A program made the position numbers and the translations under genes. From positions 1 to 64,000 of the forward strand of contig CAKKQC010000022.1 of the NCBI GenBank assembly GCA_919901855.1: a stretch of 64,000 nt of DNA. The letters run 5' to 3'. The notes under the pieces were generated by a model that ran no database searches, was not told the DNA's origin, and saw nothing but the letters and a program-made list of their open reading frames with translations. The stretch comes from a bacterium. Its GTDB lineage: Bacteria > Oederibacteriota > CAKKQC01. How positions within the stretch are numbered: position 1 is the stretch's first letter; each line of letters starts with the position of its first letter. This document shows, one piece after another, positions 1-64,000 of this stretch.

Positions 1-59
1 TCAAAAGCCCTGCAAAACCACCACGCCCCTCCCGCAACTGCGGAACTCAGGCTAGTGCT

Positions 60-1013
60 CTACTTGTCCCCCAGCACCAGCGCGGCGGCGCCGACGGTGC
101 CGGCGTCGTTGCCCATCGCGGCGGGCACCACCTTCACCCATTCGCTGGCCGGCCGCATCGCGCGGCGGCGGACCTCCTCGCGGACGGGCATGAAGATGAA
201 CTCGCCCGCGCGGGCGACCCCGCCGCCGAGGACGACGACCTCGGGGGCAAAGAGGTTCACGAGGCTCGCGATGCCGACGCCGAGCAGGCGGCCGGTCTCC
301 TTGAGGACCGAGATGGCGGGGCCGTCGCCCTTGCCCGCGGCCTGCGAGATCAGGGCGGGGGTCAGCTTCTCGTATTCCCGGCCGGCCATCTCGCGCAGGA
401 TGCTCACCGTGCCCGGAAGCTCCAGGAGGGCCTTGGCCCGGGCGAGGATCCCCTCGGTGCCGCAGTAGGCCTCGAGACAGCCGTGGTTGCCGCACCCGCA
501 CTTGGGGCCCTTGTCGTTGATGATGATGTGGCCGACCTCGCCCGCCGTCACCTTCGGTCCGTTCACGAGCTTGCCGTCGAAGATGATGCCGCCGCCGATG
601 CCGGTGCCCAGGGTGAGGAGGAGCATGGTCTTCGTGCCCTTGGCGGCGCCCCAGCGGAACTCGGCGAGCGCGGCCACGTTGGCGTCGTTGTCGACCACGA
701 CTTTGAGCTTGAGCTTCTCGGCGAGCTTGGCCCCGAGCTGGTAGTTGTCCCAGCCCGGCATGTTCGGGGTGAAGTACAGCATGCCCGTGGTGGGGTCCAG
801 CGGGCCGGGGGAGCCGACGCCGACGCCGACCGGGGGCGTCGGCGCCTTGGCGCGCATCTCCTCCGCGAGCTTGGCCATTCGGCCCACGATCGCGTCCGGG
901 CCCTCGAGGGCAAGGGTCGGGACTTCCCCCTGCGCCAGGACCTTGCCGTTCTCGTCGACTACACCACCCTTGATGTTCGTCCCGCCCAGATCGAGACCAA
1001 TCGCGACAGGCAC
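60..1013 (-). CDS. ROK-family sugar kinase (glucokinase-like)
   Basis: This 317-residue protein has the hallmarks of the ROK family of cytosolic ATP-dependent sugar kinases. The N-terminal phosphate loop reads GLDLGGTN, a DNDAN segment near residue 105 carries the likely catalytic Asp, and a zinc motif of the form CxCGxxGCxE lies near residues 170-180. The start is taken as GTG at 1013, giving VPVAIGLDLGG, because upstream sequence belongs to the preceding gene, whose stop is at 1016-1018. Length matches bacterial glucokinases. It is the last visible gene of a minus-strand run with a second ROK-like gene and a PIG-L deacetylase, which suggests handling of hexoses or amino sugars. The exact substrate cannot be read from the sequence. 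Confidence 0.9.
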   Translation of the reverse strand: MPVAIGLDLGGTNIKGGVVDENGKVLAQGEVPTLALEGPDAIVGRMAKLAEEMRAKAPTPPVGVGVGSPGPLDPTTGMLYFTPNMPGWDNYQLGAKLAEKLKLKVVVDNDANVAALAEFRWGAAKGTKTMLLLTLGTGIGGGIIFDGKLVNGPKVTAGEVGHIIINDKGPKCGCGNHGCLEAYCGTEGILARAKALLELPGTVSILREMAGREYEKLTPALISQAAGKGDGPAISVLKETGRLLGVGIASLVNLFAPEVVVLGGGVARAGEFIFMPVREEVRRRAMRPASEWVKVVPAAMGNDAGTVGAAALVLGDK

Positions 1014-1015
1014 GG

Positions 1016-2428
1016 CTATGCCTTCTTCGGGATCGAGGGGAGGCTGGCGGCGGCGACGGCCTGGCCGACGCGCCGGTCGCTCTCCTCCTCGGGGATATGG
1101 ATCTCGAGCGAACCTGCGATCTGCGGGAACTCGTCCTTGAGTACCTCGCGCGCCTTCGCCAGCAGGATCACGCCGCCCTCGCCGGAGGTGACCCGGCCGA
1201 GGATGAGCAGGTTCTTGATCTCGTAGAAGTCGGCGTAGTGCGCGATCGCGTACCCGAGGAAACAGCCGATCGACTCGAAGACCTGTTTGATCTTCGGGTG
1301 GCCGTTGGGCATGAGCTCCTGGATCGCCTTGAGCTTCTCCGCGGGGGAGGCGTCGGCCTGGAGCGGGATGCCTGCGGCCTCGGCGAGCCGGATCGCGGCC
1401 ACCTGCGAGAAGTACTGGACCCCGCAGCCGGCCTCGCCGCTCCACTCGTCCACGGGCGGCTTGTCGGTGCGGAAGTCCACGGGGGCAAAGGCGAGCTCGC
1501 TCAGCCAGTCCGTGAGATAGGATTCGCGCGTCACGTATCCGGCGGCCTCGGAAGAGCCCATGGCCACGCCGAGCACGGCGCCCGACTTGAGGTTCATGGC
1601 GCCCGCGAGCGCGGTCACGTCGCCGTCGTTGCAGACCTCCAGGGGCACGTTGTTGAACTCCTTCCGGATGTTCAGGAAGATCGGCTTGATCCGGGAGGCG
1701 AAGAGGTCCTTGGGGATGCCGCGGAACAGGGATGCGATCATGGCCCGGTTGTTGATGTAGATCCCCGCCGAGCTGACGCCGATGGCGTCCACGCGCGGCA
1801 TATGGGAGGCGGCGGCCTTGAGGGCGGTGCGGATCTCGCGGTAGTGGAACTCCGGGTCCTTCTCCGTCTTCGGGTTCCAGATCACTTCCTCGGAATACAC
1901 CGCTTTGCCGTCGATCACGGCCGCGACCTTGCGGTCGGAGGCGCCGAGGTCGAGCCCGATACGACAGCCGTCGAGGTGGCCACCCTTCGGAGCGGCGGGT
2001 TCCTGCGATGCCGGGACCTGGTCCGGGGTCGTATGCTCCACCCCGAACGCGTGCTCGTAGACGTCCCGGGACATGAACTCGGCGTCGAACGCGCGCGACC
2101 CGCCCGGGGCGTAGGCTTTCCGGAGGTGGTCCGCGATCTCATGGGCTCCGCCCACTACGATCGTGTGGCCGCCCTTCTGCCAGAGCATGAACTTGACCGT
2201 GCGCTCGACATACCGGAGCGTGTCGGCGTCGTGGGCGGAACCGGGGGCGAAGACCTGGGTCTTGAAGACCGAGAACGCGCCCTCGCGGCGCAGCCCGAGC
2301 ACGAGGGGGACGCCCTGGCCCGACGCCTTCACGGCGGCGAGGTAGGCCCGGGTGCCCAGCGAAGCCGGCCGGAAGCCGGGGTCGAGCGGCGGGACGTGCT
2401 TCGGGGTGACTTCGAGGAGCGAGCTCAT
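1016..2428 (-). CDS. ROK/hexokinase-like protein with N-terminal extension
   Basis: The 470-residue product carries a sugar-kinase fold that begins only near residue 150, where GLDLGASDRK resembles the phosphate-binding loop of ROK and hexokinase proteins; a CNDGDVTALAG segment follows near residue 275 and would hold the catalytic Asp. The zinc-binding Cys cluster of standard ROK kinases is absent. The first 145 residues are a separate domain that I do not recognise. The start ATG at 2428 overlaps the stop of the upstream PIG-L gene (ATGA), so the two are translationally coupled; the downstream ROK kinase begins 3 bases after its stop. A sugar-kinase role is inferred; it could instead be a non-catalytic or regulatory member. 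Confidence 0.75.
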   Translation of the reverse strand: MSSLLEVTPKHVPPLDPGFRPASLGTRAYLAAVKASGQGVPLVLGLRREGAFSVFKTQVFAPGSAHDADTLRYVERTVKFMLWQKGGHTIVVGGAHEIADHLRKAYAPGGSRAFDAEFMSRDVYEHAFGVEHTTPDQVPASQEPAAPKGGHLDGCRIGLDLGASDRKVAAVIDGKAVYSEEVIWNPKTEKDPEFHYREIRTALKAAASHMPRVDAIGVSSAGIYINNRAMIASLFRGIPKDLFASRIKPIFLNIRKEFNNVPLEVCNDGDVTALAGAMNLKSGAVLGVAMGSSEAAGYVTRESYLTDWLSELAFAPVDFRTDKPPVDEWSGEAGCGVQYFSQVAAIRLAEAAGIPLQADASPAEKLKAIQELMPNGHPKIKQVFESIGCFLGYAIAHYADFYEIKNLLILGRVTSGEGGVILLAKAREVLKDEFPQIAGSLEIHIPEEESDRRVGQAVAAASLPSIPKKA

Positions 2429-3273
2429 GCGAGTTTCCCCAGTCTGGCGACGACGTCGCCGGTGAACCGGTCCATGTAGCGTTTCACGTACTCCGCGGGA
2501 TTCAGCGACTCGTCCTGCACCAGGGGCGTAAGGTCCATGGCAAAGACCATGAGGGACGCCGTGTCGACGCCGTGGGAGGCGTAGTAGGTCGCGTTCGCGC
2601 GCCAGCGCCCGATCGTGGCGAGATCGTACCGCTTTCCGCCCGCCACCTGCGAATCGTAGAGGGAGACGGCCGCCACGGCCAGGCTCTCGTGCCGGGAGAC
2701 GTCGAGGACGGTCTTGTCCTCGTCCTGCATCCAATCCAGGTTCCGCCAGACCTCGCAACCGAGGAGTTTCGCCGGGCGCGCGTCCCTGGGGAGCTCGCGG
2801 ATGGCCTTGAGCGTTCGGAGCGCGACCCCGACGTGGGTGTCGTGCTTGTCGGCGAGGTTGTGGGTGTAGACCACCTTAGGCTTGGCGCGGAGCAGGATAT
2901 CCTTGAGCTCCGCGGTCAGCGCCGGGCTCAACAGGTCCTTGACCGCCGCGCTCGTGTAACAGAGCTGGACCATGCCGGCGTAGTCGCCGAGCGACGCCGC
3001 CTTCCGCTGCTCCGCCCGCCGGACCGCGGCCATCTCCTCGTTCGTGTAGGAGGCGTACGGCCCCGACCGGGCGCTGCCCTGGCCGTCGGTCACGGTCACG
3101 CCGAGATACCAGTCGGTCTCCGAGTGGTAGCACTCGAGGATGCCGTGCCAGCTCATGATCTCCAGGTCGTCCTGGTGCGCGCCGATCCCGAGGTGCGTGG
3201 TCCGGCCGAAGGCCGCGTCTTCAGTTGCGCCATCAGGCACAAAGAGGTCGGCGTCGCGGTTCGTGAACTTCAT
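2425..3273 (-). CDS. PIG-L family deacetylase
   Basis: This 282-residue protein belongs to the PIG-L/LmbE family of zinc-dependent de-N-acetylases acting on N-acetylglucosaminyl-type substrates. The diagnostic AHQDDLE motif (family consensus AHPDDE) is near residues 33-39 and a second metal-ligand region, HDTHVG, lies near residue 147. There is no signal peptide, so it should act in the cytosol. It heads a three-gene overlapping set with two ROK-like kinases, which fits deacetylation and phosphorylation of an amino sugar, although the substrate is inference. Its stop overlaps the next start by 4 bases. Confidence 0.85.
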   Translation of the reverse strand: MKFTNRDADLFVPDGATEDAAFGRTTHLGIGAHQDDLEIMSWHGILECYHSETDWYLGVTVTDGQGSARSGPYASYTNEEMAAVRRAEQRKAASLGDYAGMVQLCYTSAAVKDLLSPALTAELKDILLRAKPKVVYTHNLADKHDTHVGVALRTLKAIRELPRDARPAKLLGCEVWRNLDWMQDEDKTVLDVSRHESLAVAAVSLYDSQVAGGKRYDLATIGRWRANATYYASHGVDTASLMVFAMDLTPLVQDESLNPAEYVKRYMDRFTGDVVARLGKLA

Positions 3274-3276
3274 GCG

Positions 3277-3831
3277 TCAGGCTCCTTTGCCGGAGGCTTC
3301 GGCCGGCGCCCAGTGGACTTGGTATTCGCGCTCGAAAGAGAGCTGCTTGAGATCGGTCATCCGGTCGATGTAGAGGACTCCGTCCAGGTGGTCGGTCTCG
3401 TGCTGGATCACGATGGCGGAGAAACCCTCGAAGACGCGGGTGAACGGGCGGCCGAGGCGGTCGAGCGCTCGGACGCGGACCCGCGACGGGCGGACCACGC
3501 GGCCCCGCAGGCCGGGGAGGGAGAGGCAGCCTTCCCACCACGCGATCCGGGGCCCCGGTAGCGTCGTCACGGCCGGGTTCACGAGCACGGTCAGCGGGAT
3601 CGCGGGCGCCTGGGGGTAGCGGGGGTTGCGGTGCGAAGCGATGACGACGAGCCGGATGGATGCGTGTACCTGCGGTGCCGCCAGTCCTACGCCGTCGTAT
3701 TCGCGCATCGTCTCGATCATGTCCCGGATCAGCCGCTGGGTGTCGCGGGAGCGCAGCGCCGCCGCCGTGACGGGATCGGCCCGGCGGCGGAGAATCGGAT
3801 GGCCCATCTGCGCGACTTTCAGGATCGCCAC
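3277..3831 (-). CDS. def: Peptide deformylase
   Basis: Removes the formyl group from the N-terminal methionine of nascent proteins. All three signature motifs are present with this start: GVGLAAPQ at residues 47-54, EGCLSLP at 100-106 and QHETDH at 143-148; the Cys and two His bind the metal and the Glu is catalytic. GTG at 3831 is chosen because it gives the usual 184-residue length and an N-terminus (VAILKVAQMGHPILRR) like the family. The preceding gene stops 10 bases upstream, so the two are probably cotranscribed. A longer in-frame start at 3918 would lie within that upstream gene and is rejected. Confidence 0.95.
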   Translation of the reverse strand: MAILKVAQMGHPILRRRADPVTAAALRSRDTQRLIRDMIETMREYDGVGLAAPQVHASIRLVVIASHRNPRYPQAPAIPLTVLVNPAVTTLPGPRIAWWEGCLSLPGLRGRVVRPSRVRVRALDRLGRPFTRVFEGFSAIVIQHETDHLDGVLYIDRMTDLKQLSFEREYQVHWAPAEASGKGA

Positions 3832-3841
3832 GGAGAAGCCA

Positions 3842-5458
3842 TTATAGCCGAGGCGTAGCGGCCGCCCCGGCGAGGGTGTGCACGCATTCGGCCGTGTATC
3901 CGGCCGCCAGGCGCGCATGCGGCTCCGGCAGGCGGGACAGGGCCTCGAAGTAGCCGCGCCAGACGAGCCCGTGGAATCCGACGGCCGGTCCGGGGCCGAG
4001 CCCGTACGTCAGGTGGAAGGGGCGGAGGCGCGTCCCCGGAGGCGTGCCCTCGAGCGTGGCGGCGCACGTGAACCAGGGCCGCCGTACGCGCGTGAGCAGG
4101 CCGGCCAGTGCCGTGGGCCGGTCGGGCGCGGCCATCAGGGCGGGATCGCCGGCGAGTCGCGCCGCGCGCTCCCGATACCACGGGTGCCGGAGGAGGATCC
4201 AGTTGACGACGAGGACGTCGGGCCGGAATCCGTCCACGGCCTGCGCGTGCCAGAGGGCGAAGGTGTCGAGGTCCGAGATCGTGACGAGTCCGGCTCCCCT
4301 CGGAAGTGGAGCCAGCATGGCGCGGGCGAGATCGAACGACCAGGTCGCCGAGCGGACGTCGTAGGGCCGCCGCTCCGGCGCCCGGCCTGGTCCGGCCCAA
4401 AGAACGAGGGCCGCGGCGACCACCAGCCCCTGGAGCTTCCAGTGGTCGGCGATCGCGCCCGCCCCCAGGGCCGCGAGAGCCGCCAGCGCTATCGCGCTCG
4501 GCAGGAGGAAGACGTTGAAGAGGTGGTCCAGCCCGGGCGGGAGCGAAAGATAGAAGAGTGCTTCGAGCACGGGGAGGACGACGGCGGCGCCGAGGGCGGC
4601 TCCGAGAATCCCGCGACGCGGGCCCCAGGCGAACGCGGCCACGACCAGCAGCCAGCCCGCCCAGCCGACCTGGAGATGAAGGCTCGCGGCAACGGGCACG
4701 ACCTGCCGCGCGACGGGGTGCAGGTCGGGCCGAAGCTCGGTCTGGAGGAACGGCCGCCGCGCGAGCTGGGCGGCGAATCGCGGCAAGGAATGCGCCGCAC
4801 CCGACGCGAACGCCGGGAAGCGGGCATCGAGCAGGGGCTGGGCTATAAGGGGCGACGCGGCGAGGAGGAAGAGTCCCGCGCCGAGGACCGTCCCTCGCGC
4901 CGTCGGACGCCAACCTGTGGGCACACGCAGCGCCCATGCGACCACGGGGCATAGGGCGTATGCCGCGAGCGTCATCCAGTGGTGGGCGGCGAGGACGCCC
5001 GCGAACAGCCACGCCGCCGGGAGGCGCCCGGCTCCGGCGGCCCACGTCATCCCGAGCAGCAGGCAGAGGTTCAGCCCGTAGGACGCGCCCTTGGCCACGG
5101 CGGCCTGCTGGGCGACCACGGGGCTGCCGGCCACGAGCGCAACGGCGGCGAAGGCGGCCAGCGTCTTGCCGCGCGGGCCAAGCCAGGGCCTCATCATGTG
5201 CCAGACGAGCACGGGGACGAGCGCGAAGAGCAGTGCGGATAGGAGGTTCATCCGGAACGCGGGGGAGCCGACTGGCAGGGCGCAGGCGAGTCTTCCAAGG
5301 AGCACGAGCACGGGATCACCGGGCGGGTGCGTGATACCGAGGGTCATCGCGGCCGCGACGGTCTCCGGGCTGTCGTCGTTGAATATCGTGGGGGCCAGCC
5401 GGCGGATGTTGACGAAGGCCGTCGCGAGGAAGATGAGCGCGGACGCGAGAGCGGTCAC
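3842..5458 (-). CDS. DUF2723-type multipass membrane protein (GT-C-like)
   Basis: The 538-residue product is an integral membrane protein with many hydrophobic segments. Its N-terminal region holds the DUF2723 pattern: an acidic DSPE stretch after the first helix followed by LGITHPPGDP near residues 41-50. Proteins of this family resemble GT-C glycosyltransferases that use polyprenyl-linked sugars, with the acidic residues in the first external loop thought to be catalytic. The C-terminal third is soluble and contains a repeated LDTFALWHAQ-type stretch seen in other DUF2723 proteins. It overlaps the upstream MBL gene by 4 bases. The sugar donor and acceptor are unknown. Confidence 0.8.
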   Translation of the reverse strand: MTALASALIFLATAFVNIRRLAPTIFNDDSPETVAAAMTLGITHPPGDPVLVLLGRLACALPVGSPAFRMNLLSALLFALVPVLVWHMMRPWLGPRGKTLAAFAAVALVAGSPVVAQQAAVAKGASYGLNLCLLLGMTWAAGAGRLPAAWLFAGVLAAHHWMTLAAYALCPVVAWALRVPTGWRPTARGTVLGAGLFLLAASPLIAQPLLDARFPAFASGAAHSLPRFAAQLARRPFLQTELRPDLHPVARQVVPVAASLHLQVGWAGWLLVVAAFAWGPRRGILGAALGAAVVLPVLEALFYLSLPPGLDHLFNVFLLPSAIALAALAALGAGAIADHWKLQGLVVAAALVLWAGPGRAPERRPYDVRSATWSFDLARAMLAPLPRGAGLVTISDLDTFALWHAQAVDGFRPDVLVVNWILLRHPWYRERAARLAGDPALMAAPDRPTALAGLLTRVRRPWFTCAATLEGTPPGTRLRPFHLTYGLGPGPAVGFHGLVWRGYFEALSRLPEPHARLAAGYTAECVHTLAGAAATPRL

Positions 5459-6228
5459 GGGAAGAAGGGGTTCAGCCGCCGCTCGTCTCCGGCGGTCGTG
5501 AGCGGGCCGTGGCCGGGGGCGAGGACGGTGTCGGGCGGGAGCGAGAGGATCTCGGCGGCGACCCGGTCGAGGAGGCTCCGGTAGGCCGCGCCGCCCCGGG
5601 TGCCGCCCAGGGACCGGGCGAAGAGGGCGTCTCCCGTGAACGCCACGCGCCGCGCGTCAAAGATGAATACGACCGAATCCTCGGTGTGGCCGGGCACCTC
5701 GCGGACGCGGCCGCGCATGCCGCCCACGGCGAATTCCCGTCCGGGTTCGGCCCGGACGACCGGGACCGGCCAGCGGCGGAGGACCTCGGCCAGCGCCCCG
5801 TCGTGGTCGCCGTGGCCGTGGGTGACGAGGATGAACGCCGGCGCGACCCCGGCCGACTCGACCGCGGCCACGATGCGGTCGGGCTCGTCTCCGGGGTCCA
5901 CGATCACGCCTTGCCGCGTCTCCGGGTCGCCCAGGATGTAGCAGTTCGCGGCCCGTTCCAGCGCCAGTCGTTCGAACGGCGGGGGAACCGTCACCGCTCG
6001 CGGCGGCTCGGGCCGCAGGGCGAGGTCCGCGAGCTTGTCCGCCGACAGGCCGAGCACCGCCGCGGCCGCGCGTAGGTGGGCCTCGTTGGGCGCAGCCGCG
6101 CCGGCCTCGAGTATCTGGACATCGGGAACGGAGAATCCTGCGCACGCGGCGAGATCCGCGGCGTGCAGTCCGGCCCCGACCATGGCCTTGCGCACGATGT
6201 CGTAGTACTCGTCCTCGAACATGGCCAT
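5455..6228 (-). CDS. MBL-fold metallohydrolase with N-terminal HTH-like domain
   Basis: A 257-residue protein whose C-terminal two-thirds is a glyoxalase II-like metallo-beta-lactamase fold: THGHGDHDG gives the HxHxDH zinc motif, GHTEDS a further His ligand, TGDALF the bridging Asp and PGHGP the last His. The first 70 residues are a helical segment with the look of an Xre/Cro-type HTH (AADLAACAGFSVPDVQILEAG). ATG at 6228 is chosen because it forms a TGATG overlap with the upstream SpoIID gene's stop. Hydrolysis of a thioester such as S-D-lactoylglutathione is family knowledge; whether the HTH binds DNA is unknown. Confidence 0.85.
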   Translation of the reverse strand: MAMFEDEYYDIVRKAMVGAGLHAADLAACAGFSVPDVQILEAGAAAPNEAHLRAAAAVLGLSADKLADLALRPEPPRAVTVPPPFERLALERAANCYILGDPETRQGVIVDPGDEPDRIVAAVESAGVAPAFILVTHGHGDHDGALAEVLRRWPVPVVRAEPGREFAVGGMRGRVREVPGHTEDSVVFIFDARRVAFTGDALFARSLGGTRGGAAYRSLLDRVAAEILSLPPDTVLAPGHGPLTTAGDERRLNPFFP

Positions 6229-8273
6229 CAGTAGAGCCGCTCGAAGCGCGCCTGCGGGTAGTAGTGCGCGAGGATTTCGCGGTACGCGATGCCGCGCTGG
6301 GCCATTCCCCATGCGCCGTCCTGGCAGAGCCCGGCTCCGTGTCCCCAGCCCGCGCCGACGAAGACGTACAGCCCGGGCGCGCCGCCGCCCGGCGGGATGT
6401 GCTCGACCGTCAGCATGTTGCTCCGGACCGTGCCCAGCGCCGCCCGAATCGCGTCGCGCTTGACCGTCTTCGTTGCGGTCGCGCTCACGATCTCGATCGA
6501 CGTCGCCCAGCCCTCGTCCGTGGTGGTGCCGACGCGCACGTCCTTGAGCCCCTCGAGCTTGAACCGCCGGAGGACCCACGCGGCCAGCTCGTCCTCGGTG
6601 TAGGCGCGGGTCCAGCGGTAGGAGGCCCGGTAGGTCGAGTGGTTGCAGTACGCGGGAGGGCGCTCGAACAGGAACCGCTCGCGCAGGTCGGGGTCCTGCG
6701 GGACCGCCGCCCAGACGCGCGCGTCCTCCCCGGGGATGTCGCAGACCGCCGCGAAGGCGTCGTCGCCGGACCCCCAGACCCCCCCCGGGGTGGAGCCCCA
6801 GCCGCCGCAGTTGGCGGCGTAGACGCAGTCGAGGTAGCCGCCACTGGCGGCCCGGAGCACTTCGCCCGCGGTCGCGCGCACGGCGGCCGTCGTCTGGCGT
6901 GCCTCGCCCGTGGTGCCCCGGTAAACGGCACAGTGCTGGGTGGAACAGACGTCGAACCCGTCGACGCCGTGCCGCCGGAGTTTCTTGAGCGTCTCCGTGC
7001 GGGCGGCGACCGCCTGGGCTTTCAGCGCCTCGGCCGGCCAGTTCTCGGGCATTTCGGAGGGAACGACGCCGAGCAGGTACTCCTCGAGCGGCACCTCGTT
7101 GATGAGGGAGATGGTGTCGTCGCGGGGCCGCACGATGAGGACGCCGCGGTAGGTGCGGGTCTCCTGGTCGGACCAGTAGAACCCCTTCTCGAAGTGCAGG
7201 TTGAAGAGGGCGATGGTCGCCGCGGGGTCGTCCGGCGTAAGCCGGATCGAGCGGGCGCTCGTGGCCCCGCCGCCGGACCAGGTGAGCCGCAGCCGGCTGT
7301 CGACGCGGCCCGAGATCTCGGCCCGGGCGGGCACGATCTCGCATGGCTGGCCCTCGACCGAGACCGAGCAGGCGCTCGAGCACTTGATCCGGAAGGTGGC
7401 CAGGTCCGAGACTAACCCGACCGCGATGGGCGAGAGCGGCGTCGGGGGCAGGGGATCAAACCGGGGCGGAACGAACGCCTCCCATTCGCGACGGCGCTCG
7501 GCCGAGCGTCCGGACTCGGCGCGAGCCAGCCGGGGCTCCGCGGCGGCGAGCCGTTCCCGCTCGCGCTTCGCGACGGGGTGGCCGGCGTCGACAAGGAGCA
7601 GCTTGCGGTACCGCTCATAGGCCCGGGTGGTGCGGCCGAGCGCGGTCTCGACCGCGGCCAGCCGCGCCTGCACGTGGGTGAGGGACGCGTCGGTGGCGAG
7701 GGCGGCCGTGTACGCGGTCGCGGAGTCCGCAAACCGGCCCAGGGCCGCGAGCGCCTCGCCCCTCTCCTGGTCCGCGAGCGCGAGGGACCGGTCGAGGGCC
7801 TTGGCCTTCTCGAAGGACGCGACGGCATCCTCTGCGTGTCCGAGGCGTCGCTCGGCCTGACCGCGCGTCAGCCAGTCCCACGCCGTCACCGGTTCGCCGA
7901 GCGCGACGAGGGCAGCCTGGGGGTCTCCGGCTTCCAGGTGCAGCCGCGCCGCGGCGAGCCGGTGCCACCGGTCGGCGGGCGCGGCGTGGATGGCCTCCAT
8001 CCGTTCGGCGAGCGCGTCCACGGCCAAGCCGGCCCGGGCGGCGGATACGGCGGCGGCGGCATGGAGACGAGCGGCATCCGCGGACGATGCCGTCTTGGCC
8101 AGCGCCCGATACGACGTGAACGCGCCGCGGGGGTCGCCGGCGCGCAGGTGGTCGAGGGCGGTCTGCTCGTCGTGTCCGAGGCGCGCGGCGGCGGGTGCCA
8201 GGGCGCACCCGGCGAGGCACGCCAGGGCGGGCAGGAGGGCAGGGAGACGGCGGCCATGTCGCACGGGGGCCAT
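6228..8273 (-). CDS. TPR-SpoIID/LytB domain lipoprotein
   Basis: This 681-residue protein starts with a lipoprotein signal whose lipobox is LAGC near residue 22, so it should be exported and lipid-anchored. Residues 40-250 form an alpha-helical tetratricopeptide-like region (repeats such as GRFADSATAYTAAL). The C-terminal half is a SpoIID/LytB domain with VPLEEYLLGVVPSEMP and QAVAARTETL, and it ends with GWGHGAGLCQDGA, a conserved SpoIID signature. SpoIID proteins are lytic transglycosylases on peptidoglycan in sporulators; in this diderm the likely role is cell-wall remodelling. A -10-like hexamer lies 5 bases before its ATG. Confidence 0.88.
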   Translation of the reverse strand: MAPVRHGRRLPALLPALACLAGCALAPAAARLGHDEQTALDHLRAGDPRGAFTSYRALAKTASSADAARLHAAAAVSAARAGLAVDALAERMEAIHAAPADRWHRLAAARLHLEAGDPQAALVALGEPVTAWDWLTRGQAERRLGHAEDAVASFEKAKALDRSLALADQERGEALAALGRFADSATAYTAALATDASLTHVQARLAAVETALGRTTRAYERYRKLLLVDAGHPVAKRERERLAAAEPRLARAESGRSAERRREWEAFVPPRFDPLPPTPLSPIAVGLVSDLATFRIKCSSACSVSVEGQPCEIVPARAEISGRVDSRLRLTWSGGGATSARSIRLTPDDPAATIALFNLHFEKGFYWSDQETRTYRGVLIVRPRDDTISLINEVPLEEYLLGVVPSEMPENWPAEALKAQAVAARTETLKKLRRHGVDGFDVCSTQHCAVYRGTTGEARQTTAAVRATAGEVLRAASGGYLDCVYAANCGGWGSTPGGVWGSGDDAFAAVCDIPGEDARVWAAVPQDPDLRERFLFERPPAYCNHSTYRASYRWTRAYTEDELAAWVLRRFKLEGLKDVRVGTTTDEGWATSIEIVSATATKTVKRDAIRAALGTVRSNMLTVEHIPPGGGAPGLYVFVGAGWGHGAGLCQDGAWGMAQRGIAYREILAHYYPQARFERLY

Positions 8274-8278
8274 GCCGT

Positions 8279-8284
8279 ATCATA
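8279..8284 (-). promoter_or_regulatory. -10-like hexamer, leaderless start for SpoIID gene
   Basis: Read on the minus strand the bases are TATGAT, one mismatch from the sigma-70 consensus TATAAT, and end 5 bases before the ATG at 8273. No good -35 is apparent. Transcription would start at or next to the ATG. Confidence 0.4.
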
Positions 8285-8330
8285 CTGGTCGACGGAACGG
8301 CCTGGCGAGGCTCGAAGGAGGATGGCGCGT

Positions 8331-8681
8331 ATGTGGCAGGAGGCGATCGCGATCGGACTGGCGGCGGGTGTCTTTGGCGGGTTCTTCGGGGTGGGCGGCG
8401 GCCTCATCATCGTGCCCCTGCTCGTGCTCTGGATGAAGCTGGACCCCAAGATTGCGATCGGCACGTCCCTCGCCGTCATCGTGCCCACCGCCATCGTGGC
8501 CGCGTGGCGTCACCACCTGCTCGGGAACGTGAACTGGCACGTCGTGGCCTGGATGATGGCCGGCTCCGTCGTGGGCGCGTACCTGGGCGCGACGCTCACG
8601 ACCCACGTCCAGGGCGAGTGGATCCGCCGGTGCTTCGCGGTCGTACTGGTCGCGACCGCGATCCGCATGTTCTGGAAGTAG
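8331..8681 (+). CDS. Half-length TauE/SafE-like membrane permease
   Basis: The 116-residue product has four hydrophobic segments and the conserved GVFGGFFGVGGG(L/I)IIVP motif at its N-terminus that marks the TauE/SafE (DUF81) family of anion exporters. Full-length members have about 250 residues and eight helices made of two such halves, so this gene encodes one half and would need to act as a dimer. ATG at 8331 is preferred over the ATG at 8322 because an AGGAGG at 8316-8321 is well spaced only for 8331. It is divergent from the SpoIID gene. The substrate (sulfite, sulfonate or another organic anion) is unknown. Confidence 0.8.
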   Translation: MWQEAIAIGLAAGVFGGFFGVGGGLIIVPLLVLWMKLDPKIAIGTSLAVIVPTAIVAAWRHHLLGNVNWHVVAWMMAGSVVGAYLGATLTTHVQGEWIRRCFAVVLVATAIRMFWK

Positions 8682-8712
8682 CCGGGCAGGGGAAACAGGG
8701 GAGGCGATACCG

Positions 8713-9495
8713 ATGGGACGCGTCGACGGCAAGGTCGCGATCGTGACGGGAGCGGCGTCGGGAATCGGCGAGGCGTGCGCCCGGCTCTTTGCGAAGGAAG
8801 GCGCGGCCGTCGTGGTCGCGGACGTCCAGGAAGCGAAGGGGCGAGCGGTGGCGGGCGCCATCGGCAAGGAAGGCGGCCGGGCCATATTCGTCCGGTGCGA
8901 CGTGTCGAACGCCTCGGACTGCGAGCACGCGGTGGCCGAGGCGGTGTCCCGATTCGGGGGGCTCGACATCCTGCACGCGAACGCGGGGGTGGAGCTCGAC
9001 AAGGCCCTGACCGACACCACGGAGGAGGAATGGGACCGCCTGCACGGCGTGAATCTCAAGGGCGTCTTCCTCTGTTGCCGTGCCGCGATCCCGGCGATGA
9101 AGGCGCGCGGCGGGGGCGCGATCGTGATCACGGCGTCGGTCAACGGGATGCAGGCGGAGCCGCGGCTGGCCGCCTACTGCGCGTCGAAGGGCGGCGCCGT
9201 CATGCTGGCGAAGTCGATCGCGATCGACTACGCGCTCGACAACATCCGGGCGAACGCCCTGTGCCCGGGCTGGGTGCAGACCGCGATGTCGGATAGTTTC
9301 TTCGCCGATCCCGTGGCGAAGAAGCACTGGTTCGGCGTCTCCCCGGCGGGGCACGCCGCCACCCCGGGCGAGATCGCGCCGGTGGCGGTCTTCCTGGCTT
9401 CGGACGACGCCCGGTTCGTGACCGGCGCGGCCTGGATTGCGGATGGGGGGTTGTCCGCCGTGCTCCCGGGCCACCGGTTCGACAGGGAAGGCTGA
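8713..9495 (+). CDS. SDR family NAD(P)-dependent oxidoreductase
   Basis: A classical short-chain dehydrogenase of 260 residues. The dinucleotide-binding motif TGAASGIGE is near residues 12-20, an acidic residue after strand 2 (VVADVQ) suggests NAD preference, NAG appears as NAGV near residue 90, and the catalytic Ser (ITASVNG), Tyr and Lys (YCASK) are in order. The C-terminus has the usual ASDDARFVTGAAWIADGG. A GGGGAGGCG element precedes the ATG. It lies 31 bases after the TauE gene and may share its transcript. The substrate is not identifiable, though the neighbouring sugar genes make a polyol or keto-sugar possible. Confidence 0.88.
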   Translation: MGRVDGKVAIVTGAASGIGEACARLFAKEGAAVVVADVQEAKGRAVAGAIGKEGGRAIFVRCDVSNASDCEHAVAEAVSRFGGLDILHANAGVELDKALTDTTEEEWDRLHGVNLKGVFLCCRAAIPAMKARGGGAIVITASVNGMQAEPRLAAYCASKGGAVMLAKSIAIDYALDNIRANALCPGWVQTAMSDSFFADPVAKKHWFGVSPAGHAATPGEIAPVAVFLASDDARFVTGAAWIADGGLSAVLPGHRFDREG

Positions 9496-9556
9496 AAGAG
9501 GGAGGACCCGGAAGGGCCCCGGAGCGACCGCTGGCGGGCGAATGAGCGCAAAAGGG

Positions 9557-9585
9557 TTGCGGGCCGGGGGGGAGCGGGCTAGAAT
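9557..9585 (+). promoter_or_regulatory. Sigma-70-type promoter
   Basis: TTGCGG at 9557-9562 and TAGAAT at 9580-9585 are separated by exactly 17 bases, a good match to TTGACA-17-TATAAT. It lies in the 151-base gap before the cNMP-binding regulator at 9647 and would start transcription of the regulator-aldolase-isomerase-kinase run, with a leader of about 55 bases. Confidence 0.65.
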
Positions 9586-9646
9586 CAAATATCGGCGCCG
9601 CGGAGCCGGGGCAAGGGGCCCGCGGACTTGAACAGGAGGGACCAAG

Positions 9647-10309
9647 GTGGCAGTCGGCGGCGAAACGTTCGACAAGTTCGCGAAAGTCTTCAAGGCGGGC
9701 GAGCTTCTATTCCGGCAGGGCGATCCCGGCGAGCACATGTTCATCATCCAGACCGGCAAGATCGAGGTCTACCTGTCGACGCCCAAGGGAGAGAAGAGCC
9801 TCGCTTTCTTCGGCCCCGGCGACTTCTTCGGCGAGATGTCGATCATCGACAAGGCGCCGCGCTCCACCAACGCGCGGGCGGCCGAGGAAACCCGGCTGAT
9901 CCTCCTCGACGAGCGCACGTTCGATCTTCACGTCCAGTCCAACCCCGCCATCGTCCGCAAGATCATGAAGAACATGAGCAACCGGCTGCGGGACATGAAC
10001 CAGCAGCTCGCCAACCTGCTCATCAAGGACGTGAACCGCCGGATCGCCGGCCGCCTCCAGCTCGTGTGCGCCCAGCACGGCGTCAAGGGCCCCGGCGGGG
10101 TTACGACCTTCGACATCCCGTTCGGAGAGAACGAGCTGGCCAAGGACGTCGGGTTGCAGGACGATCCGGCCAAGGTGCACGAGGTTCTCGAGAAGCTGAA
10201 GGTGACCAAGGTCATCGACATCCAGGCCGGCAAGATCGTCGTCCTGAGCACCGAGAACCTCGAGAAGTTCATCCAGTTCCTGGCGATGAAAGAGGAATTC
10301 GGGTTCTAA
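9647..10309 (+). CDS. Cyclic-nucleotide-binding regulator (Crp-like)
   Basis: The 220-residue protein has an N-terminal cNMP-binding domain: FRQGDPGEHMFIIQTGKIEVY and the phosphate-binding cassette region GDFFGEMSIIDKAPRSTNARA, with the conserved GE and the Arg that contacts cyclic nucleotide phosphate. A long helix follows, then a C-terminal winged-helix-like region of about 80 residues (residues 120-205), diverged from the standard Crp HTH. GTG at 9647 is preceded by AGGAGGG. It heads the sugar gene cluster and probably regulates it, but this is inference from position. The stop is 10307-10309, with the aldolase frame already open across it. Confidence 0.85.
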   Translation: MAVGGETFDKFAKVFKAGELLFRQGDPGEHMFIIQTGKIEVYLSTPKGEKSLAFFGPGDFFGEMSIIDKAPRSTNARAAEETRLILLDERTFDLHVQSNPAIVRKIMKNMSNRLRDMNQQLANLLIKDVNRRIAGRLQLVCAQHGVKGPGGVTTFDIPFGENELAKDVGLQDDPAKVHEVLEKLKVTKVIDIQAGKIVVLSTENLEKFIQFLAMKEEFGF

Positions 10310-11217
10310 CGAACGCCGACTGGGTTCGCGCCGCACGCGCGGCGAAGGCGGTCGTCCCCGGGTTCAACATTCCCTACCTGCCCATGATGGCGCCCGTCGT
10401 ACGGGCCCTGCGCGACACCGAGTGCGCCGGTCTGATCATGGTCGCGCGGCTCGAGTGGACCAAGTTCGAGGCCCGGAGCCTGGCCGCGATTCGCGAGGAA
10501 TACGAGCGGGTCAAGGACGAGCGCTACACCCGTCTCCACCTCGACCATGTGCCCGTCATCGACGAGGATGACCTGCGCGTGGACGTGGCCCCCTTGATGC
10601 GCGAGGCCATCCGGCTCGGGTACGGCTCGATCATGGTCGACGGCTCCCGCCTGCCGCTCGCAGAGAACATCGCCGCGACCCGCGAGGTCGTCGAGTTGGC
10701 TCGTCAGGCCGGCGTGGCGGTGGAGGCCGAACTCGGCGCCGTCTTCGGGCACGGCGAAGGCCCCCTGCCGCCCTACGAGGAGCTCTTCGCCTCGGGCCGG
10801 GGGTTCACGGACCCCGGGGAAGCGGCGCGTTTCGTCCGCGAGACGGGGACGGATTGGCTCTCGGTCGCCGTCGGGAGCCTGCACGGCGCGATCTCGCGGA
10901 CGCGCAAGGACGAGAAGAAAGCCGAGGCGCGACTCGATATCTCACGGCTCAAGGCGATCCACGCGGCAGCCGGCGTGCCGCTCGTCCTCCATGGCGGCAC
11001 GGGCATCCGCAAGGTGTACATCATGGACGCGATCCCGAGCGGGATTGCCAAGATCAACGTCGCCACCGCGATCCGCCAACCGTACGAGCGGGCGCTGGCC
11101 GGCGGAGCCGAAAAAGCTGCCGATGCGGTCTATGCGGCTACGGTGCGTGTCATCCGGGAGGATCTCGAGGTCGCAGGGTCGGCGAAGGTCATCAACCCAG
11201 CAGGAGGTTCAGCATGA
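10297..11217 (+). CDS. Class II fructose-bisphosphate aldolase family protein (start uncertain)
   Basis: About 300 residues with a class II aldolase TIM barrel: VPGFNIPYLPM near the start, the metal-binding LDHVP (His), GYGSIMVDGSRLPLAENI, VEAELGAVFG, a GSLHG His and VLHGGTGI near the C-terminus. This family cleaves ketose (bis)phosphates to triose units. The 5' boundary is uncertain: homology clearly begins around VLTNADWV at about 10303, but no ATG, GTG or TTG occurs in frame between well inside the upstream gene and 10384. The listed start is an in-frame ATT, chosen only as a recognised rare start codon. Its stop overlaps the isomerase ATG. Confidence 0.8.
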   Translation: MRVLTNADWVRAARAAKAVVPGFNIPYLPMMAPVVRALRDTECAGLIMVARLEWTKFEARSLAAIREEYERVKDERYTRLHLDHVPVIDEDDLRVDVAPLMREAIRLGYGSIMVDGSRLPLAENIAATREVVELARQAGVAVEAELGAVFGHGEGPLPPYEELFASGRGFTDPGEAARFVRETGTDWLSVAVGSLHGAISRTRKDEKKAEARLDISRLKAIHAAAGVPLVLHGGTGIRKVYIMDAIPSGIAKINVATAIRQPYERALAGGAEKAADAVYAATVRVIREDLEVAGSAKVINPAGGSA

Positions 11218-12626
11218 GTCAGGAGAAGGCCAAGACGACGTTCGCCGTGTTCTTCGGCAACCGCGGGTTCTTCCCGGGGTCGCTCCAGGCGTCCGCGCGT
11301 CGCGAGATGCGGAGCGTCCTCGAGGGAATGGGCCACCGGGTGATCGTGTCGGACGAGAAGGCCACCCGGTACGGCGCGATCGAGACCCCGGCCGAGGGGC
11401 GCAAGTACGCCGGGTTCCTGCACAAACACCGCGGCGAGTTCGGGGGCGTGATCCTGTGCCTGCCCAACTTCGGCGACGAGAACGGCGCCGCGGCCGCCCT
11501 CGAGGACGCGGGGGTGCCCGTCCTCATCCAGGCCTACCCGGACGAGATGGCGAAGATGGGGCCCGAGGTCCGGCGGGACGCATTCTGCGGCAAGTTCTCG
11601 ATCATGGACGTCTTCTGCCAGAAGGGGATGAAGTTCACGGCGCTCAAGCCGCACGTCGTGCACCCGGCCGCGAACGCGTTCGCGGCGAACGTAGACCACT
11701 TCGACCGGCTGTGCCGGGTCGTGAATGGGATGCGGCGGATGACCGTGGGGGCCGTGGGGGCCCGGACTACGGCGTTCAAGACGGTCCGGATCGACGAGCT
11801 CGCGCTCGAGCGGCACGGGATCACGATGGAGACACTGGACCTCTCGGACATATTCAACCGGATGGAGAAGCTCAAGGCGGCGGATCCGGCGATGAAGGCC
11901 AAGGTGAAGCGGCTCCGGGCCTACACGAACTGGCGGGGGGTGCCCGCGACCGCATTCGACCGGTTGACCCGGCTCGGGGTCGTCCTGGACCGCGTCATCG
12001 TCGAGTTCGGCATGGACTGCCTCGCGATCCGGTGCTGGGTCGAGATGCAGTCCGTGCTCGGGATCTCGCCCTGCGTGCTCCTGTCGGAGATGAACGACCG
12101 GGGCATCGCGACGGCCTGCGAGGTGGACGCGGGCAACGCCGTGGCCATGCACGCGCTCAAGCTCGCCTCCGGGCGGCCGGCGACGTGCCTCGACTGGAAC
12201 AACAACTACGGGGACGAGGAGGAGAAGGTCATTCTCTTCCACTGCGGCCCCGTGCCCCAGTCCCTGATGACGGCGAAGGGCCAGGTCGAGGACCACGCGA
12301 TCCTGGCGAACGCGGTGGGGAAGGGCTGTGCATGGGGGTGCAACACGGGCCGGATCGCGCCGGCACCGTTCACGTTCGGGAGCCTGCTCACCGAAGACGG
12401 GAAGCTCAAGTTCTTTCTCGGCCAGGGCCGGTTCACGGGCGACCCGATCCCCAGGGATTACTTCGGCTGCGCGGGCGTGGCCGAGATTGCCGGCCTCCAG
12501 GAGGGGCTGCGCACGATCGGCCTGGCCGGATTCAGGCACCACGTGAGCGTGACCCCGAGCCATGTCATGGAGCCGGTGCGGGAGGCGTTCGAGCACTACC
12601 TCGGCTACCAGGTCACCCCGTTCTAG
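11214..12626 (+). CDS. L-fucose/L-arabinose isomerase family protein
   Basis: A 470-residue protein of the L-fucose/L-arabinose isomerase superfamily, which interconverts aldoses and ketoses using a divalent metal. Visible features are the N-terminal Rossmann-like stretch (FAVFFGNRGFFPGSL), the LPNFGDENGAAAAL segment and, near residues 275-300, DCLAIRCWVEMQ with acidic residues suited to metal binding, followed by CEVDAGNAVAMHAL and a C-terminal HVSVTPSH. ATG at 11214 has AGGAGG 7 bases upstream and overlaps the aldolase stop (ATGA). An isomerase followed by a kinase and an aldolase forms a complete sugar catabolic route; the actual sugar is unknown. Confidence 0.82.
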   Translation: MSQEKAKTTFAVFFGNRGFFPGSLQASARREMRSVLEGMGHRVIVSDEKATRYGAIETPAEGRKYAGFLHKHRGEFGGVILCLPNFGDENGAAAALEDAGVPVLIQAYPDEMAKMGPEVRRDAFCGKFSIMDVFCQKGMKFTALKPHVVHPAANAFAANVDHFDRLCRVVNGMRRMTVGAVGARTTAFKTVRIDELALERHGITMETLDLSDIFNRMEKLKAADPAMKAKVKRLRAYTNWRGVPATAFDRLTRLGVVLDRVIVEFGMDCLAIRCWVEMQSVLGISPCVLLSEMNDRGIATACEVDAGNAVAMHALKLASGRPATCLDWNNNYGDEEEKVILFHCGPVPQSLMTAKGQVEDHAILANAVGKGCAWGCNTGRIAPAPFTFGSLLTEDGKLKFFLGQGRFTGDPIPRDYFGCAGVAEIAGLQEGLRTIGLAGFRHHVSVTPSHVMEPVREAFEHYLGYQVTPF

Positions 12627-12630
12627 CTCC

Positions 12631-14160
12631 GTGAGTTGGGCCGGGATCGACATCGGCTCCACGGGCTGCAAGGCCGTCGCCTTCGACGACGGCGGCCGGG
12701 AGCTGGCGCAGGCGTACCGCGAGTATCCGGTGCTGTCGCCCCGCGAGGGCTGGGCCGAGATCGACTCCCGGCGCGTGGCGAAGCACTGCCTCGAAGTCAT
12801 CCGCGAGGTCGCAGGGGCCGTCCGGCGCGATCCCGTCCGGGGGCTGGGCGTCTCGAGCCAGGGGGAGGCGTTCACGCCGGTCGGCGCGGATGGCGGGATC
12901 CTGGGCAATGCCATGCTCTCGTTCGACACCCGCGCGGCGGGAATCGCGGAGTCGTGGAGCCTGAACTTCGGCCGGAAGCGGCTCTACCGGACCACAGGCC
13001 ATACGGCGCATCCCATGTTCTCGCTCTTCAAGCTCCTGTGGCTCAGGAAGAACTCGCCGCGGGTCTGGGCGCGCGCCCGCAAGTTCCTGTGCTTCGAGGA
13101 CCTCCTCCACCACGAACTGGGACTGGACCCGGCGATGAGCTGGCCGATGGCGGGCCGGACGATGCTGTTCGATGTCCTGAAGCACGACTGGGACGACCGG
13201 ATCCTCAAGGCGGCCGGGATTCCCCGCGACCGGCTGTCGCGTACGGTGCCCTCGGGCACGGTCGTGGGGGAGATTCCGGCCGCGAAGGCGAAGGCGCTCG
13301 GGCTAGGCGCCGGCATCCCGGTGGTGGCGGGCGGCCATGACCAGACCTGCGCCGCGCTCGGGGTTGGGATCACGACCCCGGGCCGGGGCATGTACGCGAC
13401 CGGCACGACCGAGTGCATCTGCCCGGCGTTCTCGAAGGCACGGTTCAGCCAGGATCTCTTCTCGGGCAACCTGGCTACCTACGACTACACGGTCAAGGGC
13501 ATGTACACGACGGTCGCGTTCTCGCTCACGGGCGGGAACATCCTCCAGTGGTTCCGGAACGAGTTCGGCCGGGAGGAGATGAAGGAGGCAGCGCGGAAAC
13601 GGGTGAGTCCATACGACCTGATATTGCGGCAGCTTCCGGCGGAGCCCACAAGACTGCTCGTGCTCCCGTACTGGACGCCGTCGGGGACACCGTACTTCGA
13701 CACGAGGACCCCCGGCGCGCTCCTGGGCCTGCGGCTCTCGACCACGCGGGGCGAGGTCTTGCGCGCCCTCCTCGAGGGCGTCGCGTTCGAGATGCGGCTC
13801 AACATGGAGATTCTCGACCGGGCGGGATGCCGGATCGACGAGCTCCTTGCGACCGGAGGCGGGGCGCGGAACCCGGCGTGGACTCAGCTCAAGGCGGACG
13901 TCATGGGGAAGCCGATCACGACCGTCCGCGCCTCGCAGGCCGGATGCCTCGGCGCGGCCATGCTCGCGCGCCACGCCGTCACCGGCCGTCCGCTTCGCCG
14001 TCTTGCGGGCGAGATGGTCCGGTTGGGCGGCATCATTCACCCGAATCCCAAGCGCGCCGCCTTCTACCGCGACCGCTTCGCCGCCTACCGCGCGCTCTAT
14101 CCTGCCCTGCGCACCCTCGCTGCTTCGGAGGAGAGCCCTCACATGAGGCGTGCGGTATAG
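12631..14160 (+). CDS. FGGY-family carbohydrate kinase (xylulokinase-like)
   Basis: A 509-residue sugar kinase of the FGGY family. The N-terminal ATPase motif GIDIGSTGCKAVAF, the VSSQGEAF substrate loop, the VAGGHDQTCAALG phosphate-2 segment with the catalytic Asp, and the TGGGARNPAWTQLKADVMG adenosine motif are all visible and in order. GTG at 12631 lies 4 bases after the isomerase stop. It would phosphorylate the ketose made by the isomerase before aldolase cleavage. Xylulose, fuculose and related ketoses are all possible substrates. A -10-like hexamer for the next gene overlaps its stop. Confidence 0.9.
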   Translation: MSWAGIDIGSTGCKAVAFDDGGRELAQAYREYPVLSPREGWAEIDSRRVAKHCLEVIREVAGAVRRDPVRGLGVSSQGEAFTPVGADGGILGNAMLSFDTRAAGIAESWSLNFGRKRLYRTTGHTAHPMFSLFKLLWLRKNSPRVWARARKFLCFEDLLHHELGLDPAMSWPMAGRTMLFDVLKHDWDDRILKAAGIPRDRLSRTVPSGTVVGEIPAAKAKALGLGAGIPVVAGGHDQTCAALGVGITTPGRGMYATGTTECICPAFSKARFSQDLFSGNLATYDYTVKGMYTTVAFSLTGGNILQWFRNEFGREEMKEAARKRVSPYDLILRQLPAEPTRLLVLPYWTPSGTPYFDTRTPGALLGLRLSTTRGEVLRALLEGVAFEMRLNMEILDRAGCRIDELLATGGGARNPAWTQLKADVMGKPITTVRASQAGCLGAAMLARHAVTGRPLRRLAGEMVRLGGIIHPNPKRAAFYRDRFAAYRALYPALRTLAASEESPHMRRAV

Positions 14161-14161
14161 T
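14156..14161 (+). promoter_or_regulatory. -10-like hexamer, leaderless antitoxin promoter
   Basis: TATAGT at 14156-14161 ends 6 bases before ATG 14168, placing the transcript start at the start codon. The antitoxin gene would then be transcribed independently of the sugar operon. Confidence 0.45.
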
Positions 14162-14167
14162 GATCAC

Positions 14168-14350
14168 ATGAAGACGCTGGCGCCGATCAGGAAGACCAAG
14201 GCAGATTCGGTCCGCGCGCTGGATGCGCTTCGCGCAATTCCTGGGCGTCCGGTGAAGTACTGCGACAGCCGGGCTGAAGCCCGCATCGTCAAGGCGGTCA
14301 AGAAGACTCGCGAAGAGATCTGGAGAGGGAAGATTGCGGCTCGTTCTTGA
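14168..14350 (+). CDS. Small antitoxin-like protein upstream of PIN toxin
   Basis: A 60-residue basic protein starting MKTLAPIRKTKADSVRALDAL. I do not recognise its family with certainty. Size, charge, position just before a PIN-domain gene and a 17-base overlap with that gene are those of a VapB-type antitoxin. Residues 1-20 could form an N-terminal strand and helix; the C-terminal half (EARIVKAVKKTREEIWRGKI) is a charged helix that could wrap the toxin. It sits between genes of the sugar cluster, so the pair looks like an insertion into that operon. Confidence 0.6.
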   Translation: MKTLAPIRKTKADSVRALDALRAIPGRPVKYCDSRAEARIVKAVKKTREEIWRGKIAARS

Positions 14351-14750
14351 TTCGAACGAGTACGTCTTCGGGTTCGGGGTCGAGAGGAAGGAATCAAGCG
14401 AGCAGTTGCTGGCCACGCTGGCTACCAACCCGGGACGCTTCGAGGTCAGGCTGCCGCGAACCATCCTGGATGAGGTGCAGAGGAATCTCCCGGGAAGAGC
14501 ATTCGAGCGGGTCTGGACCTACCTGAACGCCCTGGCTATCGTGCCTGACGAGGACTGGGTCGTGCCGTTCGAGATAGGCTGGCGCTACGAGAACGCCGGT
14601 CTGAAGCCCGGAGATGCCTTCATTGCGGCGTATGCGGAATGGGCACGGGCGGACTGCCTCGTCACCGAGAACCGGGACTTTCTTCAGAGCAAGGAGCTTC
14701 CGTTCACCGTGCTGAAGGCCGAGGAGTTTCTGAAGAGGCACGGATCCTGA
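14334..14750 (+). CDS. PIN-domain toxin (VapC-like)
   Basis: A 138-residue putative ribonuclease. The N-terminal LVLDSNEYV provides the first catalytic Asp, KPGDAFIAAYAEWARAD the central acidic residue and LVTENRDF the last conserved segment, the usual PIN order. TTG at 14334 is the only plausible start, since the Asp motif follows at once; the start overlaps the antitoxin gene by 17 bases, which indicates translational coupling. The target RNA is unknown. Confidence 0.8.
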   Translation: MRLVLDSNEYVFGFGVERKESSEQLLATLATNPGRFEVRLPRTILDEVQRNLPGRAFERVWTYLNALAIVPDEDWVVPFEIGWRYENAGLKPGDAFIAAYAEWARADCLVTENRDFLQSKELPFTVLKAEEFLKRHGS

Positions 14751-14810
14751 TGTCGTTGTGCGGGGTGGAGCTGGCCGGGACCGGAATCTCATCCTGAGTC
14801 CGGCGGGGGC

Positions 14811-14816
14811 TATACT
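14811..14816 (+). promoter_or_regulatory. -10-like hexamer upstream of sugar dehydrogenase
   Basis: TATACT at 14811-14816 lies 9 bases before ATG 14826 and is one mismatch from consensus. It would give a leader of only a few bases and restart transcription of the dehydrogenase genes downstream of the inserted toxin-antitoxin pair. Confidence 0.45.
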
Positions 14817-14825
14817 GATCCAACG

Positions 14826-16079
14826 ATGAAAGCCAAGGCGGTCAGGCTGTACGGCGCGAGCGACCTCCGGATGGAGGAGTTCGAGCTCCCGAAGATGGGG
14901 GAGAACGAGATTCTCGCGCGCGTGGTCTGCGACGGCGTCTGCATGTCCACGCACAAGGCCGCGCTCCAGGGGACCGCCCACCGGCGGGTGCCCAAGGACG
15001 CGGGGACGAACCCGGTCATGATCGGCCACGAGTTCTGCGGCGAGATCATGGAGGTGGGCCCCAAGTGGAAGGACCGGTTCAAGCCCGGGATGCGGTTCGT
15101 GGTCCAGACGGCGCTCGGGATCGACGGCTCGCTCGATGCCCCCGGGTACTCCTACCGCTGGATCGGCGGGGACTCGACGCACATCGTCATCCCCAACGAG
15201 GTCATGGAGGCCAAGTGCCTCCTCCCATTCGAGGGGAAGTCGTTCTTCCGGGGCGCCCTCGCGGAGCCCGTATCCTGCGTCGTCGGGGCCTTCCACGCTT
15301 CGTACCACGCGAAGTATGGCAGCTACGCTCACGACATGGGTCTCAAGCCCGGGGGGAAGTGCGCGATGCTGGCTGCGGCCGGGCCGATGGGGTCGGCGGC
15401 CGTCGAGTACGCCCTGAACTTCGACCGGAAGCCCTCGCTTCTGGTGGTCACCGATGTTGACCCCGCAAGGCTTGCTCGAGCCGAGGCCCTGAACGGGCCA
15501 GCCAAGGCGAGAGCCAAGGGAGTCGACCTCCGCTACGTGAACACCGCGGGCGTGGCCGATCCGGTGGCGGCCCTGCGCGCGATCGCGTCGGAAGGGTTCG
15601 ACGACGTCTTCGCCTTCGCCCCGGTGCGCGAGGTCGTCGAGTGCGCGGACAAGATCATGGGGTTCGACGGTTGTCTCAACTTCTTCGCCGGGCCGACGGA
15701 CAAGGCGTTCGCGGCGACCGTGAACATGTACAACATCCATTACGCCTTCACCCACTTCGTCGCCACGAGCGGGGGGAACAAGGACGACATGGCCGAGGGG
15801 CTGGTCCTCATGAGCCAGGGCGTGATCGACCCGGGCTTCCTGTTCACCCACATCGGCGGGCTGACGGCCGTGGCCGAGACGACCCTGAACCTGCCCAAGA
15901 TCGCGGGGTGGAAGAAGCTGATCTACACCCACGCGGACATGCCGCTCACGGCCATCTCGGACTTCGCCGACAGGGGCAAGACGGACCCATTCTTCGCCCG
16001 CCTCGCGGAGCTGACGCCGGCCGGGCTCTGGACCGCCGAGGCCGAGCAGTACCTGCTCGCGAACGCGAAGAAGGTCTGA
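14826..16079 (+). CDS. MDR-type sugar dehydrogenase (L-sorbose-1-phosphate reductase-like)
   Basis: A 417-residue medium-chain dehydrogenase. Visible are the N-terminal catalytic-domain pattern with Cys in DGVCMSTHKAALQG, the GHEFCGEI motif, LAEPVSCVVGAFHASY and a nucleotide-binding region around LAAAGPMGSAAVEYAL. The C-terminal NIHYAFTHFVATSGGNKDDM resembles the L-sorbose-1-phosphate reductase/YggP branch. It would interconvert a sugar (phosphate) and a polyol (phosphate) with NAD(P). It is followed after 1 base by a paralogous dehydrogenase and then by a mannitol-dehydrogenase-like gene, so three redox enzymes of polyol type are coexpressed. Confidence 0.8.
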   Translation: MKAKAVRLYGASDLRMEEFELPKMGENEILARVVCDGVCMSTHKAALQGTAHRRVPKDAGTNPVMIGHEFCGEIMEVGPKWKDRFKPGMRFVVQTALGIDGSLDAPGYSYRWIGGDSTHIVIPNEVMEAKCLLPFEGKSFFRGALAEPVSCVVGAFHASYHAKYGSYAHDMGLKPGGKCAMLAAAGPMGSAAVEYALNFDRKPSLLVVTDVDPARLARAEALNGPAKARAKGVDLRYVNTAGVADPVAALRAIASEGFDDVFAFAPVREVVECADKIMGFDGCLNFFAGPTDKAFAATVNMYNIHYAFTHFVATSGGNKDDMAEGLVLMSQGVIDPGFLFTHIGGLTAVAETTLNLPKIAGWKKLIYTHADMPLTAISDFADRGKTDPFFARLAELTPAGLWTAEAEQYLLANAKKV

Positions 16080-16080
16080 G

Positions 16081-17340
16081 ATGAACGTGCCGCGAACCAT
16101 GCGCGCGGTCACGCTGCACGGCACCGGATTCCAGTCGCTCAAGGTCAGCGAAGTCCCCGTCCCGGAGCCGGGAGACCGTCAGATTCTCTGCCGCGTCGAT
16201 GCTTTCACCGTCTGCCCGTCCCTGCTCAAGCTCGTGTCGCAGGGGCCGGCCCACGCCTTCCTGGACGGCTGGGACCTCGCCCGATGGCCGGTCGTGATCG
16301 GCGACGAGGGCGCGGTCACAGTCGTGAAATCCGACCGGGCGCTCGCGGGGAAGTACCGCGAGGGCCAGCGGTTCGCGATCCAGCCCGCCGTGGACCACGA
16401 GCCGGTCAACTTCCGCGACCGGTACCAACATCCCGAGCGGCTGAAGAAGCTGGCGGTCGGGTACACGCTGGGCGGCTCCTTCGGCCAGTACCTGCTCGTC
16501 CTGGAGGAGGTCATCGAGGCCGGGTGCCTCGTCGAGCTCCCGTCGCAGGACCTCGGCGCGTACGAGGTCTCGCTCTCGGAACCCCTGTCCTGCGTCGTCT
16601 CGTCCCAGGATCACCACCTGCACTTCGACCGGGATCCCGCCACGAGCGAGCGGACGCCGCGGAAGGGCCTCCTCAAGGGCGGGATCGTGGCCGTCTTCGG
16701 CGCGGGGGTGATGGCCCGGTTCCACATCGAGTTGGCGCTCACGTATGGCCCGCGCGCCGTCGTCGTTTTCGCGAGGTCGGCGAAGCGATTCGACTGGCTC
16801 GAGCGGCACGTGCGCGCCCGGGCGAAAGCGGCCGGGGTGGCCCTGCACTGCGAGATCGCGGATCTGGGCAAGCTGGGGCCCACACTCGAGAGGTTGACTG
16901 GCCGGAGCTGGGCGGACGACGTGATCGAGACCACGGCGTCGCCCGAGGTCGTGAAGGCCGCGGCGGCGTCGATCATGGGCCGGGGGAGCGTGCTGAATAC
17001 CTTCGGCGGACTCGCGATCGGGCAGTCCGAGGTTCCTCTCGATCTCCGCAAGGTCCACTACGACGAGTCGATCGTCACGGGGTCGAGCGGCGGCAACCCG
17101 TTCGACACGAAGCGGACGCTGGACTACATCCACACCGGCGCGTTCGACGTCGGGAAGCAGATCCGGGTGGTCGGGGATCTCGACCGCGCGATCGACTTCC
17201 TCGGCCGGGTCCGGGACAAGGCGATCGACGGCAAGGCGCTCGTCTACCCGCACACGAAGCTGGACGGGCCGATGGAGACGCCGGACGGCTGGACTCGGGA
17301 GAAGGAGCGGGAGCATCTGGCCAAGTGGGAAGCCCGGTGA
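16081..17340 (+). CDS. MDR-type zinc-dependent alcohol/sugar dehydrogenase
   Basis: A 419-residue dehydrogenase related to the preceding one: both carry LSEPLSC/LAEPVSC after the catalytic domain and a late SSGGNP/TSGGN motif. The nucleotide-binding glycine region is GGIVAVFGAGVMARFHIELAL (near residues 200-220), and IETTASPEVVKAAAASIMG follows. The GHE zinc motif is replaced by GDEGAVTV, so metal binding may differ. ATG 16081 is 1 base after the previous stop, and the stop overlaps the next GTG (GTGA). The substrate is inferred to be a sugar or polyol from context. Confidence 0.75.
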   Translation: MNVPRTMRAVTLHGTGFQSLKVSEVPVPEPGDRQILCRVDAFTVCPSLLKLVSQGPAHAFLDGWDLARWPVVIGDEGAVTVVKSDRALAGKYREGQRFAIQPAVDHEPVNFRDRYQHPERLKKLAVGYTLGGSFGQYLLVLEEVIEAGCLVELPSQDLGAYEVSLSEPLSCVVSSQDHHLHFDRDPATSERTPRKGLLKGGIVAVFGAGVMARFHIELALTYGPRAVVVFARSAKRFDWLERHVRARAKAAGVALHCEIADLGKLGPTLERLTGRSWADDVIETTASPEVVKAAAASIMGRGSVLNTFGGLAIGQSEVPLDLRKVHYDESIVTGSSGGNPFDTKRTLDYIHTGAFDVGKQIRVVGDLDRAIDFLGRVRDKAIDGKALVYPHTKLDGPMETPDGWTREKEREHLAKWEAR

Positions 17341-18599
17341 AGGCCGACCGGCCTGCCATTGTCGGGATCGGTGCGGGCGCGATCCAGCTCGGGCTCTGGG
17401 CCTACTATGCCCGTCGAACCGGGGCGAAGGTCACGATCGCGGAGGTGGACGCGGCCCGGGTGGCCGCGATCCGGAAGGCGGGCGGGGCCTACTGGATCAA
17501 CCTGGCCCGGTTCGATCGGGTCGAGCCGGTACAGGTTCGGCCGGTCGAGGTCCTGAACCCGCTCGTTCCGGCGGACCGGGTCCGGCTCGTGGCGGCCCTG
17601 CGGGGGGCCACCGACGTCGTGACCGCGGTGCCCTCGACCCGGGACTACGTGAAGGTGGCGGCGCTGCTCGCGGACGGGCTCGCGGATGGGGCGCGGCCGG
17701 TCACCGTCTATGCGTCCGAGAATGAGATCGGAGCGGCCCGCCGACTGGAACGCGCAGTCTTCCCGGGCGGGATCCCGCGGCGGGTCGGGTTCGCGGACAC
17801 CGTCATCGAGCGCATGGGGGGGCCGCATGTCGAGCCGAAGTTCCTCCGCCGAATCGGGCTTCGGACCATCGCGCCCGGGCTTCCGACGGCCCTGCTGGTC
17901 GAGGACTTCGACCGGATCGTGGTCGAGCGGGCGGGCATCCCGCGGGCGCCCGGGTACTCGACCATCTTTGGATCGTTCCTGGCCGTTCGCGACATCCGGC
18001 TCTACGAGGAACTCAAGCTCTACGGACACAACGCCGTGCACTTCATGCTCGGATGCCTGGCGCGGCTCAAGGGCTATGAGGTCATGTCGGACTTCAACGG
18101 CGACTCCGACTTCGGGCTTCTCGGCGTGGACGCCTTGCGCCATGAGACCGGCGGCTGGTTCCGGAAGCAGTACCGGAAGGGCGGCGATGTCGTGGCGACG
18201 GACGAGGGGTTCGAACGGTGGGCGGTCCAGCTCTCGCGGCGGATCGTGAACCCGTACCTGCACGACGCCGTGGATCGCGTGGTCCGGGACCCCGCGCGCA
18301 AGCTGGCATGGAATGACCGGATCATCGGGACGATGCGCCGGGCGATCAAGGCCGGGGTTGCGCCGAGGCGGTACGCGCTTGGCGTCGCCGCGGCCCTGCG
18401 GATCCTGCACCCCCGGGCGACCCGTGGGGCCGCGCTCGGCGAGCTCGCCGGGGGTTGGGACGACACCGTCCCCACCCGGGAGCGCCGCGCCGTCCTGGTC
18501 GCGGTCGCGGAAGCTTGGCCCCTCATCGCGCACTGGTTCCCGCGCCGCTCGCCGACCCTCGCGGCCCTCCCCGCCGTCCGGGACTACCTGCGCGCCTGA
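17337..18599 (+). CDS. Mannitol-dehydrogenase-family protein
   Basis: A 420-residue polyol-specific long-chain dehydrogenase. The N-terminal IVGIGAGAIQLGL is the NAD-binding loop, and KLYGHNAVHFM near residue 226 fits the family signature K-x4-N-x2-H that forms the active site. PARKLAWNDRIIGTMRRA near residues 320-337 matches the conserved C-terminal DPxRKLxxxDRLIG segment of mannitol-1-phosphate dehydrogenases. GTG at 17337 overlaps the previous stop (GTGA). It would oxidise a sugar alcohol or its phosphate to a ketose, feeding the isomerase-kinase-aldolase genes upstream. Confidence 0.78.
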   Translation: MKADRPAIVGIGAGAIQLGLWAYYARRTGAKVTIAEVDAARVAAIRKAGGAYWINLARFDRVEPVQVRPVEVLNPLVPADRVRLVAALRGATDVVTAVPSTRDYVKVAALLADGLADGARPVTVYASENEIGAARRLERAVFPGGIPRRVGFADTVIERMGGPHVEPKFLRRIGLRTIAPGLPTALLVEDFDRIVVERAGIPRAPGYSTIFGSFLAVRDIRLYEELKLYGHNAVHFMLGCLARLKGYEVMSDFNGDSDFGLLGVDALRHETGGWFRKQYRKGGDVVATDEGFERWAVQLSRRIVNPYLHDAVDRVVRDPARKLAWNDRIIGTMRRAIKAGVAPRRYALGVAAALRILHPRATRGAALGELAGGWDDTVPTRERRAVLVAVAEAWPLIAHWFPRRSPTLAALPAVRDYLRA

Positions 18600-18645
18600 G
18601 GCCCGCGACAACCCGGGAGTCTTCCCCCGGGTGAGCTCCCGGCAC

Positions 18646-18651
18646 TACAAT
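18646..18651 (+). promoter_or_regulatory. -10-like hexamer, leaderless uvrA promoter
   Basis: TACAAT at 18646-18651 ends 6 bases before the uvrA ATG at 18658. A weak -35 (TTCCCC at 18622-18627, spacing 18) may pair with it. No Shine-Dalgarno sequence is present before the ATG, in keeping with a leaderless message. Confidence 0.5.
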
Positions 18652-18657
18652 GGTCGG

Positions 18658-22439
<3,782 letters not shown>

Positions 22440-22462
22440 GTCGCGACTTGCGGCGAGGGCTC

Positions 22463-22813
22463 CTAGGCGAGCATCGCACGCATCGGCTGGAGCGTGCGGT
22501 TGAAGGGATTCAGGACGAGCCCGAGAACCTCGAGGGTCACGGCGCCGAGCAGGGCTTCATCGCCGGCCGTTCCCAGGATCACGGGCGAGTGTGCTTCGCC
22601 CTCGTGCAGGGAAATCAGGCACTCGGTGACCCCGCGCTCGATCGTGGTGCCGTCTGCGAGCGAGAACTTCATGGTCCGCTTCGGGCGCAGGCCGATGGCC
22701 TTCCACGCGCGCTCGGGCAGGAGCGAGTACGACGCCCCGCTGTCCACGAGAAACCGGAGGTGCCTGCGACCCTTCGGTCCTTTGATTTCTCCTTCGAGAT
22801 AGGTGAGGCCCAT
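22463..22813 (-). CDS. Retropepsin-like aspartic protease (clan AA)
   Basis: A 116-residue protein with the single-domain aspartic protease motif FLVDSGASYSLLP near residues 22-34, followed by the beta-rich FSLADGTTIERGV and the second hydrophobic-Gly region VILGTAGDEALLGAVTLEVLG. Such retropepsin-like bacterial proteins act as homodimers because each chain supplies one Asp. It has no signal peptide. It is the only minus-strand gene among the toxin-antitoxin genes and is the unit closest to the recombinase. Its target is unknown; a role in degrading an antitoxin or other partner is speculation. Confidence 0.75.
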   Translation of the reverse strand: MGLTYLEGEIKGPKGRRHLRFLVDSGASYSLLPERAWKAIGLRPKRTMKFSLADGTTIERGVTECLISLHEGEAHSPVILGTAGDEALLGAVTLEVLGLVLNPFNRTLQPMRAMLA

Positions 22814-22896
22814 GACAGTCCCATCCTATCCCGCCTCTCCGTCCAAGTGCAACGCCTGCCTGGCGCGCGTCGCCATCCCGATCTCCAGCACGCCTG

Positions 22897-22924
22897 CATG
22901 AACGCGCCCACCCCAGAGCCTGAG
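22897..22924 (+). repeat. Degenerate Xer-tail remnant
   Basis: CATGAACGCG...GAGCCTGAG followed at once by TTGACG aligns with the end of copy C (CATGTACGCG...GCGCCTGA followed by TTGACG). The resemblance is partial and the reading frame is not kept. It would mark the boundary between the protease unit and the first RHH-PIN unit. Confidence 0.35.
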
Positions 22925-22954
22925 TTGACGGGGGATCTCGTATGACGCTAACGT
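22925..22954 (+). promoter_or_regulatory. Promoter of first RHH-PIN unit
   Basis: TTGACG at 22925-22930 is a near-consensus -35; TAACGT at 22949-22954 (spacing 18) is the best-placed -10. The same TTGACG recurs at 24435-24440 before the second RHH-PIN unit, while the bases between are less conserved. AGAGGGAAAG before ATG 22971 serves as ribosome binding site. Confidence 0.5.
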
Positions 22955-22970
22955 ATGACAAGAGGGAAAG

Positions 22971-23246
22971 ATGACGATCAGCGTCCGTCTCGATGCCAGG
23001 ACCCAGTCGGTGCTCGACCGGCTTGCGCGGGAGCGCGGGTTGAGCCGTTCCCAGATCGTCCGGGAGTCCCTGGCGCGGTTCGGTGGGGAATCGGGGGCCG
23101 GGATCGCCCGGGAACCGGGCCAGCCGTACGAGCGGGTCAAGCACCTGATCGGTTGTGTCAACGGGCCGCCGGACTTGGCCTCCCGGGCCCAGGATCGCGT
23201 CCGGCAGGTCATCGCGGCCAGGAACCGTGTACGGCGTCCTCGCTGA
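22971..23246 (+). CDS. Ribbon-helix-helix antitoxin, copy 1
   Basis: A 91-residue protein with an N-terminal ribbon-helix-helix DNA-binding domain (strand [20 protein letters not shown], then helix [16 protein letters not shown]) and a basic C-terminal tail that should bind the toxin. It is the antitoxin and autorepressor of the PIN toxin that overlaps its 3' end by 20 bases. The protein is identical to that at 24480-24755, so the two antitoxins should cross-neutralise both toxins. Confidence 0.85.
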   Translation: MTISVRLDARTQSVLDRLARERGLSRSQIVRESLARFGGESGAGIAREPGQPYERVKHLIGCVNGPPDLASRAQDRVRQVIAARNRVRRPR

Positions 23247-23640
23247 CACCGGTCCGCTGGTCGCCCTGCTCAACCGGAACGACGACTTCCACAGTGCGTG
23301 CAAGGACGAGTTCCGGAGGATCGCGGACCCGCTACTGACCGTCTGGCCGGTCATCACCGAGGTGATGCATCTTCTTCCCGCCCGGTCCGCCGGGCGGGAT
23401 GCGCTGTGGGAGATGATGGCTGTCGGGGTCCTGCGAGTCGTCGCGCTGGACGACGGCGACATGCCGCGGATGCGTGAGATCATGCGCAAGTACGATGATC
23501 AGGACGTCGACTTGGCGGACGCAGCTCTCGTGCGGGTGGCGGAGCGGGAGGGCTTGGAGCGCATCTTCACGCTGGACCGGGATTTCACCGTGTACCGGAT
23601 CGGACGAACGGGCCGGTTCTCGATCATGCCGGCCGTATGA
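23227..23640 (+). CDS. PIN-domain toxin (VapC-like), intact copy
   Basis: A 137-residue ribonuclease toxin starting [16 protein letters not shown], with the first catalytic Asp in LADTG, a Glu in PVITEVMHLL, the Asp pair in DQDVDLADAALVRVAE and a final LDRDF near residue 122. The GTG start at 23227 overlaps the antitoxin gene by 20 bases. Compared with the second copy at 24736 the frame is intact, so this is the functional member. Its stop overlaps the YgiT gene (ATGA), so three genes are coupled. Confidence 0.85.
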   Translation: MYGVLADTGPLVALLNRNDDFHSACKDEFRRIADPLLTVWPVITEVMHLLPARSAGRDALWEMMAVGVLRVVALDDGDMPRMREIMRKYDDQDVDLADAALVRVAEREGLERIFTLDRDFTVYRIGRTGRFSIMPAV

Positions 23641-23864
23641 AATGCGCGGTGTGCAAGCATGGGGAAACCCGTCCAGGAATGACGACCGTCACTCTGGCCC
23701 GGGCGAGAGCGACGCTGGTCTTCAAGTCGGTCCCCGCACGTGTCTGCGCGAATTGCGGCGAGTCCTACGTGGACGAGGCTATTGCGACGAGATTGCTGGA
23801 GCAGGCCGAGAAGGCTGCGAAGGGCGGCGTTGAGGTGGCTATCCGGGCCTACGCGCCGGCCTGA
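23637..23864 (+). CDS. YgiT-type zinc-finger protein
   Basis: A 75-residue protein with two CxxC pairs: CAVCKHGETRPG at residues 3-6 and CANCGESYVD near residues 37-40, the MqsA/YgiT N-terminal zinc-finger arrangement. It lacks the C-terminal HTH of full-length MqsA. Proteins of this type normally sit next to a small DUF4258 or MqsR-like toxin; no such partner is seen here, and instead it overlaps the PIN toxin stop by 4 bases. It may be an extra antitoxin component or an orphan. Confidence 0.75.
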   Translation: MKCAVCKHGETRPGMTTVTLARARATLVFKSVPARVCANCGESYVDEAIATRLLEQAEKAAKGGVEVAIRAYAPA

Positions 23865-23868
23865 CGAT

Positions 23869-23931
23869 TATTCCCGCATTCTCACGAGTCGTCTGAAGCG
23901 CATCAACGCCAAGGCCCATCCGAGGGCGTGA
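23869..23931 (+). repeat. Xer 3'-end tail, copy B
   Basis: Encodes YSRILTSRLKRINAKAHPRA and a TGA stop, aligning over 20 residues with the recombinase end YTRITAKRLKRIYAKAHPRA and keeping the catalytic Tyr codon position. It lies directly after the YgiT gene with no recombinase gene before it, and HicB starts 5 bases later. Confidence 0.75.
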
Positions 23932-23935
23932 TACC

Positions 23936-24169
23936 ATGAAGGTGATGGAGCATTCGCTGAAGATTACTGTGACGCTGGAGCCCGGCGAGGACGGGTACAT
24001 CGTCGCCGAGTGCCCCGCGATTCCCGGGTGCGTGTCCCAGGGCAAGACCAAGGATGAAGCGCTCGCCAACATTCGGGAAGCGATCATGGCCTGCCTGGAA
24101 GTGCGTGCCGAGCAGAAGCTCCCGCTCACTGTCGAAACACGGGAAATCGAGATCCCGCTCGCCGCCTAG
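23936..24169 (+). CDS. hicB: HicB antitoxin
   Basis: A 77-residue HicB-fold protein: the partial RNase H-like domain with GYIVAECPAIPGCVSQGKT and DEALANIREAIMACLE is typical of short HicB antitoxins without a DNA-binding tail. ATG at 23936 begins MKVMEHSLKITV; an ATG three codons later is also possible. It directly precedes hicA, with its stop adjacent to the TTG start. The whole pair fits between Xer tails B and C. Confidence 0.88.
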   Translation: MKVMEHSLKITVTLEPGEDGYIVAECPAIPGCVSQGKTKDEALANIREAIMACLEVRAEQKLPLTVETREIEIPLAA

Positions 24170-24391
24170 TTGTCCAGCCTCCCGGTTGTCTCCGGCCGCG
24201 ACGCCCGCAAGGCATTCGAGAAGTTGGGTTGGCAGTTCGCCCGGCAAGTCGGCAGTCACATGATCCTCACCAAACCGGGCTCATGGGCGTCCCTGTCCGT
24301 GCCCGACCATCGGGAGCTGGATCGAGGGACCCTTCGGAAGCTCATTCGTCTCGCCGGGATCACGGTCGACGAATTCGTGGCGAATCTCTAG
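24170..24391 (+). CDS. hicA: HicA toxin
   Basis: A 73-residue mRNA interferase of the HicA family with a double-stranded-RNA-binding-like fold. Seen are LPVVSGRDARKAFEKLGW, the catalytic His in QVGSHMIL and SVPDHRELDRGTLRKLIRLAGI. The start is TTG at 24170, immediately after the hicB stop. The last bases and the stop overlap the beginning of Xer tail C, which suggests that the boundary of the unit was formed by joining to that tail. Confidence 0.88.
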   Translation: MSSLPVVSGRDARKAFEKLGWQFARQVGSHMILTKPGSWASLSVPDHRELDRGTLRKLIRLAGITVDEFVANL

Positions 24392-24434
24392 GCGTCTGGC
24401 GCACATGTACGCGAAGGCTCGCCCCCGCGCCTGA
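24390..24434 (+). repeat. Xer 3'-end tail, copy C (diverged)
   Basis: Encodes RRLAHMYAKARPRA and TGA, like the recombinase end KRLKRIYAKAHPRA. DNA identity is lower than in copies B and D, so it may derive from a different recombinase allele. The TTGACG promoter element of the next unit follows the TGA with no gap. Confidence 0.6.
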
Positions 24435-25140
24435 TTGACGGGAATCTCGCGTGAAGCTAGCGTATGACAAGAGGGGAAGATGACGATCAGCGTTCGCCTC
24501 GATGCCAGGACCCAGTCGGTGCTCGACCGGCTTGCGCGGGAGCGCGGGTTGAGCCGTTCCCAGATCGTCCGGGAGTCCCTGGCGCGGTTCGGTGGGGAAT
24601 CGGGGGCCGGGATCGCCCGGGAACCGGGCCAGCCGTACGAGCGGGTCAAGCACCTGATCGGTTGTGTCAACGGGCCGCCGGACTTGGCCTCCCGGGCCCA
24701 GGATCGCGTCCGGCAGGTCATCGCGGCCAGGAACCGTGTACGGCGTCCTCGCTGACACCGGTCCGCTGGTCGCCCTGCTCAACCGGAACGACGATTTCCA
24801 TGGAGCGTGCAAGGACGAGTTCAGGCGGCTTGCGGACCCGCTCCTGACAGTCTGGCCGGTCATCACCGAGGCGATGCACCTGCTTCCCCCCCCTGTCCCC
24901 GGGACGGGATGCGCTGTGGGAGATGATGGCGGCCGGAGTCCTTCGAGTCGTCGCGCTGGACGATGGCGACATGCCGCGGATGCGCGAGATCATGCGCAAG
25001 TACGATGATCAGGGCGTCGACCTGGCGGACGCAGCTCTCGTGCGGGTGGCGGAGCGGGAGAGCCTGGAGCGCATCTTCACGCTGGATCGGGACTTCACCG
25101 TGTACCGGATTGGCCGGACGGGCCGGTTCTCGATCATGCC
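24435..25140 (+). repeat. Duplicated RHH-PIN unit, copy 2
   Basis: Second copy of the unit at 22925-23640, starting with TTGACG at the base after Xer tail C. The antitoxin half is nearly identical to copy 1; the toxin half carries a one-base insertion at a run of eight C (24886-24893). Confidence 0.9.
24480..24755 (+). CDS. Ribbon-helix-helix antitoxin, copy 2
   Basis: A 91-residue ribbon-helix-helix protein identical in sequence to the one at 22971-23246. It keeps a good ribosome binding site (AGAGGGGAAG) and the TTGACG promoter element, so it is probably expressed even though its own toxin is frameshifted. It could act as an extra source of antitoxin for copy 1. Confidence 0.85.
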
Positions 25141-25156
25141 GGCCATCGGGCGCTAG
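24736..25156 (+). pseudogene. PIN-domain toxin, frameshifted copy
   Basis: Compared with the intact toxin at 23227, this copy begins identically ([16 protein letters not shown]) but shifts frame after MHLLPP at a run of eight C (24886-24893); the segment between cac and gggag is 43 bases rather than 42. The rest ([16 protein letters not shown] to LDRDFTVYRIGRTGRFS) is intact in the next frame and ends at 25156. It is a pseudogene unless the C run varies in length between cells or the insertion is an assembly error. Confidence 0.8.
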
Positions 25157-25168
25157 GGGCCGTCCGTT

Positions 25169-25210
25169 CGGTTCAATCGCATCTGCGCGAAAGCCCATCC
25201 GAGGGCGTGA
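25169..25210 (+). repeat. Xer 3'-end tail, copy D
   Basis: Encodes RFNRICAKAHPRA and TGA. AAAGCCCATCCGAGGGCGT is identical to the end of the recombinase gene. It closes the toxin-antitoxin region; upstream of it the sequence no longer matches the recombinase. Confidence 0.75.
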
Positions 25211-25231
25211 GGCGGGGCAGGACAGAAGTGG

Positions 25232-26053
25232 CTATAGCGTGAAGTTGAGCCCGAGGCGGGCATGCCAGCCGGAGAGCGAGATGTCCACAGGGGAACGAAA
25301 CCGATCGGCGAGAACTTCCCCCCGCATGTACTCATCGAATCCGTCGAGATTGACGTCGGATTCATTGGTGAAGCCCAGGCTGGCGGGTGCGGCGAGCAGG
25401 TACCCCACTTCGATCCCGATACTGCACCAGGAGAAGAGACGGCGGCCTATCGACCCGCAGAGATCGAGGGTGGAGGCAACGCCCACGAGCGGATCGTGTT
25501 CCCAGTAGTGGACGGCACCGCCGGGGCCGGTGAATTGGCGATCGACGGCTAGATTCGCGTGGATGAGCGTCAGGCCCGCGGAACTCTCCGCCCGCAAGAT
25601 CCATCCATGCGGGGTGTCGATCTCAGTCCACAAGCCGACAAGCACAGGGACGCCCGTGACGTCGAGATTCCACCTCTGTTCGAGCGATTCCCCAGCCGTG
25701 CCCTTCATGGTGATCCTCGAGTGGGACTCGAAGCCAAGCACCTCGAGCGTGCCGCTCCACCCCCAGCGTTCGCCTGTGCGGTGACGCATCGAAAAGCCGA
25801 CGGACGGGATCCCGAAGGTCAGGGCAGATGTGTGGACCATGGACGCGGAGGTGGCTCCATAGGCGGTCCTGAATCGCGAAAACTCGGCATCCGCCATGTC
25901 GTGAAGAGAGTCGAGTACGCCGCCCGGCCGTATGCCGAGAGCGCCCGCGTTCACGGCGAGCGCCCAATCCCCGGGCGTGGCACGGCAGATGCCGCTGACC
26001 GTCAGGCACATGGCGGCGAGAGTGGATATCCGCAGACACTTCGACCTGGCCAT
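25232..26053 (-). CDS. Exported protein of unknown function, possible outer-membrane beta-barrel
   Basis: I do not recognise this 273-residue protein. With ATG at 26053 it begins with a signal peptide (MARSKCLRISTLAAMCLTVSG), followed by alternating polar/hydrophobic stretches rich in aromatic and Gly residues (WGWSGTLEVLGFES, GWILRAESSAGLTLIHANL) and ends LNFTL. Aromatic residues near the C-terminus and strand-like periodicity point to an outer-membrane barrel. Its GC content looks lower than that of the surrounding housekeeping genes, like the toxin-antitoxin region beside it, so it may be part of the acquired segment. A longer start at 26116 is possible but would bury the signal peptide. 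Confidence 0.6.
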   Translation of the reverse strand: MARSKCLRISTLAAMCLTVSGICRATPGDWALAVNAGALGIRPGGVLDSLHDMADAEFSRFRTAYGATSASMVHTSALTFGIPSVGFSMRHRTGERWGWSGTLEVLGFESHSRITMKGTAGESLEQRWNLDVTGVPVLVGLWTEIDTPHGWILRAESSAGLTLIHANLAVDRQFTGPGGAVHYWEHDPLVGVASTLDLCGSIGRRLFSWCSIGIEVGYLLAAPASLGFTNESDVNLDGFDEYMRGEVLADRFRSPVDISLSGWHARLGLNFTL

Positions 26054-26202
26054 TGCGCTTGCTGCCGCGGAGTACAACGGTTCCGCCATTTCCTTCCAGT
26101 CCCTACGCTCATGCATGACGACGAGATTCTAGCATTGAAAGGCGGGGGATGGCCCGGGCGGCCATGCGCAATGCGGCGGATTCGCGATAGGATACGAAAG
26201 AT

Positions 26203-27060
26203 ATGAAACACGCGATCGCGAAGGCGGACACGCTCCTCGAAGCCCTGCCGTACCTGCGGCAGTTCCGGGGTGCGACGTTCGTCATCAAGTACGGGGGCTC
26301 CATCCAGGACACGCCGGGGGGCGAGGAGAGCGTGGTCGAGGACCTGCTCTTCCTGCATTCCGTCGGGATCTGGCCCGTGGTCGTCCACGGCGGCGGCAAG
26401 GAGATCAGCGAGGCCCAGAAGCAGGCGGGGCTCGCGCCCCGGTTCGTCCAGGGGCTGCGGGTTACCGACGACCGGACGATGGCGCTCACGGACCGGATCC
26501 TGGGCCGGATCAACGCCCGCATCGTGGCCAAGCTGGGGAAGTTCGGCGACGACGGGGCCGGGTTCTCGGGCAAGAAGGGCGCCGTACTCATCGCCCGGAA
26601 GAGGCGGCTCACGGGCGTTCACGCGAAAGAGGACCTCGGCCACGTGGGCGAGGTCGTGTCGTTCAACATGAAGCCCCTACTCCGGGCCAGGAACCGGGTG
26701 CCCATCTTCTCGTCCGTCGCGGTCGGGAAGAGCGGCGAGCTCTACAACGTCAACGCCGACGACGTGGCGGCGGCGCTGGCCGGGAAGCTCCGGGCGGCCA
26801 AGCTCGTTCTCATGACCGACGTGGCCGGGATCCAGGACGGCGCCGGCAACCTGCTCTCGTCGCTGACCCCGGCGAAGGCACGGGCGCTCATCGGGAGCGG
26901 CGTGATCTCGCGGGGCATGATCCCGAAGGTCCGCGCCTGCCTGAACGCGCTCTCGCAGGGCGTAGGCAAGGCCCACATCATCGACGGACGGCTCCGGCAT
27001 TCGGTGCTGCTCGAGATATTCACCCTGAAAGGGGTCGGGACCGAGATAGTCAAGTCCTGA
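26203..27060 (+). CDS. argB: Acetylglutamate kinase
   Basis: The second enzyme of arginine biosynthesis, phosphorylating N-acetylglutamate. The 285-residue amino-acid-kinase fold shows FVIKYGGSIQ near residue 27, VVHGGGKEISE near residue 63, VNADDVAAALAGKLRAAKL and LMTDVAGI, and ends with IIDGRLRHSVLLEIFT. The N-terminal helix (KADTLLEALPYLRQ) is the type found in arginine-sensitive hexameric enzymes, so feedback inhibition is possible. No other arg genes are nearby; it heads the riboflavin run, with its stop overlapping ribD (TGATG). Confidence 0.95.
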   Translation: MKHAIAKADTLLEALPYLRQFRGATFVIKYGGSIQDTPGGEESVVEDLLFLHSVGIWPVVVHGGGKEISEAQKQAGLAPRFVQGLRVTDDRTMALTDRILGRINARIVAKLGKFGDDGAGFSGKKGAVLIARKRRLTGVHAKEDLGHVGEVVSFNMKPLLRARNRVPIFSSVAVGKSGELYNVNADDVAAALAGKLRAAKLVLMTDVAGIQDGAGNLLSSLTPAKARALIGSGVISRGMIPKVRACLNALSQGVGKAHIIDGRLRHSVLLEIFTLKGVGTEIVKS

Positions 27061-28139
27061 TGGCAATTGCCGAACGTTTCATGTTGAGAGCCCTCGCGCT
27101 CGCCGAGCGTGGCCGGGGCTACACGGGGACGAATCCCCTCGTCGGGGCCGTCGTCGTCCACGGTAGCCGCGTCGTGGGCGAAGGATGGCACGTCCGGTAT
27201 GGCGGGCCGCACGCCGAGGCCGTGGCGCTGGCGTCCGCCGGAGACCGCGCCCGCGGCGCAACCTTGTACGTCACTCTCGAGCCGTGCAGCCGGATGGGCA
27301 AGATGCCGCCGTGCACGCGCATGGTCATCCAGTCAGGCATCCGGCGGGTGGTCGTGGCGCTTCGGGACCCTCTCGAGCGGGGTCGGGGGTTGGCCGAGCT
27401 CCGGCGACACGGCATCCAGGCGAAGGCGGGCGTGCTCGAGCGGCAGGCGCGGGCCCAGAACCACGAGTGGTTCGTGCGGCTCCGGACCCGGCGGCCCTAC
27501 GTGATCCTCAAGCTCGCGACCACGCTCGACGGCCGGATCGCGGACGCGCGGCGGCGGTCGAAGTGGATCACGTCGCCGGCGGCCCGGAACTGGACCCGGC
27601 AACTGCGGCGGCGCGTGGATGCGGTCATGGTCGGCGCCGGTACCGCGATCGCGGACGATCCGCGGCTCACGGCGCCGGGCCGGACGGACGGCCCGATCCG
27701 GATCGTCGTGGACGGCCGGGCCCGGCTCGGGCTGAAGGCCCGTCTCCTGCGGGGCGGCAACGCGATCATGGTCGTGTCGGCGAAGGCGCCGCGGGCCCGC
27801 GTGGGCTCGCTGCGGGCCGCAGGGGCCCGGATCGTGACCGTGGCCGGGCGCGGGGCGCGGATGCCGTTGCGGGCCGTCCTTAAGGCTCTCTATGCTGAGG
27901 GCGTGGGCTCCATCGTGTGCGAGGGCGGTGCGGACCTGGCGGGCGGGCTCGTGGCGGGCCGGCTCGTGGATCGCGCCGTGATCGTGCTCGCCCCCCGGCT
28001 GCTCGGCGGGCGCGGCTCCCTGCCCTCGATCCTGGGGCCCGATTCCCCGCTCGCTCGCGCCCTCTCGCTCGGCCCTGTCCGCGTCCACCGGGTGGGCCCG
28101 GACGTGATCGTGGACGGCGACGTGCCGGGTCGGAACTAG
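27060..28139 (+). CDS. ribD: Bifunctional riboflavin deaminase/reductase
   Basis: A 359-residue fusion for steps 2 and 3 of riboflavin synthesis. The N-terminal deaminase has NPLVGAVVV, the zinc motif GPHAEAVAL and EPCSRMGKMPPC. The C-terminal reductase begins around RPYVILKLATTLDGRIA and contains WITSPAARNWTRQLR, GAGTAIADDPRLT and CEGGADLAGGL. ATG at 27060 overlaps the argB stop. ribE follows 4 bases after its stop. Confidence 0.95.
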   Translation: MAIAERFMLRALALAERGRGYTGTNPLVGAVVVHGSRVVGEGWHVRYGGPHAEAVALASAGDRARGATLYVTLEPCSRMGKMPPCTRMVIQSGIRRVVVALRDPLERGRGLAELRRHGIQAKAGVLERQARAQNHEWFVRLRTRRPYVILKLATTLDGRIADARRRSKWITSPAARNWTRQLRRRVDAVMVGAGTAIADDPRLTAPGRTDGPIRIVVDGRARLGLKARLLRGGNAIMVVSAKAPRARVGSLRAAGARIVTVAGRGARMPLRAVLKALYAEGVGSIVCEGGADLAGGLVAGRLVDRAVIVLAPRLLGGRGSLPSILGPDSPLARALSLGPVRVHRVGPDVIVDGDVPGRN

Positions 28140-28143
28140 CCCC

Positions 28144-28740
28144 GTGTTCTCGGGCATCGTCGAGGCGCTGGGGCGGGTCGAGCGGATCGACCGGACTGCC
28201 AAGGGCGCGACGATCACGATCGAGGCGGGCGCGTTCGGACGCCGGGTCCGGGCGTCCGAGAGCGTGTGTACGAGCGGCGTCTGTCTCACCGTGGTGAAGA
28301 AGCGAGGGGCACGGTTCACGGTCCAGCTCGTGCCCGAAACCCTCCGGGTCACCTCGCTCGGCGGCCTCCGGGCCGGGTCGCGCGTGGACCTCGAGGCCTC
28401 GCTGCGGCTGAACTCCCTCATCGGCGGACACCTCGTCGTCGGCCATGTGGACGGCGTCGGGATCGTGACCCAGTTCGACCGGGAGGGGACGGGGCGCAGG
28501 ATCCGGATCCGGCCGCCGCGGGAGCTCGCGAAGTACATCGCCCTGAAGGGATCGGTGGCCGTGAATGGCGTGAGCCTGACGGTGGCACGCGTCACCGGAG
28601 ACACCTTCGAGATCGCGCTCATCCCGTACACGCTCTCGCATACGACCCTGGGCGACGCCGCACCGGGAGCCCGAGTCAACATCGAGGTGGACCTCATCGC
28701 CCGTTACGTCGAGCGCCTGTTGGCGGCTCGGAGGCACTAG
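28144..28740 (+). CDS. ribE: Riboflavin synthase, alpha subunit
   Basis: A 198-residue enzyme that makes riboflavin from two lumazine molecules. It shows the two tandem lumazine-binding domains: MFSGIVEALGRV with SVCTSGVCLTVV in the first and GHVDGVGIV with SVAVNGVSLTVA in the second. GTG at 28144 is 4 bases after ribD. Its stop is directly followed by the GTG of the DUF327 gene. Confidence 0.95.
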   Translation: MFSGIVEALGRVERIDRTAKGATITIEAGAFGRRVRASESVCTSGVCLTVVKKRGARFTVQLVPETLRVTSLGGLRAGSRVDLEASLRLNSLIGGHLVVGHVDGVGIVTQFDREGTGRRIRIRPPRELAKYIALKGSVAVNGVSLTVARVTGDTFEIALIPYTLSHTTLGDAAPGARVNIEVDLIARYVERLLAARRH

Positions 28741-29214
28741 GTGCGGGTCGAGGGGACGCCGGGCCAGTTCTCGGACCTCCCCTCGAAGGAGCCAGTCGCG
28801 GGAAAGCGCAAACCGTCATCGTCGGGCAAGTCGGGGGCGGCCAAGCCCCCGTCGTTCGTCGAGGAGCTGCGGGCGGCCGTCGAGGCCGACGATGCGACGG
28901 AGACGGACTGGACCCGGCTCATCCAGGAGGTCGACACGACCGGCCGTGAGGTCCTCGCCCACCAGGACGAGGAGCACCTGACGGCGTACAAGAACGCCGT
29001 GCGCGCCTTCCTGACGGCCGCGGTCAAGCGCGCCTACCGCGTGCGCGTGGTCGAGGGTCACGGGCCCAACCCCAAGCTCTACATCATCGTGGACAGGATC
29101 GAGGGGAAGCTGGACGAGATGACGCGCACCGTGCTGTCGGCCCAGAAGAACCCGCTCGCCCTGCTGGCGCAGGTGGAGGAACTCCGGGGACTCCTTCTCG
29201 ACCTCAGAACGTAA
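28741..29214 (+). CDS. DUF327 (YaaR-like) protein
   Basis: A 157-residue soluble protein. After a Ser/Lys/Pro-rich, probably disordered first 35 residues, the rest matches the YaaR/DUF327 pattern: SFVEELRAAVE, LIQEVDTTGREVLAHQDEEHLTAYKNAVRAFL and KLYIIVDRIEGKLDEMT. The function of this family is not established. It starts with GTG directly after the ribE stop and lies inside the riboflavin run, which is unusual. Confidence 0.7.
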   Translation: MRVEGTPGQFSDLPSKEPVAGKRKPSSSGKSGAAKPPSFVEELRAAVEADDATETDWTRLIQEVDTTGREVLAHQDEEHLTAYKNAVRAFLTAAVKRAYRVRVVEGHGPNPKLYIIVDRIEGKLDEMTRTVLSAQKNPLALLAQVEELRGLLLDLRT

Positions 29215-29220
29215 TAGAAT
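29215..29220 (+). promoter_or_regulatory. -10-like hexamer upstream of ribBA
   Basis: TAGAAT at 29215-29220 lies 9 bases before the GTG at 29230, just after the DUF327 stop. It could start a short-leader transcript for ribBA-ribH-nusB. No FMN-riboswitch-like sequence is visible. Confidence 0.35.
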
Positions 29221-29229
29221 AGACCCATC

Positions 29230-30432
29230 GTGTTGAACAGCATCGAGGAAGCATTCGCCGAACTGCGCGCCGGGCGGCAGGTCATCGTCGTCGACGACGA
29301 GGACCGGGAGAACGAGGGCGACCTCGTCATGGCCGCCGAGAAGGCGACGCCGGCCGCCGTGAACTTCATGATGAAGGAGGGGCGGGGGCTCATCTGCGTG
29401 CCGCTGACGGCGGAGCGGGGCGAGACCCTCCGACTCGACCCGCAGGTGGCGGACAACACCTCCCGCCACGGCACCGCGTTTACGGTGTCTGTGGACGCGT
29501 CTTCCACCTCCACGGGCGTATCCGCCCATGACCGCTCCCTCACGATTCGCGCGCTGGCGGACCCCGCGGCGAAACCCGAAGACCTCCTCCGGCCCGGGCA
29601 CATCTTCCCGCTGTACGCGGACGAGGGTGGCGTGCTCCGGCGGGCGGGGCACACGGAAGCCACCGTGGACCTCGTGCGGCTGGCCGGGCTGACGCCCATG
29701 GGCGTCCTGTGCGAAATCGTGTCGGAGGACGGGACGATGGCGCGGCTCCCGGCGCTGTCCGATTTCGCGAAGCGGCACGGGCTCAAGATCGTGAGCATCG
29801 CGGATCTCATCCGGTACCGCCGGTCGCGAGAGAGACTCGTGGAACGGGTTGTGGACATCGACTTCCCGACGCGGGTGGGCGAGTTCCGGCTCCACCTGTA
29901 CCGCAACATCCTGGACAACGTCCACCATCTGGCGGTTGTCAAGGGCACGCTGTCTCCCGAGGTGCCGGCACTCGTGCGCATGCACTCCGAGTGCCTGACC
30001 GGGGACATCTTCCACTCCCTCCGCTGTGACTGCGGCCAGCAGCTCGAGGGTGCCCTCGAGGCGATCGAGGCGTCCGGGTGCGGCGTCCTCTGCTACATGC
30101 GCCACCACGAGGGGCGGGGCATCGGACTGCCGAACAAGCTCAAGGCGTACAAGCTCCAGGAGCAGGGGTTCGACACCGTGGAAGCCAACCGGGAGCTCGG
30201 GTTCGCCGCGGACCTCCGGGATTACGGGGACGGCGCGCAGATGCTCCTCGATCTCGGGGTCAGGCGCATCCGCCAGCTCACGAACAACCCCAAGAAGATC
30301 GTGGGGCTCGAGGGCTACGGGATCGAGATCGTCGAGCGCGTGCCCATCGAGTTCAAGTCCAACCCCGTCAACGAGCGCTACCTGAAGTCGAAGCGCGACA
30401 AGATGGGCCACCTGTTCCAGCACCTGCCATGA
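29230..30432 (+). CDS. ribBA: Bifunctional DHBP synthase / GTP cyclohydrolase II
   Basis: A 400-residue fusion that supplies both precursors of riboflavin. The N-terminal 3,4-dihydroxy-2-butanone-4-phosphate synthase has [30 protein letters not shown] and [14 protein letters not shown]. The C-terminal cyclohydrolase II holds the zinc ligands in [19 protein letters not shown] and the [10 protein letters not shown] and NREL segments. GTG at 29230; the stop overlaps the ribH start (ATGA). Confidence 0.96.
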
Positions 30433-30899
30433 CGGTCTACCGGGGCGCTCGGCGCGATCCCGCGGGGCGGTACCTCGTCGTCGTGGCCGAGTTCAATCAC
30501 TGGATCACGGATCGGCTCCTCCGGGGGGCGCTGCGCGCGTTTGCGGCGGCGGGGGTCCGGGCATCCCGCGTCGACGTGGCCTGGGTGCCGGGGTCGTTCG
30601 AACTGCCCGCCGCGGCCAAAGCCGGCGTGGCCACGGGCCGCTACCGGGGCGTTGTAGCCCTCGGCGCCGTCATCCGGGGGGAGACGACGCACGACGAGCA
30701 CGTGGCGGCCGGATGCGTGCAGGGGCTCCAGGCCGTGGCAGCGTCGACGAGCATTCCGATTACCTTCGGCGTCATCACGGCGAACACGTTCGACCAGGCC
30801 GCAGCCCGGGCCCGGCTGGACGGCGGGAGAAACATGGGTGCGGGCGCGGCCCGCGCTGCCGTCGAGATGGCGACCCTGCTCGACCGGCTCAGCCGGTGA
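30429..30899 (+). CDS. ribH: 6,7-dimethyl-8-ribityllumazine synthase
   Basis: A 156-residue lumazine synthase, the penultimate riboflavin enzyme, usually an icosahedral or pentameric assembly. Family motifs are [39 protein letters not shown] (with the catalytic His) and [19 protein letters not shown] 30429 overlaps ribBA and the stop overlaps nusB (GTGA). Confidence 0.95.
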
Positions 30900-31342
30900 C
30901 CGACACCGCTCCCGCCGGCGGCCGGCGCCGGGGCCGGGAACTCGCAATGAAGCTCCTGTACCAGGTGCGCGTGGGCGGATGCACCCTGGACGAGGCCTGT
31001 GCCTCGTTCGAGGAGTTCAAGGAGTCGCCGGACCGCGTGAAGGCCTTCGGCCTTGAGCTGGCCAAGGGCGTGGTCGACCGCAAGTCGGACGTGGAAGACG
31101 CCCTCCGGCAGTCGCTGACGGGCTGGGACCTCGACCGGCTGGCGGCGATCGACGGCCAGCTCCTGCGCGTGGCGACCTACGAGCTCCTCTTCTGCGACGA
31201 CATCCCGGCCCGGGTCACGATCGACGAGGCCATCGAGATCTCACGCGAGTACTCGACAGGGGAGTCGACGAAGTTCGTGAACGGGGTGCTGGACGCGGTG
31301 GCCTCGAAGCACGCCGCCCGGAAGCTGGAGAAGGGGACGTAG
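30896..31342 (+). CDS. nusB: Transcription antitermination factor NusB
   Basis: A 148-residue all-helical RNA-binding protein that binds boxA with NusE/S10 during rRNA transcription. Typical segments are RRRGRELAMKLLYQV, LDRLAAIDGQLLRVATYELLF and VTIDEAIEISREYSTGESTKFVNGVLD. The ribH-nusB order is common in bacteria. The stop codon and the last residues (KGT) are encoded inside the left arm of the 89-bp palindromic element, so this element fixes the end of the protein. Confidence 0.95.
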   Translation: MTDTAPAGGRRRGRELAMKLLYQVRVGGCTLDEACASFEEFKESPDRVKAFGLELAKGVVDRKSDVEDALRQSLTGWDLDRLAAIDGQLLRVATYELLFCDDIPARVTIDEAIEISREYSTGESTKFVNGVLDAVASKHAARKLEKGT

Positions 31343-31415
31343 TTGAGAAGTTGACAAACTCCCCCGCTCTCGCGGCGCGGGGAGCGAGTTTGTCAACTTC
31401 TCAACTACGTCCCTC
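31327..31415 (+). repeat. 89-bp palindromic element, copy 1
   Basis: Identical to 35543-35631. Bases 31334-31413 form an inverted repeat with perfect arms of at least 28 bases around a GC-rich loop in which CCCCGC and GCGGGG can also pair. The left arm supplies the nusB stop codon. There is no T-run after it, so it is not a standard intrinsic terminator, although an RNA hairpin of this length would hinder read-through and shield 3' ends. Confidence 0.9.
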
Positions 31416-31465
31416 TCGCTGTCGCCCTTGTGTGGTTCGAGCCGGGGTGCGATCATAGGCGCGTC

Positions 31466-34252
31466 ATGCCGGGGGCGCAGTCCGACCGCTCGATCATCCA
31501 TCCTGCTCGCATTTCCATGCTCCTGACGGTTCTCGCACTCTTCCTCCCGGGTATTGGCGCGGGGGACGGCTGGGACCCGTGGGATGACGTGGCCACGGGG
31601 GCGCTGCCGCTGACTCCGGCAGTCTCGGAAATGTTCCATGGCCCGCACTCGCTCGGTCCCACGGACCTGTACGACTGGTTCGTGGTCGGCATGGTGGCGG
31701 GCAGTGTCTATCACTTCGACACGTGCGGCGGGACCGGCGACACCGTTATCCAGATCTACAACACGCCCAGTTCGACGCAGTTCCAGGTGGCCTATGACGA
31801 CGACAGCAGTGCCGGGGAGTGCGGCGTGAGTTACAGCTTGGCATCGTATCTGGACTATACGGCTCCGGCAACCGGAAGCTACTACGTGAGGATCCGGCGA
31901 TACGGAGAGACGTCGGCATATGAGACCTGGTCGGGGACGCTCCATTACTGGATCAACGGTCCGCCCTACACGCCGGATTCGCCCACGGGGCCGTCCACGG
32001 GGTCGACATGCGTCGAGTACACCTTTACGGCCACCGGCACGGACCCGTCAGGAGACCGGATCACCTACTACTGGGACTACAACGGAGACGGATTCACCGA
32101 TTCGGTATCGTCCGAGTTGGTGTCCGGGACGCCCCAGTGCCTGGCGCGCACGTTCACGACGCCGGGCGTCTACAACATCTCCGTCAAGGCCGTGGACTCG
32201 CACGGATCGCAGTCCGGCTGGTCCTCCCCCCACGCGATCACGGTCGCGGAGTATCCCCAGGCCGACGCGGGGGCGGACGGAGACGCCGGTAACTGGTACT
32301 CGGACGCCCGGCAGGTCCCGCCGGGGTCCTTCGCCGGATTCGCCAACTGGTCCTGCGACTACTACGACTACTACACCTTCTACGGCGCGTCGGGAGACCA
32401 GATCTCGTTCACGCTCACGCCGCCCCCGGGCGGACGGTTCTACATCTACCTCTACGACCCCTCGCTTAGCCTGCGGGCGTCGAGCGTCAATGCCGGCGTG
32501 GGGGCGGCGCAGGCCCTGTCGTACACCGCCAGCGTGGCGGGGTTCTGGACCGTGAGGGTTTGGGCGAACGACGGTGGCGGGACGTACTCATGCGCGTTGT
32601 CGGGGGTCCCGGACCTCGCCAACCTGTCCACGACGCTGACGATGTCCCAGGCCAGCGTATCGCTTGGGCAATGGTTCGAGACCGTGGTGCACATTACGAA
32701 CACGGGAGGGACCGCGGCCAACACCGTGATCCCGAGCCTGTCGCCGGTCGGCGGGGCCCCGCTCGTGACGGCCATGGGCGGTCCGCTCCCCGTGCCGCCG
32801 GTCAGCATTGGTTCCCTGGCGTCGCAGTCATTCACCTGGACCTGGAGCGCGAGCGGCTCGGGGGCGGTCACGTTCTCCGCCACGGTCAGCGGTGTCGACT
32901 CGGCCACGCTGACCGCGCTGACCGCCAGGGTCTCGACGTCGGGCCGCCTTCAGGTGCCGGCCAGCCTGTCCGGGCTCGCGTCGGTCGCGCCGCTGTCGGC
33001 CAAGCAGGGGGACACGATCACGCTCATCCTGTCCGCCGCCAATTCCGGGGAAGCCATCGCGATCGGCGTCAGTCCGGTGGCGGCCGTCCTCCCGGCTGGT
33101 CCATTGACCGCCGTGTCCGGCCCCCTGCCCGCGGGACCGGTGGGCGTGTCCGGCGGCTCCGCGGGGGTGTTCACCTGGACCTACGAAGCGGTGCTGCCCG
33201 GGATCGTTACCTTCACGGCGAGCGCGGCCGGCTCGGACGGTAACTCAGGCGCGCCGCTGATGGCGGCCGGGGGGGCGGGCCCCGTGACGATCCAGCCGGC
33301 GGCCGTCCTGAAGGCGTCCGTGGCGCCGCCGGCGCTCTCGTGCCGGGTAGGCGAGTTCTTCGGGTTCGCCCTCACGGTATCGAACACGGGACTCGCCGAC
33401 GCGGCGGGGGTCGGGCCCTCGCTCCTGCTCGAGAACTCCTCGCTGGCCACGGTGACCTCGGGTCCGACGCCGGCCGGGCCCATGGCGTTGGCGGCCGGGG
33501 CCGTCACGTCGTTCGGCTGGCAGTTGCAGGCGCGCCTGGCGGGCGCGCTGGTCCTCAGCGCTTCCGCGTCCGGGACGGACGTCATGAACCTGGTGCCCGT
33601 CGGCCGCATCGTCCCGATGACGGTCGCGATCCTGCCGCTGCTCACCGGGAGCGCCTCCGCCGTGCCCGCGGCGGTGAAGATGGGAGGGGCCGTCCGGCTG
33701 GTACTGGCCGTGAGCAACGGGGGGGCGATCGCGGCCACGCTGACCGCGGCGTCCGTCGGCCTCAGCGACGCTCATCTGGCCGTGCCCGCGGGCCCGGTCC
33801 CGGCCTTCCCGATCGTGCTCGCGCCGGGCGAGACCAGGAGCCTGGCCTGGGACTGGACGGTCCGCGGCTCGGGCGGCCTGACGCTGACGCCGGTGGTGGC
33901 CGGGACGGCTAACGGCGTCCCCGTGTCGGCGGGGGGGTCGGTCCAGGTGGCCATCGAGTCGCGGTTCACCGAGGACGTCGTGGCGTTTCCCAATCCCGTG
34001 CGGGGCGACCTCCTGCGGATGGCGCTCCGGCTCGACCCGGCGGCGACGCGGATCACGGTCGAGGTCGCGAACGCCGCGCGCGACCGGGTTTGGCGGGGGG
34101 AATGGGCTCGCGCCGAGGCGCCGTACGGGGACCTCGAAATCAGGGGCGTGGCGCGCTGGGCCCCGGGCCTGTACTTCCTGATGGCGAGGACGAGGACGGA
34201 CGCGGGGATCGAGCGGGCCTACCCGCCGGTCAAGATCGACGTGCGGCGATGA
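31466..34252 (+). CDS. Secreted multidomain protein with PKD/CARDB-like repeats and sorting-like C-terminus
   Basis: About 928 residues, exported by a signal peptide around MLLTVLALFLPGIGAG (starts at 31466 or 31517 are both possible). In order: a prepeptidase-C-like beta domain (DLYDWFVVGMVAGSVYHFDT), a PKD domain (YYWDYNGDGF), a second prepeptidase-C-like domain (CDYYDYYTFYGASGDQISF), then four CARDB/DUF11-like repeats of about 110 residues, and a last 90 residues beginning VVAFPNPVRGD that resemble type IX/FlgD-like C-terminal sorting domains. It is coupled (ATGA) to a PorV-like gene. The ligand is unknown; the domain set suits an adhesin or surface-layer component. Confidence 0.75.
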   Translation: MPGAQSDRSIIHPARISMLLTVLALFLPGIGAGDGWDPWDDVATGALPLTPAVSEMFHGPHSLGPTDLYDWFVVGMVAGSVYHFDTCGGTGDTVIQIYNTPSSTQFQVAYDDDSSAGECGVSYSLASYLDYTAPATGSYYVRIRRYGETSAYETWSGTLHYWINGPPYTPDSPTGPSTGSTCVEYTFTATGTDPSGDRITYYWDYNGDGFTDSVSSELVSGTPQCLARTFTTPGVYNISVKAVDSHGSQSGWSSPHAITVAEYPQADAGADGDAGNWYSDARQVPPGSFAGFANWSCDYYDYYTFYGASGDQISFTLTPPPGGRFYIYLYDPSLSLRASSVNAGVGAAQALSYTASVAGFWTVRVWANDGGGTYSCALSGVPDLANLSTTLTMSQASVSLGQWFETVVHITNTGGTAANTVIPSLSPVGGAPLVTAMGGPLPVPPVSIGSLASQSFTWTWSASGSGAVTFSATVSGVDSATLTALTARVSTSGRLQVPASLSGLASVAPLSAKQGDTITLILSAANSGEAIAIGVSPVAAVLPAGPLTAVSGPLPAGPVGVSGGSAGVFTWTYEAVLPGIVTFTASAAGSDGNSGAPLMAAGGAGPVTIQPAAVLKASVAPPALSCRVGEFFGFALTVSNTGLADAAGVGPSLLLENSSLATVTSGPTPAGPMALAAGAVTSFGWQLQARLAGALVLSASASGTDVMNLVPVGRIVPMTVAILPLLTGSASAVPAAVKMGGAVRLVLAVSNGGAIAATLTAASVGLSDAHLAVPAGPVPAFPIVLAPGETRSLAWDWTVRGSGGLTLTPVVAGTANGVPVSAGGSVQVAIESRFTEDVVAFPNPVRGDLLRMALRLDPAATRITVEVANAARDRVWRGEWARAEAPYGDLEIRGVARWAPGLYFLMARTRTDAGIERAYPPVKIDVRR

Positions 34253-35535
34253 CGCCGGGGCTACGAATCGCCTTCGCGTTTGCGCTCGTGCGGGGGATCG
34301 CGGGGGCCGCCACCGCCCAGGTGGAGCCGGCGGCGGAGGTGCGCGCGTCCTTCCTCTCGGTGGGGATCGGGGCCCGGCCGGCGGCTCTGGGCGGGGCGTT
34401 CACCTCGGTGGCTGATGACGCCTCCGCGCTGTCCTGGAACCCGGCGGGGCTGGCCCTGCTCCGGCGTCCCGCCGCCGTGGCGACCTACGACCTGATGGGG
34501 CTGGACACGTCACTGTCCTGCGTCGCGGGCGCGTTGCCGGTCGCCGGCGGAACCCTCGGGGCGGGGGTTATCGCCTTCACGTACGGGACCCTCGTGGTCC
34601 GGAACGAACTCGGGGACAAGGTGGGGACGGAGTCTCCCGTGGACCTGTGCGCGTTGGCGGGATACGGTCTGCCGTGGCCGCGGTGGTTCCCGGTGCCGGG
34701 ATACGGGGGCGCGTCCGTGGAGGTGGTGCGGGAGGCCTCGGGGATTGTGGTCCCCGGCGTGAGCCTGGGGGGCATGGTCCAGCTCGCTCCCGCGCTCAGG
34801 GGCGGCTGGGCGTTGATGCACCTCGGTCCGCGGTCCGGGGGCTTCTCCCTGCCGGGGTTCGCGAGCGCCGGGATCGGGTGGATGCCGTGGCGCGAGGTGC
34901 AGGTGGCCCTCGACGGCGGCTGGATGATCGCACCGGGATCGCCGTGGGTCGCCGCCGGCGCGGAGTACAGTCCGCATCCCGCGTTGACCGTGCGGGCCGG
35001 CTACCGGTGGAGGCCGACCCAGGCGTCGGTGGGGGGCTCGCCCGGGTTCGCGGCGGGTCTGGGCGTCCGCCCGGGCGCGGTCGTGCACCGACCGGTCTGG
35101 AGCGTTGATTACGCCTTCCAGCCGTTCTCGGGTGTCGCGGCCAGCCACCGCGTCGCGGTCTCGTACGGGTTCGCCGAGGGCTGGAAGGCGCCCGCGATGG
35201 CGGTCACGGCATCGCGCATCCGGGAGGCGGTGGCGGCATTCATCGGGGAGAAGAGCGGCCCTGACGGGCTGTTCCCGGTTCGGGATGAACGGTCCCGGAA
35301 GGACTGGCGCCTGAGTCTGAACTTCCTCCGGGAGTCCGTGGTCCGATACGGGAATATCTACCGCGTCTGTTCCGATTTCGCTGGCAAGGAGGGAGACCGC
35401 ATCGTGGACTTCGACATCGACTTCTGGGTCCGCGCCGATGCCGAGGGCTATCTCGATGTCTCGCAGGTCAAGATCCACTCGATGGACAACGTTCAGCGGC
35501 TGAAGTACAAGGGGGACGGCACGGAGGTGCCCTGA
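34249..35535 (+). CDS. PorV/PorQ-like outer-membrane protein (UPF0164 type), module 1
   Basis: A 428-residue exported protein with a signal peptide (IAFAFALVRGIAGAATAQ). The mature N-terminus SFLSVGIGARPAALGGAFTSVADDASALSWNPAGLALL is the hallmark of the PorV/UPF0164 family of beta-barrels, which in type IX secretion shuttle C-terminal-domain proteins at the outer membrane. The barrel-like part extends to about residue 320; an extra domain of about 105 residues (REAVAAFIGEKSGPDGLFP to the end) is not typical. It overlaps the secreted protein by 4 bases, so the two are produced together. Confidence 0.78.
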   Translation: MTPGLRIAFAFALVRGIAGAATAQVEPAAEVRASFLSVGIGARPAALGGAFTSVADDASALSWNPAGLALLRRPAAVATYDLMGLDTSLSCVAGALPVAGGTLGAGVIAFTYGTLVVRNELGDKVGTESPVDLCALAGYGLPWPRWFPVPGYGGASVEVVREASGIVVPGVSLGGMVQLAPALRGGWALMHLGPRSGGFSLPGFASAGIGWMPWREVQVALDGGWMIAPGSPWVAAGAEYSPHPALTVRAGYRWRPTQASVGGSPGFAAGLGVRPGAVVHRPVWSVDYAFQPFSGVAASHRVAVSYGFAEGWKAPAMAVTASRIREAVAAFIGEKSGPDGLFPVRDERSRKDWRLSLNFLRESVVRYGNIYRVCSDFAGKEGDRIVDFDIDFWVRADAEGYLDVSQVKIHSMDNVQRLKYKGDGTEVP

Positions 35536-35542
35536 GTCCCGT

Positions 35543-35631
35543 GGAGAAGGGGACGTAGTTGAGAAGTTGACAAACTCCCCCGCTCTCGCGGCGCGGGGAG
35601 CGAGTTTGTCAACTTCTCAACTACGTCCCTC
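35543..35631 (+). repeat. 89-bp palindromic element, copy 2
   Basis: Identical to 31327-31415; perfect arms span 35550-35629. Its right arm, read on the minus strand, supplies the stop codon and last residues (GGT) of the FAH-family gene. It lies 7 bases after the PorV-like gene, between convergent genes. The two copies are in the same orientation and bracket exactly the two-gene surface module. Confidence 0.9.
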
Positions 35632-36481
35632 CCTCGACGGGGTTTTCCAGCACCCCGATTCGCTCGATCTCGAGGCGCATGTGCTGGCCGGGCTTGAGGA
35701 AGACCGGGGGATTCTGAAAGACTCCCACGCCGTTCGGGGTGCCCGTGGCGACGAGGTCCCCGGGCAGGAGCGTGATGCCCCGGCAGATGAACGCGAGGAG
35801 TTCGGCCACGGGGAAGATCATCTCCCGGGTGTTCGAGTCCTGCCAGACGAGTCCGTTGACCGCGCTCGACAGGCTCAGGCTCTGGGGGTCCGGGATCTCA
35901 TCCCGGGTCACGATCACGGGCCCGATGGGGCAGAAGGTGTCGAGCGACTTGCCCCGGACCCACTGCTTGTCCCCGAACTGGAGGTCCCGGGCCGAGACAT
36001 CGTTGAGCACCGTGTACCCCAGCACGAAGTCGAGGGCCTGGTTCGCCGGCACGCCCTTCATTCGCCGTCCGATCACGACTCCCAGCTCGACCTCGAGGTC
36101 GGCCTGCGCCGTGAGCCCCGCCGGCCACCGGACCGGCTCCCCAGGACCGATGACGCAGGTCGGGGCCTTCGAGAACAGGATCGGGGAGTTGGGCACCTCC
36201 ACCTTCTGCTCCCGGATGTGGTCCATGTAGTTCTGTCCGACGCAGATAATCTTCGAGGGCGCGGGCACGGGGGCGAGGGGCTTCGCCCTGAAGGCGGGAA
36301 TGGCGGGGGCGCCCGGCGCGGCGGCGCGGGCCTCGTCCAGGGCGGCGTCGCCGCCGTCGAGGAGCCCCCCCAGATCGGGGGCGAACAGGACGGGATCGAC
36401 CGCGGTCAGGTCGAGGACGCGATCCCGGTCGAGCACCCCGAGGCGGGCGCCGTCACCAGCCTCGAACCGGAGGAGCTTCAT
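35621..36481 (-). CDS. Fumarylacetoacetate hydrolase family protein
   Basis: A 286-residue member of the FAH superfamily, which cleaves or decarboxylates acylpyruvate-type compounds with a divalent metal. The C-terminal catalytic domain is complete: IICVGQNYMDHIREQ, the acidic metal ligands in ADLEVELGVVIG, GYTVLNDVSARDLQ, FCPIGPVIV and GDLVATGTPNGVG. The substrate is not predictable. Its C-terminus lies in the palindromic element. The HD-GYP gene ends 13 bases before its ATG in the same direction, so they may be cotranscribed. Confidence 0.9.
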   Translation of the reverse strand: MKLLRFEAGDGARLGVLDRDRVLDLTAVDPVLFAPDLGGLLDGGDAALDEARAAAPGAPAIPAFRAKPLAPVPAPSKIICVGQNYMDHIREQKVEVPNSPILFSKAPTCVIGPGEPVRWPAGLTAQADLEVELGVVIGRRMKGVPANQALDFVLGYTVLNDVSARDLQFGDKQWVRGKSLDTFCPIGPVIVTRDEIPDPQSLSLSSAVNGLVWQDSNTREMIFPVAELLAFICRGITLLPGDLVATGTPNGVGVFQNPPVFLKPGQHMRLEIERIGVLENPVEGGT

Positions 36482-36494
36482 TCGCGTGCGGTGA

Positions 36495-37856
36495 TCAGGC
36501 GGTCGCCGGTTTCAACCCGGCCCCGCTGCCGTCCTGGATCTTGCCCTCGGCCCAGATCCGGGCGAATATCTCGGCCAGCCGGGGGTCGAACTGCGTTCCG
36601 GCGTTGCGCTTGACCTCCTGGATCGCGATCTCCGGGCGCATCGCCTTGCGGTACGGCCGCTCGGAAGTCATGGCGTCGAACGAGTCCGCGATGGTGAAGA
36701 TCCGGGCGAGAATGGGAATCTGCTCGCCCTTGAGCCCGTTCGGATAGCCGCGGCCGTCGTACCGCTCCTGGTGGTGGAGGACGACGGGCAGCGCGTTCTG
36801 GAGGAAGTCGAGATTGCGCAGGACGTTGTATCCGATCGTCGGATGCTGGCGCATGACGGTCCACTCCTCCTCTGTGAGCGGCCCGGCCTTCTTGAGAATC
36901 ATGTCCGCGATCCCGATCTTCCCGATGTCGTGGAGAAGCGCTCCGTACTCGAGGTCGGCCAGCTCCTGCGGGGAAAGCCCGGCCCCGCGACCCAGTTCGA
37001 CGGCATAGCGCACGCCGCGCAGGGAGTGGGTTTCCGTCGTCCGGTCCTTGGTTTCCAGCAGGGCGGCCAGCGTGCCGAGGGTCGAGACGTACGAGTGCTT
37101 GAGCTGGTGCAGCACGACGTTGAAGGCTTCCGCGATCGTCCGTGCCTCGTCCTGGCTCTTGATGTCGAGCTCGAGGTTGAACTCGCCGTGTTCGATGGCG
37201 GCGGCGTAGGAGGCGACGGAGCGGAGCGAGCGGGTCATCATCACGAAGAGCGCCGTCGTCACGACGGTGACGAGGATGAACGAGATCAGGAGCCAGCCGG
37301 CGGAGCGCCGGATCTCGAGCAGCACGAACTGGCGGAACGAGGGCATGGTCAGTCCGACGCGCAGGACGGCAACGGTCCTGGTGGAAGGGCTCTCCCCGGG
37401 GACGGGACAATCCGCGACCAGGTGGAGGGTGGAGCCCGACGTGCTCCGGACCTCGTCGAGGTACATGCCCCGGAGGGCGCGCGCGAAGGCGTCGGCGGAC
37501 AGCTCGGGAGCGTCGTCGCCGAAGGTGTAGACCGTGCGCGGCGTCCGGCCGGCGGCGACGACGGAGAAGTGGCACATCAGCGGCAGTTGGTGCTGGAGGA
37601 GGAGGCGTGCCTCCGCGAGCGGGGTCTTGCGCGCCTCGCCAGAGCTGGCGAGGCCGCGACGGACCTGGGGGAAGGTGAGAATCGGAGCCAGATCCTTGAG
37701 CGTCGCCCGCAGGTCCGCGGTCTCGCGGTCGAGGTTGATGGCGTGTTGGTGGTAGCTGATCAGGAGCCCTACGCCGCTGGCGCAAAGCATGAAAAGGATC
37801 GCCGCGATGGCGATGAGCCGGATGGTGACGCCGCGGAGAAAGTTGGACGCGGGCAT
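36495..37856 (-). CDS. Membrane HD-GYP phosphodiesterase-like signalling protein
   Basis: A 453-residue inner-membrane sensor. One transmembrane helix is at residues 8-32 and a second near 180-203, with a periplasmic sensor domain between; a HAMP-like segment follows (RSVASYAAAIEHGEFNLEL). The C-terminal HD-GYP domain keeps the metal-binding residues: ALLHDIGKIGI, MRQHPTIGYN, HHQERYDGRGYPNGL and ADSFDAMTSERPYRKAM. It should hydrolyse cyclic di-GMP in response to an extracellular signal. It is preceded by a 323-base gap that should hold its promoter. Confidence 0.9.
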   Translation of the reverse strand: MPASNFLRGVTIRLIAIAAILFMLCASGVGLLISYHQHAINLDRETADLRATLKDLAPILTFPQVRRGLASSGEARKTPLAEARLLLQHQLPLMCHFSVVAAGRTPRTVYTFGDDAPELSADAFARALRGMYLDEVRSTSGSTLHLVADCPVPGESPSTRTVAVLRVGLTMPSFRQFVLLEIRRSAGWLLISFILVTVVTTALFVMMTRSLRSVASYAAAIEHGEFNLELDIKSQDEARTIAEAFNVVLHQLKHSYVSTLGTLAALLETKDRTTETHSLRGVRYAVELGRGAGLSPQELADLEYGALLHDIGKIGIADMILKKAGPLTEEEWTVMRQHPTIGYNVLRNLDFLQNALPVVLHHQERYDGRGYPNGLKGEQIPILARIFTIADSFDAMTSERPYRKAMRPEIAIQEVKRNAGTQFDPRLAEIFARIWAEGKIQDGSGAGLKPATA

Positions 37857-38179
37857 GGGAGGTCAGGACTCCAGGGCGGGGCGGTCATGCCCCGCGCGCG
37901 CGCCGCCTTGCGGGTCGGCGTTGCGGAAATAACTCGTGAAGCACACTGAAGTAGCTACCCTTAATGGATACCACGCGCATTGCGGAAAGGGAAGGCTGAT
38001 CTCGCCCGGCCCGCCGCGCCGGCCCGGGGCGGCGGAGCGCGGCGAGGCGGTGGCGCGGGATTTGACCGCTCTTCAGCATGTGCAGTGGATGCACTCCGAG
38101 TGGTCCGCCCGCGAATCGTCCGCGCCGATGACGGCGCCCCGCCGCGGGGCTCCCGGCCGGCGCCGGGGGCAGAGCCCGT
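37857..38179. other. 323-base gap between ilvE and the HD-GYP gene
   Basis: No convincing gene, tRNA or riboswitch is seen on either strand. Bases around 37925-37985 are less GC-rich than the flanks and may hold the promoter of the minus-strand HD-GYP gene; I cannot define -35/-10 boxes with confidence. The rest is GC-rich with many short inverted repeats of the kind expected by composition. Confidence 0.4.
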
Positions 38180-39046
38180 TCAGACCGGGGTCCCTTCCCT
38201 CCGGGTAAGCTCGCGGAACGCGTCGATGAGCTTGAGCGTCACCGGCCCGGGCTTGCCCGTCCCGATCGGGCGGGTGTCCACGGTCACCACGGGGATCAGC
38301 TCGGCCGCGGTGCCCGTGAGGAAGCACTCCTCGGCCGTGTAGATTTCGTACTGGTTGAAGTTCTCCTCCGACGATGGGATATTGAGGCCGCGCGCAAGCT
38401 CGAGGACGGTGGCCCGCGTGATGCCCTCGAGCGCTCCGGTGGCCGTCGGCGGCGTGAGCAGACGCCCGCCCCGGACGATAAAGAGATTGTCGCCCGTGCA
38501 CTCGGCCACGTACCCCTCGGCGTTCAGCATGATCGCTTCCGGCACACCGTAGTTGTTGGCCTCGATCTTGGCCAGGATGTTGTTGAGATAGTTCAACGAC
38601 TTGATCCGCGGATCGAGCGCGACCGGCAGGTTCCGGCGCGTGGACACCGTCGCTACCGTCAGCCCCTTGGTGTAGGCCTCTTCGGGGTACAGGGATATCC
38701 GGTCCGCGATCACGAACATGGTCGCCTTCGGGCACTTGCGCGGGTCGAGCCCGAGATCGCCGGTGCCGCGGGTCACCACGAGCCGGATATACGCGTCCTT
38801 GAGTCCGTTGGCCCGCAGGGTGTCGAGCACGGCCTGTTTGATCCCGGCCTGGTCCAGCGGCATTTTCAGCATGATCGCGCGCGCGGAATCGCAGAGGCGG
38901 TCGAGGTGCTCGTCGAGCCTGAACACCCGGCCGTTGTAGGCCCGGATGCCCTCGAACACGCCGTCGCCGTAGAGGAGGCCGTGGTCGAACACCGACACCA
39001 CCGCCTGCTCCTTCTCCACCAGTTTGCCGTCGAGCCATATCTTCAT
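38180..39046 (-). CDS. ilvE: Branched-chain amino acid aminotransferase
   Basis: A 288-residue class IV PLP-dependent aminotransferase interconverting Leu/Ile/Val and their keto acids. Visible are FDHGLLYGDGVFEGIRAYNG, the PLP Lys in RIKSLNYLNNILAK, EAIMLNAEGYVAECTGDNLF and ECFLTGTAAELIPV. ATG at 39046 is chosen because it overlaps the lolD stop (ATGA). A D-amino-acid aminotransferase is a possible alternative within the fold, but the YxGxxxFEGIR pattern favours IlvE. Confidence 0.9.
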   Translation of the reverse strand: MKIWLDGKLVEKEQAVVSVFDHGLLYGDGVFEGIRAYNGRVFRLDEHLDRLCDSARAIMLKMPLDQAGIKQAVLDTLRANGLKDAYIRLVVTRGTGDLGLDPRKCPKATMFVIADRISLYPEEAYTKGLTVATVSTRRNLPVALDPRIKSLNYLNNILAKIEANNYGVPEAIMLNAEGYVAECTGDNLFIVRGGRLLTPPTATGALEGITRATVLELARGLNIPSSEENFNQYEIYTAEECFLTGTAAELIPVVTVDTRPIGTGKPGPVTLKLIDAFRELTRREGTPV

Positions 39047-39744
39047 GCCGTCAATGCTCCGTTGGCCAATCTTAACACGCGCGAGGCGCGGTCGACCAAC
39101 TCGGGATTGTGGGTGGCGATCAGGAAGGTTACGCCCTGCTCCCGGTTCAGCCGCTGGACGAGGTCCATGAGTTCGGAAGCCGTTCGCGCGTCGAGGTTGC
39201 CCGTCGGCTCGTCCGCCAGGACGACCTCGGGCTGGTTCATCAGCGCCCGCGCCAGCGCGACGCGTTGGGCCTCGCCGCCGGAGAGCTGGGTCGGCAGGTG
39301 TCCGGCGCGCGCGTCGAGCCCGACGGCGGCCAGCAGGGCCCGCGCGCGGGCTTCGATCGAGGCCAGCCCCTCCGGGCGCCAGCCCTCGCGTGCGGCGACG
39401 AGCGCGGGGAGGGCCGCGTTCTCGAGCGCGGTCAGCTCCGGCAGGAGGTGGTGGAACTGGAAGACGAATCCGATGTGCTCGCACCGGGCCCGGGCGCGTG
39501 CGGCGGGGGAGAGCGCCGACAGCTCCGCCCCGCCCACCGTGACCCGGCCCCCCGTCGGCGTCATCAGCCCGCCCAGGACGGAAAGCAGCGTGCTCTTGCC
39601 CGAGCCCGAGGGGCCCACGAGCGCGGCGAGCTCGCCGCGACCGAGCTCGAAGGTGACGGAGCGCAGGGCCTCCACTTCGGCCGGCGGGGGGAAGCGCATG
39701 GCGAGCTCCCGCGCGGCCAGAATCGGAGCGGCGACGTCACTCAT
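39043..39744 (-). CDS. lolD: LolD-like lipoprotein-releasing ABC ATPase
   Basis: A 233-residue ABC ATPase of the MacB/LolD type. Walker A is GPSGSGKSTLLSVLGGL, the signature is LSGGEAQRVALARAL, Walker B is VVLADEPTGNLD and the switch His is in IATHNPELV. It pairs with the LolC/E-like permease whose 3' end it overlaps by 8 bases, forming the inner-membrane machine that extracts lipoproteins for transfer to the outer membrane. Confidence 0.9.
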   Translation of the reverse strand: MSDVAAPILAARELAMRFPPPAEVEALRSVTFELGRGELAALVGPSGSGKSTLLSVLGGLMTPTGGRVTVGGAELSALSPAARARARCEHIGFVFQFHHLLPELTALENAALPALVAAREGWRPEGLASIEARARALLAAVGLDARAGHLPTQLSGGEAQRVALARALMNQPEVVLADEPTGNLDARTASELMDLVQRLNREQGVTFLIATHNPELVDRASRVLRLANGALTA

Positions 39745-40978
39745 ACCGGATCGCCTCCACGGGGTCGAGCCGCGCGGCTTGCCGGGCCGGGTAGACCGAG
39801 GCGAGCACGCACAGGGCGAGCGCGATGGCGGGAATGACGGCGAGCGCGAGGAGCCAGTTGGTCTCGACCGGCAGGGTGTCGAGGTAGTAGACGCTCCCGC
39901 CGCCCGGCATCTTGATCGGGTAGAGCTTGAGCACGGCGCAGATCACGCCGCCCGCCAGGACGCCCGCCAGGACGCCCGCCGCTCCCACGAGGGTCCCCTG
40001 GAACACGAAGATGCGCGCGATCCGGGCGGGAGGCACTCCGAGCGCGGCGAGAATGCCGATGGCCCGCGTCTTCTCCATCACCGTCATGATCAGGGAACTC
40101 GTGATGTTGAACGCGGCCACGGTAACGATCGTGAGCAGGATGAGGAACATGACGAGCTTCTCCGTCTGGATCGCGAAGAACAGGTTCCGGTTGAGCGCCA
40201 GCCAGTCCCGCACGAGGAAGCCGGCGCCCACCCGGGTCTGCGCCTCGCGTCCGGTCGCGGGCGCGCCGAACATCACGTGGACCCGGGCCATCACGCCGGC
40301 GGGCATGCCGGGGGTGAGCCGGATCATGGCCTTGAGCGGCATGTACCCCGTGTGCGCGTCGTACTCGTACATGCCTACCTCGAAGACGCCCGAGACGCGG
40401 ACCCGGAGGAGGTTGGGCACCTGTTGGGTCATGCTCCGCGCCGTAAGGAGCACGACCGTGTCGCCGGGGAATGTTCCGAGGGTCTGGGCGAGCTCGTTGC
40501 CGAGCACGATCTCGGGCGCGGCGGCGTCGAAGTCGGGGAGGCGTCCCCACTTGACGTGCTTGCCGATCATGACGACGTCCGCGGCCGCCTTGGCGTCGAG
40601 GCCGAAGAGCACGGCTCCCGTGACCGAGCGCTTGGACTGGAGCAGGGCCTGCGCCGTCCCGTAGGCCCCGGCCGCCGCCACGCCCTTCGTCGCCGCGACC
40701 TTGGCCACCGTCTCCGCGGTCGCGCTGACGCCCGGCAGGACCGGCTGCACCCAGAGGTGCGCCGACATGGCCGTGATCTTCTCCTGGAGGTCGCGCTCGA
40801 ACCCGCCCATGACCGACAGCACGACGATGAGCGAGGCCACCCCGAGGGCGACGCCGGCCACGGAGAGCACGGCCACGAGCGGGATGAACCGCTGGCGGTG
40901 GGCGCGGAGCAGGAGCTTCCAGGACAGCCACCGGTCGTACGCTGCGACACCCGGGGCGAGCCCCGGTGGAACGTTCAC
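39737..40978 (-). CDS. LolC/LolE-type lipoprotein-releasing permease
   Basis: A 413-residue inner-membrane protein with four transmembrane helices: one after LLRAHRQRFIPLVAVLSVAGVA, then a large periplasmic domain, and three near the C-terminus (LVMFLILLTIVTVAAFNIT and on). It contains MGGFERDLQEKI and the C-terminal YPARQAARLDPVEAIRYE of this family. Only one permease gene is present, so the complex probably uses a homodimer rather than LolC plus LolE. It overlaps lysS by 4 bases. Confidence 0.88.
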   Translation of the reverse strand: MNVPPGLAPGVAAYDRWLSWKLLLRAHRQRFIPLVAVLSVAGVALGVASLIVVLSVMGGFERDLQEKITAMSAHLWVQPVLPGVSATAETVAKVAATKGVAAAGAYGTAQALLQSKRSVTGAVLFGLDAKAAADVVMIGKHVKWGRLPDFDAAAPEIVLGNELAQTLGTFPGDTVVLLTARSMTQQVPNLLRVRVSGVFEVGMYEYDAHTGYMPLKAMIRLTPGMPAGVMARVHVMFGAPATGREAQTRVGAGFLVRDWLALNRNLFFAIQTEKLVMFLILLTIVTVAAFNITSSLIMTVMEKTRAIGILAALGVPPARIARIFVFQGTLVGAAGVLAGVLAGGVICAVLKLYPIKMPGGGSVYYLDTLPVETNWLLALAVIPAIALALCVLASVYPARQAARLDPVEAIRYE

Positions 40979-42465
40979 GCGCCCGTCTTCTCCGGCGGCG
41001 ATTCCGGCCGGAGCTGAGGGAAGAGGATAACCTCCCGGATCGTGGGCGCGTCGCAGGCGAGCATGACGAGCCGGTCGATGCCGATGCCCAGCCCGCCCGC
41101 GGGCGGAACCCCGAGCTCGAGCACGGCGAGGAAGTCCTCATCGAGCGGCTGGGCCTCCGCGTCGCCCTGCGCGCGCAGGGCCGCCTGCGCCTCGAAGCGC
41201 CGCCTCTGTTCGAGGGGGTCGTTCAGCTCGGAGAACGCGTTACCGAGCTCCATGCCCGCGACGACAGGCTCGAATCGCTCGGCGAGCCGCGGGTCGGAGC
41301 GGTTCGCCTTCGCGAGCGGCGTGAGCTCCAGCGGGTGGTCGACGACGAACGCCGGGCCGGCGATCCCGTCCTGGACGAGGACCGAGAACAGCTTGTCGAG
41401 GAGCTTCGGCCGCGTGAGTCTTCCCGCGTCGGGCACCTTGGCCTGCTCCGCCGCGAGCCGCAGGGCGTCCACCGTGGCGCCGAGGGGGTCGAATCCCAGC
41501 TTGGCAGCGAGGGCGGGCACGAACGGGATCCGGGGCCAGGGCGCGGCGAAGTCGAGCGGCATGCCCTGGTAGGTGAGCGCGGGCTCGCCCCGCGCGGCCA
41601 CCGCGGCCTCCCGGAAGAGCGTCTCGGTCAGCGCCATCATCCCGTGGTAGTCGGTGTAGGCCTCGTAGAGCTCGAGGAGCGTGAACTCGGGCTGGTGGGT
41701 GCGGTCGAGGCCCTCGTTCCGGAAGTCCTTCGAGAACTCGTACACGCGGTCCAGGCCGCCCGCGAGCAGACGCTTGAGGTAGAGCTCGTTCGAGATGCGG
41801 AGATAGTTCGTGGCCTTCAGGCTCTCGTACCAGGTCGTGAACGGCGTCGCGTCGGCGCCGCCGTAGACGGGCTGGAGGATCGGGGTCTCGACCTCGAAGT
41901 ACCCCAGAGCGTCGAGGCAGCGGCGGATCGCGCTAACGACACGCGTTCGCGTCTCGAAGATCTTCCGGACCTCGGGGTTCGCGGCGAGATCGAGGGCGCG
42001 GTTCCGGAACCGCGTGTCCACGTCCTTGAGGCCGTGCCACTTTTCCGGCATGGGGCGCAGGGACTTTGCCAGGAGCTCGACGGACTTTGCCTTGACCGTC
42101 AGCTCGCCGGTGCGGGTCCGGAACACGGGGCCGAGCACTCCCGCGAAGTCTCCGACGTCGAGGTCCTGGAGCCCGGCGAACGCCTCGGCCCCCAGGATGT
42201 CCCCGCGCAGGTAGACCTGGAGGCGGCCGGTGGCGTCTTCGAGATGCGCGAACGCGGTCTTGCCGTGGTCCCGGAGCGAGATGAGACGGCCGCATACGGC
42301 GACTTCGGACGGGCTGTCCTCCGCCGTCGCGGCGGCGAACGCCGCATGCACCCCGGCGAGCCGGTGGGTGAAGTCGAACCGGTACGGATACGCGGGCACC
42401 CCCCGCTGGATGAGGTGCTCGAGCTTCCGCTTGCGCGCGCCTACGAGTTCGTTGAGGTCGGTCAT
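40975..42465 (-). CDS. lysS: Lysyl-tRNA synthetase, class II
   Basis: A 496-residue enzyme. The N-terminal OB-fold anticodon-binding domain spans about residues 50-150 (VAVCGRLISLRDHGKTAFAHL). Class II motifs are motif 1 around RTRVVSAIRRCLDALGYFEVETPIL, motif 2 FRNEGLDRTHQPEFTLLE and motif 3 GLGIGIDRLVML. It heads a minus-strand run with lolC/E, lolD and ilvE in which every junction overlaps. The gene is divergent from the glycosyltransferase-like gene at 42538. Confidence 0.96.
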   Translation of the reverse strand: MTDLNELVGARKRKLEHLIQRGVPAYPYRFDFTHRLAGVHAAFAAATAEDSPSEVAVCGRLISLRDHGKTAFAHLEDATGRLQVYLRGDILGAEAFAGLQDLDVGDFAGVLGPVFRTRTGELTVKAKSVELLAKSLRPMPEKWHGLKDVDTRFRNRALDLAANPEVRKIFETRTRVVSAIRRCLDALGYFEVETPILQPVYGGADATPFTTWYESLKATNYLRISNELYLKRLLAGGLDRVYEFSKDFRNEGLDRTHQPEFTLLELYEAYTDYHGMMALTETLFREAAVAARGEPALTYQGMPLDFAAPWPRIPFVPALAAKLGFDPLGATVDALRLAAEQAKVPDAGRLTRPKLLDKLFSVLVQDGIAGPAFVVDHPLELTPLAKANRSDPRLAERFEPVVAGMELGNAFSELNDPLEQRRRFEAQAALRAQGDAEAQPLDEDFLAVLELGVPPAGGLGIGIDRLVMLACDAPTIREVILFPQLRPESPPEKTGA

Positions 42466-42485
42466 GTGCGTTGCCCGAATCGTCC

Positions 42486-42514
42486 CGGGCGGTTCATTTT
42501 AGCCGAACCGCCCG
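42486..42514. promoter_or_regulatory. Perfect 10-bp inverted repeat between divergent genes
   Basis: CGGGCGGTTC (42486-42495) and GAACCGCCCG (42505-42514) are perfect inverted arms 9 bases apart, in the 72-base gap between lysS and the plus-strand gene. Symmetry and position fit an operator for a dimeric regulator acting on both promoters. A hairpin in an mRNA leader is the alternative. Confidence 0.5.
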
Positions 42515-42537
42515 GAGGGTGTTATCTTAGGATTCAC

Positions 42538-44775
42538 ATGCGTTTCTTCCGGCCGCTCGTCGCGCTCTGGGCGGTCCTCGTCTGCGCCGGGTTCCTCGCT
42601 GCCGCCCCGTTTCCGAACGGCGTCGCCAGCCGGCTGGCGGCGGCGGCGAGCTGGCCCGTCCCTCCCGCCGGCGTGCCCGATCCTGGCGCGGCGGCCCTGC
42701 CGGCGTCGTGGATCGCGCTCGGGCGAGGTGCCGCCTGGGGTGCGCTCCTCGCCGCGACGGCCTGGACCGCCGGGCGGATGACCGCCCCGTGGCTGCGCCT
42801 GCCCCTCCTGCCCGCGGCGGCCGTCCCCGGCGCCGCCGGGCTCGTGATCTGCGGAACCGGAGCGCTCGGCCTCGGGCTGGCGGGGTTGGCGTTCGCGAGC
42901 GTGCTGCGCCTGGGCGTGTTGCTGCTCGCGCCCCTGGGGCTCGCCGCGGCGGGAGTCGCCGTGACGCGCTGGCGGCTCCACCGGCTCGGGACCGGCGGTT
43001 GGGCGATCGCCGCCGGGGGAGCGGTGGCCGCGCTCTGGACGCTGGCCGCCTTCAATCCCGAGCCCGGCATCGACGCGTACCTATACCACCTGCGCTTGCC
43101 CTTCATCTACCTCCTTCACCACCGGGTGCACCACGTATGGCACCACATCCACGGCCAGGTTCCCCAGGTCTGGGAGCTCCTGCTGATGGCGGTTCCGCCC
43201 CGGGATGCGGCGACCGCGGCGCAGGTGCTCTCGGCGCTGTGCGTCCTCCCCGTCGTCGCGCTCACGGTCGCGTTCGGGGGCGGCGGGGGCTCGGCGATTC
43301 TCGCGGCCCTGCTTCTGGTCTCGTCGCCGCTCGTCGTCGCCATCGGGACGTCGGCCTATACCGACCTGCCCCTCGTATGGCTCGGCGCCGCGTCGTTCGC
43401 CCTGCTCGTCATGCCGAACGCGTCGCCGTCACCGCCGCGGCGTTTCGCCGCGGGCGCCGTCCTTGGCGGCGCGTGCGCACTGAAGTACGCCGCGTTCCCG
43501 CTGGTCGTGGCGATGGGGGTGTGGCTCCTCGCGGGATCGGTGCGCCGCCGGGAATGGCGCTGGGCGTGGCCGTCCGCTGTCGGAATGCTGGCCGTCTTCC
43601 TGCCCTGGATTGGATGGAACTGGCTGGCGGCGGGGAATCCGGTCGATCCGTTTCTCGCGAGGTGGTTCCCCGACTCGCTGCCCGCCCTGCCTTTCGCGGA
43701 GCGGCTGAGCGGCGCGGTCCTGCGCCGGCCGTGGCGCGACGTCTTCGCGTCTCCGTGGTCGGCGTACGTCGCTTCGGAGCCGTTCCTGTTCGTAAGTCCG
43801 TGGCTCGTGGCGGCGGCGCCCGCCCTGCTGGCGGCCCCCGCGGCGCTGCGGTCCCTGCCAGGCTCCGGCCTCTGGCTCGCGGTCTGCGTCGCGGTCTGGG
43901 CGGCGCTGATCGCGGACGAGCGGTTCCTCCTGCCGGCGGCTCCCCTGGTCGCGGGGCTCCTCGCGCGCGCGGGATGGTGCCGGATGCCGGGCGCGATCGC
44001 GGCGGGCCTGCTCGTCCTGAACCTCGCCGGGGCCGTCCGCCAGGTATTCGTCCCCCTGCCGCGCCTGTGGACTGCGCTCGGGGTCGTGTCGCGCGACGCG
44101 TATCTCCGGGGCACGCTCATCCCCGCGCCCGGCTATGCCGACGCGGCGTCGTGGCTCAACAGCCACACCGCGGTCAAGGACCGGATCCTCGTGGTCTCGG
44201 ACTGTAAGAGCCACCTCATCTGGCGCGAATGCGTGACGGACCACGTCTACGATTACCCGACGCGGCTCGTCTGGATCCTGTGGGGCACGCCGGGTGGAGC
44301 TGTCCGCATCGCGGCGCGGTTCCGCCAGCTCGGCATCCGGTGGGTCCTGTACCTGCCCGGCCGCGCGGGAGAGCGCCTGGGGAACATGCCCGACCTCTTC
44401 GAGTTCCGGCCGGGCGAGGCGGCGTCGTGGGCCGCTTACTGGTCGACCCACGCGCGCCGCGCGTGGAGCGGCCCCGAGGCCGGGATCTACGGCCTCGACG
44501 TGCGCGCGCGGGCGCCCGCGGAACTCCCGGACCTCCCGGCCGTGCAGGAGGTTATGGCGTTCTCGGCCCGCCTGACGCTGCGGCGCGAGGGACCGGGGGC
44601 GCTAGTGACGGAGGTGCGCCGGTACGCGGCCGCGTACCCGAATGTGGGCGCGGCGCATCGCCTGGCGGGCGAGGTGCTCGTCAGCTTGGGGGGCGACTCG
44701 CTCACGCGGGCGGAAGGGCGGCGCGAACTGGAGACGGCCCGGCGGATCGAGGCGGCGGCGGGAGGGGAGCGGTGA
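42538..44775 (+). CDS. Large multipass membrane protein, GT-C glycosyltransferase-like
   Basis: A 745-residue protein with about a dozen or more hydrophobic helices and a soluble C-terminal part of roughly 200 residues. The first large loop after helix 4-5 holds NPEPGIDAYLYHLRLPFIYL, an acidic motif like that of GT-C transferases, and later YTDLPLVW and CALKYAAFPL resemble the ArnT/PMT-like fold. It probably transfers sugars from polyprenyl phosphate to an extracytoplasmic acceptor. The last 60 residues look TPR-like. A TATCTT -10-like element is 9 bases before the ATG. Its stop overlaps sixA (GTGA). Confidence 0.7.
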   Translation: MRFFRPLVALWAVLVCAGFLAAAPFPNGVASRLAAAASWPVPPAGVPDPGAAALPASWIALGRGAAWGALLAATAWTAGRMTAPWLRLPLLPAAAVPGAAGLVICGTGALGLGLAGLAFASVLRLGVLLLAPLGLAAAGVAVTRWRLHRLGTGGWAIAAGGAVAALWTLAAFNPEPGIDAYLYHLRLPFIYLLHHRVHHVWHHIHGQVPQVWELLLMAVPPRDAATAAQVLSALCVLPVVALTVAFGGGGGSAILAALLLVSSPLVVAIGTSAYTDLPLVWLGAASFALLVMPNASPSPPRRFAAGAVLGGACALKYAAFPLVVAMGVWLLAGSVRRREWRWAWPSAVGMLAVFLPWIGWNWLAAGNPVDPFLARWFPDSLPALPFAERLSGAVLRRPWRDVFASPWSAYVASEPFLFVSPWLVAAAPALLAAPAALRSLPGSGLWLAVCVAVWAALIADERFLLPAAPLVAGLLARAGWCRMPGAIAAGLLVLNLAGAVRQVFVPLPRLWTALGVVSRDAYLRGTLIPAPGYADAASWLNSHTAVKDRILVVSDCKSHLIWRECVTDHVYDYPTRLVWILWGTPGGAVRIAARFRQLGIRWVLYLPGRAGERLGNMPDLFEFRPGEAASWAAYWSTHARRAWSGPEAGIYGLDVRARAPAELPDLPAVQEVMAFSARLTLRREGPGALVTEVRRYAAAYPNVGAAHRLAGEVLVSLGGDSLTRAEGRRELETARRIEAAAGGER

Positions 44776-45242
44776 GGGTCGTTCTCATGCGCCACGGGCG
44801 GGCTGGCGACGCGCCGGTCGACGAGGAGCGCGCGCTCACGGAGGCGGGGCGCGAGGGCGTGGTGAAGGTGGCGCGGCGGCTCGCGTCGCTCGGGGTGACG
44901 GGCGCGGCGGTGCACTGCAGTCCGTACCGGCGGACGACGGAGACCGCCGCCATCGTGTCGCAGGAGACCGTTTCGGGCGCCGTGCTCCCGGATCCCCGGC
45001 TGGCGTCGGGCGCCACCGTGGACCTGCTCATCCGCGTGCTCGAGTCGCACGCGCGCTCTCCGCTAGTGGTCCTCGTGGGCCACATGCCGGATCTGGGCGT
45101 GCTCGCCGGGTGGCTGGCGTGGGGGACGCGGTCGCGGGTGATCGAGATGCCGGTCGGCGCCGCGGTTCAATTCACGGTCGAGTCCCTGCATCCGGAAGCG
45201 AAGGCAGTCATGGACTGGATGATCACGCCGCAGGATTTGTGA
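44772..45242 (+). CDS. sixA: SixA-like phosphohistidine phosphatase
   Basis: A 156-residue histidine phosphatase of branch 1. The catalytic MRHGRAGDA is at residues 6-14, the second region is HCSPYRRTTETA near residue 48, and VGHMPDLG near residue 103 gives the second catalytic His. SixA removes phosphate from His-containing phosphotransfer domains. GTG at 44772 overlaps the previous stop. Its pairing with a membrane glycosyltransferase-like gene is not explained. Confidence 0.85.
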   Translation: MRVVLMRHGRAGDAPVDEERALTEAGREGVVKVARRLASLGVTGAAVHCSPYRRTTETAAIVSQETVSGAVLPDPRLASGATVDLLIRVLESHARSPLVVLVGHMPDLGVLAGWLAWGTRSRVIEMPVGAAVQFTVESLHPEAKAVMDWMITPQDL

Positions 45243-45258
45243 TCACTGCCCCCGCCGG

Positions 45259-45288
45259 TTGTCCGATGCCGCTGCCGGGTGACAGAAT
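45259..45288 (+). promoter_or_regulatory. Promoter with leaderless start for phosphoesterase gene
   Basis: TTGTCC at 45259-45264 and CAGAAT at 45283-45288 (spacing 18) lie such that the -10 ends 6 bases before ATG 45295. No Shine-Dalgarno sequence precedes the ATG. Confidence 0.5.
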
Positions 45289-45294
45289 AGCCCA

Positions 45295-46242
45295 ATGAAG
45301 ACGTTTCGTATCGCCCTCGCTGCCGTCCCTTTCCTCCTGACGCTCGCCGCGTCCGCCGCCGTCACGCCGCCACCCGCCGAGATGCCCCGGAAGGTTGCCG
45401 GCGTTCCGGCCCCGACCGGATGGGCGCCCGGGACCGGGCAACTGCCCGTCCTCGCGCCGGTCCCGGCCGGCCGGTCCTTCGCCTTCGTCGTGCTGGGCGA
45501 CAACCGCGGGGAGGCTTCGGGCAAGCTCAGGTCCGTCTTCGTTGAGATGCTGCGCGCGATGAGCGCGGAATCGCCCGCGTTCGTACTACAGACCGGCGAC
45601 ATGATCAGCGGTTACGAGACGGAAGAGGGCCCCCTGCGCCGCCAGTGGGCGGCGTACGTCGACGGCTTGAAGAATTCGGGACTGCTGGTCTTCCATGCGC
45701 CCGGGAATCACGACATCTTCGACGCCGCCAGCGCGCGCATCTACCGCGAGCTCTGGGGTTCGACGTGGTACGACTTCGACTACGGGGACGCCCGGTTCAT
45801 CGCCCTCGACACCACCACCCTGTCCAACCGGCTGGGCGAGGCGCAGGAGGCGTGGCTGGCGGCCCGGCTGGATTCGGCGGCGGGGAAGCGCGTCTTCGTC
45901 TTCTTTCACTCTCCCCCCTTTCCCGTGGACGGGCACCGGGGCAGTTCCCTCGACAAGTACCCGGCCGACCGTGACCGCCTGCACGCGCTGTTCGTGAAGT
46001 ACAAGGACCGGATCAAGGGCGTGTACTCCGGCCACGAACACGTGTACAGCTTCCAGGAGAAGGACGGCGTGCCGTACTACATCACGGGCGGTGCGGGCGC
46101 GCACCTGTACGCCAAACCCGAAGCGGGCGGGTTTCACCACTGCCTCATCGTCCGCGTGACGGCGACCGACGTGAAGACCGAGGTGCGCCGGTTCGGGGAA
46201 GAGACCGGGAAGCCGAAGCCAGCTCCGGCGGCGGCGCGGTAG
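45295..46242 (+). CDS. Exported calcineurin-like metallophosphoesterase
   Basis: A 315-residue protein with a cleavable signal peptide (IALAAVPFLLTLAASAAV) and a calcineurin-type dimetal phosphoesterase domain: VVLGDNRGEA, QTGDMISGY, HAPGNHDIF, VFFHSPPFP and VYSGHEHVYSF hold the metal ligands in the usual order. It should hydrolyse a phosphate ester in the periplasm or at the surface, as in purple-acid-phosphatase-like enzymes. The substrate is unknown. Confidence 0.9.
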   Translation: MKTFRIALAAVPFLLTLAASAAVTPPPAEMPRKVAGVPAPTGWAPGTGQLPVLAPVPAGRSFAFVVLGDNRGEASGKLRSVFVEMLRAMSAESPAFVLQTGDMISGYETEEGPLRRQWAAYVDGLKNSGLLVFHAPGNHDIFDAASARIYRELWGSTWYDFDYGDARFIALDTTTLSNRLGEAQEAWLAARLDSAAGKRVFVFFHSPPFPVDGHRGSSLDKYPADRDRLHALFVKYKDRIKGVYSGHEHVYSFQEKDGVPYYITGGAGAHLYAKPEAGGFHHCLIVRVTATDVKTEVRRFGEETGKPKPAPAAAR

Positions 46243-46274
46243 CCTTCTTCCTGGCGATAGGGGGGAGGATCGGC

Positions 46275-49250
46275 GTGCAGCGTTCCCGCGCGGGTGCCGG
46301 TTGGTTTCCCGGGCTGCGCCGGTTCCTGCGGGAACACGCTCCGTCCTCCCCGGCGGCGGGGGCGCTGGCGTGGCCCGCGCTGGCCGTGGCCCTGATCCCG
46401 CCGTTCGAGTATTTCCAGCGGGGGCTGTACGGCAACGAAGTCGCGACCGCGATCGTGAGCCTCATTCTGCTCGCCGGCACCTGCGCTGCGTGTTTCCTGG
46501 CCCGTTCGGGCGGATGGGCTCCGGGGGGCGGCGCGGCGGCGCGGTGGTTGGCGGCGGTTCTCGCCGCCGCCGGGGTCTCGGCGGCGGCCAACGGCGCGTT
46601 CCTGGAAGGCCTGCCCGCCGTGTCCGTGACTCTGGCCGGCGTGGCGGGGTTCCTCCTCCTCTCGGGATGGGGGAAGCGCGTCGGCGCGGGCCGGGCTCTC
46701 GCCGCGGGGCTGGCGGCGGGCGGGGCGCTGGCGGGCCTCTACGGGGTCGCGCAGGCGCAGGGCGGCATCGAGGTGTCCGCGGCGGCACTCGCGGACCTGC
46801 GGACGCGGGTGCCCGGGCTGGCTGAGCAGGTGGCCGCGAGGATCGCGGAGGGCCGGGCGTTCGCGTTCTTCCTCTACCCGAGCGCCCTCGCGGGTTATCT
46901 CATCCTCGCGCTCCCGTTCGGGGTTGCGGGCTGGATGGAGGGATCCCGGTGGCGCTGGGCGTGGGGGGGCGCCGCCGCGCTCGCCGCGGCGGGTCTCGTC
47001 GCTTCGGGGTCGATCGGCGCCGCCGCCGCGCTCGCGCTCGCGATCGTGGCGGTCGAGATCGCCTCCCGGTCCCGGCGAGTGGTGCCGGTCGTCGGCGCCC
47101 TCGTCCTCTTCGCCGCGATCCTGGCGTGGCGGGGGCCTGGCGCGCTCGGCTCGGGGATGGCGGTCAAGTTGGCGCACTGGCGGACTATGGCCGGGCTCGC
47201 TCCATCGACGCTCTCGCTGGCGGCCGGGCGGGGACCCGGCAGCTACGGGGCGGCGGCGTCGGCGGCCCTGCCCCCCGCGATCTGGTCCCGGTACGCGCAC
47301 GACTGGCCGCTCGAGACCTGGATCGAGCAGGGGCTGGTCGGGCTCGTGCCGCTTCTCGGCTTCCTCGCGGTCGGTCTCTTCGCGTGGCGAAGAATGACTT
47401 GCGGTCGCCCGGATGTCTGGCGGTCGGCGCTGGCCGTGGCGTGGCTGGCCGGACTCGTTCATGTATTGACCGACTTCGACTACGTGCTCCCCGCCGTCTC
47501 GTTCCCGTGGTGGTGCCTGACCGGCTGGCTCGTCGCGGTGAGTCCAGGATCTCCGGGGGCGCCCGCGCTCGAGCGAGCGTGGCGGTGGCTGACCGGAGTG
47601 GCATCGGCGCTCCGAAAACGCGGCCTTCCGTTCCTCCTCCCGGTCCTCGTCCTGCCACTCATCCTCCTCAAGGGCACTTCGGCTGTGCTCTGGGAGTCCG
47701 CGGTGCTCGGGATCGCCGTGGCCGCGTTTTGGGGCGCTCGGTGTCTGGGTGGCCTTCGGCCGGTGGTGGGACGCGCGGACCTGCCGTGGATTGGCCTGCT
47801 CGTGCTCGCGGCGGGGTGGGCGCTGTTCTCGTCCCGGCCGGATGCGTCGTACACGGCATTGCTGGTCACGGCCGGCGTGTTTGCCGCGGTCCTGCTCGTG
47901 CGCGCGCTGGCCCGGGTCAGCCTCCGCGTCGAGTCCTCCATGAGGGCATCCGTGCTCGGGGCGACGATCGTGATCGGCGGGTGGGGGATCGTCGAGTCGG
48001 TCATGAGGCATTTGCCGGCGATGGCAGGTTTTCCGAGTCCTAACTTCCTTGGGGCGTTCCTCGTGTTCGGCGGCGGGCTCGCATTGGGGTCGATCGGAAA
48101 GGGAGGTCTGTTGCCGGCCGGCGCGCTGGCCATCGCCGTCGCCGGGATCGCGGCGACGCGGTCGGCGGGAGCCGGGCTGGCGGCCTGTGCGGTGGCGGGA
48201 GGATGGTTGGCCGTTGAGATGGTTCGCACGCACGGCCACCGGAGGCTGGTGGCGTTCGCGAGTTTGGCGATGGTCATCATGGTGGCCGCGTGGGGGACCT
48301 CGCGCATCGAGGCGCTGAGCCTCGTCCAGCGCCTGGCGATGTGGCGTGAGGCGACGCACCTGATCGTCCTCGCGCCCGAAGGGTGGGGGCCGCGCTCGTA
48401 CGCGGATGCCGTCTTGAGGGTGCAGGAGCCCTCGATCACGGTGGCCGGGGTCGGCCGGTACTCGCTCGTGGCCCAGTTCGCGCACTGCGAGCCGCTCCAG
48501 TTCGCGGCCGAGTGGGGCGTGGCCGGGCTCGGGCTCCTCTTGTGGGGCCTCGTGCTCGCGTGGCTGGCGGCGGGCCGGGGTCCGGCCTCCGCGTGGCGTC
48601 TTGCGCTCGGTGGCGTCCTCATCCACGGGCTCGTGGACTTTCCGCTGCGCGCGCCGCCGATCCTGATGCTTGCGGCAACGGCCATCGCCTTCATGGCGAT
48701 GGGGGGGCGTTCGTCCGGAGGCGCGAAGGCGCCGAGGGTCTCCCCGGCCGGCGCGGCGCTCTGCGCCGTGCTCGCGTGCTGGTTGGGTGTCCAATGGGTC
48801 AGACCGGCGGTTTCGCGATCGTCACGCGAGCATGAGGCGACCTTGAGCAGGCCGCCCTCGTTCTGGCGCAACCGGGCACTGGCCGCCTGGCCGATGCGGG
48901 CCGCGGAAGAGCCGCCGAAGCCGGGGCTCGTCCTGGATTCGGGTTCGGAGCAGCGGAACGGCATGCTCCGGCTCGATCGGCTTGACCGTGATGCGGCGGG
49001 CCGTTTCTTCCGTGAGGAACTCGCCCGGGAGCCGTTCCGCCTCGATGCCCATGTCGGGCTCGGAGACCTGGCGCGGGCCCGGGGCGACTTCGCGGAGGCG
49101 CGTAGTTGGTATCGAAAGGCGCTCCTGCTGCGATCCTGCATGGTCCGGCGTCCCGGACTGAACGACTATGAGCGTGCGCTCATCCAGCCGGGCCCCGCGT
49201 TCGAGCGGGCGGTCCGCCGCAGGCTTCTTGATCTGGGCGGTGAACGATGA
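46275..49250 (+). CDS. Double O-antigen-ligase-like membrane protein with TPR tail
   Basis: A 991-residue polytopic protein that appears to contain two Wzy/WaaL-like units. Each has a run of hydrophobic helices and a periplasmic loop with the typical pattern: GRGPGSYGAAASA...DWPLETWIEQGLVGLVPL in the first half and GWGPRSYADAVL...CEPLQFAAEWGVAGLGLL in the second. Family length is 400-500 residues, so this is about twice the norm. The last 130 residues are soluble and TPR-like. A role in polymerising or ligating surface glycans is inferred. GTG at 46275; its stop overlaps lnt (ATGA). Confidence 0.75.
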   Translation: MQRSRAGAGWFPGLRRFLREHAPSSPAAGALAWPALAVALIPPFEYFQRGLYGNEVATAIVSLILLAGTCAACFLARSGGWAPGGGAAARWLAAVLAAAGVSAAANGAFLEGLPAVSVTLAGVAGFLLLSGWGKRVGAGRALAAGLAAGGALAGLYGVAQAQGGIEVSAAALADLRTRVPGLAEQVAARIAEGRAFAFFLYPSALAGYLILALPFGVAGWMEGSRWRWAWGGAAALAAAGLVASGSIGAAAALALAIVAVEIASRSRRVVPVVGALVLFAAILAWRGPGALGSGMAVKLAHWRTMAGLAPSTLSLAAGRGPGSYGAAASAALPPAIWSRYAHDWPLETWIEQGLVGLVPLLGFLAVGLFAWRRMTCGRPDVWRSALAVAWLAGLVHVLTDFDYVLPAVSFPWWCLTGWLVAVSPGSPGAPALERAWRWLTGVASALRKRGLPFLLPVLVLPLILLKGTSAVLWESAVLGIAVAAFWGARCLGGLRPVVGRADLPWIGLLVLAAGWALFSSRPDASYTALLVTAGVFAAVLLVRALARVSLRVESSMRASVLGATIVIGGWGIVESVMRHLPAMAGFPSPNFLGAFLVFGGGLALGSIGKGGLLPAGALAIAVAGIAATRSAGAGLAACAVAGGWLAVEMVRTHGHRRLVAFASLAMVIMVAAWGTSRIEALSLVQRLAMWREATHLIVLAPEGWGPRSYADAVLRVQEPSITVAGVGRYSLVAQFAHCEPLQFAAEWGVAGLGLLLWGLVLAWLAAGRGPASAWRLALGGVLIHGLVDFPLRAPPILMLAATAIAFMAMGGRSSGGAKAPRVSPAGAALCAVLACWLGVQWVRPAVSRSSREHEATLSRPPSFWRNRALAAWPMRAAEEPPKPGLVLDSGSEQRNGMLRLDRLDRDAAGRFFREELAREPFRLDAHVGLGDLARARGDFAEARSWYRKALLLRSCMVRRPGLNDYERALIQPGPAFERAVRRRLLDLGGER

Positions 49251-50725
49251 ACCTCGGCCTCGTGATCATCTCCGGCCTGCTCGTTTCGCTCTCGTTCCCG
49301 AGCTGGCTCGTGAACGGACTGCATCCGTGGACGGGGTGGCTGGCGTGGATCGCGCTCGTCCCCGCGCTGATCGCGCTCGAGCGCATGCCCCCGGGCCGGG
49401 CCGCGTTCGCGGGCTGGGTCGGCGGTCTCGTGTGCTGGCTGAGCACGATCTACTGGGTTGCCGCGATCCGCGAGATGGACTACTTTCGGCTCCCCGCGTG
49501 GCTCCTCTTCGCCGGCACCCTCGCCGGGTACTGGGCGTTCTGGGGCTGGCTGGTAGCCCGCGCGGGCCCGCGCCGGGCCCTCTGGGTGGCGCCCGCCGCC
49601 TGGGGAGTGGCCGAGTGGCTTCGTAGCTGGCTCTTCACGGGGTTCCCCTGGACTCCGCTGGGCGCGTCCCAGTGGGCGGCCCCCGCCCTCTTCCTCTCGG
49701 CCCGGTTCATCGGCGTCCTCGGGGTCGGCGTCGCGATCGTGGCCTTCAACGGGGCGGTGCGGGCGCTCCTCGTGCCACGGGAGCGCCGGTGGCCCGCCAT
49801 CGCTCTCGGCGGGGCGGCCATCGCGGCCCTCCTCGCCCTGTCCCCGGTCGCCGGACGGCACATCGCCCGGGACCTTGCGGGCGCCCGCACGGTCCGGATG
49901 GCCCTGCTCCAGGGCGGATTCAACGAGGAGGAGAAGAACGTTCTGCCGATCGATATCCTCGTCGCCCGGTACGAGATGCTCGCGCGGCAGGCGGCGGCCG
50001 ACCATCCCGCGGTCATGGTCTGGCCCGAGACCGCCGTCGCGTGCGCGATCCAGGCGCCGGGACTCCTCCCGCGACTCCGGAAGGTGGCCAAGGACACCCG
50101 CGCGGCCCAGCTCATGGGCGCGCTCAACGAGGCTCCCGGAGGCGTGATCCAGAACGGCGTCTTCCTGGTTACCGCCAAGGGAGTGGAAGGCGGCTACCTC
50201 AAGATGCGCCTCGTGCCTTTCGGAGAATACATCCCGGCGTGGTTCCGCGCGGTCTCGCCGGTGGCGCGCAAGCTGATCTCGATGCTCGTCGACCTCTCGC
50301 CGGGGACCGGGCCCGTCACGATCGCCCTGCCCGGAGGTGGCGCGGCGGGAGCCGAGGTCTGTTACGAGGCGGTGTTCGCCGCGCACGGCCGGATGATGGC
50401 GCTCCACGGCGCCGAGGTCCTCGTGAACGTGACCAACGACGCCTGGTACTGGCGCACCGCCGCCACCTGGCAGCACGCGCTGGGCCCGGTCTCCCGCGCG
50501 GTCGAGTGCGGGCGCGACCTCGTGCGGTGCGCGAACACGGGCGCGACGCTGACCGTTTCGCCCCGCGGCGAGGTGGCGGGCGATATCCCGCTCTTCGTTC
50601 CGGGCGTCCAGATCGCGGATGTCCGCCTCATTGCCGGCCGGACGGCCTGGGTGCGGATGGGCGACCGGCCCCTCCTGATCGTGCTCGCGTGCCTTCTCCT
50701 CTTCGCGGTCCGGCGGCGGGACTAG
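49247..50725 (+). CDS. lnt: Apolipoprotein N-acyltransferase
   Basis: A 492-residue inner-membrane enzyme that adds the third acyl chain to lipoproteins. An N-terminal membrane part with about six helices (including PWTGWLAWIALVPAL and GFPWTPLGASQW) is followed by a nitrilase-like periplasmic domain with the catalytic Glu in VWPETAV, Lys in GGYLKMRLVPFGEYIP and Cys in AEVCYEAVF. It agrees with the LolC/E-LolD proteins encoded in this window in marking an outer membrane with lipoproteins. Confidence 0.93.
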   Translation: MNLGLVIISGLLVSLSFPSWLVNGLHPWTGWLAWIALVPALIALERMPPGRAAFAGWVGGLVCWLSTIYWVAAIREMDYFRLPAWLLFAGTLAGYWAFWGWLVARAGPRRALWVAPAAWGVAEWLRSWLFTGFPWTPLGASQWAAPALFLSARFIGVLGVGVAIVAFNGAVRALLVPRERRWPAIALGGAAIAALLALSPVAGRHIARDLAGARTVRMALLQGGFNEEEKNVLPIDILVARYEMLARQAAADHPAVMVWPETAVACAIQAPGLLPRLRKVAKDTRAAQLMGALNEAPGGVIQNGVFLVTAKGVEGGYLKMRLVPFGEYIPAWFRAVSPVARKLISMLVDLSPGTGPVTIALPGGGAAGAEVCYEAVFAAHGRMMALHGAEVLVNVTNDAWYWRTAATWQHALGPVSRAVECGRDLVRCANTGATLTVSPRGEVAGDIPLFVPGVQIADVRLIAGRTAWVRMGDRPLLIVLACLLLFAVRRRD

Positions 50726-50731
50726 GGCGCC

Positions 50732-51511
50732 GTGATCCTCCTCGCGATCCGGGGTCTCGTGAAGCGGTTCGGCGGTGTGGCCGCGCTGGACGGCGTCGAT
50801 CTCGACATCAATCGGGACGAGATTCTGGGGCTGATCGGGCCGAACGGCGCGGGGAAGACGACGCTCTTCAACTGCGTGTCGGGATTCAGCCCGCCCACGG
50901 CGGGCGAGGTCAGGTTCGGGGATTCGGGGCTGGAGCTGGGGCGCCGCGGCCCGCACGAGGTGGCACGGCTCGGGCTCGCGCGCACGTTCCAGAACATCCG
51001 GCTGTTTCCCCACATGACCGTGCTCGAGAACGTGCTGGTGGGACGCCACCTCAAGACGCGGGCGGGGATCGTGGCGGCGTTATGGCGGTCGGCCTGGGTC
51101 CGGGACGAGGAGGAGTTGTCCCGGCTCAAGGCCGAGGAGTGGCTGGACTTCGTCGGGCTGGAGGACAGGGCGGGCGCCATGGCCCGGGAGCTGCCGCTCG
51201 GCGACCAGCGCCGGCTCGAGATCGCGCGGGCGTTGGCGCAGGAGCCCATGATGCTCCTGCTCGACGAGCCCGCGGCGGGCATGAACCCGTCCGAGACGGA
51301 GGCGCTCATGGGCCTCATCGGCCGCATCCGGACCCAGGGCATCACGCTCTTCCTGATCGAGCACGACATGCGCGTGGTCATGGGCATCTCGGACCGCGTC
51401 GCCGTGCTCGACCACGGCGTCCTGATCGCTGAAGGGTCGCCGGCCGAGATCCAGCGCCACCCGGCCGTCATCGAAGCCTACCTGGGGAGGTCCGATGCCG
51501 CCCCTGCTTGA
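50732..51511 (+). CDS. livG: Branched-chain amino acid ABC transporter ATPase LivG-like
   Basis: A 259-residue ABC ATPase of the LivG type: Walker A GPNGAGKTTLFNCVSGF, LARTFQNIRLFPHMTVLENV (the LivG Q-loop region), a signature-like LPLGDQRRLEIARAL, Walker B MLLLDEPAAGMNP and a final IEHDMRVVM. The signature reads LPLGDQRR, as in many LivG proteins, not LSGGQ. GTG at 50732 is 6 bases after lnt. No permease or binding-protein gene is in the window. Confidence 0.88.
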   Translation: MILLAIRGLVKRFGGVAALDGVDLDINRDEILGLIGPNGAGKTTLFNCVSGFSPPTAGEVRFGDSGLELGRRGPHEVARLGLARTFQNIRLFPHMTVLENVLVGRHLKTRAGIVAALWRSAWVRDEEELSRLKAEEWLDFVGLEDRAGAMARELPLGDQRRLEIARALAQEPMMLLLDEPAAGMNPSETEALMGLIGRIRTQGITLFLIEHDMRVVMGISDRVAVLDHGVLIAEGSPAEIQRHPAVIEAYLGRSDAAPA

Positions 51512-52208
51512 GCTGGTCGACGTGCACGCGGGTTACGGCGACCGCGAGGTCCTGCGCGGCGTGAGTCTCGCCGTCGAGGAGGGCGGAATCGTGGCCCTCC
51601 TGGGCGCGAACGGGGCGGGAAAGACGACGGCCCTGCGAGTGATCTCGGGGCTGCTCGCGCCGTCGGCCGGGTCCCTCCGGTTCGCGGGAGAGGATCTCGC
51701 GGGCCGGTCGGCCGAGGACCGGGTCCGGCTCGGGCTGGCCCAGGTGCCCGAGGGCCGGCGGATCTTCCCTCGCCTGACCGTGCTGGAGAACCTCCAGATG
51801 GGCGCGTACCTGTGCGACGACGATGCCGAGATCCGGGACCGGCTGGGACGGGTGCACGAATTGTTTCCCGTCCTGGCGGAGCGGACAGGCCAGCCCGGCG
51901 GGACGTTGTCCGGCGGGGAACAGCAGATGCTCGCGATCGGGCGGGCGCTCATGGGCCGCCCCCGGCTCCTCCTGCTGGACGAGCCCTCGCTGGGTCTCGC
52001 GCCCCTGCTCGTGGAGCGGATCTTCGGCGTCATCCGCGAGATCCACGCGCGCGGATGCGCGGTGGTGCTCGTCGAACAGAACGCCCGGCAGGCCCTGCGG
52101 CTGGTCCGGCACGGGTACGTGCTCGAGACCGGGCGACTCCTGATCCAGGGGCCGGCGGAAGCCCTCCTGCACGACGAGGTGGTCCGGAGGGCGTATCTGG
52201 GGGGCTGA
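51495..52208 (+). CDS. livF: Branched-chain amino acid ABC transporter ATPase LivF-like
   Basis: A 237-residue ABC ATPase that overlaps livG by 17 bases. Walker A GANGAGKTTALRVISGLL, VPEGRRIFPRLTVLENLQMGAY, LSGGEQQMLAIGRALMG and LLLDEPSLGLAPLLV are all typical of LivF. The two ATPases form a heterodimer that powers LivHM-type permeases, which must be encoded elsewhere. A hairpin terminator follows 12 bases after its stop. Confidence 0.9.
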   Translation: MPPLLELVDVHAGYGDREVLRGVSLAVEEGGIVALLGANGAGKTTALRVISGLLAPSAGSLRFAGEDLAGRSAEDRVRLGLAQVPEGRRIFPRLTVLENLQMGAYLCDDDAEIRDRLGRVHELFPVLAERTGQPGGTLSGGEQQMLAIGRALMGRPRLLLLDEPSLGLAPLLVERIFGVIREIHARGCAVVLVEQNARQALRLVRHGYVLETGRLLIQGPAEALLHDEVVRRAYLGG

Positions 52209-52220
52209 CCGGCCGGAAAC

Positions 52221-52241
52221 CCCCTGTTTGCAGGGCTTTTT
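52221..52241 (+). terminator. Rho-independent terminator after livF
   Basis: CCCTG-TTTG-CAGGG (52222-52235) forms a short hairpin followed by C and five T. It ends the long plus-strand run that starts at 42538. The loop region also carries the TTGCAG -35 of the next gene. Confidence 0.6.
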
Positions 52242-52256
52242 CCGGTCCGTTATGAT
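52228..52256 (+). promoter_or_regulatory. Sigma-70-type promoter overlapping the livF terminator
   Basis: TTGCAG at 52228-52233 and TATGAT at 52251-52256 are separated by 17 bases. Transcription would start near 52263, shortly before ATG 52278, giving the cNMP-kelch-surface protein-PorV run its own transcript. Confidence 0.6.
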
Positions 52257-52277
52257 GGAGGCGGGGATGGTAACGCT

Positions 52278-52757
52278 ATGCCCGTAAGCCCGGCGAGCCT
52301 GCAGGCGGTGCGGTCCAGTCCGCTCCTCGAGGAACTCGACGATGCGGAGCTCGAGCGGATGGCGGCCGCGATGGAAACCGTTACATTCCCGAAGGGCGAA
52401 CCCCTCTTCGAGCAGGACACCGAGGGCCAGGCCCTCTACGTGATCGGCAAGGGACAGGTCGGCGTCGTGCGCCGGTCCGTGAAGGAGAAGACGCGGGAGC
52501 GCCTCCTCGCCGTCGTCGGACCCGGGGAGTGCGTGGGCGAAATGGCGCTGGCGGACGGGGGCCCCAGGTCGGCGAGCATCGTCGCGCTCGAGGACGTCGA
52601 GGCCTTCGCGCTGTGCCTGGAGCCGTACAAGGCGATGCGCGATTCGGATCCCGCGCTCGCGATCAAGGTCTCGCTCGGTATCTTCCGCCTGCTCTCCAAG
52701 CGCCTCCGCCAGATCAACAAGAGCCTCGAGGTCGTCCACTACTGGATGTTCGCGTGA
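52278..52757 (+). CDS. Stand-alone cyclic-nucleotide-binding domain protein
   Basis: A 159-residue protein consisting only of a cNMP-binding domain: FPKGEPLFEQDTEGQALYVI, then the phosphate-binding cassette GECVGEMALADGGPRSASIVA. The last 40 residues are helical (SLGIFRLLSKRLRQINKSLEVV) and no DNA-binding domain follows, unlike the regulator at 9647. It may regulate by protein contact. It is coupled (GTGA) to the kelch gene, so it could control assembly or export of the surface proteins encoded downstream; that is inference. Confidence 0.8.
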   Translation: MPVSPASLQAVRSSPLLEELDDAELERMAAAMETVTFPKGEPLFEQDTEGQALYVIGKGQVGVVRRSVKEKTRERLLAVVGPGECVGEMALADGGPRSASIVALEDVEAFALCLEPYKAMRDSDPALAIKVSLGIFRLLSKRLRQINKSLEVVHYWMFA

Positions 52758-53830
52758 CGCGCCGGCTCGCCGTACTCGCGCTCGTCGCGGCCGGCGGCGG
52801 GGCGGGTGTCGCCGGGTCGGGCGCTTCGGCCGCGACCACCGTGATCCAGCTCGACTACGCCGCCTGGAAGGGCCAGGCGGGACTGCCGGTTCCCGTGAGC
52901 CACCATCGCGCCATCGCGTTGCCGAAAGCCCTGGTGGTCATCGGCGGTCAGGACCGCCGGGGCATCCTGCAAACGGGCGTGTACCGGAGCGTGCCGACCT
53001 CGAAGGGGGAGTGCGGAGTCTGGGTGAAGGACGCCCCGCTGCCCGCGGGCCTGTCGGATCACGGGGCCGTGGAGGTGGGCGGACGGATCTACGTGGTCGG
53101 CGGCCTCAAGGCGGGCCGGCAGTCGGGCGTGGCCACCGACGAGATCTGGGGCGCGGCGCCGGCAACGGACGGGCGCATCCGCGCATGGGAGCCGGTCGGT
53201 CGCCTGCCGGAGCCCCTGCAGGGGCACGCGATGGCCGCCGTCGGCAACCGGATCTACGTGATCGGGGGTACGGCACCCGGCGGCTGCCGGACCTCGGCGT
53301 GGACGGCCGAGGCGGGAGGGCGGATCCCGGGATGGAAGCCGGTCACGTCGCTGCCCGTCCCTCTAGCGAACGCGGCGGCGGTCGCGGTGGGCGACTTCCT
53401 GATCGTCATGGGCGGACAGAGCCCGGGGAGCGGCAAGACTCTCGTGATGCCCACGGTGTATGTCGGACCGGTGGGGGCGGACGGCGGCGTGCACACGTGG
53501 TACCTCGCTTCCACCAAGCTGCCGGGCCCATGGCTCGGCTTCGGCCGGTGCCAGGCTGCGGGGGTCGCGTGGCACAACACGGTGTTCTGTTTGGGCGGCC
53601 AGGACCCGCTCTGGTTCCTGATCGACAGCATCGCCGCCGCGTCGTTCGACGCGACGCGGGGCGAACTCGGGGGGTGGGGTGTGGCCTCCGGTCCCCCCGA
53701 CATGCACCAGCTCTCGGCGGCCGTGGTCTGGAAGGACTGGGTCTACCTTCTGGGCGGAACCGTGCAAGGGGTGGTGACCGACAAGGTGCTGCGGGGCTCG
53801 TTCGTGGCGTCCGAACGGGAGGATGATTGA
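52754..53830 (+). CDS. Exported kelch-type beta-propeller protein
   Basis: A 358-residue protein with a signal peptide (LAVLALVAAGGGAGVAGSGASA) and about six kelch-like repeats with the motif (R/D)IYVVGG or equivalents: ALVVIGGQD, RIYVVGGLK, RIYVIGGTA, FLIVMGGQS, TVFCLGGQD and WVYLLGGTV, spaced about 50-60 residues. It should fold as one propeller outside the inner membrane. The start GTG overlaps the cNMP gene and the stop overlaps the large propeller gene (TGATG). The same kelch pattern occurs in the C-terminal half of that downstream protein. Confidence 0.8.
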   Translation: MTRRLAVLALVAAGGGAGVAGSGASAATTVIQLDYAAWKGQAGLPVPVSHHRAIALPKALVVIGGQDRRGILQTGVYRSVPTSKGECGVWVKDAPLPAGLSDHGAVEVGGRIYVVGGLKAGRQSGVATDEIWGAAPATDGRIRAWEPVGRLPEPLQGHAMAAVGNRIYVIGGTAPGGCRTSAWTAEAGGRIPGWKPVTSLPVPLANAAAVAVGDFLIVMGGQSPGSGKTLVMPTVYVGPVGADGGVHTWYLASTKLPGPWLGFGRCQAAGVAWHNTVFCLGGQDPLWFLIDSIAAASFDATRGELGGWGVASGPPDMHQLSAAVVWKDWVYLLGGTVQGVVTDKVLRGSFVASEREDD

Positions 53831-56800
53831 TGGCCGCCGGTCGCGCGATGATCCGGGCGGCTTTCCTGGTAGCCGCCGGCGTGGCGGCCGGACCGGCCTC
53901 CGCCGGGGTGACCAAGTACTGGAACACGGTGGCGGATTTCTCGGGCGGGTTGCCGTACGCGATCACGCTGTCGCCGACCGGGAGCGCGGGACGGGCGTAT
54001 CTCACCCTCGAGCACGACTCGACGTATACCTGCGATCCCACTTCAGCTTGCGACGGGAAGGCGAGTTATTGGTCCAACGACCCGCAGCAGGGGCTCGACT
54101 GGCGGGTCACCAAGTACGACCCCAACGGGGTCCAGCTCTGGACGGTTTCGTACAACAGCGTGGCCTCGGACGCTGACGGGTGCAACGGGGTCGGGCTGGA
54201 CGCCGCGGGCAACGTGATCGCCGTGGGCGACGAGAACCGGCCCGATCTCGGCCTGGGCCAGGGGATCAACCTCCGGCTCCGCCGGCACGACGCTGCGGGC
54301 GGGTTCCTCTCGACCGTGGACTACGACAGCCCGAACCACAGCACCGACTCGGCGCTCGCCGTCAGCGTCTCCGCCTCGGGGGCGTGCGTGGTCGTGGGTT
54401 ACGAGGATCGTCAGGCCGATCTTGGGGAGGGCCTGAACTGGTTCGTCCGGAAGTACGACGCGGCCGGGAATCTGCTCTTCCCCCAGAAGACCTACAACGA
54501 TCCGGGCAACCTGGCCGATGTGGCCTACGGCGTCTCGTTCGACGCGAAGGGCGGGTTCGTGGTCGCGGGAACAGCGATGTCCGCGGGTACGAACCAGGAC
54601 TGGTGGGTCCAGCGCTACGACCCGAACGGAACCGTGACATGGTCGGCGGCCTACAATTCGGCTGGCAACCTCGACGACCTCGCATACGGGGTCGCCGTCT
54701 CGCCCGCGGGCGTGGTGGCGGTAGTCGGAAACGAGGACCGGACCGACATCGGCCAGGGCAAGAGCTGGCTGATCCGGAAATACTCGGCGTTGGGCGTGCC
54801 GGTGTCGATGATCCCGTGCTCCAGTGTGATCACGGCTCCGAGCGGCCGGTCGACGGGAGCCTCGTTCGACCAGGTCGGGAACTCGATCGCGGTCGGGTGG
54901 GAGGCCCGCGCGGACCTGGGCGAGAGCGACAACTGGGTGATCCGCAAGTACGACCCGTCGGGGGTGCTGAGCTGGCTCCGCGCCTACGACGGGCCGGCGC
55001 ACGGCAACGACCGGGCACTCGCCGTCTCGCTCGACGCGGGCGGAAACGCCGCGGTCGCGGGGTACGAGGACCGGTCGGATGTCGCGCACGGCGACGACTG
55101 GCTGGTGCGGAAGTACGACGCGGGGGGCGCCCTCTCCTGGAGCCGGACCTACAACGGGCCGGCGAGCAAGACCGAGCACGCGAACGCGGTGGCGATCGCG
55201 GCGAACGGCGCCGTCGTCGCGGCGGGCTACGAGGACCGCTCCGATATCGGGGAGGGCGACAACTGGTTCGTCCGCAAGTACGACGTGTCGGGGAATGTCC
55301 TGTGGACCCGGACCTGGAACGGGGCGGCGGATGGCGAGGACCGGGCGTTGGCGGTCGCGATCGCGAAGTCGAGCGGGAGCGTGTACGTCGCGGGTTACGA
55401 GACGGTGGCGGGGGAAGGGAAGAACTGGCGCGTCCTCAAATACGCGATCGCCGGCAACCTCCTCTGGAGCTTCACCTTCAATGGCGTCGCGAACCTCGAC
55501 GATCTCGCGACCGGGCTGGCGATCGACGGATCGTCGTCCGTGTATGTCGCGGGGACGACCGCCACGGCGGGGCAGGGGGACAACTGGCAGGTCTTCAAGT
55601 TCACGCCCGGGGGCGCCGAGCTCCTGAACTTCGGGTACAACGATCCGGACAACGGCGACGACATCGTCGGCGGGGTCGGGGCCGACCGGGAAGGCAACTT
55701 CACCGTCGCGGGGTCCGAGGACCGGCTGGGCCAGGGCCTGAACTGGCGGGCGACGCGGTACGCGCCCGGCGGTGCGCCGGCGTGGACCGTCACCTACGAC
55801 GACCCCGGGAGCTCCGCCGACGCGGCCCTGGGTGTGGCCGCGAGCCTGAGCGGGACCGTGCTCGTGGTTGGCTACGAGAACCGCGCCGACCTCGGGCTGG
55901 GCGACCTCTGGCGCGTCTGGCTGCTCTCGCCGGCGGGCACGGACATCACGGTCGGGTCGTTCATGAGCGCGACCTGCGCCATGGAGACTACCGCGCGCGC
56001 GGCGGCGTTCGACTCCTCGGACAACCTCGTCGTGGTCGGGTACGAGGACCGCCCCGACCTGGGCCAGGGAAAGAACTGGCTGATCCGCAAGTACGATTCC
56101 TCCGATTCCCTCCTGTGGACGGCGCACTTCGACAGCCCGGGGCACGCGGAGGACGTGGCGACTTCCGTCGAGACGGATTCGGCGGGGAACGTCGTTGTCG
56201 CGGGCTACGTCACGCGGACGGATGTCACCCAGGGGAAGAACTGGGTGGTCAGGAAGTACTCGCCCACGGGCGGGCTGCTCTGGTCGCGGGAGTACAGCTC
56301 GAACTCGATCAACGACGACACGGCGCGGAGCGTGGCCATCGATTCGTCCGGGAACATCGTCGTGGCGGGGGACGAGTATCGGTACGACCAGACGCAGATG
56401 GTCCCCCTGCCCTTCGCGATCTGGGGGCACGATGCTGTCCGTGTGGGGAACCGCGTGTACGTCGTTGGGGGGTGCCAGCAGGATTCCGGCGGGTGCGGCG
56501 CGTCCGGGCTTCCCCCCTACTCGGTCGCGACCGTATGGTTCGCGCCGATCGATCCGACCGGCGATGCCACCGGGGTGGGCAAGGGCCGAATCGGTCCGTG
56601 GACACGGGCCTATTACAACTTTGGGGACACGGGGCCCGCGATCGTGCCGTGGGGGCCGCCCATGAACCCGACGCAGGGCATCCCGATCATGCGGCACAAG
56701 GCGGTGGCGGTCGGCAACCGCATCTACGTCGTGGGCGGCACGACCCAGAATTGCGGATCGGCGCCCCTGCCGGGGGCCGCCTACACGACCAAGCGCGTGT

Positions 56801-58374
56801 ATTCGACCGCCGTGGATCCCGTGACCGGCCAGACCGGGCCGTGGGAGGCGGAGCTGCCGCTGATCCAGAACGCGACCGATCACGGGCTCGTGTACGCCGG
56901 GGGCGCCCTGTATTGCATCGGCGGCCTCTTGGACGTCATGGCGCCGGACCAGTTCGTCCAGAAGGCCGAGATCAAACCCGACGGGCACCTGTACAGCTCC
57001 AACGACCTGACGTGGGAGCCCGTGCTCTCCGTTCCACCCGGGAATCCGCCGACGAGTTGCGCGCTGTGCAGCCTGTGCACATGCACGCTCTGCGCCCCGT
57101 GCACCGAGGACTGCTGCCGGGCGCTGAACGTCTGTCTGGGCTGGAACAACTTCCGGCCGTTCAGCGTGATGCGCACGATCGCGTTCGTCGGCGCCGAGTT
57201 CGTGCCCGGGTCGTCGGGCAGCGTCTGCCGGTACTTCAGCGGGTCCTACTACGGATTCCTCGACGACTGCAACGGCATCAAGGGGTGGAATGCGGGGGGC
57301 GGGACGGGCCTGAAAGCCCAGCCGGGGGCGGGCGCCATTGCCTACAACGGGTCGCTATTGAGCGTCGGCGGCGGAAACGGGTCGGCGATGCAGTATCAGG
57401 TGCTCTTCAACTCGGCCGGGTCGCGCGGCCTCATCCGGACCGGCGGCGTGGACAACTCCGAACTACGGCCGGCGCAACCCGACGGGTCCGAACTCTACAC
57501 CGGCGGCACTTCGCAGTACGCCTTCCCCGTGGTCGTGCCCGGGTCGCCGCTCGTGTCCTACAACGGCTTCGTGTACGCGATCGGCGGCGAGATGGGCGCC
57601 ACGGCCAACGCCTGCCAGCGGGTCTATCGCACGCGACTGGATCCGACCACGGGCTGGGTGGACGCGGGGTCGTGGCTGTCGCCGATGTACGATCTGGGTA
57701 CGCTGGCGCAGATGACGAAGGTCTCGTGGTCCTACAGCAAGACCGGGCCGGGCGCGGGGGACGACTGGGCGCTGTGCCGCTACCGCGTGGCGGGGGCCGA
57801 CGGTCGCTGGACGTGCTGGACGCCCCGCATCCCGGAGGAGGGGAGCGCCCCGATCACGCCGGGTTACTACACCTACGCGTCCGATGTCCCCGGCTCGAAC
57901 CCGTTCTTCAGGATGCCGATGGCGCCCGACCCGTTCCGGTACATTCAGTTCGAGGTCAGCCTCTACAACGATCCCGCCAACGACGGGGGGCCGGCGCCCA
58001 CGCTTCCCCGGTTCGACGAATTCCGGATCGGCTACGAGCCGGCGATCGTTCCAGCCCTGCCGTCGGGCAGCGGAATCGAGGTAGCTCCCAGCCGGGACGG
58101 CAAGTCGGTGACCATCCGGTTCGAGGTGGTAGCCGAGGGCGGGGAGATCAACGCCGAGTTCTACAACGTGGCCGGGGAGCTCATCGCCAGGGACCGGTAC
58201 GCGTACCTGACGGGGGGCGTAAAGTCGGAGACCGTGTCGACCGCCCGCTGGGCGCCGGGAGTGTATATCATCGTACTGAGGGGCATGGCGCGCACCGGAG
58301 ACCCCGGATTGTACCGAAGCGTAACGAAGGAACGGTTCAAGATGCTCAAGGGAAAAGTCGTTGTCCGCCGGTAA
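53830..58374 (+). CDS. Giant secreted beta-propeller surface protein with sorting-like C-terminus
   Basis: A 1514-residue protein with a signal peptide (MIRAAFLVAAGVAAGPASA). Residues 80-850 hold 14 repeats of about 52 residues with the core VVAGYEDRxDxGxGxNWxVRKYD, enough for two seven-bladed propellers. A kelch-like section (RVYVVGG, RIYVVGG, YCIGG) follows, then a Cys-rich segment near residues 1075-1105, and a last 90 residues with RFEVVAEGGEINAEFYN and ARWAPGVYIIVL that look like a C-terminal sorting domain. It is coupled to a PorV-like gene. It is probably anchored or released at the cell surface; the ligand is unknown. Confidence 0.8.
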   Translation: MAAGRAMIRAAFLVAAGVAAGPASAGVTKYWNTVADFSGGLPYAITLSPTGSAGRAYLTLEHDSTYTCDPTSACDGKASYWSNDPQQGLDWRVTKYDPNGVQLWTVSYNSVASDADGCNGVGLDAAGNVIAVGDENRPDLGLGQGINLRLRRHDAAGGFLSTVDYDSPNHSTDSALAVSVSASGACVVVGYEDRQADLGEGLNWFVRKYDAAGNLLFPQKTYNDPGNLADVAYGVSFDAKGGFVVAGTAMSAGTNQDWWVQRYDPNGTVTWSAAYNSAGNLDDLAYGVAVSPAGVVAVVGNEDRTDIGQGKSWLIRKYSALGVPVSMIPCSSVITAPSGRSTGASFDQVGNSIAVGWEARADLGESDNWVIRKYDPSGVLSWLRAYDGPAHGNDRALAVSLDAGGNAAVAGYEDRSDVAHGDDWLVRKYDAGGALSWSRTYNGPASKTEHANAVAIAANGAVVAAGYEDRSDIGEGDNWFVRKYDVSGNVLWTRTWNGAADGEDRALAVAIAKSSGSVYVAGYETVAGEGKNWRVLKYAIAGNLLWSFTFNGVANLDDLATGLAIDGSSSVYVAGTTATAGQGDNWQVFKFTPGGAELLNFGYNDPDNGDDIVGGVGADREGNFTVAGSEDRLGQGLNWRATRYAPGGAPAWTVTYDDPGSSADAALGVAASLSGTVLVVGYENRADLGLGDLWRVWLLSPAGTDITVGSFMSATCAMETTARAAAFDSSDNLVVVGYEDRPDLGQGKNWLIRKYDSSDSLLWTAHFDSPGHAEDVATSVETDSAGNVVVAGYVTRTDVTQGKNWVVRKYSPTGGLLWSREYSSNSINDDTARSVAIDSSGNIVVAGDEYRYDQTQMVPLPFAIWGHDAVRVGNRVYVVGGCQQDSGGCGASGLPPYSVATVWFAPIDPTGDATGVGKGRIGPWTRAYYNFGDTGPAIVPWGPPMNPTQGIPIMRHKAVAVGNRIYVVGGTTQNCGSAPLPGAAYTTKRVYSTAVDPVTGQTGPWEAELPLIQNATDHGLVYAGGALYCIGGLLDVMAPDQFVQKAEIKPDGHLYSSNDLTWEPVLSVPPGNPPTSCALCSLCTCTLCAPCTEDCCRALNVCLGWNNFRPFSVMRTIAFVGAEFVPGSSGSVCRYFSGSYYGFLDDCNGIKGWNAGGGTGLKAQPGAGAIAYNGSLLSVGGGNGSAMQYQVLFNSAGSRGLIRTGGVDNSELRPAQPDGSELYTGGTSQYAFPVVVPGSPLVSYNGFVYAIGGEMGATANACQRVYRTRLDPTTGWVDAGSWLSPMYDLGTLAQMTKVSWSYSKTGPGAGDDWALCRYRVAGADGRWTCWTPRIPEEGSAPITPGYYTYASDVPGSNPFFRMPMAPDPFRYIQFEVSLYNDPANDGGPAPTLPRFDEFRIGYEPAIVPALPSGSGIEVAPSRDGKSVTIRFEVVAEGGEINAEFYNVAGELIARDRYAYLTGGVKSETVSTARWAPGVYIIVLRGMARTGDPGLYRSVTKERFKMLKGKVVVRR

Positions 58375-59404
58375 CGCCGGAATCGTGCTCCGGGCGGGGG
58401 TGGCGGCGTGCGTCTTTTGTATCGGCCTTGCCGATGCCGCGCGCAGCCGCGTATTCGACGAGGCCCGCGTGGCCGCGCCCTTCCTCAAGATCGGGCAGGG
58501 GGCCCGGGCATCCGGCATGGGCGAGGCCTTCACCGCGGTGGCCGACGATCCGACGGCCATATTCTGGAATCCGGCGGGGCTGGCGCAGATCAACGACGTC
58601 GAGGTCATGTTCACCCATAACCAGTGGCTCGAGAACTTCCGGCACGAGTACTTCGGCCTCACGGTGCCGTTCGAGGGCACATGGTCGGCGGCATACTCCC
58701 TCCTGGACCTCGGGCGGTTCGCCATGCTCGATCCGGACACGAAGCTCCCGGGAGACAGTTTCGCGGTCAACGACCAGGTCTTCCAGCTCGGGTACGCCCG
58801 GGCGTTCGCGAGCGATGCGGTGCTGGTGGGCGCGTCCGTGAAGCTCGTGAAGGAGGACCTGGGGTCCGGCATCCGCGGCCAGACCGTGAGCTTCAGCGGC
58901 GGGGTCCTGGGCGTGCCGCTCTGGGAGCATCCCCGGCTGGCGCTGGCGGCGGTCGTCGAGAACATGGGGGGCGAGCTGTCGGGGTTCGAGATGCCGGCCA
59001 CCGTCCGGGTCGGCGTGTCCTGGCGACAGTCCGGCCTGCTGGCCTCGCCGGCGGAGGCCGTGGCGTCCGGCTTCGAGGAGCCGGGCAAGCGCGGCACCGC
59101 CGCCTACCCGTGGCAATCCGAGGAGACCTCGGACTCCCTGACGATGGCCGCGGACATCGTCGCGCCGCGGCGCGGCCGGATGGAGTTGCACGTGGGGCTC
59201 GAGTACTGGCTGTCGTTCGCCGCCCTGCGCGCGGGGTACCGGTTCCGCTACCCGCGGAACGATCTCGGGGGCATGTCGGGTCTCACTCTCGGTCTGGGCC
59301 TGCGCGGCCGGGGGTTCCAGTTCGACTACGGCTTCGACGCGTCCTACGCGCCCTACGGGGACCTCGGCAACGCTTCCCGGTTCGCCGTGATCGTCACCTT
59401 CTGA
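58361..59404 (+). CDS. PorV/PorQ-like outer-membrane protein, module 2
   Basis: A 347-residue exported protein of the PorV/UPF0164 family: after a signal peptide (GVAACVFCIGLADAARS) comes APFLKIGQGARASGMGEAFTAVADDPTAIFWNPAGLAQI, then strand-rich barrel sequence ending FAVIVTF with a C-terminal Phe. TTG at 58361 has CAAGGG upstream at good spacing and overlaps the giant protein by 14 bases; GTG 58385 is an alternative. It parallels module 1 at 34249 and would receive the coupled surface protein. Its stop forms a CTGA overlap with recG. Confidence 0.82.
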   Translation: MSAGNAGIVLRAGVAACVFCIGLADAARSRVFDEARVAAPFLKIGQGARASGMGEAFTAVADDPTAIFWNPAGLAQINDVEVMFTHNQWLENFRHEYFGLTVPFEGTWSAAYSLLDLGRFAMLDPDTKLPGDSFAVNDQVFQLGYARAFASDAVLVGASVKLVKEDLGSGIRGQTVSFSGGVLGVPLWEHPRLALAAVVENMGGELSGFEMPATVRVGVSWRQSGLLASPAEAVASGFEEPGKRGTAAYPWQSEETSDSLTMAADIVAPRRGRMELHVGLEYWLSFAALRAGYRFRYPRNDLGGMSGLTLGLGLRGRGFQFDYGFDASYAPYGDLGNASRFAVIVTF

Positions 59405-61509
59405 CGACGCGCCGGGCCGTCCCTCCGTCCACGCCCGTCCCGGGCCTCACCCCGTCGGAGTCCCGGTCGCTCGCGCACTTCGGGGTCCGGTCTCTCGAGG
59501 ATCTCCTGTTCCGCCTGCCGCGCTGGCACGTGCACCGCGACCGCGTGAGGGCGCTCGCGGAGGCGAAGGAGGGCGAGCGCGGGCTCTTCCTGGTCCGGAT
59601 CGCGAAGGTGGGCGCCTTCGCGCGGGGGAGGCTCCACATCCTCCGCCTTCAGCTCGAGGATGGGACAGCCAAGGCCCAGCTTTACCTCTTCAACCGGCCG
59701 TACCTGCTCAAGGACTTCCGGGCCGGACGCGCCCTCCTCATCCACGACGTGCCCGAGCGTTCGAACGCCGGAATCCGGTTCGGGGGACAGGCCGGCACTA
59801 CGGAGATGGTCACGGACGAGGATCTCGCGGCTTTCGAGGCCGGCCGGGTCCTCGTCTACTACAAGGCGACGACGGTGATCCCCCAGCCGCGCGCCCGCGC
59901 GCTGGCGGCGGCCGCCGTCGCGAGTCTGCTGGACGCCGTCGAAGACCCCCTGCCCGAGCCCGTTCGTACCGGGCGCAAGCTGGTCGGGCTCCGGGACGCC
60001 CTGCGCCAGGCGCATGGGCCGGAGTCCTGGGGCGACTGGGATGCAGCCCGCCGCCGGCTCGTCTTCGACCAGCTCTACCTGCTCCAGGTCGCGCTCGGCG
60101 TCCATCGCCGCGCGCTCGCCAGGATCCGGAAGGGGCGGCGGTATGAGTTGAAGGGAGAGCGGCTGGGGAAGTTCCGGGCCTCGCTGCCGTTCAATCTCAC
60201 GGGTGCCCAGGACCGGGTGACGGCCGAGATCTTCGCCGACCTCGCCCGCGCGGCCCCCATGAACCGGCTCCTGCAAGGAGACGTGGGGTCAGGGAAGACG
60301 GCCGTAGCGGCGGCGGCGATCGCGGCTGCGGCGGACTCGGGGCTCCAGGCCGCCGTGCTGGCGCCCACCGAGATCCTCGCGGAACAGCACCTGCGCACCT
60401 TCGAGGCTCTTCTAGGGCCGGCGGGCATCCGCGTGGGGCTCCTGACGGGGGGGCTGTCGGCCGCCGGGCGCCGGAGCGTGCACGCCGGGCTCGAGGGCAC
60501 CGACGCCGATCTCCTCGAGAGCCGGTCGATCGACCTCGTAGTCGGCACGCACGCCCTGCTGGAGAGCAAGGTCGTGATCCCGCGGCTGGGGCTGGCGGTG
60601 ATCGACGAGCGGCACAAGTTCGGGGTCCGCCAGCGCGCGGCGCTCGAGAGGAAGGGGAAGCATCCGGACCTCCTTATGATGACGGCTACACCCCTGCCGC
60701 GGGCCGTGGTCCTCACGCAGTACGGGGACACGGCGCTTTCGCTTCTCGACGAGATGCCGCCGGGCCGGGGAACGGTGACGACGACGTGGGCCCACGGCGC
60801 GATGCCGCGCGACGCCGCCTACAAGTTCGCGATGGAACGGCTGAAGGCGGGAGAGCGCGCCTTCGCCGTGTTCCCGCTGGTGGAGGAGAGCGAGAAGGTG
60901 AACCTGCGCGACGCGACGCAGGAGCACGAGCGGCTCCAGCGCGTCTTCGCGGGGTTCGCCGTCGGGCTCATCCACGGGCGGATGAACTCGGAGGAGAAGG
61001 CGGCGGTCATGCAAGGCTTCGCCACGGGGGCCGTCAAGCTCCTGGTCTCGACGACCGTCGTCGAGGTCGGGCTGGACATCCCCGACGCGACGATCATGCT
61101 GATCGAGCACGCGAACCGGTTCGGGCTCGCCCAGCTCCACCAATTGCGCGGCCGGATCGGCCGGCGGGGAAACGCCTCCTGGTGTTTCCTGATCACGAAC
61201 GGGATCGTGACCGCCGACGCCCGCGCGCGGCTGGGAGCCATGGTCCGGACGCGCAACGGGTTTGAACTCGCGGAAACCGACCTGCGAATCCGCGGCCCGG
61301 GGGAGCTGTTCGGCACCCGGCAGGCGGGACTGCCCGACGAGGAGGTCGCCGACCTCCTGCTCGACCCCGAGGCGCTCGAGGCCGCGCGGCGCGAGGCCGA
61401 GGCCCTCCTGGAGGCGGATCCGAACCTCGGAAGCGCGGACGGCGCGAAGGTCAAGCGCGCGCTCGAGGGGCGGCTCTCGGAGTTCTGGGGAATGGCAAGG
61501 TTCTCGTGA
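59401..61509 (+). CDS. recG: ATP-dependent DNA helicase RecG
   Basis: A 702-residue branch-migrating helicase for stalled forks. The N-terminal wedge/OB domain is at about residues 60-160; helicase motifs follow: Walker A LLQGDVGSGKTAVAAAAI near residue 295, APTEILAEQH, motif II IDERHKFGVRQR (usual form DEQHRFGV), MMTATPLPR, STTVVEVGLDIPDA and LHQLRGRIGRRG. The frame has no ATG, GTG or TTG near the expected start; CTG at 59401 overlaps the previous stop as CTGA in the same geometry as other junctions here, so it is the likely start. It overlaps rsmD (GTGA). Confidence 0.92.
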   Translation: MTTRRAVPPSTPVPGLTPSESRSLAHFGVRSLEDLLFRLPRWHVHRDRVRALAEAKEGERGLFLVRIAKVGAFARGRLHILRLQLEDGTAKAQLYLFNRPYLLKDFRAGRALLIHDVPERSNAGIRFGGQAGTTEMVTDEDLAAFEAGRVLVYYKATTVIPQPRARALAAAAVASLLDAVEDPLPEPVRTGRKLVGLRDALRQAHGPESWGDWDAARRRLVFDQLYLLQVALGVHRRALARIRKGRRYELKGERLGKFRASLPFNLTGAQDRVTAEIFADLARAAPMNRLLQGDVGSGKTAVAAAAIAAAADSGLQAAVLAPTEILAEQHLRTFEALLGPAGIRVGLLTGGLSAAGRRSVHAGLEGTDADLLESRSIDLVVGTHALLESKVVIPRLGLAVIDERHKFGVRQRAALERKGKHPDLLMMTATPLPRAVVLTQYGDTALSLLDEMPPGRGTVTTTWAHGAMPRDAAYKFAMERLKAGERAFAVFPLVEESEKVNLRDATQEHERLQRVFAGFAVGLIHGRMNSEEKAAVMQGFATGAVKLLVSTTVVEVGLDIPDATIMLIEHANRFGLAQLHQLRGRIGRRGNASWCFLITNGIVTADARARLGAMVRTRNGFELAETDLRIRGPGELFGTRQAGLPDEEVADLLLDPEALEAARREAEALLEADPNLGSADGAKVKRALEGRLSEFWGMARFS

Positions 61510-62087
61510 AGCCCGGCCCCGGAGAGCCGCGGAAGCCCCTGCGCATCGGCTCGGGCGCCCTGCGCGGCCGCCGCCTCGTGGCGCCGGGTGCCTCCCGGCC
61601 TCCGCTCGCTCTCCTTCGAAAGTCCCTGTTCGACATTCTCGCGCCCCGCCTGCCCGGCGCCCGCGTCCTCGACGTCTACGCGGGCTCCGGGAGCCTCGGG
61701 CTCGAGTCCGTGTCCCGCGGCGCCGCTAGAGTGGACTTCGTGGAGGAGTCGGGCGAGGCGTGCCGCATCCTGGCGGAGAACGTGGCCCGGACCGGGCTGG
61801 CGGGATCCGCCCGGGTGATATGCCGGGAAGCGCTGGTGGGGCTGCGCGAGCTGGACCGGGCGGAGGCCCGGTACGATCTCGTGCTCCTGGACCCCCCCTT
61901 CGCCGACGAACGCGATGGCGAGCTCCTGAGCGCGGCGGCGAGGCTGGTGGAGCCCGGGGGTGCCGTGGTCCTGCGCATTCCGGCCCGCCGGAACCTGCCC
62001 CCGGTCAGGGACGCGCTGCGCCTGATACGTCATAATCGGTATGGCGCCTCGCTGGTGGGGGTGTACGCGCGGGAGGAGGAATCATGA
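61506..62087 (+). CDS. rsmD: 16S rRNA (guanine966-N2)-methyltransferase
   Basis: A 193-residue SAM-dependent methyltransferase. RIGSGALRGRRLVAP and a RPPLALLRKSLFDIL segment mark the family start, LDVYAGSGSLGLESVSRGA is the SAM motif and LVLLDPPF the catalytic (D/N)PPF motif. GTG at 61506 overlaps recG. The rsmD-coaD order is very common in bacteria. Confidence 0.92.
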   Translation: MKPGPGEPRKPLRIGSGALRGRRLVAPGASRPPLALLRKSLFDILAPRLPGARVLDVYAGSGSLGLESVSRGAARVDFVEESGEACRILAENVARTGLAGSARVICREALVGLRELDRAEARYDLVLLDPPFADERDGELLSAAARLVEPGGAVVLRIPARRNLPPVRDALRLIRHNRYGASLVGVYAREEES

Positions 62088-62566
62088 GGACGGCGATCTA
62101 TCCGGGCAGTTTCGACCCGATCACGTACGGGCATGTGGATATCATCAAGCGGAGCCTCGCGATCGCGGACCGCGTCATTGTCGGCGTCCTCGGGAACTCG
62201 GCCAAGCGCCCCCTCTTCACCGCTTCCGAGCGCGTCGAGCAGGTCCGCCTCGCCGTCCGGGGCCTCCGCCGGGTCGAAGTGGAGTCGTTCGACGGTCTCC
62301 TCGTCGACTTCCTCCGCCGCAAACACGGGAGCATGGTCATCCGCGGCCTGCGCGCCGTCTCGGACTTCGAGTACGAGTTCCAGCTCGCGCTCACGAACCG
62401 GCGGCTCGAGCGGACAGCCGAGACCGTCTTCCTGATGCCCGCGGAACGGTACACGTTCCTGAGCTCGAGCGTCGTCAAGGAGATCGCGCGGCTGCGCGGC
62501 AGCGTCCGCGGCCTCGTGCCGCCCCACGTGGCGAGCGCGCTCAAGGGCAAGCACCGTCTTGCCTGA
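62084..62566 (+). CDS. coaD: Phosphopantetheine adenylyltransferase
   Basis: A 160-residue nucleotidyltransferase for the penultimate step of coenzyme A synthesis. The ATP-binding YPGSFDPITYGHVDIIKR with the TxGH motif is at the N-terminus, then GVLGNSAKRPLFT, VIRGLRAVSDFEYEFQLAL and FLSSSVVKEIARL. ATG overlaps rsmD by 4 bases; its stop overlaps the era start by 8. Confidence 0.95.
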   Translation: MRTAIYPGSFDPITYGHVDIIKRSLAIADRVIVGVLGNSAKRPLFTASERVEQVRLAVRGLRRVEVESFDGLLVDFLRRKHGSMVIRGLRAVSDFEYEFQLALTNRRLERTAETVFLMPAERYTFLSSSVVKEIARLRGSVRGLVPPHVASALKGKHRLA

Positions 62567-63476
62567 GCCAGCCTCCCAGGCTCCGGACGGCCACAAGTCC
62601 GGATTCGTCGCGGTCCTCGGGCTGCCAAACACGGGCAAGTCCACGCTCGTGAACGTCCTCACGGGGTACAAGGTCGCGGGGGTGAGTTCCAAACCCCAGA
62701 CCACGCGCCGCCGGATCCTGGGCATCCGCACCGAACCCGGGTGCCAGATGGTCTTCGTGGACACGCCCGGCCTCGCCAAGGCCGAAGGCTCCCTGGGCGA
62801 CTTCATGGGCAAGACGGCCGTGACGGCCGCCCGGGACGCGGACGTCGTGCTCTACGTGGTGGATGCCCGCAGTCCGGAGGAGGACGCCCGGATCCGGCAG
62901 GTCCTGACCGACCCCAAGATTCCGGTCATCCTCGTGCTCAACAAGATCGATCTCGTTCCCAAGGACGAGCTCCTGCCGGTCATGCAGAAGTACGGCGCCG
63001 ACGGGCGGTTCGCCGAGATCGTGCCCATCTCGGCGCGCGAGGGTGACGGGGTCGAGCTCGTGCGCAACCTCGTCCGGGACCGCCTGCCCCTCGGGCCGCT
63101 CTGGTTCGAGGCGCTGGCCGAGGGACCCAGAGTGCCGGAGCCGCCGCTCGTCCAGGAGATCGTGCAGGAGCACCTCTTCCGCCGGGTGCACCAGGAGGTG
63201 CCCTACGGCTGCGGCGTCCTGGTGGAATCCATCCAGCTCGACGGCGCGCTCGTCCGCATCCAGGCGGTCGTCCTGGTCGAGCGCGACAGCCACAAGGGCA
63301 TCGTAATCGGCGCCAAGGGCGCCATGCTCAAGGCCGTCGGGATGGAGTCCCGGCTCGAGCTCGAGCGGCTCTCCGGCTACCGCGTCTTCCTCGGGCTGCA
63401 GGTCAAGGTCGAGCCCGACTGGCGCAACCGCACCGCCGTCCTCGGCGACCTGGGGTACCGGTCCGAGGAAGGCTGA
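62559..63476 (+). CDS. era: GTPase Era
   Basis: A 305-residue GTPase that binds 16S rRNA and assists 30S assembly. G motifs: GLPNTGKSTLVN, SSKPQTTRRRI, VDTPGL, NKIDL and PISAREG. The C-terminal KH domain has GIVIGAKGAMLKAVG near residues 245-260. The start is TTG at 62559, within the end of coaD. It is the last gene of this plus-strand run; the next gene converges from the right. Confidence 0.95.
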   Translation: MPEPASQAPDGHKSGFVAVLGLPNTGKSTLVNVLTGYKVAGVSSKPQTTRRRILGIRTEPGCQMVFVDTPGLAKAEGSLGDFMGKTAVTAARDADVVLYVVDARSPEEDARIRQVLTDPKIPVILVLNKIDLVPKDELLPVMQKYGADGRFAEIVPISAREGDGVELVRNLVRDRLPLGPLWFEALAEGPRVPEPPLVQEIVQEHLFRRVHQEVPYGCGVLVESIQLDGALVRIQAVVLVERDSHKGIVIGAKGAMLKAVGMESRLELERLSGYRVFLGLQVKVEPDWRNRTAVLGDLGYRSEEG

Positions 63477-63499
63477 CGGCCCAAGGCTAAGGCGCTGGC

Positions 63500-64000
63500 C
63501 TAGCCCGTCTTCCGGGGGGTCGGCGGGCTGGTCGGTCGGGTGGTCTGCTCCTTCTGTCGGCGGACGAGATCCTCGATCTGGCCGAGGGCCCTTCGGACAT
63601 CCTGGCTGCCCTGGTTCAGGACGAGCGAGCGCCTGAGTGCGATCACGGAAGTCCCGAGGTCGCCGGCCGCCGCGCAGGCGTATCCGTACCACTGCCAGAA
63701 CTCCGGTTCGTTCGGGACGAGCTCACACGCGCGTTTCATGCACGCGACGGCGGCGGGGTAGTCGTGAAACGCGGTCACTGACAACCGCCCGAGAACGCTC
63801 AGCACGGCGTAGTTGTCGGGATCCTTCCTGAGGATGTCGCGGGCCATCCTGCGGGCGGCGACCAATTGGGTGTGCCGGGGGTCGAGCGTCGCGAGGAAGG
63901 CCGGGTAGGGGCGAAGCTTCATGCGGATTCGTCCCTGGCGGGCATACTCGTGCCGTTCATTGAGGCCGGTGGCCCGGTCGAACCGGACAAGCGCCTGGAG
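63500..64000 (-). CDS. TPR-like protein, 5' end outside the window
   Basis: The visible 166 residues end with a Pro/Thr-rich tail. They contain helix pairs of TPR type: NYAVLSVLGRLSVTAFHDYPAAVACMKRACELVP and EFWQWYGYACAAAGDLGTSVIALRRSLVLN. The frame is open to the right edge (LVRFDRATGLNERHEYARQG precedes the first Met at 63922), and this part also looks coding, so the gene most likely continues beyond 64000. No function can be assigned. It converges on era with a 23-base gap. Confidence 0.65.
   Translation of the reverse strand, partial: LQALVRFDRATGLNERHEYARQGRIRMKLRPYPAFLATLDPRHTQLVAARRMARDILRKDPDNYAVLSVLGRLSVTAFHDYPAAVACMKRACELVPNEPEFWQWYGYACAAAGDLGTSVIALRRSLVLNQGSQDVRRALGQIEDLVRRQKEQTTRPTSPPTPRKTG

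Follow-up and report, generated by a model that had tools for sequence, protein, structure and literature searches.

The coordination of polymerization, ligation, and acceptor choice on periplasmic lipid-linked glycans is poorly understood, and one gene in the window (the whole 64,000-nucleotide stretch of contig CAKKQC010000022.1 analyzed here) raises the question of what two ligase-like units might do within a single polypeptide. The initial annotation had read the 991-residue product as two O-antigen-ligase-like units fused in one chain and followed by TPR-like helices. It had further proposed that such an arrangement could couple polymerization with ligation of a surface glycan. The motifs behind that reading lie where they were claimed to lie. 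GPGSY (residues 320-324) and WIEQGLVGL (349-357) are both found in the first half of the protein, and GPRSY (705-709) and FAAEWGVAGL (743-752) are both found in the second. The reading frame from 46275 to 49250 is uninterrupted, and the gene and its product comprise the following features.

46264..46269, forward strand: GGAGGA ribosome-binding-like site, 5 nt ahead of the GTG, read by eye from the sequence.
46275..49250, forward strand: open reading frame of the tandem O-antigen-ligase-type protein, 991 aa, with a GTG start and orthologues across the phylum.
46371..47558, forward strand: unit A, the first Wzy_C/GT-CB-type unit, residues 33-428 (leave-one-out profile; orthologue model).
47166..47168, forward strand: Lys298 of unit A, aligned with WaaL Arg265 (7TPG alignment and residue table).
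47298..47300, forward strand: His342 of unit A, aligned with WaaL His313 (7TPG alignment and residue table).
47619..48821, forward strand: unit B, the second Wzy_C/GT-CB-type unit, residues 449-849 (leave-one-out profile; window model).
48330..48332, forward strand: Arg686 of unit B, aligned with WaaL Arg265 (7TPG alignment and residue table).
48483..48485, forward strand: His737 of unit B, aligned with WaaL His313 (7TPG alignment and residue table).
48738..48794, forward strand: extra hydrophobic helix after unit B, residues 822-840, by which the TPR tail is predicted to end up outside (hydropathy averaged over 24 orthologues).
48969..49130, forward strand: TPR tail, residues about 899-952 (TPR_16 26-30 bits, TPR_2 21.6-23.8 bits, all below the cut-off).

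Compared as a single sequence, the whole window protein reached 24 bits against the Pfam model Wzy_C (PF04932), for which the cut-off is 31.7 bits. A Pfam scan of each isolated window half gave no Wzy_C match, and a six-frame scan matched both halves below the cut-off, at 26.2 and 18.9 bits. Direct comparison of one half with the other by BLASTP was weak (24.6 bits, 29% over 133 columns). An alignment of 24 family members was divided at window residue 448 into a unit A and a unit B set of 23 rows each, the near-copy L042 being left out of both. Family profiles built without the window recognized its unit A at 155.9 bits (E 7.7e-47, residues 33-428) and its unit B at 103.2 bits (E 6.7e-31, residues 449-849), and the maxima over 1000 locally shuffled copies were 5.2 and 3.8 bits for the unit A and unit B profiles, respectively. 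These leave-one-out matches bear out the claim that two homologous ligase-type units form a built-in pseudo-dimer in one chain. Aligned with each other, the two profiles matched over 327 columns (probability 100; E 1.9e-41 excluding the window, E 5.2e-40 including it); polytopic YfhO neighbors, serving as the control in this profile-profile test, reached probabilities of 0.1-0.7. Searched as isolated halves, 22 of 23 unit As and 22 of 23 unit Bs matched Pfam Wzy_C at E<=0.01, the sole miss in each set being the window's own half. It is therefore both halves, via their orthologues, that match the family, and not one of them only. Mean column identity is 38% in unit A and 40% in unit B, so that the two are about equally conserved. 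Judged by sequence, both units belong to the Wzy_C superfamily (PF04932; GT121-like). The TPR helices reported behind them are real but short, at residues about 899-952; TPR models are strong in the orthologue L041, and in the window protein every TPR model stays below its cut-off.

A profile of the whole protein searched against the PDB was dominated by TPR proteins, which made up most of the best 60 rows, and the protein was therefore split into its units for this search. The only convincing solved-structure match of the unit profiles was the O-antigen ligase WaaL (7TPG), with E 8.4e-7 for unit A and 4.6e-9 for unit B; the same profile search of solved structures gave no sequence-profile match to SEDS enzymes for either unit. 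Structure prediction likewise points to halves of the WaaL/FtsW kind. The model of the orthologue L070 is fair (mean pLDDT 72.8, pTM 0.64), and AlphaFold modeled the window protein poorly, with a mean pLDDT of 50.6, too low for description. In the L070 model, residues 6-411 align by VIA with WaaL 7TPG (Z 20.9, rmsd 4.7, 356 residues aligned) and residues 430-827 with FtsW 8p1u (Z 16.3, rmsd 4.8, 310 aligned). Unit B matches WaaL only in the poor window model (VIA: Z 13.2, rmsd 5.3, 279 aligned), whereas in the better L070 model it matches FtsW. Foldseek alone returned TPR or other helical-repeat proteins fitting the tail among the 50 matches listed, and WaaL emerged only via VIA. By mean hydropathy across 24 orthologues, unit A has 12 helices and unit B has 13; in both units a long loop joins helix 9 to helix 10. 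On the models, the 12-helix GT-CB fold is present. If, as we infer, the N-terminus is cytoplasmic, both the loops between helices 9 and 10 and the TPR tail are predicted to face the periplasm.

Among 59 genomes, the window's own included, 27 contain relatives of the window protein at E<=1e-5; a first contig scan with the window protein had returned no relative. Named members of the family come from Candidatus Goldbacteria/Goldiibacteriota and FCPU426 MAGs, together with records that stand under other or no phylum names, and the window genome was assigned to this phylum via kinship codes. Both units lie in one reading frame in 42 of the 45 phylum genomes. In 37 of the 45, one match to the profile of 24 aligned members spans both units, and five further genomes (G010, G016, G032, G034, and G041) carry both units, either cut by contig ends or as two separate matches. 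The A-B order was verified unit by unit in 15 more loci, including four of those five genomes, and the tandem of G041 comes from the whole-protein profile scan alone. In G001 the match stops within unit A at a contig end, and the profile scan of the 45 phylum genomes found no tandem in G004 or G043. Outside the phylum, no match in any of 339 genomes covered both units at E<=1e-40, in a scan that scored the best two candidates per genome and could miss weaker tandems. A-type and B-type proteins are encoded there by separate genes, and both are present in at least 13 of the 339 genomes (read from the table). Single A-type products measure about 420-450 aa and B-type products about 620-660 aa, the latter with the TPR part of the profile. 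In one genome outside the phylum (G275), a B-like gene comes immediately after the A gene. Presence of the fusion in nearly all phylum genomes, with relatives elsewhere as separate genes, is evidence that the units work together, and it suggests a physical link between two sugar-transfer steps in this phylum.

Other Wzy_C genes accompany the tandem. Counting the tandem units, each phylum genome has 3 to 29 Wzy_C matches at E<=1e-4. The window genome (G000) holds the most of the 45 with 29 matches, the others ranging from 3 to 16, and it has three Wzy_C genes in a row on contig C38 and pairs on C40 and C5 (L068, L138, L141). The same genome encodes a 1016-aa Wzy_C protein (L188, G000:C42, 799-3846) with 16 hydrophobic segments by a simple scan. 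That is more than one unit needs, and only one unit of this protein is well recognized by profile.

As to its origin, the tandem most probably goes back to an ancient joining of two distinct paralogues. A mixture-model tree was built from 74 rows, after 33 near-duplicates and long branches had been removed from the 107 collected. All unit As form one clade (19/19 rows, 100/93). Certain single-unit proteins, mostly lacking TPR, lie closer to it than unit B does (80/81, unstarred). A recent internal duplication is not favored, given this position of unit A. The unit Bs form a second clade that contains one single-unit protein and leaves the window's unit B outside. In both trees the latter pairs with L139, a single-unit protein encoded in the same genome (G000; 98/94 in the 74-row tree). 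An AU test on the 107-row tree did not reject grouping it with the other unit Bs (p 0.39), and letter composition varies strongly from one row to another. Unit B may have been replaced in the window's lineage.

The catalytic positions of both units can be read against those of WaaL. PMC10920833 gives Arg191 and Arg265 of that enzyme as phosphate-binding residues and His313 as the proposed acceptor activator; for four of five related inverting polymerase families of clan GT-C1, GT127 being the exception, it gives Asp or Glu at the acceptor-activating position. In HMMER alignments, WaaL His313 corresponds to His342 in unit A and His737 in unit B of the window protein, and Arg265 corresponds to Lys298 and Arg686. 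Among tandem proteins that reach the His313 position, unit A has His in 40 of 41 and unit B in 37 of 40, a count composed of 24 alignment rows, 15 loci (one of which ends ahead of the unit-B His), and two more. As aligned, both units of the window protein carry the GT121 His that corresponds to WaaL His313, and both carry this His in place of the Asp or Glu of most GT-C1 polymerases.

The arginines are less regular. At the Arg265 position, unit A has Lys or Arg in 24 of 24 members, and unit B has Arg in 22 of 24 and Lys in two. At the Arg191 position, all 24 unit As have a hydrophobic residue, and 15 of 24 unit Bs have Lys or Arg; the window protein has Ile there in unit A and Ala in unit B. 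This lack of conservation makes both sites non-standard, and because the two units do not carry the pair Arg191 and Arg265, neither is filed as GT121 and both are placed in the superfamily only. Arg286 is present in 23 of 24 unit As. Among seven single A-type genes from outside the phylum, five have Lys or Arg at the Arg191 position and no Arg286 (two of the five have Lys in place of Arg286), and one of the remaining two has Arg286. From this small set we infer that the phosphate-binding Arg of unit A may have moved to Arg286. The invariant residues of the two units also differ, with R194, H396, D400, and D402 in unit A and E739 and H792 in unit B.

The reading that we prefer, with about even confidence, is that the protein is a single-chain, two-site cell-envelope glycan transferase composed of two WaaL-type GT-CB units arranged head to tail and a TPR tail. 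Each unit would take a glycan from a lipid-diphosphate carrier and pass it to an acceptor hydroxyl activated by the unit's own His. The two sites would serve two steps of one glycoconjugate, either as successive transfers or as transfer to two acceptors brought together. The TPR tail, predicted to be periplasmic, would hold the acceptor or a partner protein, and the fusion would keep both activities one to one and side by side. A more daring proposal, which we put forward tentatively, is a phylum-specific relay enzyme in which the two GT-CB sites would transfer a lipid-linked glycan twice in succession. The glycan might, for example, go first onto a carrier or oligosaccharide and then onto a lipid or protein that the TPR tail holds as the final acceptor. 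Were this correct, the protein would be, to our knowledge, the first obligate two-site fusion in the GT-CB enzyme class.

Members that have lost a His bear on how the two sites divide the work. The three unit-B losses are those of the three genomes of family f13 (L057, L061, and L062); in all three, the unit-B His is replaced by Gly and the Arg265 equivalent by Lys, with unit A intact. The single unit-A loss, from His to Ser, is found in the tandem of G027 (L056:7443-10748), a genome that also encodes a free-standing unit A (L067) with its His kept. A chain with one intact site is thus tolerated, which agrees with a reading in which one unit is enzymatic and the other a structural or regulatory partner within a locked pseudo-dimer. 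The absence of an Arg at the WaaL R191 position from all 24 aligned unit As points the same way. Such a division of labor seems doubtful all the same, since almost every member, across 14 family codes, retains both His residues, the damaged unit A of G027 is accompanied by its intact free-standing counterpart, and neither unit is the less conserved of the two to any marked degree.

Less probable is a chain that combines a polymerase with a ligase, one unit extending a carrier-bound glycan and the other transferring it to an acceptor. The fusion of two different paralogues seen in the tree, their differing sets of invariant residues, and the missing R191 equivalent of unit A would all suit this scheme. 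We nevertheless consider it unlikely, because both units have His where PMC10920833 places Asp or Glu in four of five polymerase families. The coupling of polymerization to ligation suggested in the initial annotation therefore finds no support in these residues, which are of the ligase type in both units. That two independent ligases with unrelated acceptors share a chain by chance is improbable. The window genome is indeed rich in single Wzy_C genes, several of them adjacent, but a chain shared by chance should in time come apart again, and in this deep phylum 42 of 45 genomes retain the fusion. An assembly or annotation artefact joining two genes is refuted by the uninterrupted frame and by the recurrence of this order in 42 of 45 genomes, and its probability is negligible.

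The two-site glycan transferase favored here can be viewed against its gene neighborhood, which in the window consists of the following genes.

42538..44775, forward strand: PMT_2-type GT-C membrane glycosyltransferase (PMT_2 32.8 bits).
44778..45242, forward strand: SixA-like histidine phosphatase (His_Phos_1 32.0 bits).
45295..46242, forward strand: metallophosphoesterase, upstream of the tandem gene (Metallophos 39.9 bits).
49247..50725, forward strand: lnt, apolipoprotein N-acyltransferase (LNT_N 87.7 bits, CN_hydrolase 75.2 bits).

The stop codon of the tandem gene overlaps the ATG of lnt (read by eye). In G001, which belongs to the same family as the window, a SixA-like protein is encoded directly upstream of the orthologue and a PMT_2-like protein in the matching place (both by eye). 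Outside the window's family, aroQ, encoding type II dehydroquinase, lies immediately upstream on the same strand and within 250 bp at 34 of 37 tandem loci, namely those with enough upstream sequence for evaluation (upstream regions L041-L065 and L151-L165). At the other three loci, all from one genus, aroQ lies 2.3-4.9 kb upstream. Genes for single units also have aroQ next to them, of B type in G275 and in G137 and of A type in a record titled Verrucomicrobiota (L080). Searches for type II dehydroquinase were negative in G000 and G001, which represent the window's family and have no aroQ link, and in G004 and G043, the genomes without a tandem. Shared operon history is the only explanation that we offer for the link. 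Other neighbors of the orthologues vary by family and include a YfhO-type membrane protein and a sigma factor, with GT2 and family 4 (PF00953) glycosyltransferases downstream at some loci.

Protein O-oligosaccharyltransferases of the PglL/TfpO type are marked by PglL_A or Wzy_C_2 domains or by a pilin neighbor. Neither domain was among the Pfam matches of the window protein or its orthologues, and the upstream neighbor of the orthologues is aroQ and no pilin. Reading that neighbor as a pilin, and hence the tandem as a TfpO-type pilin transferase, was considered and dropped once its sequence proved to be aroQ. LpxC is encoded in 44 of the 45 phylum genomes and a Kdo transferase domain in 40 of 45; the window's genome encodes both LpxC and Kdo transferase, which makes lipid A acceptors plausible. 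Lipid acceptors are thus possible for the tandem enzyme, and protein acceptors likewise. Given the many other Wzy_C genes per genome, the role of main ligase does not necessarily fall to the tandem.

The two-unit architecture is real and conserved. It is also apparently undescribed, as judged by a literature search whose coverage lay mostly outside subscription papers and domain-architecture databases and which, by phrase, title, and abstract opening, found no such two-unit fusion. The tandem offers an intact two-site protein for structural work, and its paired, mutable His residues make the question of how two sites cooperate testable.

Comparison with known systems places the tandem close to several enzyme types. 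With WaaL (GT121; PDB 7TPG/7TPJ) it has in common the fold class, the 12-helix unit, and the His in the long loop between helices 9 and 10. WaaL, however, consists of one unit, whereas the window protein joins two and adds a TPR tail, and the R191 position is not conserved in the tandem. The SEDS enzymes FtsW and RodA (GT119) share the GT-CB structural class, as illustrated by the match of L070 unit B to FtsW 8p1u, yet according to PMC10920833 they have Asp where the tandem units have His. Single-unit Wzy_C proteins, with or without TPR and from the same or other phyla, include the related A-type and B-type genes but hold one unit per chain. WadA, which PMC10920833 describes as a bimodular O-antigen ligase of GT25 and GT121, resembles the tandem in that its single chain unites an O-antigen ligase with another glycosyltransferase. 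Its fusion partner, as described there, is a globular GT25 domain, whereas in the tandem protein a ligase-type unit is joined to a second unit of its own kind.
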